Source: Streptosporangiales bacterium (lineage in GTDB: Bacteria; Actinomycetota; Actinomycetes; Streptosporangiales; Streptosporangiaceae). Taken from it: a stretch of DNA of 38,511 nt. The notes below the pieces were generated by a model. That model was not told where the DNA came from, did not search any database, and saw nothing but the letters and a program-made list of their open reading frames with translations. The stretch lies in the NCBI GenBank assembly GCA_009380095.1, contig WHSL01000031.1, positions 1 through 38,511 of the forward strand, in the 5' to 3' direction. Positions 1-38,511 of the stretch are shown piece after piece. Each line of letters opens with the position of its first letter. Within the stretch, counting starts at the first letter, position 1. The position numbers were made by a program, and so were the translations under genes.

Positions 1-646
<646 letters not shown>

Positions 647-653
647 GGGTCGA

Positions 654-675
654 TACATCAAACTGCTTTGATGTA
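654..675. promoter_or_regulatory. ArsR-type operator palindrome
   Basis: TACATCAAA and TTTGATGTA form a perfect 9-bp inverted repeat around a 4-nt spacer, ending 10 nt before the ATG of the arsR-arsC fusion. Its core is ATCAA-N6-TTGAT, the spacing known for ArsR/SmtB-family operators. The inference is autorepression relieved by arsenite or a related metalloid. Confidence 0.8.
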
Positions 676-685
676 GTGTCGGATC

Positions 686-1516
686 ATGGTGTCCTCACCG
701 CGGGCCCCCGCCTTCGTGCGGCTCGCCGCCCACCCGCTGCGGTGGCGGCTGCTGACCGAGCTCGCGGCGAGCGACTACCGGGTCCGTGAGCTCGTGGAGC
801 TGGCGGGACAGCCGCAGAACCTGGTCTCGTACCATCTCCGGCTGCTCCGCCGCGGCGGGTTCGTCACCGCGCGGCGCAGCGCGTTCGACGCCCGCGACAC
901 CTACTACCACCTCGACCTGGAGCGTTGCGCCGAGGCGCTGGCCGCCACCGGCGGGGCGCTACATCCCGCGCTCCGCCTCGACCCCGCCCCGCCGCCATCG
1001 CCCACGGTCGCTGGCGCACCCGTCGTGCTGTTCGCCTGCACCGGGAACAGCGCCCGCTCGCCGATCGCCGAGGCCCTGCTCCGCTACCGCACCGGTGGCC
1101 GCATCGAGGTGACGAGCGCGGGCAGTCATCCCCGGCCGCGGCCGGACCCCGGCGCCGTACGGGTCCTGCGTGAGCGGTACGGCATCGACCTGGGCGACCG
1201 GCGCCCACGGCACCTGGACGCCGTGACCGGGCGCCGGTTCGACTACGTGATCAGCCTCTGCGACAAGGTCCGCGAGGTCTGCCCGGACCTCCCCGGCCGC
1301 CCCCACCGGATCCACTGGAGCATCCCCGACCCGGCCACGCTCGACCCGGACGGCCCCACTGGCGCTGACCGCCTCGCCGGCGCGGACGGCTCGGTAGGCA
1401 CCCACGGCCTGGACGGCTCCGCCGGCACGTCCGCGTTCGCCCAGGTCGCGGCGGAGATCGACACCCGCGTCCGCTACCTGCTGCCGCGACTCACACCACA
1501 GGAGGCACCACCATGA
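686..1516 (+). CDS. ArsR repressor fused to thioredoxin-type arsenate reductase
   Basis: A two-domain protein of 276 residues. Residues about 8-90 are an ArsR-family winged helix (recognition helix near QNLVSYHLRLLRR). Residues about 112-270 are a low-molecular-weight phosphatase-fold domain with the P-loop C118-TGNSA-R124. The redox pair C192-x6-C199 (CDKVREVC) follows, then the acidic loop IPDPA (D215). C118/C192/C199 match the catalytic triad of thioredoxin-coupled ArsC (S. aureus type), so reduction of arsenate to arsenite is likely, with no need to call it a plain tyrosine phosphatase. About 30 residues near 219-249 are low-complexity Gly/Asp/Ala sequence. The start is ATG 686, just after the operator at 654-675. 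The stop overlaps the next gene by 4 nt (ATGA), so the two are translationally coupled. No arsenite efflux pump gene is in the window. Confidence 0.88.
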   Translation: MVSSPRAPAFVRLAAHPLRWRLLTELAASDYRVRELVELAGQPQNLVSYHLRLLRRGGFVTARRSAFDARDTYYHLDLERCAEALAATGGALHPALRLDPAPPPSPTVAGAPVVLFACTGNSARSPIAEALLRYRTGGRIEVTSAGSHPRPRPDPGAVRVLRERYGIDLGDRRPRHLDAVTGRRFDYVISLCDKVREVCPDLPGRPHRIHWSIPDPATLDPDGPTGADRLAGADGSVGTHGLDGSAGTSAFAQVAAEIDTRVRYLLPRLTPQEAPP

Positions 1517-1938
1517 CCACGCCCGACCGGCTCGCCAGCGTCCGCTACATCGTCGACGACGTGTCCGCCGCCATCGACTTCTACACCACACACCTCGGCT
1601 TCACCCTGCTCACCAACCCCGCACCCGCCTTCGCCGACGTCGTACGCGGGCCGCTACGGCTGCTGCTCTCCGGCCCGGCCAGCTCCGGCGCCCGCGCCAC
1701 CCCCGACGGCACACCCGCCGGCCGCAACCGCATCCACCTCGTCGTCGACGACCTCGACAACGAGATCGACCGGCTCCGCGGCGCCGGCCTGTCCTTCCAC
1801 GGCGACGTCGTCGCAAACCCCGGCGGACGCCAGATCCTGCTCGCCGACCCCGCCGGCAACCTCATCGAACTCTTCGAAGCCGCCCACACCCCGGCCACGA
1901 CCGCACCGGCAGGATCAGCCGGCCCGGCCACCACCTGA
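1513..1938 (+). CDS. VOC (glyoxalase/bleomycin-resistance fold) protein
   Basis: A 141-residue protein with two beta-alpha-beta-beta-beta units of the vicinal-oxygen-chelate fold: VRYIVDDVSAAIDFY near residues 10-24 and NRIHLVVDDLDNEIDRL in the second half, followed by QILLADPAGNLIELFE. The second-half His and the C-terminal Glu are candidate metal ligands; the first ligand position is not His here. A good ribosome-binding site (GGAGG, 7 nt before ATG) lies inside the end of the ArsR-ArsC gene, with which it overlaps by 4 nt. The protein contains no cysteine, so it is not a canonical ArsI organoarsenical lyase, which binds arsenic with a Cys pair. Co-regulation with arsenate reduction is inferred; the substrate is unknown. 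The last about 17 residues (Ala/Thr/Pro-rich) look like an unstructured tail. Confidence 0.8.
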   Translation: MTTPDRLASVRYIVDDVSAAIDFYTTHLGFTLLTNPAPAFADVVRGPLRLLLSGPASSGARATPDGTPAGRNRIHLVVDDLDNEIDRLRGAGLSFHGDVVANPGGRQILLADPAGNLIELFEAAHTPATTAPAGSAGPATT

Positions 1939-1992
1939 CCGGCCGGCACCTGACCCGGCCGGCACGCTACTGGCCGGCACCTGACAGGCCGG
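1932..1992. repeat. Four degenerate 15-16 nt tandem repeats
   Basis: Four units resembling CACCTGACCGGCCGG run head to tail at 1932-1946, 1947-1962, 1963-1977 and 1978-1992; the third is the most diverged. They begin at the last codons of the VOC gene and continue past its stop. The GGCCGG cores could fold as GC-rich hairpins and may help end transcription before the next operon, but there is no T-tract. Confidence 0.6.
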
Positions 1993-2125
1993 CACTCCAT
2001 GCCGGTGAAGCCACCCCCGGGCACCGACGGCGTTCGGCGGATCCCCCCATCCACCGAATGGGGGATGCCGACTCCAGCGTGCCGGCGGATGTGCCCGCAC
2101 CCTCCACTCCGCGATCCTCGGACGT

Positions 2126-3028
2126 ATGGCGATCATCGAGGTCGACGGGCTGCGCAAGGCCTACGGCGGGCGCACCGTCGTCGACGACATCTCCTTCACC
2201 GTCGAGGAGGGCGAGATCTTCGGCGTCCTCGGCCCCAACGGCGCGGGCAAGACCACCACCGTCGAGTGCGTCGAGGGCCTCCGCACCCCCGACGCCGGGC
2301 GGATCACCGTCGCCGGGCTGCACCCCGTACGCGACCGTGACGAGGTCACCCGGCTGCTCGGCGCCCAACTGCAGGAGAGCGAGCTACAACCCAAGCTGAC
2401 CGTCCGCGAGGCCCTGGAGCTGTACGCGGAGTTCTACCCCAAGCCGGCCGACTGGCGGGCCCTCGCCGAACGGCTCGGCCTCACCGACCGGCTCACGGCC
2501 CCGTTCCAGAAACTCTCCGGAGGCCAGAAGCAACGCCTGTTCATCGCCCTCGCCCTGATCGGCGACCCCCGCGTCGTGATGCTCGACGAGCTCACCACCG
2601 GCCTCGACCCCCGCGCCCGCCGCGACACCTGGTCCCTGATCGAGGACATCCGCGCCGCCGGCGTCACCGTCCTGCTCGTCACCCACTTCATGGAGGAGGC
2701 GGAACGGCTCTGCGACAGGGTGGCCGTCATCCACCAGGGCCGGCTCGCCGCGCTCGACACCCCGCAGGCCCTGATCAGCCGCGCCACCGGCGCAACCGTG
2801 ATCTCGTTCAACCCGTCCGGCCCGGTCGACGACGCCGAGCTGACCGCGCTGCCCGGCGCCGCCACCGTACGGAGACAGGGCGACGAGGTGGTCATCGAGG
2901 GCACCGACACCACCGTCAACGCCCTGCTCACTCTGCTCGCGAAACGCCAGGTCACCGCGCACCGGCTGCGCGTCGGCCAGGCCACCCTCGACGACGCGTT
3001 CCTCGGCCTCACCGAACAGGAGTCCTGA
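2126..3028 (+). CDS. ABC transporter ATP-binding protein (multidrug/DrrA class)
   Basis: A 300-residue ATPase of the type that pairs with ABC-2 permeases. Walker A GPNGAGKTTT is near residue 38, the signature LSGGQKQRL near 131, and Walker B reads VVMLDELTTGLDP, with Leu where most relatives have Pro after Asp-Glu. The H-loop is LLVTHFMEEAERLCD, followed by a C-terminal domain of about 90 residues. ATG 2126 gives the natural N-terminus (IIEVDGLRKAYGG), although only a weak ribosome-binding site precedes it. The permease starts 1 nt after its stop, and a sensor kinase and response regulator follow on the same strand. This four-gene layout suggests an exporter whose expression, or whose substrate stress, is linked to the kinase. 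The substrate is unknown. Confidence 0.93.
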   Translation: MAIIEVDGLRKAYGGRTVVDDISFTVEEGEIFGVLGPNGAGKTTTVECVEGLRTPDAGRITVAGLHPVRDRDEVTRLLGAQLQESELQPKLTVREALELYAEFYPKPADWRALAERLGLTDRLTAPFQKLSGGQKQRLFIALALIGDPRVVMLDELTTGLDPRARRDTWSLIEDIRAAGVTVLLVTHFMEEAERLCDRVAVIHQGRLAALDTPQALISRATGATVISFNPSGPVDDAELTALPGAATVRRQGDEVVIEGTDTTVNALLTLLAKRQVTAHRLRVGQATLDDAFLGLTEQES

Positions 3029-3029
3029 C

Positions 3030-3764
3030 ATGTCCGCCACCACGGCCGTGCTGCGCGCCGAGACCCGGCTGTTCCTCCGCGAGCCCGGCAGCCTGTTCTG
3101 GATGCTCGTGTTCCCGTCCATCCTGGTCGTGATCATCGGGCTCATCCCGCCGTTCCGCGAGCCCGGCGCCAACGGGCTGCGCGTCGTCGACATGTACGTG
3201 CCGATCGCCGCCCTGCTCGCCATGATCATGGGCGCCCTGCAGGCGCTGCCCCCGGTGCTGACCGGCTACCGGGAGCGCGGCATCCTGCGCCGGCTGTCCG
3301 TCACACCCGTCCGGCCGTACGCGCTGCTCGCCACCCAGATCGGGCTGCACGCCGCGTCCGTGCTCGGCTCCACGCTGCTGGTGCTGGCCGTCGGACGGCT
3401 CGCCTTCGGCGTGGCCCTGCCCGGGCAGCCCGTGGGCTACGTCGTGGCCCTGGTCCTCGCGACCCTGGCCGCCCTGTCCATCGGCGCCGCGATCAGCGCG
3501 GTCGCCACCACGACCAAGGCCGTCACCGCGATCGGCTCGGTGGTGTTCATCGCGTCCATGTTCACCGCCGGCGTGTGGGTGCCGATCCAGGTCCTGCCGG
3601 AGACGATGCGGCAGATCATCGGCGCCACCCCGTTCGGCGCCGCGGTGCGGGCCCTCGACCAGACCATGGCGGGGAGCTGGCCGTCCCTCCTCCACCTCGG
3701 CGTGACCGCGCTGTGGACCGTCGTGCTGGTCGCGGTCGCGGTCCGCTGGTTCCGCTGGGAATGA
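3030..3764 (+). CDS. ABC-2 type permease
   Basis: A 244-residue membrane protein with about six hydrophobic helices, including LFWMLVFPSILVVIIGLIP (residues about 21-39), the helices around ALLAMIMGALQAL, and a last helix near ALWTVVLVAVAVRWF. It has the ABC2_membrane pattern: a charged loop TGYRERGILRRLSVTPVRP after the second helix and a conserved GVWVPIQVLPETMR stretch before the last helices. It lies 1 nt downstream of the ATPase and would form the homodimeric pore of that exporter. The kinase gene begins 19 nt after the stop, so all four genes are probably one transcript. Confidence 0.9.
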   Translation: MSATTAVLRAETRLFLREPGSLFWMLVFPSILVVIIGLIPPFREPGANGLRVVDMYVPIAALLAMIMGALQALPPVLTGYRERGILRRLSVTPVRPYALLATQIGLHAASVLGSTLLVLAVGRLAFGVALPGQPVGYVVALVLATLAALSIGAAISAVATTTKAVTAIGSVVFIASMFTAGVWVPIQVLPETMRQIIGATPFGAAVRALDQTMAGSWPSLLHLGVTALWTVVLVAVAVRWFRWE

Positions 3765-3783
3765 GAACCGGGACAATCGGCTC

Positions 3784-5022
3784 ATGGCCGATCTGCGTGC
3801 GCTGTCCGAGACGCGCCGGGAGCAGTTCTACCGGTGGGCGCCGCCGGGCCTGCTCGGCCTCGCGACGCTGATCGCGGCCGCCACCGCCCCGGTGTTCCTG
3901 GACGCCACGGAGCGCTGGACGGCGGCCGCGCTGGTCGCCGCGGCGATGCTGGTGCAGCTGACCTGGGGCCGGGTGCGGCGCACCCGGCCGGACCCGAGCC
4001 CGGCCGGCCTGGCGTACTTCGTGATCCGGTACGTGCTCGCCTTCGTGCTCACGTACCTGAACCCGTTCTTCTCGATCTACGCCGTCGCGGGCTACTTCGA
4101 CGCCGGCCGGCTGCTGCCCCGCCGCGGCGTGCTGCCCGGCGCGCTGGCCACCGCCGTGATCATGGCCGGTGCCCAGACCGGCGGGCTTCCCCCGCGCGAC
4201 GCGGTCACCTGGGGGGCGTTCGGCGCGCTGCTCGTGCTGCACGCCACCCTGGTGCTGGTCTTCACCCATCTGGAGGGCAAGGACGCGGAGCGTACCCAGG
4301 CCAACGAGACCGCCATCGTCGAGCTCGAGCGCACCAACGCCCGGCTGGAGGAGGCCATGGCGGAGAACGCCGCGCTCCACGCCCAACTGCTCGTCCAGGC
4401 CCGGGAGGCCGGCGCGGACGACGAGCGGCACCGGCTGGCGGCGGAGATCCACGACACCATCGCCCAGGGGCTGACCGGCATCATCACCCAGCTGCAGGCC
4501 TCCGCCGACGCCGCCGACCCGGCCACCGCGCGGGCGCACGTGCAGCGGGCCGCCGAGCTCGCCCGCAACAGCCTGCGCGAGGCCCGCCGGGCCGTACGGG
4601 ACCTCGGCCCCGGCGCGCTGGAGCACGACGCGCTGCCCGAGGCGCTGAAGAAGGCCGTGGACGACTGGTCCGGCGCCTCCTCCGTCCCGGCCGCGTTCAC
4701 GGTGACCGGGACCGTGCAGCCGCTGCACGACGAGGTCGCCGGCACCCTGCTGCGCATCGCCCAGGAGGCGCTGGCCAACGCCGGCCGGTACGCGCACGCC
4801 GGCCGCGTCGGCGTCACCCTCTCCTACATGGACGACGAGATCACCCTCGACGTCCGCGACGACGGCCGCGGCTTCGACCCGGCCGCCGTGGCCGGCCACG
4901 GATTCGGGCTGGCCGGCATGCGCGCCCGGGCCGAGCGGCTGGCCGGCTCGCTGGAGGTGGAGTCCGCGCCGGGTGCGGGCACCGCCGTCTCCGCCCGCGT
5001 ACCGTTGGTGCGCCATGCCTGA
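3784..5022 (+). CDS. NarL-type sensor histidine kinase (HisKA_3)
   Basis: A 412-residue kinase. Residues about 20-162 hold four or five membrane helices with short loops, so the sensor is membrane-embedded and not a large extracellular domain. A coiled coil follows (about 165-208, Glu/Arg/Ala-rich). The dimerisation helix has the phospho-acceptor His223 in RHRLAAEIHDTIAQGL. The HATPase_c domain (about 315-408) shows the N-box QEALANAGRYA (Asn332) and the G-box DDGRGFDP...GFGLAGMRAR. Its end overlaps the response regulator start by 8 nt. Small membrane-embedded kinases next to ABC exporters often sense membrane or cell-envelope stress; that is an inference here. Confidence 0.93.
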   Translation: MADLRALSETRREQFYRWAPPGLLGLATLIAAATAPVFLDATERWTAAALVAAAMLVQLTWGRVRRTRPDPSPAGLAYFVIRYVLAFVLTYLNPFFSIYAVAGYFDAGRLLPRRGVLPGALATAVIMAGAQTGGLPPRDAVTWGAFGALLVLHATLVLVFTHLEGKDAERTQANETAIVELERTNARLEEAMAENAALHAQLLVQAREAGADDERHRLAAEIHDTIAQGLTGIITQLQASADAADPATARAHVQRAAELARNSLREARRAVRDLGPGALEHDALPEALKKAVDDWSGASSVPAAFTVTGTVQPLHDEVAGTLLRIAQEALANAGRYAHAGRVGVTLSYMDDEITLDVRDDGRGFDPAAVAGHGFGLAGMRARAERLAGSLEVESAPGAGTAVSARVPLVRHA

Positions 5023-5665
5023 ACCAGCACAGCCTGACCACGTCATCACCGTGCTCATCGTCGACGACCACCCGGTGGTCCGCGACGGCCTGCGCGGCAT
5101 GTTCGCCGCCGCTACGGGCTTCGAGGTGCTCGGCGAGGCGGCCGACGGCGTCGAGGGGGTCCGCCTCGCCGCCGAGCTCGACCCCGACGTGATCCTCATG
5201 GACCTGCGAATGCCCGGCGGAGGCGGCGTGGCCGCCATCGCCGAGCTGGCCCGGCGCGGGCAGCGGTCCCGCGTGCTGGTCCTCACCACCTACGACAGCG
5301 ACTCCGACACGCTGCCCGCGATCGAGGCCGGCGCCACCGGCTACCTGCTGAAGGACGCGCCGCGCGAGGAGCTGTTCACCGCCGTACGGGCCGCCGCCGA
5401 CGGCCGCACGGTGCTGTCCCCCGCGGTCGCCTCCCGGCTCGTGTCGAGGGTCCGCTGCCCCGACGGCGAGCAGCCCCTGTCCGCCCGCGAGCTCGAGGTG
5501 CTACGGCTCGTCGCCAAAGGCCGCGCCAACCGCGCGATCGCCGCCGACCTGTTCATCAGCGAGGCCACCGTCAAGACCCACCTCACCCACATCTACGGCA
5601 AACTCGGCGTCTCCGACCGCGCCGCCGCCGTAGCCACCGCCTACCAACGCGACATCCTCAGCTGA
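5015..5665 (+). CDS. NarL/FixJ-family response regulator
   Basis: A 216-residue regulator. The receiver domain has the acidic pair D17/D18 (VLIVDDHP), phospho-acceptor D63 (VILMDLRMPGG), switch Thr near 91-92 and Lys113 (YLLKDAP). The C-terminal LuxR-type helix-turn-helix spans about 153-212 (LSARELEVLRLVAKG, then ISEATVKTHLTHIYGKLGV). The start is ATG 5015, inside the last codons of the kinase (8-nt overlap). The frame is open further upstream, but an earlier start would add residues before the natural beta-1 strand. It is the probable partner of the kinase and controller of the ABC exporter operon. A long hairpin follows the stop. Confidence 0.93.
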   Translation: MPEPAQPDHVITVLIVDDHPVVRDGLRGMFAAATGFEVLGEAADGVEGVRLAAELDPDVILMDLRMPGGGGVAAIAELARRGQRSRVLVLTTYDSDSDTLPAIEAGATGYLLKDAPREELFTAVRAAADGRTVLSPAVASRLVSRVRCPDGEQPLSARELEVLRLVAKGRANRAIAADLFISEATVKTHLTHIYGKLGVSDRAAAVATAYQRDILS

Positions 5666-5669
5666 ACGG

Positions 5670-5746
5670 CCCACAACAAATGAGGGAAGGATTTTGAGGT
5701 GCCGACCTGCGGTTTCACCCGGAAAGTCCTTCCCCCAATTTGTGGG
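5670..5746. terminator. Long imperfect inverted repeat between convergent genes
   Basis: The arms begin with CCCACAA (5670-5676) and end with TTGTGGG (5740-5746). Inside they continue as GGGAAGGA.TTT against AAA.TCCTTCCC with small bulges, leaving a loop of about 25 nt. It sits between the ends of the response regulator (+) and the formyltransferase (-) and is T- or A-rich on both strands, so it fits a bidirectional terminator. Confidence 0.72.
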
Positions 5747-5754
5747 AGGTGGGG

Positions 5755-6294
5755 TCAGGTGGAGCGGGGGATGGCGGATTCGTAGGTGGCGGCTTCTTCG
5801 TTTTGGGGGCGGCGGCGGACGACGCCGTTGGCGAGGTCCGTGAGGATCCAGCCGAGCATGCGGATGGCCGACGGGAGCACCGCGCGTTCGTAGAACTCGC
5901 GGGGGCGCTCGCCGTCGCGGATGTCGAGCACCTCCATCTCGCAGATGTCGCCCGCGTCGAACTTCTCGTCGGCCCAGAACCAGGTGGCGCCCGTGTACGG
6001 CTCCTTGAGCCGGTACGCCCAGCGGATCGCGTCCGGGCCGCGGTGGCGGGGCAGCAGCGAGGGATGGAAGATCAGCGTGCCGAGGGCGGGCGCGTAGAGG
6101 CGCTGCGACGGAAGTTTCCTGGTCAGCAGCGGCGCCACGGCGACATCGGCCGCGGACTCATCGTCCACGACGACGCAGCCATGGCGGTCCAGGACCTCGG
6201 CGGTGGCCTTGATGATGGGGGTCTCATCCGCCTTGTCGAGCTCGTGCACGAACACGTTCAGGCGTCCGTCGGAGGGCTGCTGCCAATCCGTCAT
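5755..6294 (-). CDS. Formyltransferase-domain protein (10-formyl-THF family)
   Basis: A 179-residue, single-domain formyltransferase. The motif IFHPSLLPRHRGPDAIRWA (from about residue 75) has catalytic His77; the later WFWADEKFDAGDI has the conserved Asp113. The Ile-Phe-His version, lacking the Asn of PurN and Fmt (NIH), resembles the N-terminal domain of 10-formyltetrahydrofolate dehydrogenase. It is much shorter than Fmt (about 310 aa), having no C-terminal OB domain. It probably moves or hydrolyses a formyl group on a folate or sugar-nucleotide substrate, but the acceptor cannot be told. The start is ATG 6294 with AGAAGGGAA about 6 nt before it. No same-strand partner gene is close. Confidence 0.82.
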   Translation of the reverse strand: MTDWQQPSDGRLNVFVHELDKADETPIIKATAEVLDRHGCVVVDDESAADVAVAPLLTRKLPSQRLYAPALGTLIFHPSLLPRHRGPDAIRWAYRLKEPYTGATWFWADEKFDAGDICEMEVLDIRDGERPREFYERAVLPSAIRMLGWILTDLANGVVRRRPQNEEAATYESAIPRST

Positions 6295-6308
6295 GGTCGA
6301 TTTCCCTT

Positions 6309-6322
6309 CTGTCGGGCGACAG
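6309..6322. promoter_or_regulatory. Perfect palindrome upstream of the formyltransferase
   Basis: CTGTCG-GG-CGACAG is a perfect 6-bp inverted repeat whose last bases abut the ribosome-binding site of the formyltransferase gene. Its position suits a repressor site or a small 5'-UTR hairpin. No matching regulator was recognised nearby. Confidence 0.4.
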
Positions 6323-6442
6323 ATCCGGGTGCGGGGGTCGGCCCGCCCGCCAAGGGGGAACGCGGCGGGCAGGAGGAGAGCGACGTGGACAACCCCCCAA
6401 GCTTAGGAACCGCCCGCCCCAAGCGAACACCGGGGCCGGGGG

Positions 6443-6823
6443 TCAGCGTGGGACCTGTTCGGTGTCGTCGAGGGCGGCGAAGGCGCGGGACTTGGAGCCC
6501 AGGATGTGCCGGGAGTAGAGCCGGGCCGCCTCCTCGCCGTCGCCCGCCCGGACCGCTTTCACGATCTCCCGCAGCTCGGCGGCGCTGCTGGAGTAGCGGC
6601 CGGCCATGGCCTCCACCCGGAGCACCCGGACCCGCCCGCGCAGGCTCTCCACCAGCTGCTGGAGCAGGGGGCTCCGGGCGCCGGTGAAGATGATCTCGAT
6701 GAACTCGTCCTTGATCTGCAGCAGCGTCACGGGGTCGCCGTCGTACTCGGCCGTCGCCTCGGCGAACGCCTCCATCGCCGCCTCGAGCTTGCTGGTCAAG
6801 TTGTTCACCGAGCGCGCCGCCCG
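6443..6823 (-). pseudogene. GntR (FadR/FCD) regulator, C-terminal remnant
   Basis: About 127 codons of an FCD ligand-binding domain remain: RAARSVNNLTSKLEAAMEAF, then FIEIIFTGARSPLLQQLVESL, a helix around LREIVKAVRAGDGEEAARLY and the closing SRHILGSKSRAFAAL. The N-terminal winged helix and the first FCD helices, roughly 90-100 residues, are absent. The homology stops near 6823, where a fragment of a CitE-like gene begins on the opposite strand. Regulators of this class commonly sit divergent from the acyl-CoA operon they control, so one deletion took both 5' halves and the promoter region. The open frame extends to 6925, but that part is antisense to citE. Confidence 0.82.
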
Positions 6824-6839
6824 GTCACAGATGATCAAA

Positions 6840-7319
6840 GAGACCGTGCACGGGATCGTCAACGCCCGCGAGATCGCCGCCGCGGACAACTGCGCCGGCC
6901 TGTTCTGGGGCGCCGAGGACCTCACCGCCGACCTCGGCGGACGCTCCAGCCGCGCCCCCGGCGGGGACTATCACGAGCCCGTCCGGTACGCCCGCTCCAC
7001 GGTGCTGATGGCCGCCGCCGCGACCGGCCGGCCCGCCATCGACGCCGTCTTCCTGGACATCGACGACGAGACGACCCTGCGCACGGAGGCCGGGGCCGCC
7101 TGCGACGTCGGCTTCGCCGCCAAGGGCCGCATCCACCCCAAGCAGGTCGCGACGGTGAGGGCCGCGTACGCCCCCACCGGCGAGCAGGTCACCTGGGCCC
7201 GCGGCCTGATCGCCGCCGTCGAGGAGAACGGCTCCGGCGTCTTCCGCTACCAGGGCCGCATGGTCGACGGCCCCCTCTACACCCTGGCGCGCACCATCCT
7301 CAGCCGGACGGAGAAATGA
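6840..7319 (+). pseudogene. HpcH/HpaI aldolase / CitE-like acyl-CoA lyase, C-terminal remnant
   Basis: About 159 codons match the second half of the citrate lyase beta / malyl-CoA lyase family. ETVHGIVNAREIAAADN carries the Glu metal ligand, LFWGAEDLTADLG the Asp ligand, and AAKGRIHPKQVATVRAAY is the conserved late motif. The first half (about 120-130 residues of the TIM barrel) is missing, cut at about 6823-6840 where the antisense GntR remnant begins. ATG 6606 opens the frame, but residues 1-77 from there are GntR antisense and not a real N-terminus. The stop overlaps the acyl-CoA dehydrogenase start by 4 nt, so the two were an operon. Confidence 0.84.
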
Positions 7320-7765
7320 TGCACTTCGACCCAGATCCCGATCACCAGAGCATCAGGACGGCCGTACGGGACCTCACGTCCAGGTTCCCGGACGCGTACT
7401 GGCGCGAGATCGACGAGAGCCACGAATTCCCCTGGGAGTTCTACAACGCGTTCGCCGAGGCCGGCTGGCTCGGCATCGCCATCCCCGAGGAGTTCGGCGG
7501 CGGCGGCCTCGGCGTCACCGAGGGGGCCATCCTGCTGGAGGAGGTCGCCCGCTCCGGCGCCGCGATGAACGGCTGCTCCCCACTGCACCTGACGATCTTC
7601 GGCATCAACACGATCGTCAAGCACGGCTCCGAAGAGCTGCGCCAAGAGATCCTGCCGAAGGCCGCCGACGGCTCGCTGCACGTCTGCTTCGCCGTCACCG
7701 AGCCGGACGCCGGCACCGACACCACCCGCGTCTCCACGTTCGCCCGCCGCGACGGCGGCGCGCCC
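7316..7765 (+). pseudogene. Acyl-CoA dehydrogenase, N-terminal remnant
   Basis: This starts at ATG 7316, coupled to the citE stop. The helical N-terminal domain is intact (WLGIAIPEEFGGGGLGVTE), followed by the start of the beta domain with the FAD/substrate loop CFAVTEPDAGTDT (about residues 124-136). At about residue 148 (7757-7765) the homology ends. The frame then runs on to 8005 as about 80 residues antisense to helD. The rest of the family length (about 230-240 residues, including the catalytic Glu) is lost. Together with citE and the gntR remnant it is what is left of a carboxylic acid or acyl-CoA catabolic locus. Confidence 0.84.
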
Positions 7766-7793
7766 CGTCCTGGGCGACGTGAAACCGCGGGCC

Positions 7794-8962
7794 TCACCCC
7801 ACCGGCACGGCCGCCGCGATCTCCGGCGCCGCCTCCCCGCTGTGCAGGATGCCCAGCCGCCGGGTCGCGCGGGTCAGCGCCACGTACAGGTCGCCGCGCC
7901 CGCGCGGCGACGCCGCCAGGATCACCTCCGGCTCGGCCACCAGTACCGCGTCGAACTCGAGTCCCTTGGCGCGGGGCACGTCCAGCACCACCACCCGGGT
8001 GGTGAGATCGGGCTCCGGGCCATAGGCGACCGCGGCCTCCCCGAGCCGCGCGGCCACCGCCGCGCCGAGCTCCGCCACCCGCGGGCCCGGGGCGATCACC
8101 GCGATCCGGCCCTCACCCAGGGCCGCGTCCTCCTCCGCCACGGCATCCGCGACCGCGGCGGCCAGGTCCGAACCGGCCACCCGGCGCCGCCACGGCGGCT
8201 CACCCGTCTCCCGTACCGCCCGCGGCGCCTCGGCCTCGTCGCCGTCCGCCAGCCCCGCCGCCACCGCCATGATCTCCGCCGGCGTCCGGTAGTTCACCGA
8301 CAGCCGCGCCAACCGCCACCGCTCCCCCACGTACGGGGCCAGCACCTCACCCCACGACGTGGTGCCCTCCGCGGCGCCGGTCTGCGCCACGTCCCCCACC
8401 AGCGTCATCGACCGGCTCGGGCAGCGCCGCATCAGCACCCGCCACGCCATCCGGGACAGCTCCTGCGCCTCGTCCACGATGACGTGCCCGGACGACCACG
8501 TACGGTCCGCCGCGGCGCGCTCGGCGACGGTGCCGCGCACGCCCTCGGTGTGCCGCTCCGCCAGCCGCTCGGCGTCCATCACGTCCCCGGCGGACAGCGC
8601 GTCCCCGTACTCCGCCGGGGCCGACCCGGCGGCGATGTCCAGCACGCCCTGGGCGTAGGCGATCCGCGCGGCCCGCTCGCGCCGCTCCCGGGCGCGCTCC
8701 GCGCGGTCGACCACGCCGAGCAGCTCCGCCGCCTCGTCCAGCAGCGGCACGTCCGCCGGCGTCCAGCCGCCCGGTCCGCGTACCGGGTGTAGGCCGCGTC
8801 CCGCTCCACCTGGGCCTGGGCGGTGCCGCCCGACTCGGCCAGCACCCCGGAAAGCCGCCCCGCGGTCTGTTCCCGCAGTGCGTCGAGCCTTTCGTAGAGC
8901 ATGGACAGGTACGCCTGCTCCCGCTCGATCTCCTCCGATGCCGCCCGCCCCTGCGCCGTCAC
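7794..8962 (-). pseudogene. helD: HelD-like UvrD/SF1 helicase with a large internal deletion
   Basis: HelD binds RNA polymerase and frees stalled complexes, and in actinobacteria some homologues protect from rifampicin. The N-terminal coiled-coil start is present (EREQAYLSMLYERLDALREQ) and breaks off after RYADRAA at about 8757. It joins directly, in another frame, to WTPADVPLLDEAAELLG. Downstream are motif II (HVIVDEAQELSRMAWRVL), LVGDVAQTG, SVNYRTPAEIM and motif VI (YVALTRATRRLGIL). About 390 codons remain of the usual 700-750; the missing middle includes the Walker A motif. The likely start is GTG 8962 with AAGGGGAGG just before it; ATG 9031 is open but lacks a ribosome-binding site. It cannot make a working ATPase. 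Confidence 0.87.
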
Positions 8963-9127
8963 GGCCTCCCCTTCCGCCGGCCTCGGCCGCTCCGCAGCCC
9001 GTTCCGCGCGGTCAATTGTGCGGCGCCCCACCCCGAAAACGCCCCACCGCGCCGCCGGAGATTTCCGCTAGTCTCGCGGACTCGAAGCCGGACACCGGGA
9101 CCGGCCGAGATCGGGGAGAGAGCGACC

Positions 9128-10459
9128 ATGGGTGCGGGCCACACACACGACGACGACGCACGGCCGGCGAGCCGTACGGCCGTCAGCGCGTTGCTCGCCG
9201 TCATCGTGCCGCTCGCCGTCGCCACGCTCGCCGCGCTGATCTGGATGTGGCCGGCCGAGCCCGCCGACGCGCCCTCCTCCACCCCCGGCGGGATCACCCG
9301 GCTCACCGGGACGATCGAACGGATCGCGCTGAAGCAGTGCCCGGCCGCGCAGCCGCCCGGGGAGGCCCCGGCCGGCGGAGCCGCCGGTCAGGCGCCCCAG
9401 GACCCGCGGCGCTGCGGCGAGGCCACGGTGCAGCTGACCTCGGGGCCCGACTGGGGGCGGACCGTCACGGTCGCGCTGCCCAGCGGCCCCGGCACCCGGG
9501 TCTTCACCGCCGGCGACGACGTCATCATGCTGCACATGCCGGACGCCGCGGGCGTCTCCCCGTACCAGCTCTCCGACCACGACAGGTCCGGGGCGCTGTG
9601 GCTCGTCGCGCTGGCCTTCGCGCTCGCCGTGATCGCCTTCGGCCGGTGGAGGGGCCTCACCGCGCTCGGCGGGCTCGCCATCACGTTCGCGCTGCTGCTG
9701 TGGTTCCTGATCCCGGCCATCCTCGGCGGTGCGCCGCCGCTGCTCGCGGCGATCGTGTGCGCGGCCGCGATCATGTTCGCGGTGCTCTACCTCACCCACG
9801 GCTTCACCGTGCAGACCTCCATCGCGGTGCTCGGCACCCTGGCCAGCCTCACCCTCACCGCGCTGCTCGCCACCGCCGCGGTGGCCGCCACCGACCTCAC
9901 CGGCGTCACCGACGACAGCTCCTTCTACCTGGACCTCAGCTATCGGATCAACACCCAGGGGCTGCTGCTGGCCGGCATCGTCATCGGCGCGCTCGGCGTC
10001 CTCGACGACGTGACCGTCACCCAGGCGGCGACCGTCGCCGAGCTGGCCCGCGCCGACCCGGGCAGCGGGTTCCTGCGGCTGTACCGGGCGGCCGCGCGGG
10101 TGGGCCGGGCGCACATCGCCTCGGTCATCAACACGATCATCCTCGCGTACGCGGGCGCGTCGCTGCCGTTGCTGCTGCTGTTCAGCATCGGCAGCCAGCC
10201 CTTGGACGCCGTGCTGACCAGCCCCGTCGTCGCCCAGGAGATCGTGCGCAGCGTGGCCGGCACGATCGGGCTGATCGCCGCCGTCCCGCTCACCACCGCG
10301 CTCGCCGCGTTCGTCGCCGTCCGCCGCGACGACGCGGACGAGGACGGCGCGTACGAGGACGCGGACCCGCCGTACCGGCCGCACGTCCGCCGCCGCGCCG
10401 CCGGAGCGCACGCCGCGCGCTCCGATGATCCGCCGCCATGGGCCGGCTGGATCGACTGA
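9128..10459 (+). CDS. YibE/F family membrane protein
   Basis: A 443-residue protein, complete. A short cytoplasmic His/Asp-rich start (GHTHDDD) precedes a first helix (about 16-40). An extracytoplasmic region of about 110 residues with two Cys follows (RIALKQCP; RRCGEATVQL). After that come about seven helices, beginning at ALWLVALAFALAVIAFGRW. The YibE/F core is clear in GVLDDVTVTQAATVAELAR and in VGRAHIASVINTIILAYAG. The C-terminus is charged and disordered. The family is widespread, with no settled biochemical role. ATG 9128 follows GGGGAGAGAGC. The gene is divergent from the helD remnant and convergent with the P450. Confidence 0.88.
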   Translation: MGAGHTHDDDARPASRTAVSALLAVIVPLAVATLAALIWMWPAEPADAPSSTPGGITRLTGTIERIALKQCPAAQPPGEAPAGGAAGQAPQDPRRCGEATVQLTSGPDWGRTVTVALPSGPGTRVFTAGDDVIMLHMPDAAGVSPYQLSDHDRSGALWLVALAFALAVIAFGRWRGLTALGGLAITFALLLWFLIPAILGGAPPLLAAIVCAAAIMFAVLYLTHGFTVQTSIAVLGTLASLTLTALLATAAVAATDLTGVTDDSSFYLDLSYRINTQGLLLAGIVIGALGVLDDVTVTQAATVAELARADPGSGFLRLYRAAARVGRAHIASVINTIILAYAGASLPLLLLFSIGSQPLDAVLTSPVVAQEIVRSVAGTIGLIAAVPLTTALAAFVAVRRDDADEDGAYEDADPPYRPHVRRRAAGAHAARSDDPPPWAGWID

Positions 10460-10519
10460 CCGGCCGCAGCGCCGTGACGCGCGTATCCCGATCCGCATGG
10501 CGGGGATGGAACCACCCAC

Positions 10520-10539
10520 CGCTCAGAGCGATCTGAGCG
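10520..10539. terminator. Hairpin between convergent YibE/F and P450 genes
   Basis: CGCTCAGA-GCGA-TCTGAGCG is a perfect 8-bp stem with a 4-nt loop, 60 nt past the YibE/F stop and 33 nt past the P450 stop. It serves both convergent genes. There is no T-tract, which is usual in high-GC actinomycetes. Confidence 0.72.
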
Positions 10540-10572
10540 ACCGCGGACCGGGACACGCGCGGGCCTGGGGGC

Positions 10573-11517
10573 TCAGTCCCAGACGACGGGGAGGCGGTGG
10601 ACGCCGTAGATGTCGGACTTGCGCATCGGCACCTCCTCGGCCGGGATCGCCAGCCGCAGCCGCGGGAAACGGGTGAGCAGGGCGGGCAGCGCCACCCGCA
10701 GCTCCACCCGGGCCGGCTGCTGGCCCAGGCACTGGTGGATGCCGTGCCCGAAGGACACATGGCCGGCCGCGGCCCGGCGCAGGTCGAGCACGTCCGGGTC
10801 CGGGAATTTCGCCGGATCCCGGTTGGCCGCCTGTGCCGACACCACCATCGAGTCCCCCGCCTTGCTCAGCTGCCCGCCCAGCTCCACGTCCTGCCAGCGC
10901 GGTCCGCAGGCCGGTGTGCGTGATGGTCAGATACCGCAGCAGCTCCTCCACCGCCCGGTCGGCGATGCCGACCGGGTCGGCGCGCAGCGCCGCGAGCTGC
11001 GCCGGGTGACTCAGCAGCGCGAACGTGCCCAGCGCGATCATGTTGGCGGTCGTGTCCAGCCCGGCCGCGAGCAGCAGCGCGCCGATGTTGGTGAGCTCCA
11101 CGTCCGTGAGGTCCGCGGTGGTCAGCTCGCTGAGCAGGTCGTCGGCGGGGTCGGCCCGCTTGGCCAGCACCAGGCCGTGCAGGTACTCCTTCAGCCCGCC
11201 GAACGCCTCGCCCATCTCCTCGATCGAGGCGTCGTGGTCGCTCAGCGTGATGGCCTGCCGCTGGAACGTCTCCCGGTCCGCGTACGGCACGCCGAGCAGT
11301 TCGCAGATCGTCAGCGCCGGCACCGGCACCGTGAAGCTGCCGGTGAGCAGCCGCCGGTAGCGGGTGTGCTCCGGCGCGTCCATGCCGATGAACATCCCCG
11401 GCTCGGCCGGCGGCAGCGAGATCTCCGGGGAGCCCGGGAACGGCAGCCGGAACAGCTCCTCGCGGGCGCTGAACCGCGGGTCCGCCGCCACCGTACGGAC
11501 CTCGGCGTGGCCGGTGG
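10573..11517 (-). pseudogene. Cytochrome P450, truncated, internally deleted and frameshifted
   Basis: The heme loop [11 protein letters not shown], the I-helix AAGLDTTANMIALG and the ExxR motif EELLR identify a bacterial class I P450 (CYP105/CYP107-like). There are three defects. (1) The N-terminus is missing: homology begins at TGHAEVRTVAADPRFSA, three bases past the upstream permease stop, so about 60 residues are lost. (2) TGSFTV joins PVPALTICELLGVPY in frame near 11325-11332; about 35-40 residues normally lie between. (3) Near 10893 one extra base shifts the frame (RTAL, then [15 protein letters not shown] in the next frame). The C-terminus then reads normally to TGA 10573. Without the N-terminal part it would not fold as a P450. 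Confidence 0.86.
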
Positions 11518-12330
11518 CTACGTCGCCGACGGGTCACGGTTGAACAGTTGCTTCGCCCACAGGTAGCCGGCCAGTGCGATCACCGCGCACCAGGCGACGG
11601 CGATGGCCGCGTCGTTGCCGATCGGGGTGCCGAACAGCAGGCCGCGCAGCGTCTCGGTGATCGGCGTGAAGGGCTGGTAGTCGGCGAACCAGCGCAGCGC
11701 CGTGGGCATCGAGTCGGTGGGGACGAACCCGCTGCCGAAGAACGGCAGCAGCATGAGCGGCATCGGCGTGTTACTGGCGGTCTCCACGGACTTGGCCACG
11801 AGGCCGAGCGCGGTGGACAGCCAGATGAGCGCGAAGGTGAACAGGGCCAGCATGCCGGCCACGCCCAGCCACGCCATGGGGCCGGCGTCGGGCCGGAACC
11901 CGATCAGCAGCGCGACACCGATCACGATGACGATGCTGACCAGAGTCTGGCCCAGGCTTCCGATGACGTGGCCGGTCAGCACCGACACGCGGGCGATGTT
12001 CATCGTGCGGAACCGGGCGATGATGCCCTCGGTCATGTCCATGGCGACGGCGATCGCGGTGCCCTGGGCGGCGGACGCCACGGTCATCAGCAGGATGCCG
12101 GGGACCACGTAGTTGATGTAGGCCTCCCGGCCGCCGCCCGCCCCGCCGAGACCGTTCCCGAGTGTGCCGCCGAAGACGTACACGAACAGCAACAGCATGA
12201 CGATCGGCATCCCGGCGAGCATGAGCGTCAGCGACGGGTAGCGCAGCATGTGCAGGAACTGGCGGCGGACCATCGTCGCCGAGTCGCTCAACGGGCGGGT
12301 CCGGGTGGTGGCGGTCATCGCTGTACTCAT
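11518..12330 (-). CDS. ABC-2 permease, DrrB-like
   Basis: A 270-residue membrane protein with six helices (LTLMLAGMPIVMLLLFVYVFG; NYVVPGILLMTVASAAQ; LVSIVIVIGVALLIGF; LALFTFALIWLSTALGLV; an Ala-rich last helix). It has the DrrB-type motifs EGIIARFRTMNIARVSVL and FFGSGFVPTDSMPTALRWF. It overlaps the ATPase stop by 4 nt (ATGA) and is the last gene of the RHH-DUF4097-ATPase-permease operon. The family exports lipophilic drugs or lipids; the substrate here is unknown. Its stop TAG (11518-11520) abuts the truncated P450, so the sequence once lying between the two has been lost. Confidence 0.93.
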   Translation of the reverse strand: MSTAMTATTRTRPLSDSATMVRRQFLHMLRYPSLTLMLAGMPIVMLLLFVYVFGGTLGNGLGGAGGGREAYINYVVPGILLMTVASAAQGTAIAVAMDMTEGIIARFRTMNIARVSVLTGHVIGSLGQTLVSIVIVIGVALLIGFRPDAGPMAWLGVAGMLALFTFALIWLSTALGLVAKSVETASNTPMPLMLLPFFGSGFVPTDSMPTALRWFADYQPFTPITETLRGLLFGTPIGNDAAIAVAWCAVIALAGYLWAKQLFNRDPSAT

Positions 12331-13304
12331 CTCTGGGTTTCCACTTCTGACTTGGGGCGGCCGGTGAGGGTGAGGAACACGTCGTCGAGGTCGGGCGTGT
12401 GCACCGACAGCTCCTCGACGTCGACCGCGGCGTCGTCCAGCCGGCCGAGAAGGTCGCGCAGTGCCTTGACGCTGCCGTCGCTGGCGACGCGCAGCGTGAG
12501 CTCGGCGGCGTCGAGCCCGAGCGGCTCGAGCGGGAAGACGTCACGGAGGACACCCTCGGCGGTGGTCAGCCCGCGCTCGTCGGCGAACCGCAGCCGTACG
12601 TGCCCGCCGGGGATGAGCCGCTTCAGCTCCTCCGCGGTGCCCTCGGCGATCAGCCGGCCGTGGTCGAGCAGCGCGATCCGGTCCGCGAGCTCGTCCGCCT
12701 CCCCCAGGTACTGGGTGGTCAGGAAGATCGTGACGCCGCTCGCCACCAGGTCGCGGATGATCCGCCACATGGTGCGCCGGCCGCTCGGGTCGAGCCCGGT
12801 GGTGGGCTCGTCCAGGAAGATCAGGCGTGGCGAGCCGACCAGCGTCATCGCGAGGTCGAGCCGCCGGGCCATGCCGCCGGAGTAGGTGGCGGCCGGCTTC
12901 TTGGCGGCGTCGGTCAGGTCGAACCGCTCGAGCAGCTCGGCGACGCGCCTGCGGCCGCGCCCGCGGCCCAGGTGGTGCAGGTCCGCCATCAGCCGCAGGT
13001 TCTCCTCGCCGGTGAGGAGCCTGTCCACCGCCGAGTACTGGCCGGTGACGCCGATGGCGGCGCGGACGGCGTCGGGGTCGGTGGCCAGGTCGTGACCGGC
13101 GACGCGGATGTCACCCGCGTCCGCCTTGATCAGGGTCGAGAGGATCTGCACCATCGTGGTCTTGCCGGCCCCGTTCGGGCCGAGCAGGGCGAAGATCGTC
13201 CCTTCCCTGACCTGCAGGTCGATGCCGTCGAGGACCAGGTGGTCGCCGTAGGACTTGCGGAGCCCGGCGGTGCTGATCGCCGCTCGTTTCGTGGGGTGTG
13301 TCAT
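12327..13304 (-). CDS. ABC ATPase, DrrA-like
   Basis: A 325-residue ATPase of the daunorubicin-resistance type. Walker A is LGPNGAGKTT (residues about 41-50), followed by the Q-loop region GVTGQYSAVDRLLTGEENL. The signature is YSGGMARRLDLA and Walker B is LIFLDEPTTGLDP. The H-position is occupied by Gln (TIFLTTQYLGEADEL), as is usual for DrrA. The C-terminal domain ends with the DrrA hallmark VHTPDLDDVFLTLTG. The start chosen is ATG 13304, preceded by GGAAGACGGAAC and 37 nt after the DUF4097 stop. An open upstream extension to 13385 would overlap that gene and lacks a ribosome-binding site. Confidence 0.94.
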   Translation of the reverse strand: MTHPTKRAAISTAGLRKSYGDHLVLDGIDLQVREGTIFALLGPNGAGKTTMVQILSTLIKADAGDIRVAGHDLATDPDAVRAAIGVTGQYSAVDRLLTGEENLRLMADLHHLGRGRGRRRVAELLERFDLTDAAKKPAATYSGGMARRLDLAMTLVGSPRLIFLDEPTTGLDPSGRRTMWRIIRDLVASGVTIFLTTQYLGEADELADRIALLDHGRLIAEGTAEELKRLIPGGHVRLRFADERGLTTAEGVLRDVFPLEPLGLDAAELTLRVASDGSVKALRDLLGRLDDAAVDVEELSVHTPDLDDVFLTLTGRPKSEVETQR

Positions 13305-13341
13305 GTTCCGTCTTCCGTTCGTGAGTGGGGAGCCGGGCCGG

Positions 13342-14184
13342 TCAGGCGCGGCGGACGATGATGTCGCCGAAGCCGGTACGGGCACGGACCTCGACGGTCT
13401 CCTCGGCCGCGTCCGGCGCCGGCGCGCCCTCCAGGTCGGTGCGCACGGAGCCCTGGGAGGAACTGACGTCCAGCCAGGCGGCCGTGCCCTCGCGTACGCC
13501 GATCTCCACGGTGCCGAAGGCCGTGTCGAGGGTGACGGAGCCCCGCACCACCTCGCCGACGCGGACGTTCCCGTACGCGGTCTTGGCCTGCACGCCGGCC
13601 ATGGCGGAGTCGACCGTCACGTCGCCCATCGCCGTGCGCATCCGCAGCTCGCCGGCGACCTCGCCGACGGTGATGTCGCCGCTGGAGCTCTTCAGCGTCG
13701 CCGCTCCGCTCACGGCGCCGAGCTTGATCCGGCCCGCGGCCGTGGTCATCTCGACGTCGCCGTCCGCCCGCTCGACCGCGACGTCGCCGGCCCCGGTACG
13801 CAGCTTGAGCCGGGTGGCCTGCTCGATCCGGATGGTGCCGGCGCCCACGTGGAACTCCGAGTCGCCGATCGGGCCCTCGCAGCGGTAGTCGCCCCAGCCC
13901 TCCACGTCCAGCCGGGACCCGCTGGGCGCCTCCACCCGGACGTCGATCGACGGGGTCCGGCCGAACATGGAGCGGACCACGCGCTTCGGCGTCCGTACCA
14001 GCAGCTCGCCGGAGGTGAAGTCGACGCGGGTCTCCTCTGCGGCCTGGACGTCACCCTTGCGGGACGGGTCGCTCGGGGTCACCTCGACGACCGTGTCGGC
14101 GCGCTCGCTCGTACGGATCCGGACGTGGCCGCTCGCGGTGTCGAGCCTGACCTTGATCGGCTCGGGCGTATCGAATCTGGGCAT
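13342..14184 (-). CDS. DUF4097 family beta-strand repeat protein
   Basis: A 280-residue protein made almost wholly of short alternating strands with repeating patterns such as LKLRTGAGDVAVERADGDVE, KSSSGDITVGEVAGELRM and TAMGDVTVDSAMAGVQ, the ladder of a right-handed beta-helix (DUF4097/adhesin-like). There is no signal peptide or membrane helix, so it is predicted cytoplasmic. ATG 14184 has AGGGAGG 8 nt upstream. It lies between a ribbon-helix-helix regulator and a DrrAB-type exporter, a gene order known in other actinomycetes though its role is undefined. A scaffold or sensor for the exporter is a guess; nothing in the sequence suggests catalysis. Confidence 0.88.
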   Translation of the reverse strand: MPRFDTPEPIKVRLDTASGHVRIRTSERADTVVEVTPSDPSRKGDVQAAEETRVDFTSGELLVRTPKRVVRSMFGRTPSIDVRVEAPSGSRLDVEGWGDYRCEGPIGDSEFHVGAGTIRIEQATRLKLRTGAGDVAVERADGDVEMTTAAGRIKLGAVSGAATLKSSSGDITVGEVAGELRMRTAMGDVTVDSAMAGVQAKTAYGNVRVGEVVRGSVTLDTAFGTVEIGVREGTAAWLDVSSSQGSVRTDLEGAPAPDAAEETVEVRARTGFGDIIVRRA

Positions 14185-14263
14185 GGCGATGCCTCCCTAT
14201 GGTTTCGCAGGTGATCGCCGCCCTGAGCGGGCGACGTGAAGTGTTGTCGGGGACCAGGTGCGG

Positions 14264-14809
14264 TCAGCGCACCCAGCCGGTGTAGCGGCGTCCGCCGAGC
14301 ACGCTGCCGGCGTCCTGGACGGGACCGCTCGTACGCCCTCCCGGCTCGACGGCCGCGGACACGGCGCGGACCAGCCAGGCGTTGACGGACAGGCCCGCCC
14401 GGGCGGCCGCCTCGTCGATGCGCGGCTTGAGGTGCTCGGGCAGCCGCAGCGTGATCCGCGTGGTGCCGCCGGCGTCCTCCCCCTCCGGCGGAGCCGCCGC
14501 GGGTGGCGGGCCCGCCTCCGGGCCGAGCCGCTCCGCACCTGCGGCCACGGAGGCCGGTGCGAGGTCCTGGGGCGGGGTGACGGCGAAGTCGGGCTCGCGC
14601 CCGCGCAGCCGGAGCTCGACCGAGCCCGGCGCGAGCTCGCTGGTGATCTCCCCTGCCGCGTCGGCGAGCGCCTCCAGCAGCACGAGCCGGGTCGCCGAGT
14701 CCAGCGGCGCGGTGAGCCGCTCGGCGAGGGCGCGTGCCTCCTCTCCGCCGGCCTCGGCGGCGACCGCGAGCTCCCCGCGGAGCTTTTCGACATAGGGCGT
14801 GAGATCCAT
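14264..14809 (-). CDS. Ribbon-helix-helix (HicB/Arc-like) regulator
   Basis: A 181-residue protein. Residues about 1-60 are helical. The middle (about 60-110) is Pro/Ala/Gly-rich. Residues about 115-153 form a ribbon-helix-helix: strand TTRITLRLPEHL followed by two helices KPRIDEAAARAGLS and NAWLVRAVSAAVE. Annotation pipelines often name such proteins HicB-family antitoxins, but no HicA-like toxin gene is nearby. A role as repressor of its own operon fits better. Its ATG (14807-14809) lies within the first of three TGACGTCA palindromes, so a bound repressor would cover the start codon. It is the first gene of the DUF4097-DrrA-DrrB operon. Confidence 0.85.
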   Translation of the reverse strand: MDLTPYVEKLRGELAVAAEAGGEEARALAERLTAPLDSATRLVLLEALADAAGEITSELAPGSVELRLRGREPDFAVTPPQDLAPASVAAGAERLGPEAGPPPAAAPPEGEDAGGTTRITLRLPEHLKPRIDEAAARAGLSVNAWLVRAVSAAVEPGGRTSGPVQDAGSVLGGRRYTGWVR

Positions 14810-14872
14810 GACGTCAGTATGGCACCACTATGACGTCATAGCAAATGTCAGCGGGGTGGCGGCATGACGTCA
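14809..14872. promoter_or_regulatory. Operator array: three TGACGTCA palindromes
   Basis: Exact copies occur at 14809-14816, 14831-14838 and 14865-14872; the middle one extends to the perfect 12-bp palindrome TATGACGTCATA (14829-14840). The centres are 22 and 34 nt apart. They overlap the start of the RHH gene and its presumed promoter. RHH dimers typically bind short palindromes in tandem, so this is the likely autoregulatory operator. Confidence 0.75.
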
Positions 14873-14935
14873 CTGCGGCGGCGGTGGTCGATACCCTGTC
14901 CCGCCAGCGGGAAGACCCGGTGACGGCATGAAGAC

Positions 14936-14971
14936 GGGGAGGGTGCTCCGGTCTCCCGGAGTACCCTCCCC
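14936..14971. terminator. Strong hairpin downstream of subtilase 1
   Basis: Two 16-nt arms (GGGGAGGGTGCTCCGG and its near-perfect complement, one G-T wobble) enclose a 4-nt TCTC loop. It starts 20 nt after the stop of the subtilase on the minus strand and would end its transcript. It also shields the divergent operator region. Confidence 0.85.
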
Positions 14972-14990
14972 GCCTCGGTTCGGTGAGAGG

Positions 14991-16226
14991 TCAGAGGCCG
15001 GCGGCGTTGAGCAGCCGCTCCTTGGTGTTGTCGGGGTCGTCGACGTCGTTCCAGTCGAGGGTGCCGGCGTTCTGCAGCGCCGCCTTCACCTGCTCCGGAG
15101 TGGCGCCGGGGTTGTTCGCCTTGAACAGCGCGGCCCCGCCGGCGACGTGCGGCGACGCCATCGAGGTGCCAGAGATCGTGTCCGTGCCACCGTCGTTCCA
15201 GGTGGACAGGATGCACACGCCGGGCGCGATGATGTCGACGTCGTTGCCGAAGTTGGAGAAGTCGGCGAACGTGTCGTCCTGGTCGGTGCGGCAGGTCGGC
15301 CCCCCCGCGCCGCCCGGCGCGCCGTCGAAGTCGGCCAGCGCGCTGACCGTGATGACCTCGTCGTAGGCCGCGGGAGTGGACTCGGCCGCGTCCGCACCGT
15401 CGTTGCCCGCCGCCACCGCGTAGGTGACGCCGGCGTCCACCGAGGCGCAGATCGCCTGGTGCATCGGGTCGTCGTTGGTGTTGCCGCAGTTGCCGTCGTC
15501 GGTGCCGCCGCCGCCCAGGGACATGTTGGCGACCTCGATCTCGTCCGCGTGCTCGGTCACATAGTCGATCCCGCAGATGATGTCGGAGGTGAGGCCGACG
15601 CCCAGGTCGTTCAGGACCCGTACGGGCCACAGTCGCGCGCCCGGTGCCATGCCGACCACGCCGTCGCCGTTGTCCAGCGCGCCGATGGTGCCGGCCACGT
15701 GCGTGCCGTGCCCGTTGCCGTCGTTGGGGCCGAGCCCGAGGGCGCAGTTCCGCGCCCCGGCCGTGTTGACGTTCAGGTCCGGGTGGTCGAGGTCGATGCC
15801 GGTGTCGATCACCGCGACGTCGACGTCCACCCGCTCGTCGTTACCGTCGATATCCGCGGTCGCGCTCTGCTCGGCGTCCGCACGGTCGATGCCGGTCGGC
15901 AGCGTCTGCGCGGTCGCCCGCACGGGCCGGTCGGGGGCCACGTAGGCCACCCGGGAGTCCCGCGCCACCGCGGCGGCGTCGGCCGGCGACATCTTCGCCG
16001 CGTAGCCGCGCAGCGCGCTCCCGTACACCGTGGACACCGTGGCATCGGCGGCCGTGGCCAGCGTGCGGGTCACGGATGGGGCGCTCGCCGGGGTGACGGA
16101 GTCCTTGAAGACGACGATGTAGCCGCGGGGTGCCGCGTCCGCCGAGGCCGAAGCGGGGACGGCCTCGGCGGCGGCACCGGCCACCAGGGTCAGAGCGGCG
16201 GTCACGGCCCAGAGTCTCTTGCGCAT
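14991..16226 (-). CDS. Secreted S8 family peptidase (subtilase), copy 1
   Basis: A 411-residue preproprotease. A Sec signal peptide covers about 1-29 (MRKRLWAVTAALTLVAG, ending near ASASA). An I9-type inhibitor propeptide covers about 33-105 (GYIVVFKDSVTPASAPSV; YVAPDRPVRA). The catalytic domain has Asp141 (VAVIDTGIDLDHPDL), His173 (GNGHGTHVAGT), oxyanion Asn275 (AVAAGN) and Ser355 (SGTSMASPHVAGG). Six cysteines in the mature part could form three disulfides. The start is ATG 16226 after GGAG; the open frame continues far upstream but that part is antisense or shadow sequence. It lies directly downstream of a close paralogue, with its own terminator. Confidence 0.94.
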   Translation of the reverse strand: MRKRLWAVTAALTLVAGAAAEAVPASASADAAPRGYIVVFKDSVTPASAPSVTRTLATAADATVSTVYGSALRGYAAKMSPADAAAVARDSRVAYVAPDRPVRATAQTLPTGIDRADAEQSATADIDGNDERVDVDVAVIDTGIDLDHPDLNVNTAGARNCALGLGPNDGNGHGTHVAGTIGALDNGDGVVGMAPGARLWPVRVLNDLGVGLTSDIICGIDYVTEHADEIEVANMSLGGGGTDDGNCGNTNDDPMHQAICASVDAGVTYAVAAGNDGADAAESTPAAYDEVITVSALADFDGAPGGAGGPTCRTDQDDTFADFSNFGNDVDIIAPGVCILSTWNDGGTDTISGTSMASPHVAGGAALFKANNPGATPEQVKAALQNAGTLDWNDVDDPDNTKERLLNAAGL

Positions 16227-16304
16227 GCCTGCTCCAGTCTCCCCCGAGCGTGTTCCTTCGGGCCCCGCGTCCGCAGCCCGCGCCGTGTCGGCCAGCGGCG
16301 GCGT

Positions 16305-16330
16305 GGGCTCCCCAGTCTCCCAGGGAGCCC
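16305..16330. terminator. Hairpin between the two subtilase genes
   Basis: GGGCTCCC and GGGAGCCC form a perfect 8-bp stem with a 10-nt loop, 22 nt past the stop of subtilase 2. The loop and stem resemble the hairpin after subtilase 1 (shared CAGTCTCCC-type core), so the terminator was duplicated together with the gene. The two proteases are therefore probably separate transcripts. Confidence 0.7.
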
Positions 16331-16351
16331 TCTCCGCGGATTCGGCAGGGG

Positions 16352-17584
<1,233 letters not shown>

Positions 17585-18042
17585 GCGTGCTCCTTGCCTG
17601 TACCCCCGAGCCTGTGTCGTTTGCTCCCTTTTCCTCACGCCCGAGCGGCGCGTCCGGTTCAGACGCGACGCGGCGCGGCACGGGCGGCTCGGGGGTACGT
17701 CACCCCGCGGATCCCCGGAGGGACACCGCGGCGGCGGCGCACGGGAGCGCTCGGCCGAGCAACCGCCAGGCTACGTCGCGTACAACTTCCCGCCTAGACA
17801 AAACCGGCAACTTCCCCCCTTTCGCCCAGCCCCCGCCCGTCCCGCCGGCGTGACGACGGCCGGGCCGCCCCCGCGATGAGGGTGGGCGGAGCCCCGCGGC
17901 GGTTCGGTGGCTCCGCCGGCGGAGGGCGGCGGAGGCCGGGGGAGGCCGGGGGCCGGCGGGGCGATTCGCGTGGCCGCTCGGCCGACGGAGAGGCGGGGAG
18001 GCGGGGAGGGGTGGTCAGTTCGGTGGGTGGTCAGTTCGGTGG
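17585..18042. other. Gene-poor G-rich region upstream of subtilase 2
   Basis: No convincing complete gene was found. The region should hold the promoter of subtilase 2, but no clear -35/-10 pair was recognised. A direct repeat CAACTTCCC occurs at 17783-17791 and 17808-17816 (25-nt period). From about 17920 to 18010 there are many G-runs (units like GGAGGCCGGGG and GGCGGGGA) with G-quadruplex potential on the plus strand. At 18011-18026 and 18027-18042 a 16-nt unit (GTGGTCAGTTCGGTGG) is perfectly duplicated. Confidence 0.6.
18011..18042. repeat. Perfect 16-nt tandem duplication
   Basis: GTGGTCAGTTCGGTGG occurs twice, head to tail, without a mismatch. Sixteen is not a multiple of three, so if the surrounding plus-strand frame was ever coding, the duplication would have shifted it. 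It immediately precedes the possible gene remnant ending at 18142. Confidence 0.85.
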
Positions 18043-18142
18043 GTGCTCGCTCGTGCTGACCCGCGAGGACGAGCGGTGGAGCCTCATCGCCTGGCGCGAC
18101 AAGGACTTCCCGTCCGGCTTCGAACGCCCCCCGGGCTACTAG
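18043..18142 (+). pseudogene. Possible C-terminal remnant of an unknown small protein
   Basis: The last about 33 codons before TAG 18140-18142 read like real protein (SLVLTREDERW, then SLIAWRDKDFPSGFERPPGY), unlike the Gly/Arg-rich low-complexity translation upstream. The family was not recognised. The change of character coincides with the 16-nt tandem duplication at 18011-18042, so this may be the end of a gene whose 5' part has been lost. A small functional ORF from ATG 17876 cannot be excluded but its first half looks non-coding. Confidence 0.3.
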
Positions 18143-18165
18143 GCCTGTCGCCGGCCGCCGGCGGC

Positions 18166-18200
18166 GCGGCACGGTGTCGCACCGCGCCGCGCCGTGCCGC
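18166..18200. terminator. GC-rich hairpin downstream of the thioredoxin gene
   Basis: GCGGCACGG (18166-18174) pairs perfectly with CCGTGCCGC (18192-18200). An alternative inner stem CGGTG-TCG-CACCG lies at 18172-18184. It starts 20 nt past the thioredoxin stop on the minus strand and 24 nt past the plus-strand remnant's stop, so it could serve both. Confidence 0.6.
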
Positions 18201-18219
18201 ACGCGCCCAGGCGAGCGGG

Positions 18220-18561
18220 TCAGGCCAGCGCGTCGGTGACCTCGCGGGCCAGCCGGGACTTCGAACGTGCCCCGACGATCTGCTTGACCAGCTCACCCGA
18301 GCGATAGACCTGGATGGTCGGGTTGGCCATCACCCCGTTGCGGGCCGTCGTCAGCGGGTTCTCGTCGGTGTTGATCTTCGCGACCATCACCCGGCCCTCC
18401 CACTCGGCGGCCAGCTCCGCCAGCACCGGCGCCAGCTGGTGACACGGCGGGCACCAGTCCGCCCAGTACTCCAGCACCACCGGCAGCTCGCCGCCCAGCA
18501 CCACATCCTGGTACGAGCCGTCGGTGACGACCACGACCTCCCCCGGAACCATCACGCTCAT
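18220..18561 (-). CDS. Thioredoxin with CPPC active site
   Basis: A 113-residue single-domain thioredoxin. The active site is ADWCPPCHQLAPVL (Cys37/Cys40), with Pro in place of the canonical Gly of WCGPC. The cis-Pro segment is present (GVMANPTIQVYRSGE). There is no signal peptide, so it is cytoplasmic. It reduces protein disulfides; the CPPC dipeptide should shift the redox potential relative to standard TrxA. Start ATG 18561 lies 5 nt after the stop of the MerR gene; ATG 18552 is an alternative three codons in. It could also serve the thioredoxin-dependent ArsC domain encoded at 686-1516, which is speculation. Confidence 0.92.
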   Translation of the reverse strand: MSVMVPGEVVVVTDGSYQDVVLGGELPVVLEYWADWCPPCHQLAPVLAELAAEWEGRVMVAKINTDENPLTTARNGVMANPTIQVYRSGELVKQIVGARSKSRLAREVTDALA

Positions 18562-18566
18562 CCCGC

Positions 18567-19013
18567 TCACACCCCTTCTCCACGGACACCGTTCCCGACG
18601 GAGAAGAAGCAGCGCGGCTCGCCGGACTCCAGCACCGGGACCGCCGGCCCAGCCGCGGCGCGCTCCCGGAGCGCACCCTCCAGCTGCCGCGCGACGTGGT
18701 CCCGTACCGTACGCATCCGCTCCAGGCAGGCGTCCAGCTCGCCCAGCTTCCGCCGGTAGACCGCGATCGAGTCGGGGCAGGTGTCCCCGGCCTCGTGCCC
18801 GTCCCGCAGGCACTCCACGAACGGCCGCGTCTCCTCGAGCCCGAATCCAAGCGCCAGCAGCGAACGGATCTCCCGGACCACGCGGAGGTCGTCCTCGCCG
18901 TAGTCCCGGTACCCGTTGGACGTCCGCCGGGCCCGCAACAACCCCTGCGCCTCGTAGTACCGCAGCGCCCGCGCCGACGTCCCCGCGAGCTCCGCCAACT
19001 CCCCGATCCGCAC
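18567..19013 (-). CDS. MerR family regulator, Cys-containing
   Basis: A 148-residue regulator. The N-terminal MerR winged helix is RIGELAELAGTSARALRYYE, with GLLRARRTSNGYRDYGEDD as the wing. A dimerisation helix and a loop with two Cys follow (VECLRDGHEAGDTC), then further Cys in LDACLERM and near the C-terminus (EPRCFF). Such cysteines suit metal or thiol-redox sensing. The start is GTG 19013, with GGAGG 4 nt upstream; the longer open frame lacks such a site. It is co-transcribed with the thioredoxin gene 5 nt downstream and is probably its regulator. Confidence 0.9.
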   Translation of the reverse strand: MRIGELAELAGTSARALRYYEAQGLLRARRTSNGYRDYGEDDLRVVREIRSLLALGFGLEETRPFVECLRDGHEAGDTCPDSIAVYRRKLGELDACLERMRTVRDHVARQLEGALRERAAAGPAVPVLESGEPRCFFSVGNGVRGEGV

Positions 19014-19029
19014 GCCGCCTCCTTCTCCG

Positions 19030-19061
19030 AAACCGACGCTAGACCCTGACACCGACGTCAA
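19030..19061 (-). promoter_or_regulatory. Candidate promoter of the merR-thioredoxin operon
   Basis: On the minus strand TTGACG (19056-19061) is followed by a dyad-like stretch (GACG...CGTC) reaching TAGCGT and TCGGTT within the next 14-25 nt. MerR promoters use a 19-20 nt spacer; TCGGTT gives 19 but is a poor -10 match. The -35 is convincing; the -10 is not. Confidence 0.35.
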
Positions 19062-19197
19062 CGCCAACCCCGCGGCCCGCCCCCTCCTTCCCGGCACGCG
19101 GCACGAGGCGGGACCTCCGGTTTCAGGCCGAGGGCGGGGCGGCAGGGCCCGGGCGGCGCTTGCGGGGAGCGGCGGAACGGGGCGGCTGCGTGCGCAT

Positions 19198-19419
19198 GTG
19201 GTCGCGGACCCCGGCCCGGAGGACGCCGGGCGCGGCGTGCGTACGGTACGGAGGTTCGTCCGTAGCGACGCCGCCCAGCTCGCCGAGCTGGTCACCCGCG
19301 TCGACGCGGGCGACCTGCGGATCGCGGTCGCCGGGCGGCGCCCGCTGACCGACCTGGCCGCCGTCCACGACGAAGGCCTCGCCGGGCGGCTCGCCGGCAA
19401 GACCGTCCTGATCCCCTGA
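19198..19419 (+). pseudogene. Zinc-type alcohol dehydrogenase/quinone oxidoreductase, C-terminal remnant
   Basis: About 73 codons match the end of medium-chain NADP-dependent oxidoreductases: RGVRTVRRFVRSDAAQLAEL, VDAGDLRIAVAGRRPLTDL, AAVHDEGLAGRLAGKTVLIP. The remaining about 230-250 residues, including the catalytic domain and most of the nucleotide-binding fold, are absent. The upstream 19064-19197 has no matching frame. A GTG at 19198 opens the frame, but this is a leftover and not a small gene. It ends 10 nt before the convergent NrfD gene. Confidence 0.72.
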
Positions 19420-19428
19420 CGGCCTCCC

Positions 19429-20343
19429 TCAGACCTGGATGCTGAAGATGATCGCGCCGCGCAGCGCGAGCACCCCCGCGAGCACCAGGAGCGGTACGGC
19501 GACCGGGGCGACCACGGCCTCCCCGGTCGGCGACAGCCGGTGCACCACGAGCCCCCGCAGCCCGGGAAGCAGCCCCGCCAGCACCACGATCCACAGCAGC
19601 AGCCAGGGGAAGCCGAAGACCAGCCCCTGCGTGCCGGCCCACAGCAGGGTCAGCACGAACACCACGATGAGCGCGCCCTCCAGCAGCGCGTACAGGCGCT
19701 CGGAGACGGCGAGCATGCCGAAGCTCGCCCTCGCCTCCGGCCGGTACCGGGTCAGGAACATCAGCAAGGCCGCGGAGCCGGACAGCCCGGAGGCGAGGAA
19801 GAGCCCGCCGAGCGCCCACGTGTCGCTCCACACCGGCTGGTTGGAGACGGCCAGCAGCACCCCGGTGTAGCCCGCGATGAACAGCGCGAACACCATTCCG
19901 ACCACGGCGAACACCTTGCCGAGCAGGCCGTCCATGACCCGTACGAGCCAGTCCGTCAGCCCCATCCGCAGCTTGCCGTCCCGGGCCAGCGTCTCGGCGA
20001 ACGAGACGGTGGCGATGCCGGAGTAAACGATCAGCGCCCAGACGCCCAGCGACATCGGGGACCAGTACTTGAAGTTGAGCCCCGCGTCGCCCGGCGTCAG
20101 GTTCCAGATCATGTGCCAGAACCGCAGCGGCGTGCCGAGGTCGAGGATGAGCAGGATCGGGCAGATCAGCAGCGGCGGCCAGGCCGCGTAGTAGCCGAGC
20201 CTGCTCAGCGGCGCGTCCTCGGGCGCGCCGCGCAGCCGGAGCAGCGTCGCGATCGTGTACGAGCCGCCGGACAGGCCGGCCAGGAAGAAGTAGAACAGGA
20301 TGTACCAGAGCCAGTCCGGCGGGGCTACGAAGTGCTCAGCCAT
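19429..20343 (-). CDS. NrfD/PsrC-type membrane anchor of formate dehydrogenase
   Basis: A 304-residue protein with eight to nine membrane helices, e.g. WLWYILFYFFLAGLSGGSY, AAWPPLLICPILLILDLG, VFAVVGMVFALFIAGYTGV and LVFGFPWLLLWIVVLAG. The opening helix with GLSGGSY and the pattern DLGTPLRFWHMIWN are typical of NrfD/PsrC, quinone-binding anchors without heme. In E. coli FDH-N this place is taken by the cytochrome b subunit FdnI, so the electron exit differs. It overlaps the beta-subunit gene by 8 nt and is the last gene of the operon. Function: passing electrons from the Fe-S subunit to menaquinone. Confidence 0.9.
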   Translation of the reverse strand: MAEHFVAPPDWLWYILFYFFLAGLSGGSYTIATLLRLRGAPEDAPLSRLGYYAAWPPLLICPILLILDLGTPLRFWHMIWNLTPGDAGLNFKYWSPMSLGVWALIVYSGIATVSFAETLARDGKLRMGLTDWLVRVMDGLLGKVFAVVGMVFALFIAGYTGVLLAVSNQPVWSDTWALGGLFLASGLSGSAALLMFLTRYRPEARASFGMLAVSERLYALLEGALIVVFVLTLLWAGTQGLVFGFPWLLLWIVVLAGLLPGLRGLVVHRLSPTGEAVVAPVAVPLLVLAGVLALRGAIIFSIQV

Positions 20344-21229
20344 CGGCCTTCTCCCTCGCCTCCGCGTCCGGCGTGTCCGCGGCGCCGGCGGTCCCGTCCG
20401 GCGCGCCTCCGGCGGTCGCCTCGGCCGGCTCCGGGGACTGGCCCCGCCGCCGAATCGCGATCAGCCCGCCGAGCACCCCGAGCACGCCGGTGACCAGCGC
20501 CCCCAGGTACCCGGGGATGTTGTTGCGGCTGGGCAGCACCGCGTTCCGCTCGTTCGGCAGCCGGTACGCCGAAGGCTCGTCCATGAGCAGGAAGAACGCG
20601 TTGAGCCCGCCATAGATGGAGTCATCGGCCCCGTACAGCCGGGCCTTGCTCACGCCCGCCGCGTGCAGCGCGTCCACCCGCTTCTGGGCCGACTCGCGCA
20701 GCACGTCCACCTCGCCGAACTGGATGGACTCGGTCGGACAGGCCTGCGCGCAGGCCGGCATCATGTCGCCCTGCAGGCGGTCGTAACAGAGCGTGCACTT
20801 CTGGACGACGCCGGTCGTCTCGTTCGCGCCGATCACGTCGTACGGGCAGGCCGCGATGCAGTCCCGGCACCCGTTGCACACGTCGGGCTGGATGAACACG
20901 CTGTCGAACTCGGTGCGGATGATCGCCCCGGTGGGGCAGACCTCCATGCAGCTGGCCTGCTGGCAGTGCTTGCAGACGTCCGACATCATCAGCCAGACCG
21001 AGCCCTGCCCGGAGCCGAGCGTCTGGTCGGGCACGTTGTCGTGGAACTGCACGTGCCGCCAGTTCTCGGCGTCGAGGCCGCCGGTGTTGTCGAAGCCGTC
21101 GAGGAACGACGGCTCGTGTCCCTCCAGCAGGTTCCACGTCTTGCAGGCCACCTCGCACGCCTTGCAGCCGATGCAGACGCTGGTGTCGGTGAAGAAGCCG
21201 TAGGCCTTCCCGGGCGTGATCTCCGGCAT
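20336..21229 (-). CDS. fdhB: Formate dehydrogenase beta (4Fe-4S) subunit
   Basis: A 297-residue electron-transfer subunit with four ferredoxin motifs: CIGCKACEVACKTWN (about residue 18), CKHCQQASCMEVCPTG, CNGCRDCIAACPYDV, and CTLCYDRLQGDMMPACAQAC. A C-terminal single membrane helix (about 247-265, YLGALVTGVLGVLGGLIAI) with a charged tail ties it to the membrane, as in FdnH. ATG 21229 lies 2 nt after the fdhE stop, and its end overlaps nrfD by 8 nt. It links the active-site subunit to the quinone-binding anchor. The C-terminal tail (Ala/Glu-rich) is longer than needed and probably disordered. Confidence 0.94.
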   Translation of the reverse strand: MPEITPGKAYGFFTDTSVCIGCKACEVACKTWNLLEGHEPSFLDGFDNTGGLDAENWRHVQFHDNVPDQTLGSGQGSVWLMMSDVCKHCQQASCMEVCPTGAIIRTEFDSVFIQPDVCNGCRDCIAACPYDVIGANETTGVVQKCTLCYDRLQGDMMPACAQACPTESIQFGEVDVLRESAQKRVDALHAAGVSKARLYGADDSIYGGLNAFFLLMDEPSAYRLPNERNAVLPSRNNIPGYLGALVTGVLGVLGGLIAIRRRGQSPEPAEATAGGAPDGTAGAADTPDAEAREKADG

Positions 21230-21231
21230 GG

Positions 21232-21960
21232 CTAAAACCCCATCAGGTTGGGACAGATCTTGCTGAGTCCCCGTTCGGCGGCATAGAGCTGGAGCGGCAG
21301 CGCGGCGAGCTCGTCCACCTCGGGTACGGCCCGCGGGTCACGCCCCAGGTCGACGTCGATCAGGTACCGGTGGCAGGACTCGCACCCCTCGATCCGCAGC
21401 TGCGGCAGCATCGCGTCCCCCGACACGTCGCGGCGCCCCACGGCGGGCTCCCCCGGCACCTCCTCGGCGTACACGGTGCGCTCGCTGCCGGAGGTCTCCC
21501 CGCAGCCCGCGCAGGTGCTGGCGGAGAACGCCCAGTCGTGCCGGCAGTACCCGCAGCGCAGCAGACGCTTCCCGCTGACCAGCTTCTCCGCGCCGCCGGA
21601 GCGGTACGACAGCACCGCCGGGCCGCCGCACCGCGGGCAGTCGCCGTCGCCGGCCTGCGGCCGGTACGGCCCCACGGCCCCCGAGGCCCGCGCCAGGTAG
21701 AACGCGGCCGCGTCGAGCTCGGCGCCACCGGCCCACGCGTCCAGCACCGACACCTCGGCGGCCCGCGCCGCCTCGGCGAGCGGCGCCGGACCGTACGCCT
21801 CCGTGGCCTTCACGACCAGCGGAAACGCCTGCTCGGGCGGCAGCTCCTGGTCCCACACGTCGAGCAGGGCCAGGTAGAGCGTGAGCACCTCGCGGGCGTA
21901 CGGGTACCGCTCGCGCAGGTCCTCCGCCCGAGCCCGGTGCTTGCCCCGGCCCTCCATCAC
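21232..21960 (-). CDS. fdhE: Formate dehydrogenase accessory protein FdhE
   Basis: A 242-residue cytoplasmic protein with an N-terminal helical domain and a C-terminal rubredoxin-like metal-binding region. The Cys pairs are CPRCGG, CGYCRHDW, CAGCGE and CESCHRYL, the FdhE pattern. FdhE binds the Tat-directed catalytic subunit and helps its maturation before export. It overlaps the alpha gene by 4 nt (ATGA) and precedes the beta gene by 2 nt, so it is made right after alpha. In E. coli fdhE lies at the end of the fdo operon; here it is second. Confidence 0.92.
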   Translation of the reverse strand: MMEGRGKHRARAEDLRERYPYAREVLTLYLALLDVWDQELPPEQAFPLVVKATEAYGPAPLAEAARAAEVSVLDAWAGGAELDAAAFYLARASGAVGPYRPQAGDGDCPRCGGPAVLSYRSGGAEKLVSGKRLLRCGYCRHDWAFSASTCAGCGETSGSERTVYAEEVPGEPAVGRRDVSGDAMLPQLRIEGCESCHRYLIDVDLGRDPRAVPEVDELAALPLQLYAAERGLSKICPNLMGF

Positions 21961-24900
21961 ATCTTCTCGATGTTGACGAGGAACGCCTTGAACTCCGGCG
22001 TACGGGCGCTCGCGTCGCCCACGAACGGGGTGAGCGCGTTGGCCAGCCAGTGCTGGCCGGTGTTGATGCCGACGAACCCCCAGTGGATCGGGATGCCGAT
22101 CTGGTAGACCTGCTTCCCGTCCACCGTGAGTGGGCCGAGCCGCTTGGTCACCACGGCGCGGACCTCGAGCTTCCCGCGCTTGGAGCTGACCCGCACGTGG
22201 TCCCCGCTGGCGATGCCCTTCTCCTTGGCGAGCTGCTCGGGCACCTCCACGAACGCCTCCGGCTGCAGCTGCACCAGGTGGCTCACGTGCTGGGTGACGT
22301 AGTGCTCGTGCTCGGTGAGGCGGTAGGAGGTGGCGACGTACGGGAAGTCCGCCGCCGTCCCGAACCGGTTCGGCCGCCCGGCCTTCTCGTCGTACAGATG
22401 CGCCGCCGGAGTGGTCGAGACGTCCGGGTGCAGCGGGTTCCGTACCGGCGACTCGACCGGCTCGTAGTGCTCGGGGAACGGGCCGTCCGCCACCCCGTTG
22501 CTGAAGATCCGCGCGACGCCCTCACCGGTCATGATGAACGGCAGCGGCGCGTCGTCGCCGGGCTTCGCGTCCGCCGGATAGTCCGGTACGTCGCCGATCC
22601 ACTTGGCGCCGTCCCAGAAGATCCCTGGCCGCTTCGGGTCCCACGGCTTGCCCTGCTCATCGGCCGAGGCACGGTTGTACAGCACCCGCCGGTTGAGCGG
22701 CCAGCTCCACCCCCAGTTGTGGTAAAAGCCCATGCCGGTCGGGTCGTTGCGCTTCGGGTCCTGGATGCCGGCGCGGCGCTTGGCGAAGTTGCCGGCCTCC
22801 GGATAGGAACCGGAGTAGATCCAGTCCCCGGCGGTGGTGGACCCGTCGTCCTTGAGGTCGGCGAAGCTCTCCAGCCGCTTGCCGTTCCTCAGGTCCGTGC
22901 CGTTGATCTCCTTCGCGAGCTCGTCGAGCGTGGGCTTGCGCGGGTCTCGGTACGGCAGCGTCAGCTGGCGGATCGGGTCGGGGTGGCGGCCGCCCTGGCT
23001 CTCGTACTGTGCCTTCACCCGGGCGAACAGCTCGGCGAGGATCCAGTGGTCGTGCCGCGCCTCCCCCTCCGGCGGGAGCACCGCGTCCTTCCACTGCGAC
23101 CAGCGGCCGCTGTTGACGAACGAGCCGTCCTTCTCGATCCAGTGCGTGCAGGGCAGCAGGAACACCTCGGTCTGGATGTCCCGCGGGTTCGCACCCGGCG
23201 CCTTCCAGAACTCCGAGCTCGTGGTGGAGAACGGGTCCATCACGCACAGCCACTTGAGCTTGCCCAGCGCCTGCATCACCTGATTGGAGTCCGGGCCGAT
23301 GCTGGTGGCGGTCATCCCGGAGAGGATCAGCCCCTCCATCTTCCCGCGCAGCGCCTGGTCGAAGATCGTGATCCAGGACGCGTTGGAGGCGGGCTTCGGA
23401 ATGTGGTCGAAGGCGAACTCGTTGTCCTTGGTGGCGTTGTCGCCATACCAGGACTTGAGCAGGCTGACCATGAAGGCGCGGTAGTTCGTGCCGAAGAAGT
23501 TGAGCGCGTTGTCGTGCAGCTGCTTGCTGGCGCTCTGCTCGACGTAGTCGTCCAGGTTCTGCTGGCCCGGGGCGGGGATCCGCAGGTAGCCGGGCAGGAT
23601 GTCCCAGGAGATCGCGTGGTCGGTGTTGCCCTGGATGTTGGCGTGCCCGCGCTCGGCGTTCATGCCGCCGCCGGGGCGGCCCATGTTGCCGAGCAGCAGC
23701 TGCAGGATCGCGCCGGAGCGGATGAGCTGCACGCCGGTGGTGTGGTGGGTGAGGCCGACCGCGTACACGATCGTCATCACCTTGTCGGGGCGGCCCATCT
23801 CCCCCACCTGCGCGGCGACCTGCCGGAACTGCTCCACCGGGATGCCGGTGATGCGGGAGACCATCTCCGGGGTGTAGCGGCTGTAGTGCCTCTTGAGCAG
23901 GTTCAGCACGGAGCGGGGATGGTCGATGTCCAGCCGGGCGCGGTCGCCGTCGAGCTCGTACGCCCACTGCGAGGGGTCGTACGTGCCGGTGGCCTCGTCG
24001 TAGCCGTTGAACATGCCGGCGTCGAAGGAGTACCCCTCCTTCACCACGAACGCGGCGTTCGTGGCCCACCGTACGTACTCGTCGTGCTGCAGGTCGTTGC
24101 TCAGCACGTGGTTGATCAGCCCGCCGAAGTAGGCGACGTCGGTCCCGGTACGGACCCGCAGGTGCGTGTCGCTGACCGCGGAGGTCCGGGTGTACCGCGG
24201 GTCGCAGTGGATGATCTTGGCTCCGCGCTCCGTCTTCGCCTTCATCAGCCACTGGAAGCCGACGGGATGCGCCTCCGCCGGGTTCGCCCCGTTGATCAAG
24301 ATCATGTCGGCGTGCCGGATGTCACGCCAGTGGTTGGTCATGGCCCCTCGGCCGAACGTGGCGGCCAAACTGGTCACCGTCGGGCCGTGTCAAACGCGGG
24401 CTTGTTGCTCGATATGGACGACGCCGAGGCCGCGCATCACCTTCGTCGCGAAGTATCCTTCCTCGCTGCTGAACGCGGCGCCGCCCGCGAACGCGATGCC
24501 CTCGCACCGGTTCACCGTGTTGCCGTCCGCGTCCTCGGTGATGAACGTGTTGTCCCGGGACCGCTTGATATTCCTGGCCAGCCGGTTCAGCGCCTCCTCC
24601 CAGGAGAGGCGCTGCCAGTTCGCCTGGCCGGGCGCGCGGTACATCGGGTACGGCACCCGTCTCCGCGACACGCCCAGCTCCAGGGCGGTGGCACCCTTCG
24701 GGCAGAGCCGGCCCTCGTTGACCGGGCTGTCCGGGTCGCCCTCGATCTGCAGCAGCTCGGTGTGGCCGTCGTCCTTCTTCTTCGTGTACGCGAGCATCGC
24801 GCACCCGACGGCGCAGTACGGGCAGATGGTCCGGGAGACCTTCGCGCCCGCGATGCGGAGCTGCTGTTTCACCTCTTGGGCGGCTCTGAGGTCGAATCCG

Positions 24901-24980
24901 AGCGTGGAACCGCCGAGCGCGGTGCCGCCGAGTGCGCCGGCGCCGCCGATGCTCAGGAATTTTCGTCGACTGACGTCCAT
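21957..24980 (-). CDS. fdhA: Formate dehydrogenase alpha, selenoprotein (TGA = Sec197)
   Basis: One 1007-residue gene read through an in-frame TGA at 24390-24392. Before the TGA are a Tat signal (SRRKFLSIGGAGALGG, from about residue 4) and the 4Fe-4S motif CPYCAVGC...RLCPKGA. The context is VVHIEQQARV-U-HGPTVTSLAA, so TGA falls where selenocysteine FDHs have Sec followed by the conserved His. Sec197 corresponds to Sec196 of E. coli FdnG. The downstream frame is continuous to the end and full length, including IQGNTDHAISWD and the C-terminal molybdopterin domain (HWGFVGINTGQHW). The start chosen is ATG 24980 (GAGGGG 8 nt upstream); ATG 25034 is open but poor. It oxidises formate to CO2 at a Mo/W-bis-MGD centre, probably outside the membrane. 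It needs selA, selB, selC and selD, which are not in the window. Automatic annotation would split it into two genes. Confidence 0.93.
24360..24378 (-). promoter_or_regulatory. Bacterial SECIS-like hairpin after the Sec codon
   Basis: From 12 nt after the TGA the RNA can pair GGUG with CGCC (one G-U) and CCA with UGG, with one A-C mismatch between them and the apical loop GUU. The loop lies about 20 nt past the UGA and contains G and U, as required for SelB recognition in bacterial SECIS elements. It lies within the coding sequence. Confidence 0.65.
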
Positions 24981-25042
24981 GGCTGGGCCCCTCAGGTGGG
25001 AGTGCGCTGCCCTGCCCCCGTTGTCTGCGGACATGGATCACT

Positions 25043-25082
25043 CGCTATAGCGGCAACGTACGCCTTCACCTGAACAAGTCAA
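25043..25082 (-). promoter_or_regulatory. Candidate promoter and palindrome of the fdh operon
   Basis: On the minus strand TTGACT (25077-25082) and TACGTT (25055-25060) are separated by 16 nt, a plausible SigA-type promoter 75-100 nt before the alpha start. Just downstream is a perfect 10-bp palindrome CGCTATAGCG (25043-25052), well placed as an operator over the transcription start. Confidence 0.45.
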
Positions 25083-25126
25083 GGTTACGAATGCAACGGC
25101 GATTCCGCCCGTCTCCGGGCGGCGGT

Positions 25127-25663
25127 TCAGCCGAAGGAGAGGTGCAGGTCCTGGCGCCCTTCCGGGTCGGCGGGGTTGCGCAAGATGTCCAGCAGGCGCG
25201 GCCCTGCGGGGACCACCACGCCGACGGCGCCCGCCTCGGCCGCCTCCCGCAGCGACTCGCGCCACGCGGCGCGCCCCCGCGGGACGGCAACGTCGGCCCA
25301 GCGCCGCCCTTCCGGGAGCACGCCCTCGGCCTCCGGCACGACGAGCCGGTCCCGCCCGATCGCCTGGATCGTGGCCAGCACCGGCTCCTCCGGCGCCCGG
25401 GCCGTCACCAGCACCAGCATCGCCCGGTACGTAACCGCCGCGAGCGCGGCCACGAGCGCGCCCGCGTCCATCCCGGGCTCGGGATCACCGATCCACAGCG
25501 CGTGAGCGCCCGCGGTCTCGTACGCCTCCGCCTCCCGCAGCCATTCGGCCACGTCGGCCGCGGGCGCCAGCCGCACGCCCACCTCGAGCGGCGCCGCGGG
25601 TGCGGGTTCGGCCGGGGGGCCGTGCTCGTCCTCGGACGGGGTGGGCGGGTCGGTGTCGGACAT
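25127..25663 (-). CDS. Hypothetical protein, luciferase-like TIM-barrel fragment
   Basis: A 178-residue protein. The first about 25 residues are Pro/Glu-rich and disordered. The rest alternates strands and helices: LEVGVRLAPAADVAEWLREAE, AHALWIGDPEPGMDAGALVA, TYRAMLVLVTARAPEEPVLA, GRDRLVVPEAEG. These recall the first half of F420- or FMN-dependent luciferase-like enzymes (about 300 residues). It is shorter and lacks recognisable flavin-site residues, so the assignment is tentative. ATG 25663 follows GAGGACCCAATG. The gene is 12 nt downstream of a membrane-protein gene on the same strand and may be co-transcribed with it. Confidence 0.6.
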   Translation of the reverse strand: MSDTDPPTPSEDEHGPPAEPAPAAPLEVGVRLAPAADVAEWLREAEAYETAGAHALWIGDPEPGMDAGALVAALAAVTYRAMLVLVTARAPEEPVLATIQAIGRDRLVVPEAEGVLPEGRRWADVAVPRGRAAWRESLREAAEAGAVGVVVPAGPRLLDILRNPADPEGRQDLHLSFG

Positions 25664-25675
25664 TGGGTCCTCGAT

Positions 25676-26347
25676 TCAGCCCGTGGATGCCGGGGCGCGG
25701 TCATCGCGCGCCCGCTCCTCGCCGAAGTGGCCGACGACGATCGCGCTCAGCAACAGGATCACACAGCCGGCGATGAGTGGGGTGAGCAGGACCGCGCGTC
25801 CGAGTACGAGCAGCCCGGCCGCCGCGGCGACCGCGCAGCACGTCACGAAGAGTGGCGGCCGGTTCAGCGTCAGGAACGGGCCCAGGTTCGCGAGGCCCAC
25901 GATCAGGCCCAGCACCAGGGCCGACGAGGAGTACGCGTCCGACAGCCCGGCGACGACGCTGAACGGCGCCTGCAGCACGAGCGGCGCCGCACCGAGCCAG
26001 GCGAGGTCGCGGGCGGCCGCCCGGCGCACCTCCCCCTTCGGCGCGCGGCCGGACACACTGCGCACGATCCGTACCGTGGCCACACAGAACACGGTCCCCG
26101 CCAGGGCGGCGGCCAGCAGCACGCCGGGGAAGAGGTAGGTGATGCCGTCCGGGCAGACCCAGGCCGTCTCCCCCGCCGCGGCCGGCTGCCCGGTGCAGCC
26201 CAGGTGCAGCGTGTCCCGCAGCAGGCCGACGAGGATCGGGCCGAGCATGACCAGGATCGGCCCCACGGCGGCACAGCTCAGCACCGCGGCCACGAGCAAC
26301 CGCCCACGATAATGGGGCAGCCGCACGCGAAGGGGGGCGTCGTACAC
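25676..26347 (-). CDS. Integral membrane protein of unknown function
   Basis: A 223-residue protein with about six hydrophobic helices (e.g. LLVAAVLSCAAVGPILVMLG; YLFPGVLLAAALAGTVFCVA; SALVLGLIVGLANLGPF; LIAGCVILLLSAIVVGHF). Between the first two helices is an outside loop with two Cys (HLGCTGQPA...AWVCPDG) that could form a disulfide. A basic cytoplasmic loop (SGRAPKGEVRRAAARD) follows helix 2 or 3. The family was not recognised. It lies 12 nt upstream of the hypothetical gene at 25127-25663. Confidence 0.7.
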   Translation of the reverse strand: MYDAPLRVRLPHYRGRLLVAAVLSCAAVGPILVMLGPILVGLLRDTLHLGCTGQPAAAGETAWVCPDGITYLFPGVLLAAALAGTVFCVATVRIVRSVSGRAPKGEVRRAAARDLAWLGAAPLVLQAPFSVVAGLSDAYSSSALVLGLIVGLANLGPFLTLNRPPLFVTCCAVAAAAGLLVLGRAVLLTPLIAGCVILLLSAIVVGHFGEERARDDRAPASTG

Positions 26348-26401
26348 GCCTGCGAGTATGACGCCCCGGCCCCACCCTGTCGCCCCGCGTACCCCCGGGC
26401 T

Positions 26402-26952
26402 TCACGCGAAGGCGTCGGCGTGCGCGGCGGCCCATTGGCCGAACGTGCGGGCCGGGTGGCCGGTCACTTCCTGGACCGTGGTGTTCACCTGGGAGTCGTC
26501 CAGCGATCCGGCGACGTAGAAGTCGAAGAACGCGTCGACGTACTCCACCGGCATGGTCCGCGACATCTCGGCGTGGGCCTCGTCGTCCGGCACCGCCTCG
26601 AAGCGCAGGTCACGCTGCAGGACCTTGGCGAGGACACGCACCCGGTCGGCGGGCGGCAAAGCCTCCGGACCCGTCAGCCGGTCCGGCCCTGGTGTCCCTC
26701 CCGCGCGAACGCCTCCACCGCGACGGACGCGACGTCGGATGGGTCGATGCTCGCGATGGGCACTCCGGCGAACGGTGCCCGTACGACGTCCCCCGCCGCC
26801 ACCTGCGGAACCCACTGCAGGGCGTTGGACATGAAGCCGCTCGGCCGCAGGATCGTCCAGTCCAGCCCGGACGCCCGCACGAGGTTCTCCGACTCGGCCA
26901 TGCGCACCACCTCGGAGCCCACGTTCCCCGTCGCACGGGTCACCGTGATCAT
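26402..26952 (-). pseudogene. NmrA-like NAD(P)-binding protein, deleted and frameshifted
   Basis: The start is family-like (MITVTRATGNVGSEVV, with Arg where the Rossmann GxxGxxG first Gly stands). It then jumps in frame near 26900-26908 to MAESENLVRASGLDWTILR, skipping about 90-100 residues normally between. The next motifs are typical: PSGFMSNALQWVPQ, APFAGVPIASIDPSDVA. Near 26678-26684 the frame breaks (GRT, then RLTGPEALPPADRVR in another frame). A loss of four bases at a short ACC repeat would explain this. The C-terminus then reads to the stop at 26402. ATG overlaps the TioE-like gene stop by 4 nt, so it was its operon partner. It is non-functional as written. Confidence 0.82.
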
Positions 26953-27743
26953 CCGCGGCCTCCCGCCGTCGCCGTGCGGTCCTTCTTACCGTCCGCCAGG
27001 TAGGTGTGGAGGAGGGCGGAGGCCTCGAGCATGGCGGTGGCGCGGGCGGTGAGCTCGTCCTGGCGGCGGGCGATCGCCGCGCGCAGGGCCTCGCTCGAGC
27101 CCTCGCGGCGCAGCCCGTGCATCACCGGGGCGATCTGCGGCAGCGGGTAGTGCAGCCGCCGCAGCATGTCGATCATGCGGGCGTCGCGCAGGTCGGCCGC
27201 GCCGTACGTGCGGTAGCCGGTGACGCGGTCGCGCCCCGGCCGGAGCAGGCCGGCCGCCTCCCAGACCCGCAGCGCCGAAGGCCGTACGCCGAGCCGCCCG
27301 GCCACGTCCCCGATCGCCAGCCCACCCCGCGCTCCCCCATCCCCGGACGGCCGCCCTCCCGACCCGCCATCGCGCCCCTCGCCGCCGTCCGGCGGCCGGT
27401 CGCCGTCGACCTCCTGGGCGGCCACGGTCTCCAGGGCCTCGCTCGTCGCGCGCAGGTTGCGCCGCTGCTCGTGCAGGTCGGCATGGCCGGCGTCGATCAC
27501 GGCGAGCGCGGCGGGAACGTCGCCCCGGTGCACCGCCAGCATGATCGCCCGCGCCCGTTCGATCCCGTGCCCCCGCATCAGCGCCCGGTACGTGAGCAGG
27601 GCATGCCGATGCCGCGCCACGTACCGGCGATACCCGGACGGCGTCCGCTCCGTGGGCGGCAGGAGCCCCGCGTCCTCATAGTTACGGACCTGCTGGGTCG
27701 AGATCCCCGCGGCACGCGCCAGGTCGACGGGCCGCAGCGTCAC
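26949..27743 (-). CDS. Double-MerR (TioE-like) regulator
   Basis: A 264-residue protein carrying two complete MerR DNA-binding domains. The first (about 1-70) has LRPVDLARAAGISTQQVRNY and GLLPPTERTPSGYRRY. The second (about 141-210) has LAIGDVAGRLGVRPSALRVW and GLLRPGRDRVTGYRTYGAAD. A Gly/Asp-rich linker (about 113-140) separates them. This arrangement is that of TioE-family regulators, named from the thiocoraline cluster. The start GTG 27743 has GAGGA about 8 nt before it; an upstream GTG at 27779 is open but lacks a site. It is divergent from a UvrA-like drug-resistance gene, the probable target, and overlaps the NmrA-like remnant by 4 nt. Confidence 0.86.
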   Translation of the reverse strand: MTLRPVDLARAAGISTQQVRNYEDAGLLPPTERTPSGYRRYVARHRHALLTYRALMRGHGIERARAIMLAVHRGDVPAALAVIDAGHADLHEQRRNLRATSEALETVAAQEVDGDRPPDGGEGRDGGSGGRPSGDGGARGGLAIGDVAGRLGVRPSALRVWEAAGLLRPGRDRVTGYRTYGAADLRDARMIDMLRRLHYPLPQIAPVMHGLRREGSSEALRAAIARRQDELTARATAMLEASALLHTYLADGKKDRTATAGGRG

Positions 27744-27781
27744 CTCAGGGTTCCTCGGCGATTTGAAGGTTCGCACCACAG

Positions 27782-27831
27782 GAACACTCTAGATCAGATG
27801 ATCGCGCCGAGACCTCGTACAGAACTCTAGA
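27782..27831. promoter_or_regulatory. Divergent promoter region with repeated GAAC/TCTAGA
   Basis: GAACACTCTAGA (27782-27793) and GAACTCTAGA (27822-27831) are near-direct repeats, 40 nt apart, in the short space between the TioE-like gene and the UvrA-like gene. TCTAGA is itself a palindrome and a possible -10 core. They are the best candidates for binding sites of the double-MerR protein, which has two DNA-binding domains. Confidence 0.5.
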
Positions 27832-27832
27832 C

Positions 27833-28800
27833 ATGGACTTCAATGAGAAACTTGAAGGCATGAACGACGGAGATGAAACACCGAAACGGCCGCACGGGCC
27901 ACCGGGCCCGGCGGTCCGCGAGGCCGACCGGCACGACATGATCGAGGTCCGCGGCGCCCGGGAGAACAACCTCGCCGACATCTCGGTGGACGTTCCCAAG
28001 CGCCGCCTGACCGTCTTCACCGGCGTCTCCGGCTCCGGCAAGTCCTCCCTGGTGTTCGCCACCATCGCCGCGGTACGGCGACCGACGCGCTCACCATGCT
28101 GCGCATCGTCTTCAGCCGGCTCGGCGAACCGTACGTGGGCCCGTCCAGCGCGTTCTCCTTCAACATCCCCGCCGGGCAGTTCCACGGCGAGGTGGAGCTG
28201 CAGCGCGGCGACGGAGAGCAGGCCTCCACCGAGGGCACCGTGCACGACGGCATGTGCCCGCGCTGCGAGGGGCTGGGCAAGGTCGCCGACGTCGACGTCG
28301 ACCGGCTCATCGACCGCGACCTCTCGCTGAACGAGGGCGCGATCACCGTCCCCGGCTTCCAGGTCGACGGCTGGTACTGGCGGGTGCTGGCCGAGTCCGG
28401 ATTCGTGGACCCGGACCTCAAGCTGCGCGACTACACCCCGCGGCAGTGGCAGGACTTCCTGTACAAGCCGGCCACCAAGATCCGGTCCGGCGGCGTCAAC
28501 ACCAACTACGAGGGCCTCGTCGTCAAGGTCAGGCGCATCTACCTGACCAGGGACCGGGAGTCCCTGCGGCCGCACATCCGCACCTTCGTGGACCACGCCG
28601 TCACCTTCACCGCCTGCCCGGACTGCGGCGGCTCCCGGCTCAACGAGGCCGCGCGGTCCGCGCGGTCCGCGCGGATCAACGGCCGGAACATCGCCGAGTG
28701 CGCCGCCATGGAGATCCGCGACCTGACGGCGTTCGTCCGCGCCATCGACGACCCGTCGGTGGGCCCGATGCCCACCACGCTGAGCGAAACCCTCGACTCG
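27833..28800 (+). pseudogene. UvrA-like drug-resistance ATPase, two deletions
   Basis: This resembles the DrrC/TioU class, UvrA-related ATPases thought to release DNA-bound drugs. After [15 protein letters not shown] and Walker [13 protein letters not shown] (about 28023-28058) the sequence jumps near 28070 to [20 protein letters not shown] in another frame, losing about 60 residues. The middle is then intact, with zinc-type pairs CPRCEG and CPDCGG and the helical stretch NEGAITVPGFQVDGWYWRVL. At about 28800, after TTLSETLDS, it ends. The C-terminal half with the second signature and Walker B is missing, and an ABC-2 permease fragment begins at once. ATG 27833 is the first start; no good ribosome-binding site was seen, and ATG 27938 is another option. 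Confidence 0.85.
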
Positions 28801-28801
28801 C

Positions 28802-29386
28802 ATGTTCACCCCGGGCGTGATGATGATGTTCGCGCTGTTCGGTTCGCTGTTCGTCGGCTTCAGCATGATCAACGAGATCCGGAACGGCTACCTGGAGCGG
28901 CTCGCGGTCAGCCCCGCCTGGCGACCCGCGATCGTGCTCGGCCGTACGCTGCGCGACATGATCATCCTGGTGCTGCAGGCGCTGATCGTGATCGCGCTGG
29001 CCTGGGCGATGGGGATGCGCGCGAGCGGTGCCGGGCTCGTGCTGATGCTGCTGCTCATGGCGGCGACCGGGCTGCTGGCCTCCGGGCTCTCGTACGGCAT
29101 GGCGCTGGCGCTGCGGGACGAGAACGGCATGTCGCAGATCCCGCAGTTCTTCGCGCTGCCGCTGATCCTGCTCACCGGCATCATGCTGCCGATGTCGCTG
29201 GCGCCGGAGTGGATGCGCGCGGTCGCCCAGTTCAACCCGCTCTACCACTCGGTCGAGGCGGGCCGGGCGCTCTTCGACGGCCACCTCACGGATGCGAGCG
29301 TCCCGCTGGCGTTCGGCCTCACCCTGGTCCTCGGCACCCTCACCCTCACCTGGTCCGTCTCCAACATGAAGAAGCTCGCCGGCTGA
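28802..29386 (+). pseudogene. ABC-2 permease, C-terminal remnant
   Basis: 194 codons of a DrrB-like permease: MMMFALFGSLFVGFSMINEI, the loop NGYLERLAVSPAWRPAIVLG, three to four helices (e.g. MLLLMAATGLLASGLSYGMA), the motif FALPLILLTGIMLPMSLAP and EWMRAVAQFNPLYHSVE. About 70-90 residues of the usual N-terminus, with the first helix, are lost at the join with the UvrA-like gene. Its partner ATPase gene is also absent. ATG 28802 happens to open the frame but falls on the deletion join, has no ribosome-binding site, and should not be taken as a native start. Confidence 0.8.
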
Positions 29387-29396
29387 CCTGCTCCCC

Positions 29397-30226
29397 TCAG
29401 CCAGCGCGCGCGGCCTCCAGGTCGAGGGTGGCCGAGGTCCAGGTCACGTAGGCGAGGCCGTCGAACTCCCGCGCGGGCTCGCACGGGGTGGTGTTGAACC
29501 GGTACGACCGCCGGGCCACCTGCGCTCCGTACGACCGGGTGGGGTGAGGCCCGTACGCCCAGCGCCGCACCTCCTCCGGTGCCTCGTCCACGGCTCGCAG
29601 GTCCACCAGGTGGTCCACGGCCGTGGCCGCCGCCAGCCGTGCCTCCACACTGGCCGCCGGGGGCGGCCCCACATGGTTCGCCTCCGGCCGCCGGCTCCCC
29701 CTGCCCGGCCACGGGCCCGGGCGTACCCGGTGCGCGCGGAAGGAGCCCTCGCCGAACATGAGGCCCAGCGCGTAGTAGGCGTCGCCGTACCGGGCGCGCA
29801 GGTGCTCCCCCATGGCGAGCGCGCTCCCGTGCCGGGCCTTCGCGATGTGCCCGTTGTGCGCCCACAGCACGACCTTGGCCCGCGGATCCTCCAGCAGGCG
29901 GTCCACCGCCTCCGCCATGTACCGGTCGCGGGCCGCGAACACCGTGCGTTCCGGGTCGCGGTGCCGGCGCGGCCGGGTGACGAGGTCCGCGGCCCGGCAC
30001 AGGATGCGGGCGTGGCGCAGTACGCCCGCCGCGCCCGGTCCGTACCCCTCGAGGAAGGCCAGCAGATCCTCCGCCTCATCGACGAGGCGGCGTTCCGGGT
30101 CGGGGCGCGAGCCGGGGTACGCGGTCGCCAGCACGCCGAGCTCGTCCCGCAGGCGTGCCGTCCGGGACGGGGCGAGGACGCGCAGGAAGGCCTCGACGGC
30201 GGCCAGCGAGTCGCCGCAGCGCCGTC
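29397..30226 (-). pseudogene. Erythromycin esterase family protein, 5' truncated
   Basis: About 275 codons match the second part of EreA/EreB-type esterases, which open macrolide lactones. KVVLWAHNGHIAKARHG carries the two conserved His of the AHNxH motif, followed by MGEHLRARYGDAYYALGLMF and the C-terminal SYRFNTTPCEPAREFDGLAY. The N-terminal third with the essential Glu/His pair of this family is missing. In-frame homology can be followed up to about 30226 (CGDSLAAVEAFLRVLAPSR) and there meets a TetR remnant on the other strand. GTG 30134 could restart a shorter protein, but it would lack the catalytic base. Confidence 0.8.
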
Positions 30227-30499
30227 CGCGAGGAGGTCAGCACCGCCGCGGAGGCCCGCCGCAGCGGGCTCAGCGAGGCGGAGTGGATGGCGCGGAGCTA
30301 CCCGTACATCCAGGAGCTGTTGAAGAGCGGGGAGTACCCGATCTTCACGAAGATCGTGACGGAGGCGAGCCGGGTGCGGCTGAGCCGCGACGAGCAGTTC
30401 CGGTACGGGCTGGAGCGCGTCCTCGACTGCATCGCCGCGGCCCTCCCGCCGACGGCCGTACCGACGCACCGGGAGGGGCGGCAGGACCGCGCCGATTAG
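30220..30499 (+). pseudogene. TetR-type regulator, ligand-domain remnant
   Basis: About 93 codons of a TetR_C-type effector domain: GLSEAEWMARSYPYIQELL, SGEYPIFTKIVTEASRV, FRYGLERVLDCIAAAL. The N-terminal helix-turn-helix and first ligand helices, about 110-130 residues, are gone. The homology starts near 30220, against the truncated 5' end of the divergent esterase. The two were probably a regulator and its target with a shared promoter, now deleted. It ends 11 nt before the convergent TPR gene. Confidence 0.75.
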
Positions 30500-30510
30500 C
30501 GGGCGCCGGC

Positions 30511-31599
30511 CTACGGCTTGGGCCGGAGCTTGATCGCGGGGAGGTACACGCTCCGCGGGTCGATCACCCGGTCCATGTCGTATGCGAGGTGGGCACAGTC
30601 CGGGTGGCCGGAGTCCAAGGCGATCTGGTAGGCGGCGCGGGCCCCGGCGGCGTCGTACCGCGTCTTGAGCACGTGCCCCAGATTGATGGCCGCCATCGGG
30701 CACAGGTCCCGATGTCCCGAGTCGATGGCGGTCCGGAACGCGGCCACCGCCCCATCGGCGTCGTCCCGCTGGTGCAGCAGCAGGCCGAGCTGGTTGGCGG
30801 CCAGCGGCGCGTACTCCGGGTGACCCCGCTCGACGGTCTCCCGGTACGCGGCCTCGGCCGATTCGGCGCCGCCGTTCTCCTCCGCGGTGAACCCCCGGAC
30901 CAGCGCCTCCAGCCCGGAGTCGACGCCCCGCCGGTGCGCGGCCGTCACGGCCGGGTCGTCGCCGTACCGGTTGAACAGCCCGGCGATGTTCTCCCAGGCG
31001 GTGACCCGGGTCGCCGGCTCGTGCAGCTCGACGACCTGCTCGTACGCCTCGATGGCCCCGGCCAGGTCCCCGGCGGTCGCGCGCATCGCGCCGAGGTTGT
31101 TCCAGGCCTTCGCGCGCTCCTCCAGGTGGCCGGAGTCGATCACCTGCCGGTAGCGGGCCTCCGCCTCGGCGACCTCGCCGCGGGCGGCCAGCAGCACGCC
31201 CAGGTTGTTCCCGGCGACCGGGCCGTAGTGCGGGTGCGTGGACTCGGCCGCCTGCCGGTACGCCGCGCACGCCGCGTCGGTGTCCCCCGCCCGCTCCAGC
31301 GACAGGCCGAGGTTGAACGCGGCGATCGGCGCGTACAGCTCGTAGCCGGTCTCGACGGCCCTGCGGAACGCCGTACGGGACCGCTCAGGCTCGCCCTGCT
31401 CCTCCAGCAGCACGCCGAGGTTGAGCGCCGCCAGCGCGGTGTAGTGCACCTCGTCGCCGTCGATCGCCGCCTGGTAGGCGGCGTACGCGCCCGCGACGTC
31501 CCCCCGGCGCTCCAGCTCCTCCGCGCGCTCGTACAGCGCCGCCGGCGTGGCCGGCGTGGGAGGGGCGGCCTGGTGGGCACGTCGTCGAAACCAGCGCAT
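30511..31599 (-). CDS. Tetratricopeptide repeat protein
   Basis: A 362-residue protein made of about nine to ten TPR units of 34-36 residues. Each shows the A-x-x-NLG-x-LL pattern (LAALNLGVLLEEQGEPERS; IAAFNLGLSLERAGDTDAA; VAGNNLGVLLAARGEVAEA; LAANQLGLLLHQRDDADGA) and a DSGH or ETGY turn between units. The N-terminus is basic (MRWFRRRAHQ), with no signal peptide or helix, so the protein is cytoplasmic. ATG 31599 has GGAGG 9 nt upstream; the longer open frame is not coding-like. It is probably a protein-interaction scaffold. It is divergent from the DUF2332 gene, with 193 nt between that must hold both promoters; no clear boxes were seen. Confidence 0.88.
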   Translation of the reverse strand: MRWFRRRAHQAAPPTPATPAALYERAEELERRGDVAGAYAAYQAAIDGDEVHYTALAALNLGVLLEEQGEPERSRTAFRRAVETGYELYAPIAAFNLGLSLERAGDTDAACAAYRQAAESTHPHYGPVAGNNLGVLLAARGEVAEAEARYRQVIDSGHLEERAKAWNNLGAMRATAGDLAGAIEAYEQVVELHEPATRVTAWENIAGLFNRYGDDPAVTAAHRRGVDSGLEALVRGFTAEENGGAESAEAAYRETVERGHPEYAPLAANQLGLLLHQRDDADGAVAAFRTAIDSGHRDLCPMAAINLGHVLKTRYDAAGARAAYQIALDSGHPDCAHLAYDMDRVIDPRSVYLPAIKLRPKP

Positions 31600-31792
31600 G
31601 GGGGTGGGCCTCCGGATCGGTCGTCTCGCTACCCGCTGAGCGCAGGCTAGCGGGGCCGCCCGGGAGCGGTCCCGGGAGCGGCGTACGGCCCCCGGACGGG
31701 CTGTGGCGTTGCCGACATCGGGCCCCGGCGCTCTTTCGCACCAGGGCGCGGCGGAGCACGCTCGGAGCGGAGGACGGAAGACGGGAGGCGCG

Positions 31793-32764
31793 ATGGAGTC
31801 GGCCGATCCCGCGCGGACCACCGCGGACCGGTACCGCCGGTTCGCCGAGTGGGAGGCGCCCGGCGTGTCGGAGACGTACGGCGAGCTGGCCGGCGGTGTC
31901 GCCGCCGACCCGGAGCTGATCGCCCTGCTGGACGGCCTGCCCTCGGCCAAGCGGCAGCCCAATCTGCTGTTCGGCGCGGTCCGCTTCCTCGACGGCCCGG
32001 TCCGGGACTACGCCGCGTTCCGCGCCTGGACGCGCCGCCACTGGGACCGGATCCGCGCGGTCATGCTGGAGCGCCGTACGCAGACCAACGAGCCGGGTCG
32101 GTGCGCCACCCTGCTGCCGCTGCTCGCCACGCTTCCGGAACCGCTGGCGCTGATCGAGGTGGGCGCCTCCGCCGGGCTCTGCCTCTACCCCGACCGGTAC
32201 GCCTACTCCTACGACGGCCGCCCGCCGATCGGCCCGGACGGGGCCGTGGTGCTGGGCTGCGCGACCACCGGGCCGGTCCCGCTGCCGGCCCGCCCGCCGG
32301 CCGTGGCCTGGCGGGCCGGGATCGACCTCAACCCGCTCGACGTACGCGACCCGGACGCGGTGCGCTGGCTGGACAGCCTCATCTGGCCGGAACACGAGCA
32401 CCGCAGGGAGCGGCTGCGCGCGGCCGTACGGATCGCCGCCGCGGACCCGCCGCACCTGGTACGCGGCGACCTCAACCGGGCACTCGCCGACCTCGTGGCA
32501 CGCGTACCGGACGGGGCGACCCCGGTGATCTTCCACAGCGCGGTACTCCCCTACATGGCGCCGGCGGACCGGGAGCGGTTCGCCGGGACCGTACGGGACC
32601 TGCCCGGGCACTGGGTCGCCAACGAGGCACCGGAGGTGCTACCGGAGATCGGCCGGGCCGCTCCCCCGCCGCCCGCGCACGAGGCGGTGTTCGTGCTCGC
32701 GCTGGACGGCCGGCCCGTCGCCTTCACGGGCCCGCACGGCCGGTCCCTGCGCTGGTTCGGCTGA
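31793..32764 (+). CDS. DUF2332 family protein
   Basis: A 323-residue cytoplasmic protein of a family frequent in actinobacteria and of unknown role. Recognisable stretches are RRFAEWEAPGVSETYGELA at the start, LPSAKRQPNLLFGAVRFL, TQTNEPGRCATLLPLLA, and LIEVGASAGLCLYPDRYAY, a Gly-rich loop that recalls the SAM-binding motif of methyltransferases. Later come WRAGIDLNPLDVRDPDAVRW and PVIFHSAVLPYM. A methyltransferase-like fold is plausible but unproven. The start is ATG 31793 with GGGAGG 5 nt upstream. Confidence 0.88.
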   Translation: MESADPARTTADRYRRFAEWEAPGVSETYGELAGGVAADPELIALLDGLPSAKRQPNLLFGAVRFLDGPVRDYAAFRAWTRRHWDRIRAVMLERRTQTNEPGRCATLLPLLATLPEPLALIEVGASAGLCLYPDRYAYSYDGRPPIGPDGAVVLGCATTGPVPLPARPPAVAWRAGIDLNPLDVRDPDAVRWLDSLIWPEHEHRRERLRAAVRIAAADPPHLVRGDLNRALADLVARVPDGATPVIFHSAVLPYMAPADRERFAGTVRDLPGHWVANEAPEVLPEIGRAAPPPPAHEAVFVLALDGRPVAFTGPHGRSLRWFG

Positions 32765-32788
32765 CCCGGGACCGGCCGCGGGCGCGCG

Positions 32789-34147
32789 TCACATCGCCTT
32801 GACCGCCGCCACCAGCTTGGTCAGCGAGTCCTTCGCGTCGCCGAACAGCAGCGTGGTCTTCGGGTCGTACAGCAGCTCGTTCTCGATCCCGGCGAAGCCG
32901 GGCCGCATCGAGCGCTTCAGGAAGACGATCGCGGACGCCTCGTCCGCCGCCATGATCGGCATGCCGAAGATCGGCGAGCCCGGCGAGGTACGGGCCGCGG
33001 GGTTCACGACGTCGTTCGCCCCCACCACCAGCACCACGTCCGTCGCCTTGAACTCGGGGTTGATCGCATCCATCTCCTTGAGCTGGTCGTACGGCACGTC
33101 CGCCTCGGCCAGCAGCACGTTCATGTGCCCGGGCATCCGGCCCGCCACCGGGTGGATCGCGTACGCCACATCCACCCCGCGCCCCTCGAGGACCGTGGCG
33201 AGGTCCCGGATGGCGTGCTGGGCCTGCGCGACGGCCAGCCCGTACCCCGGCACCACGATGACCTTGCGGGCGAAGTTGAGCAGGATGGCCACGTCCTCCG
33301 GGCCGGAGGACCGTACGGGCCGGTCCGACTCGGTGGTCGAGCCGAGCGTGGACCCGCCGGCGAACGCGCCGAACATGATGGCCGGCACCGACCGGCCCAT
33401 GGCGCGCGCCATGAGCTGGGTCAGCAGCAGCCCGGACGCGCCCACCAGCGTGCCGGCCACGATCAGCAGCGTGTCGCCGAGCACGTAGCCGGTGGCCGCG
33501 ACGGTGATCCCACTGAACGCGTTGAGCAGCGAGATCACGATCGGCACGTCCGCGCCGCCGACCGGCAGCACCAGGAACACCCCGATCGCCAGGCTGGCCA
33601 GCGCCACCAGGGCTGCTCCCGCCAGCGAGCCGCTGATCCCGGTCCAGACCGCGGCGGCGAGCATGCCGGCCACCACCGCGCCGGCCACCCAGCGCATCCC
33701 GGGGAAGATCACCGGCCGCGCCGTCATCAGGTCCTGCAGCTTCGCGTACGTGGTCAGCGAGCCGGAGAACGTCACCGACCCGATGAACACCGAGAACGCG
33801 CCGACCGCCAGCCGCCCGGCCGGCGTGGACGGGGCGATCTCCAGCGTCGCCACGACCGCGCCGGCGCCGCCGCCGACGCCGTTCAGCAGACCCACCATCT
33901 GCGGCATCGCGGTCATCGCCACGCTCCGCGCGATGTACGTGCCGATGCCCGCGCCGACCACCAGCGCGGCCAGGACGGGGACCAGGTTGCGGCCGCCGGT
34001 GCCGATGAACGCGCCGGTCACGGCGACGAGCGCGCCGGCCACGCCGACGAGGTTGCCGACCCGGGCGGTGCGCGGCGAGGACAGGCCCTTCAGCGCGATG
34101 ATGAAGCACACCGCCGCCAGCAGGTACAGATACGGCACGATCATCAT
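32789..34147 (-). CDS. pntB: NAD(P) transhydrogenase beta subunit
   Basis: A 452-residue full-length subunit. The N-terminal about 250 residues hold about nine membrane helices (e.g. YLYLLAAVCFIIALKGLSS; GGAGAVVATLEIAPSTPAG). The C-terminal dIII domain binds NADP: PGYGLAVAQAQHAIRDLA, HPVAGRMPGHMNVLLAEADV, VLVVGANDVVNPAA, KRSMRPGFAGIEN and the final LLFGDAKDSL. With PntA it couples hydride transfer between NADH and NADP to proton flow across the membrane. It overlaps pntA2 by 4 nt and ends the operon. Confidence 0.96.
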   Translation of the reverse strand: MMIVPYLYLLAAVCFIIALKGLSSPRTARVGNLVGVAGALVAVTGAFIGTGGRNLVPVLAALVVGAGIGTYIARSVAMTAMPQMVGLLNGVGGGAGAVVATLEIAPSTPAGRLAVGAFSVFIGSVTFSGSLTTYAKLQDLMTARPVIFPGMRWVAGAVVAGMLAAAVWTGISGSLAGAALVALASLAIGVFLVLPVGGADVPIVISLLNAFSGITVAATGYVLGDTLLIVAGTLVGASGLLLTQLMARAMGRSVPAIMFGAFAGGSTLGSTTESDRPVRSSGPEDVAILLNFARKVIVVPGYGLAVAQAQHAIRDLATVLEGRGVDVAYAIHPVAGRMPGHMNVLLAEADVPYDQLKEMDAINPEFKATDVVLVVGANDVVNPAARTSPGSPIFGMPIMAADEASAIVFLKRSMRPGFAGIENELLYDPKTTLLFGDAKDSLTKLVAAVKAM

Positions 34148-34428
34148 GACGACGGCCTCCTGCGGAACATCTGCAGCATCCGGTCCGTTACCACGAACCC
34201 GCCGACCAGGTTGACCGTGCCGAGCACGACCGCCACGAGCGCGGCGGCCAGGACGAGCCCCGACTCGGCGTGCGTGGCGGCGATGATCGCGCCGACCGTG
34301 ATGATGCCGCTGATCGCGTTGGAGCCGGACATCAGCGGCGTGTGCAGCGTGGAGGAGACCTTGGAGATGACCTCGTAGCCGGTGAAGGCCGCGAGGATGA
34401 ACACGGTGAGCAGCGCGACGCCGTCCAT
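34144..34428 (-). CDS. pntA2: NAD(P) transhydrogenase alpha, membrane part
   Basis: A 94-residue membrane protein with three helices (ALLTVFILAAFTGYEVISKV; SNAISGIITVGAIIAATHA; ALVAVVLGTVNLVGGFVVTD) and a short basic tail. This is the separate transmembrane piece of split PntA, and HTPLMSGSNAISG is the conserved signature. It starts 3 nt after the pntA1 stop and overlaps pntB by 4 nt. Confidence 0.95.
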   Translation of the reverse strand: MDGVALLTVFILAAFTGYEVISKVSSTLHTPLMSGSNAISGIITVGAIIAATHAESGLVLAAALVAVVLGTVNLVGGFVVTDRMLQMFRRRPSS

Positions 34429-34431
34429 GGC

Positions 34432-35481
34432 TCAGGCCTCCCCGTCGTCGGGCCGCCGGCAGGCGGCGAGGATCTCGTCGTCGGGGTCGAAGCCGCAGCC
34501 CGCGGCGTGCACGAGCAGGTTGACGACGTTGGCGGCGTACAGCCGGCTGGCCTGACCGGGCAGCCGGCTCGGGATGTCCTTCGCGCCGATCACCACCACG
34601 TCCTTGATCCGCACCTCCTCGCCGGGCACCGCGCCCTCCACGTTGCCGCCCTGCTCGGCGGCGAGATCCACGACCACCGCGCCGGCCGGCATCGCGGCCA
34701 CCATCTCCGCGGTCACCAGGCGCGGCGCGGGCCGGCCCGGCACCGCCGCCGTGGTGATCAGCACGTCGGCGGCGGCCACGTGCGGGGCGAGCAGCTCGAG
34801 CTGGAGGCGGGACCGCTCCTCCGACATCTCCCGGGCGTAGCCGCCGGTGCCCTCCAGCGCGGGCAGGTCAAGCTCGACGAAGTCGGCCCCGAGGCTGCGC
34901 ACCTCCTCCGCGGCCGCGGCGCGGACGTCGTACGCGGCCACGCGCGCGCCTAGCCGCCGTGTGGTGGCCACGGCCTGCAGCCCGGCCACCCCTGCGCCGA
35001 GGATCAGGACCCGCGCGGGCGGGACCGTACCGGCCGCCGTCATCGCCAGCGGGAAGAACCGCGGCAGCCGTTCCGCCGCGATCAGAGCGACCTGGTAGCC
35101 GCTGATCAGCGCCTGTGAGGAGAGGGCGTCCATGCTCTGGGCCCGGGAGATTCGGGGGATCCGGTCCATCGCCAGGAACGTGCGCCCGCCGGTGTCCACG
35201 TCGCCGCCGTAGGCGATGACCGTGCCGTCGTCGGCGAGCCGGCCGATCAGCTCCGGCTCCGGCGCGCGCACGGCCAGCAGCACGTCCGCGGCGTCCGCCG
35301 CGTCCTCGGCGACCTGCGCTCCGGCCTGCAGGTAGTCCTCGTCGGTGAAGCCGGCCGGCGCGCCCGCGCCGGGCTGGACGTGCACGGTCAGGTCCGCCTC
35401 CCCGAGGCGGGCGACAAGGTCGGGGACGAGCGCGACCCGCCGCTCTCCGGCCACCGTCTCGCGCGCGACGGCGGCCTTCAC
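34432..35481 (-). CDS. pntA1: NAD(P) transhydrogenase alpha, NAD-binding part
   Basis: A 349-residue soluble dI subunit, homologous to alanine dehydrogenase. The N-terminus is AVARETVAGERRVALVPDLV. The substrate loop region DRIPRISRAQSMDALSSQA and the Rossmann motif LILGAGVAGLQAVATTRRLG follow, then VDLAAEQGGNVEG and the closing AANVVNLLVHAAG. The start is GTG 35481, with GGAGG 6 nt before it; the open frame extends upstream but with non-coding-like sequence. It is first gene of pntA1-pntA2-pntB. Confidence 0.94.
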   Translation of the reverse strand: MKAAVARETVAGERRVALVPDLVARLGEADLTVHVQPGAGAPAGFTDEDYLQAGAQVAEDAADAADVLLAVRAPEPELIGRLADDGTVIAYGGDVDTGGRTFLAMDRIPRISRAQSMDALSSQALISGYQVALIAAERLPRFFPLAMTAAGTVPPARVLILGAGVAGLQAVATTRRLGARVAAYDVRAAAAEEVRSLGADFVELDLPALEGTGGYAREMSEERSRLQLELLAPHVAAADVLITTAAVPGRPAPRLVTAEMVAAMPAGAVVVDLAAEQGGNVEGAVPGEEVRIKDVVVIGAKDIPSRLPGQASRLYAANVVNLLVHAAGCGFDPDDEILAACRRPDDGEA

Positions 35482-35589
35482 GTCACCCTCCGGTGCATAC
35501 TCCTCCGCATCCCGGCCGTGTACGGCGCTGGACGGAGCTCGTCGTGTGCGTATGTTCGCCTGCTCATGGGTGCCTCCCATGGGGTCGGT

Positions 35590-35613
35590 GGCCGGCCCCC
35601 GGGGGGACCGGCC
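35590..35613. terminator. GC-rich hairpin upstream of pntA1
   Basis: GGCCGG and CCGGCC enclose a C-run and a G-run that can extend the stem. It lies 108 nt before the pntA1 start, between it and the same-strand threonine-synthase-like gene. It could end that transcript or act in the pnt leader. Also in this space, TTGAACA is repeated at 35634-35640 and 35654-35660 (20-nt period), a possible regulator site. Confidence 0.35.
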
Positions 35614-35774
35614 TTGGGGCACTGTGCGCAATCTTGAACAGATCCCCGCGGGTTTGAACACCCCGGAAGGGTCACGGACTCGGATTCGGATCCGCCCGTG
35701 CCTTGCCGTGACTCTGCCGTGCGCCTGTTGCGACCTGGTGTTTTAGGGGTTCCTTCCCCATCGCCCCGGTGGGG

Positions 35775-36774
35775 TCACGGGTACGGCAGCAGCCCGCGCA
35801 CGCTCTCCCAGTCGCCGTCGAGGACCCGTACCGGCTGCTCGCCCACGCCCATGTCCTTGAAGCCGCTGGAGGTCGCCACGCACACCACCGGGCCGTCGAA
35901 CTCCTCGCCGGTCTTCCGCAGCCCGGCGAGCCCGGCCGCCCCGGACAGCTCCTGCCACAGCCCGCGTCGCCGAGCTCGCGCTGCGCGGCCGCCATCTCCT
36001 CGTCGGTCAGCGGCACCGCCCGGCCGCCGCTCTCCCGCACCGCCCGTACGCCGCGGTGGCCGCCCACGGTGACGGCGATCCCGTACGCGCGGGTGGCCTC
36101 GTACGGCACGATCGCCGCGGGCAGGCCGCGCTCCAGGGCGTGGTGGAGTGGGGCGCCCACGGCGGGCTCGCAGGCGATCATCCGCGGGGCGGTTCTCGTG
36201 ATACCCAGGTCCCGCAGTTCGCGGAAGCCCTTCCAGACGCCGTACAGCAGCTCGCCGTACCCGGTGGGGACGGACACGGCGGCGGGCGCCTCGCCGAGCT
36301 GCGCGTACAGCTCATAGGCGATGGTCTTGTAGCCCTCGGCCCGTACGGGTGGCCGGTGTGCGTGACGGTCAGGTTGCTCACCGGGTGGAAGTCCAGCTCG
36401 TCGACGATCCGGCGCATCAGCGGCCAGCGCGCGGCGGCCGGGACGGTCAGCACGGTGGCGCCGAAGGCCCGGACGAAGCTCCGCACGGCCGGTGGGGACT
36501 CCGCCGAGGCCAGCACCACGCAGGGCAGACCGGCCCGGGCTGAGAACGCGGCGGCCGCGGCGGCGTGGTTGCCGGAGGAGGCCACCACCACGCCCGGCGC
36601 GCCGACGGTCAGCGCGGCGGACACGGTGACCCGGTTGAGCCGGTCCTTGTGGCTCCAGGTCGGGTTACGGGACTCGTCCTTGATCAGGACACCGCCGCCC
36701 AGGTCCAGTGGGAAGCGGCGCGCCGGGTCGCCGAGCGAACGCTGCGCGGTGGCCAGGCTCTCGTCTGCGATCAC
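35775..36774 (-). pseudogene. Threonine-synthase-like PLP enzyme with two frameshifts
   Basis: Fold-type II PLP enzyme. The Lys-bearing motif KDESRNPTWSHKDRLN (Schiff-base Lys in SHKDR) is followed by VVASSGNHAAAAAAFSARAG, LPCVVLASAESPPAVR and, after a break, the phosphate-loop region SVPTGYGELLYGVWKGF. Near 36348 the frame shifts (THTGHP, then VRAEGYKTIAYELYAQ in another frame). Near 35966 it shifts again (RELGDAG, then LWQELSGAAGLAGLRKTG). Each is explained by one missing base. It ends at TGA 35775. A GTG at 36774 is the most likely start, without a clear ribosome-binding site; the N-terminus is shorter than in typical ThrC. Two single-base losses in one otherwise well-kept gene could be sequencing errors. 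Confidence 0.83.
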
Positions 36775-36820
36775 GGGACCGACCGTACAATCGGCCCGTA
36801 CCGCCTCGGAGGGAGCCTGG

Positions 36821-37606
36821 TTGACCGCGTCCGCGCCGCCGTCCGTCGTCTCCGCGCTGCGCGCCGCGGGATGCGTGTTCGCCGAGGAGGAGGCGGAGTT
36901 GATCACGCGGGCGGCCGGGTCGGCCGCGGAGCGGGACGCGATGGTGGCCCGCCGTGCCGCCGGCGAACCGCTGGAGTACGTCGTCGGCTGGGCGGAGTTC
37001 CGCGGGCTGCGGGTGGCCGTGCGGCCGGGGGTGTTCGTGCCGCGGCGGCGTACGGAGTTCCTGGTGGAGCGGGCCGTCGCGCTCGCGCCGCCGCGTCCGG
37101 TGGTGCTCGACCTGTGCTGCGGGGCGGGTGCGCTCGGGCTCGCCATCGCCACCGCGCTGGACGGGGTGAAGCTGCACGCCGCCGAGCTCGACCCGGTGGC
37201 CGTGGAGTGCGCGCGGCGGAACATCGGCGCGCTCGGGCGGGTGTATCAGGGGGATCTGTTCGCGCCGCTGCCCGGCGGGCTGCGCGGGCGGGTCGACGTG
37301 CTGGTGGCGAACGTCCCGTACGTACCGGCGGGCGAGATCGCGCTGCTCCCGGCCGAGGCGCGTGACCACGAGGCGCGCGCGGCGCTGGACGGCGGCGCGG
37401 ACGGCCTGGACGTGCTCCGGCGGGTCGCCGCCGAGGCCCCGTACTGGCTCGCCCCCGGTGGCTCGCTGCTCATCGAGACCTCGGAACGGCAGCTCCCCGC
37501 GGCGCTGGGGGCCTTGCGCACCGCGGGTCTCATCGCCGAACCGGCCCACGATCCCGACCGCTCCGCCACGATCCTCATCGCCACCCGGCCCTCCTGCGGA
37601 GCGTGA
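36821..37606 (+). CDS. PrmC-related protein-glutamine methyltransferase
   Basis: A 261-residue SAM-dependent methyltransferase related to PrmC/HemK. It has a short N-terminal helical part with RRAAGEPLEYVVGWAEFRG, where PrmC has the GxPxxYIxG signature. PGVFVPRRRTEFLVE follows, then motif I VLDLCCGAGALGLAIA, acidic AAELDPVAVECARRN and the catalytic loop VANVPYVPAGEI. PrmC and HemK have NPPY there; NVPY marks an actinobacterial related group of unknown substrate. The start is TTG 36821 with GGAGGG about 8 nt upstream; ATG or GTG starts further up would overlap the divergent PLP gene. The next gene starts 4 nt after its stop. Confidence 0.87.
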   Translation: MTASAPPSVVSALRAAGCVFAEEEAELITRAAGSAAERDAMVARRAAGEPLEYVVGWAEFRGLRVAVRPGVFVPRRRTEFLVERAVALAPPRPVVLDLCCGAGALGLAIATALDGVKLHAAELDPVAVECARRNIGALGRVYQGDLFAPLPGGLRGRVDVLVANVPYVPAGEIALLPAEARDHEARAALDGGADGLDVLRRVAAEAPYWLAPGGSLLIETSERQLPAALGALRTAGLIAEPAHDPDRSATILIATRPSCGA

Positions 37607-37610
37607 CGTT

Positions 37611-38441
37611 ATGGCCCTGGACACGCCGCTGAACCTGGCCGTCACAGGTCCGGACCACGAGACCGCCGAGGACGCGGCGGCCCGGCTGCGCACGCTCGCC
37701 GCCGGCGCGCCGGTGACGGTGATCTCGACGGCGACACCGGATCCGGGTGCGTTTCACCTGGTGATCGCCGTCAGCCTGGACGACGCGGACGGCGACGCGG
37801 CCGACGTACGGGTGGCCGGCGAGGCCGCCCTGGACGAGCTGTGGCGAGGGCGTCTCGAACCGTTCGCGGCCAACCTCGCGCGGCGCGGGCGCGCCCCGCG
37901 ACGGCAACAGGCGGTGCTCGCCGGTCCCGACCCCACCTGGCCGGCGCAGGTGCGGCGGCTGATGGTCCGGGTGGCGCGCGCGGCCGGCCCGCGGGCGCAC
38001 CGGATCGATCACATCGGCTCCACGTCGGTGCCCGGACTGCCCGCCAAGGACATCATCGACCTGCAGGTGGTCGTGGACGACCTGGACACCGCGGTGGCGG
38101 CCGCCGCGGACGCGCGACATGCCGGGTTCGTACACGTCGTGGGGCCCTTCTACGGCATCGACCGGCACGGCGCACACCACGACGAGCAGGTCGCCGTGGA
38201 CGCCGACCCCGGCCGCCCGGTCAACGTCCACTTCCACCCGGTGGCCTCGCCCATCTGGCGGGAGCTGTTGCTGCTCCGCGACTGGCTGCGCGCCGAAGCG
38301 CGGAACCGTGAGGAGTACGCCGCGGTCAAGCGCGGCCTCGCCGCCCGGCCCGGGCACGACGTCAACGACTACAGCGTGGACAAGATGCCGTGGATCGCGG
38401 ACGCGCTGAGCCGCGCGGAGGCCTGGGCCCGTACGGGCTGA
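37611..38441 (+). CDS. GrpB-domain protein without CoaE kinase
   Basis: A 276-residue protein. Residues about 105-270 are a GrpB/UPF0157 nucleotidyltransferase-like domain: HRIDHIGSTSVPGLPAKDII, with the Gly-Ser of the polymerase-beta fold, then LQVVVDDLDTA and VNVHFHPVASPIW. In many actinobacteria GrpB is fused behind dephospho-CoA kinase, joined by a segment like LWRGRLEPFAANLARRGRAPR; that segment is present (about 77-97). The kinase is not. In its place residues about 1-75 form a small alpha/beta domain (LNLAVTGPDHETAEDAAARL) with no P-loop. ATG 37611 is 4 nt after the methyltransferase stop, with GGAG 11 nt upstream. The function is unknown. Confidence 0.8.
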   Translation: MALDTPLNLAVTGPDHETAEDAAARLRTLAAGAPVTVISTATPDPGAFHLVIAVSLDDADGDAADVRVAGEAALDELWRGRLEPFAANLARRGRAPRRQQAVLAGPDPTWPAQVRRLMVRVARAAGPRAHRIDHIGSTSVPGLPAKDIIDLQVVVDDLDTAVAAAADARHAGFVHVVGPFYGIDRHGAHHDEQVAVDADPGRPVNVHFHPVASPIWRELLLLRDWLRAEARNREEYAAVKRGLAARPGHDVNDYSVDKMPWIADALSRAEAWARTG

Positions 38442-38511
38442 GGCCGCACCTCCGGCTGCCGGGGCACTTGGGCGCCGGAGAATGTCGTACCCGGCTGGTG
38501 TCATGAGGGCA

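Follow-up and report, generated by a model that had tools for sequence, protein, structure and literature searches.

Is the in-frame TGA that interrupts the formate dehydrogenase (FDH) alpha-subunit gene of this Streptosporangiales bacterium a nonsense codon, or does it specify selenocysteine (Sec)? In the window, by which we mean the whole stretch of 38,511 nucleotides analysed, the list of open reading frames splits the fdhA locus into a 214-aa frame (24390-25034) and an 806-aa frame with a GTG start (21957-24377). We consider it close to certain that fdhA encodes an exported, membrane-bound alpha subunit of the FDH-N type, in which Sec at residue 197 would serve as molybdenum or tungsten ligand, and that the UGA is decoded by means of SelB and a SECIS element. 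The features of the locus are collected in Table 1.

Table 1. Features of the fdh locus (positions in the window)
Feature	Positions	Strand	Remarks
NrfD/PsrC-type membrane subunit	19429..20343	minus	Pfam NrfD 69.8 bits, cut-off 25.8
fdhB, ferredoxin-type beta subunit	20336..21229	minus	Pfam Fer4_11 90.6 bits, cut-off 26.2
fdhE-like accessory protein	21232..21960	minus	overlaps fdhA stop; Pfam FdhE_C 29.4 bits, cut-off 27
fdhA, formate dehydrogenase-N type alpha subunit	21957..24980	minus	1007 codons, Sec (predicted) at codon 197, TGA stop
SECIS element, Rfam RF01989 SECIS_3	24337..24395	minus	64.5 bits, gathering 63; apical loop AGUUU, one A.C stem mismatch
TGA codon 197, probably read as selenocysteine	24390..24392	minus	read-through, FdnG alignment, homologue conservation
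Presumed Tat-type signal peptide MDVSRRKFLSIGG..., twin arginine	24897..24980, end approximate	minus	aligned with MDVSRRQFF of 1kqf_A
Small conserved companion ORF, 178 aa	25127..25663	minus	predicted alpha/beta barrel-like

Results

Reading frame and identity of the alpha subunit

A preliminary description of the locus had placed an in-frame TGA at 24390-24392, in the motif ARV-U-HGPTV, within a gene that keeps the same frame on either side and is otherwise intact. Translation proved its coordinates and frame right. With TGA taken as U, the minus strand from 24980 to 21957 was read in 1008 steps, position 197 being U and position 1008 the terminal TGA; the TGA at 197 was the single internal stop, neither TAA nor TAG occurring in this frame between those positions, and the peptide around it reads IEQQARV-U-HGPTVTSLAATFGRG. 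A GAGGGG stretch lies directly 5′ of the ATG at 24980. There was little reason to suppose an altered genetic code, since the coding sequence contains only this one TGA and its terminal TGA closes the protein near the end of FdnG.

In a phmmer comparison, residues 1-1006 of the product aligned with E. coli FdnG (1kqf_A) at an E-value of 3e-295, and residue 197 paired with X at position 196 of that chain, which we take to be Sec; this confirmed the earlier statement that the TGA, counted from the ATG, is residue 197 and lies one off Sec196 of FdnG. The FDH-N alpha model TIGR01553 was matched over its full length (1266 bits against a cut-off of 814; residues 2-1006 on model positions 1-1009 of 1009), and the TGA at the Sec column is followed by a His codon, the arrangement of selenocysteine FDHs. 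The N-terminal segment in Table 1, presumably a Tat-type signal peptide, was recognised by its twin-arginine motif.

Both parts of fdhA, before and after the TGA, look selected as protein. Relative to the Streptomyces albicerus homologue, dN/dS was similar in the two, at 0.31 for the 192 codons preceding the TGA and 0.26 for the 810 codons that follow; amino-acid identity was 73% before and 82% after, and the third-position GC of fdhA was 0.90 and 0.97, respectively.

Conservation of the TGA among homologous loci

Scanning genome contigs for fdhA relatives, with peptide patterns that exclude the Sec site, yielded 86 loci, of which 80 were kept; together with the window, the N. gerenzanensis locus and two further loci, 84 were examined. 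TGA was present at the site in 79 of the 79 loci that cover it (77 by motif, and L100 and L105 by tblastn with a codon check), the remaining five of the 84 beginning 3′ of the site; these 79 include the window itself (L020) and one record twice (L021 and L062). The claim that the TGA occupies the Sec position of selenocysteine FDHs, with His next, is thus upheld both by the 1kqf_A column and by the homologous loci. The TGA loci are labelled Actinomycetota, Chloroflexota, Dormibacterota, Rokubacteria, Eremiobacterota and others; many are from MAGs, whose labels may be wrong.

Among 32 genomes with a window-type FDH, picked from the 80, selB scored above cut-off in 29 and below it in three (L075, L079 and L114), all of them MAGs; the corresponding figures were 22 of 60 sampled relatives and two of 14 controls. 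The window protein falls among 21 actinomycete rows that form a clade supported at 100 (quick tree, SH-aLRT, one-matrix model). Besides the source genome itself, only two of the 60 sampled genomes (G020 and G037) had a window-type FDH, at ~78% identity, among the matches listed; this patchy spread fits transfer or loss.

The window copy forms the longest end branch of the 21-row clade (0.22) and its hairpin is weaker than those of its relatives (see below), as might be expected of a nonsense mutation, whether in a recent pseudogene or through a sequencing error that made a sense codon into TGA. We nevertheless reject such a mutation as very improbable, because the TGA is conserved in all 79 covering loci and purifying selection is similar before and after it; the SECIS match and the sel genes of the genome also speak against it. 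The false pseudogene reading of fdhA is thereby removed.

Sec-decoding genes of the source genome

The source assembly (6.09 Mb in 413 contigs) is 97.27% complete. The preliminary description had proposed searching it for selA, selB, selC and selD, and had named the absence of selB, selC or selD as grounds for abandoning Sec; those three are present, and all four were found above curated cut-offs. The tRNA-Sec (selC) scored 71.9 bits and was called SeC, anticodon tca, by ARAGORN; selB scored 281 bits (cut-off 242), selD 371 bits (cut-off 125) and selA 348 bits (cut-off 267.9), the last over model positions 108-453 only, its 5′ part having been lost at a contig end. The genome thus holds the gene set that defines the Sec-decoding trait, with selA incomplete at the contig end, and it also has fdhD (156 bits, cut-off 141).

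These sel genes lie on contigs other than that of fdhA. One (C217) carries the tRNA-Sec and a second TGA-containing FDH gene, of the NF041513 family (1849 bits); another (C176) carries selB near a third, shorter TGA-FDH gene and fdhD; and selA is on C309. Neither of the two other TGA-FDH genes had a SECIS element at Rfam gathering level, and local folding gave a hairpin with a GGUCU loop in each. Contamination of the assembly, a formal possibility, was weighed by composition. Tetranucleotide correlation with the window flanks was 0.99 for stretches of C217, C176 and C138, with nearly equal GC, and 0.965 for C67, a contig without sel genes; C309 was compared with the window by GC only. The fdh region correlated at 0.972 with its own flanks and at 0.966-0.979 with foreign homologous loci, so that composition does not place it.

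The SECIS element

Just 3′ of the TGA, the window matches the bacterial SECIS model RF01989, which overlaps the TGA and is the sole gathering-level Rfam match in the window; no SECIS reached the gathering score at the terminal TGA (codon 1008). The score exceeds gathering by 1.5 bits, and five of six relatives tested fall under the threshold. Among 14 named control genomes, the model found a match in one, E. coli.

The predicted hairpin is weak. Its energy is −7.3 kcal/mol, compared with −11.8 for the median of 54 distinct sequences. The apical pair forms with a probability of 0.04 in 56 nt (median 0.99), and minimum free energy folding gives the 59-nt element another structure than the SECIS hairpin (z −0.28). 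A hairpin identical to that of the window occurs in two Chloroflexi loci, with probabilities of 0.99 (L077) and 0.08 (L095), so that the flanks evidently matter to pairing.

Constraint on the hairpin is visible in its codons. After removal of the duplicate L021 and of one row containing N, 75 loci provided 61 distinct 72-base stretches, in which Ser AGT, Thr ACG and Ala GCC (codon +10) after the TGA were invariant (61/61 each) and Leu TTG was kept in 56. The third bases of codons +5 and +9, which form a stem pair, were G-C in 45, C-G in seven and G-U in two, hence paired in all 54 distinct 57-base sequences, a level reached in none of 2000 shuffles; on the tree, this covariation amounts to two independent pairs on well-supported branches and falls short of significance because there are only three changes. 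In L105, which escaped the motif search and is absent from the 61-stretch and 54-sequence counts, ACT and GCA replace ACG and GCC, changing the outermost stem pair from G-C to U-A.

Several codons after the TGA thus vary little or not at all, although third-position GC in this part of the window gene is 0.97.

The A.C mismatch and the low pairing probability, along with the two further TGA-FDH genes of the genome, would suit a situation in which Sec is inserted in the relatives while the mismatched SECIS works inefficiently here, the two other Sec-FDHs doing most of the formate oxidation. This seems rather unlikely, given that the Rfam model still scores the element above gathering, that the same hairpin is found in the two Chloroflexi loci and that the part of the gene 3′ of the TGA is under purifying selection. 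Its probability overlaps with that of the favoured explanation, a Sec codon decoded by SelB, because the codon would still be Sec and the two readings are compatible.

TGA and TGC forms in a sister family

Among the 27 loci of a sister actinobacterial FDH family (L023-L049), 19 have TGA at the Sec site and the other eight TGC. Seven of the eight TGC genomes had no selA above cut-off, the exception (G030) having selA together with TGC. This distribution bears on the idea that an ordinary tRNA (e.g., for Trp or Cys) reads the UGA through at a low level, in which case no Sec would be involved. The weak hairpin predicted for the window is in line with that idea; the association of TGC with genomes lacking a selA match is not, nor are the presence of tRNA-Sec, selA, selB and selD in the genome and the alignment of the codon with the Sec column of an FDH of known structure, and we give such read-through hardly any credence compared with Sec insertion.

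Matches to a TGA-containing FDH (E ≤ 1e-30, among the matches listed) were found in 25 of the 60 sampled genomes, the source genome included; for 22 of them the TGA was verified to lie at the Sec site, the remaining three being G002, G017 and G042. selA scored above cut-off in 34 of the 60, namely all 25 genomes with a TGA-FDH match and nine without one among the matches listed. G028 (84% complete), a genome in which selA did not reach its cut-off, had a weak TGA-containing match (E 1.3e-18) among those listed. The preliminary description had called selenoproteins uncommon in actinomycetes, a view that the frequencies in this set of genomes do not support. The rarity it implied for the present case does not hold either: the source genome has two more TGA-FDH genes, and actinomycete Sec-FDHs have already been published (PMC7176365, PMC4048454).

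Gene neighbourhood

Of the genes next to fdhA, the fdhE-like gene scored 34.4 bits with TIGR01562, under the cut-off of 187.65, and fdhB scored 145 bits with the FDH-beta model TIGR01582, under the cut-off of 334.7 for an E. coli-type beta subunit. The adjacent membrane protein matched NrfD and had no match to a cytochrome b family, and an FdnI-type gamma subunit was thus not found at the cluster. The companion ORF has a distant likeness to luciferase-family and F420 enzymes, and its link to FDH is through gene order only.

Of the 80 loci, 62 were long enough to hold the order fdhA-fdhE-fdhB-nrfD, and 58 of these kept it; the exceptions (L113, L121, L125 and L130) are from Nitriliruptorales, Acidimicrobiia and Euzebyales MAGs. 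Matches to selA, selB or selD lay inside 15 of the 80 loci, all labelled actinomycetes, though the queries were actinobacterial and could have overlooked sel genes of greater divergence. A tRNA-Sec was present within 10 of 56 loci scanned.

Discussion

The intact frame, the alignment at the Sec column, the SECIS match, the Sec-decoding gene set and the conservation of the TGA were all established by calculation. From these sequence data we infer that UGA 197 is actually decoded as Sec in the source organism. SelB and Sec-tRNA-Sec would read this codon, steered by the SECIS hairpin just 3′ of it, and the second TGA, at codon 1008, would terminate the protein. By analogy with its family, the alpha subunit would be exported by Tat and would carry pterin-bound molybdenum or tungsten with Sec197 as ligand; both alpha and beta subunits probably contain Fe-S clusters. 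Electrons from formate would pass through the Fe-S clusters of the beta subunit to the NrfD-type subunit, with its putative quinone site, and on to the quinone pool, and the FdhE-like protein may act in maturation.

These findings suggest that some of the formate oxidation of the source actinomycete depends on selenium. The A.C stem mismatch is a natural SECIS variant and could serve to probe how much stem damage actinobacterial SelB tolerates. A wider proposal, which we put forward tentatively and think possible at best, is that the locus represents an NrfD-anchored, FDH-N-like formate:quinone oxidoreductase lineage, present in genomes and MAGs labelled Actinomycetota, Chloroflexota, Dormibacterota, Rokubacteria and Eremiobacterota. 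This lineage would have spread partly in the form of an fdh-sel cassette, and the luciferase-fold companion (25127-25663) would be dedicated to it, possibly as a new factor for FDH maturation or electron transfer.

Comparison with known systems

The best-known counterpart is FDH-N of E. coli (FdnG/FdnH/FdnI, 1kqf), whose membrane subunit FdnI is a cytochrome b. The window system resembles it in the full-length alignment of the alpha subunit, the shared Sec column and the twin-arginine leader, and SECIS_3 matches E. coli too. Unlike in E. coli, the neighbouring membrane protein is NrfD-type and an fdhE-like gene lies between the alpha and beta genes; the window complex thus differs modestly from E. 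coli FDH-N, in having an NrfD-type subunit instead of cytochrome b. The fdhA-fdhE-fdhB-nrfD loci of Nonomuraea, Streptomyces albicerus and S. smaragdinus, Amycolatopsis alkalitolerans and Rhodococcus rhodnii are closer, with the same gene order and alpha subunits that are 77-80% identical and have the TGA; in these, however, the cluster often has sel genes as neighbours, whereas those of the window genome are on other contigs. A literature search for selenocysteine formate dehydrogenase in Nonomuraea yielded no papers.

The actinobacterial FDH alpha family NF041513 ('formate_DH_Act') is homologous, with either TGA or TGC at the corresponding position. The window protein is separated from it by a tree branch with support of 100 and scored 935 bits against a cut-off of 1400, and membership of NF041513 was accordingly rejected. 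For Actinomycetospora chiangmaiensis DSM 45062, three Sec-FDHs are reported, two membrane-bound and one cytoplasmic, and formate removal is selenium-dependent (PMC7176365). Like the window genome, then, this is a single actinomycete with three Sec-FDHs; the lengths given there for its membrane-bound alpha subunits (1078 and 1089 residues) come closer to that of the NF041513 model (1067) than the window protein does to either of them. A UGA-containing FDH is also described in Amycolatopsis mediterranei (PMC4048454), and the FDH alpha subunit is placed among the most widespread bacterial selenoproteins (PMC5029168). Sec-FDHs of actinomycetes are thus already known, and the window gene is one more case of a known class.

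A conserved small ORF upstream of fdhA

Homologues of a small ORF lying upstream of the window fdhA, the selenocysteine-type formate dehydrogenase alpha gene, recur beside its relatives: among the 62 loci with room for neighbours (out of 80), 31 carry one directly upstream on the same strand, and 43 carry one at any place within the locus. When 17 chosen homologues were compared with Pfam (E ≤ 0.1), 11 matched Bac_luciferase; the sole match of the window copy at this threshold was PEP_mutase, under that family's cut-off. The AlphaFold model of the ORF (pLDDT 89) weakly matched TIM-barrel and F420-dependent enzymes.

Features of the window and of two other contigs of its genome
Feature	Position	Strand	Remarks
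Small conserved ORF	25127-25663	-	Upstream of window fdhA
Thioredoxin-like protein, WCPPC motif	18220-18813	-	Pfam Thioredoxin; close to the formate dehydrogenase cluster
Single ORF with a MerR DNA-binding domain match in each of two stretches	26949-27779	-	Pfam
TGA-containing formate dehydrogenase gene, NF041513 type	G000:C217:1974-5012	+	tRNA-Sec on same contig
TGA-containing formate dehydrogenase gene, shorter	G000:C176:about 3090-5037	+	Adjoins selB

Other genes in the window

Reading the ORF list by eye, we noted in the interval 27833-29386 (+ strand) a UvrA-like ATPase seemingly split across two frames, perhaps through a frameshift or an error in the assembly, and after it an ABC-2-like membrane protein. 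Two adjacent subtilase-like ORFs that resemble each other (14991-17638, - strand), likewise read by eye, are apparently a tandem duplication; ORF 16352-17638 (-), the sole member of the pair compared with Pfam, matched Peptidase_S8.

Further TGA-containing formate dehydrogenase genes

Besides the window fdhA, the genome has two more formate dehydrogenase genes with TGA. The best model for the shorter one was TIGR01591, at 643 bits, under the cut-off of 666.
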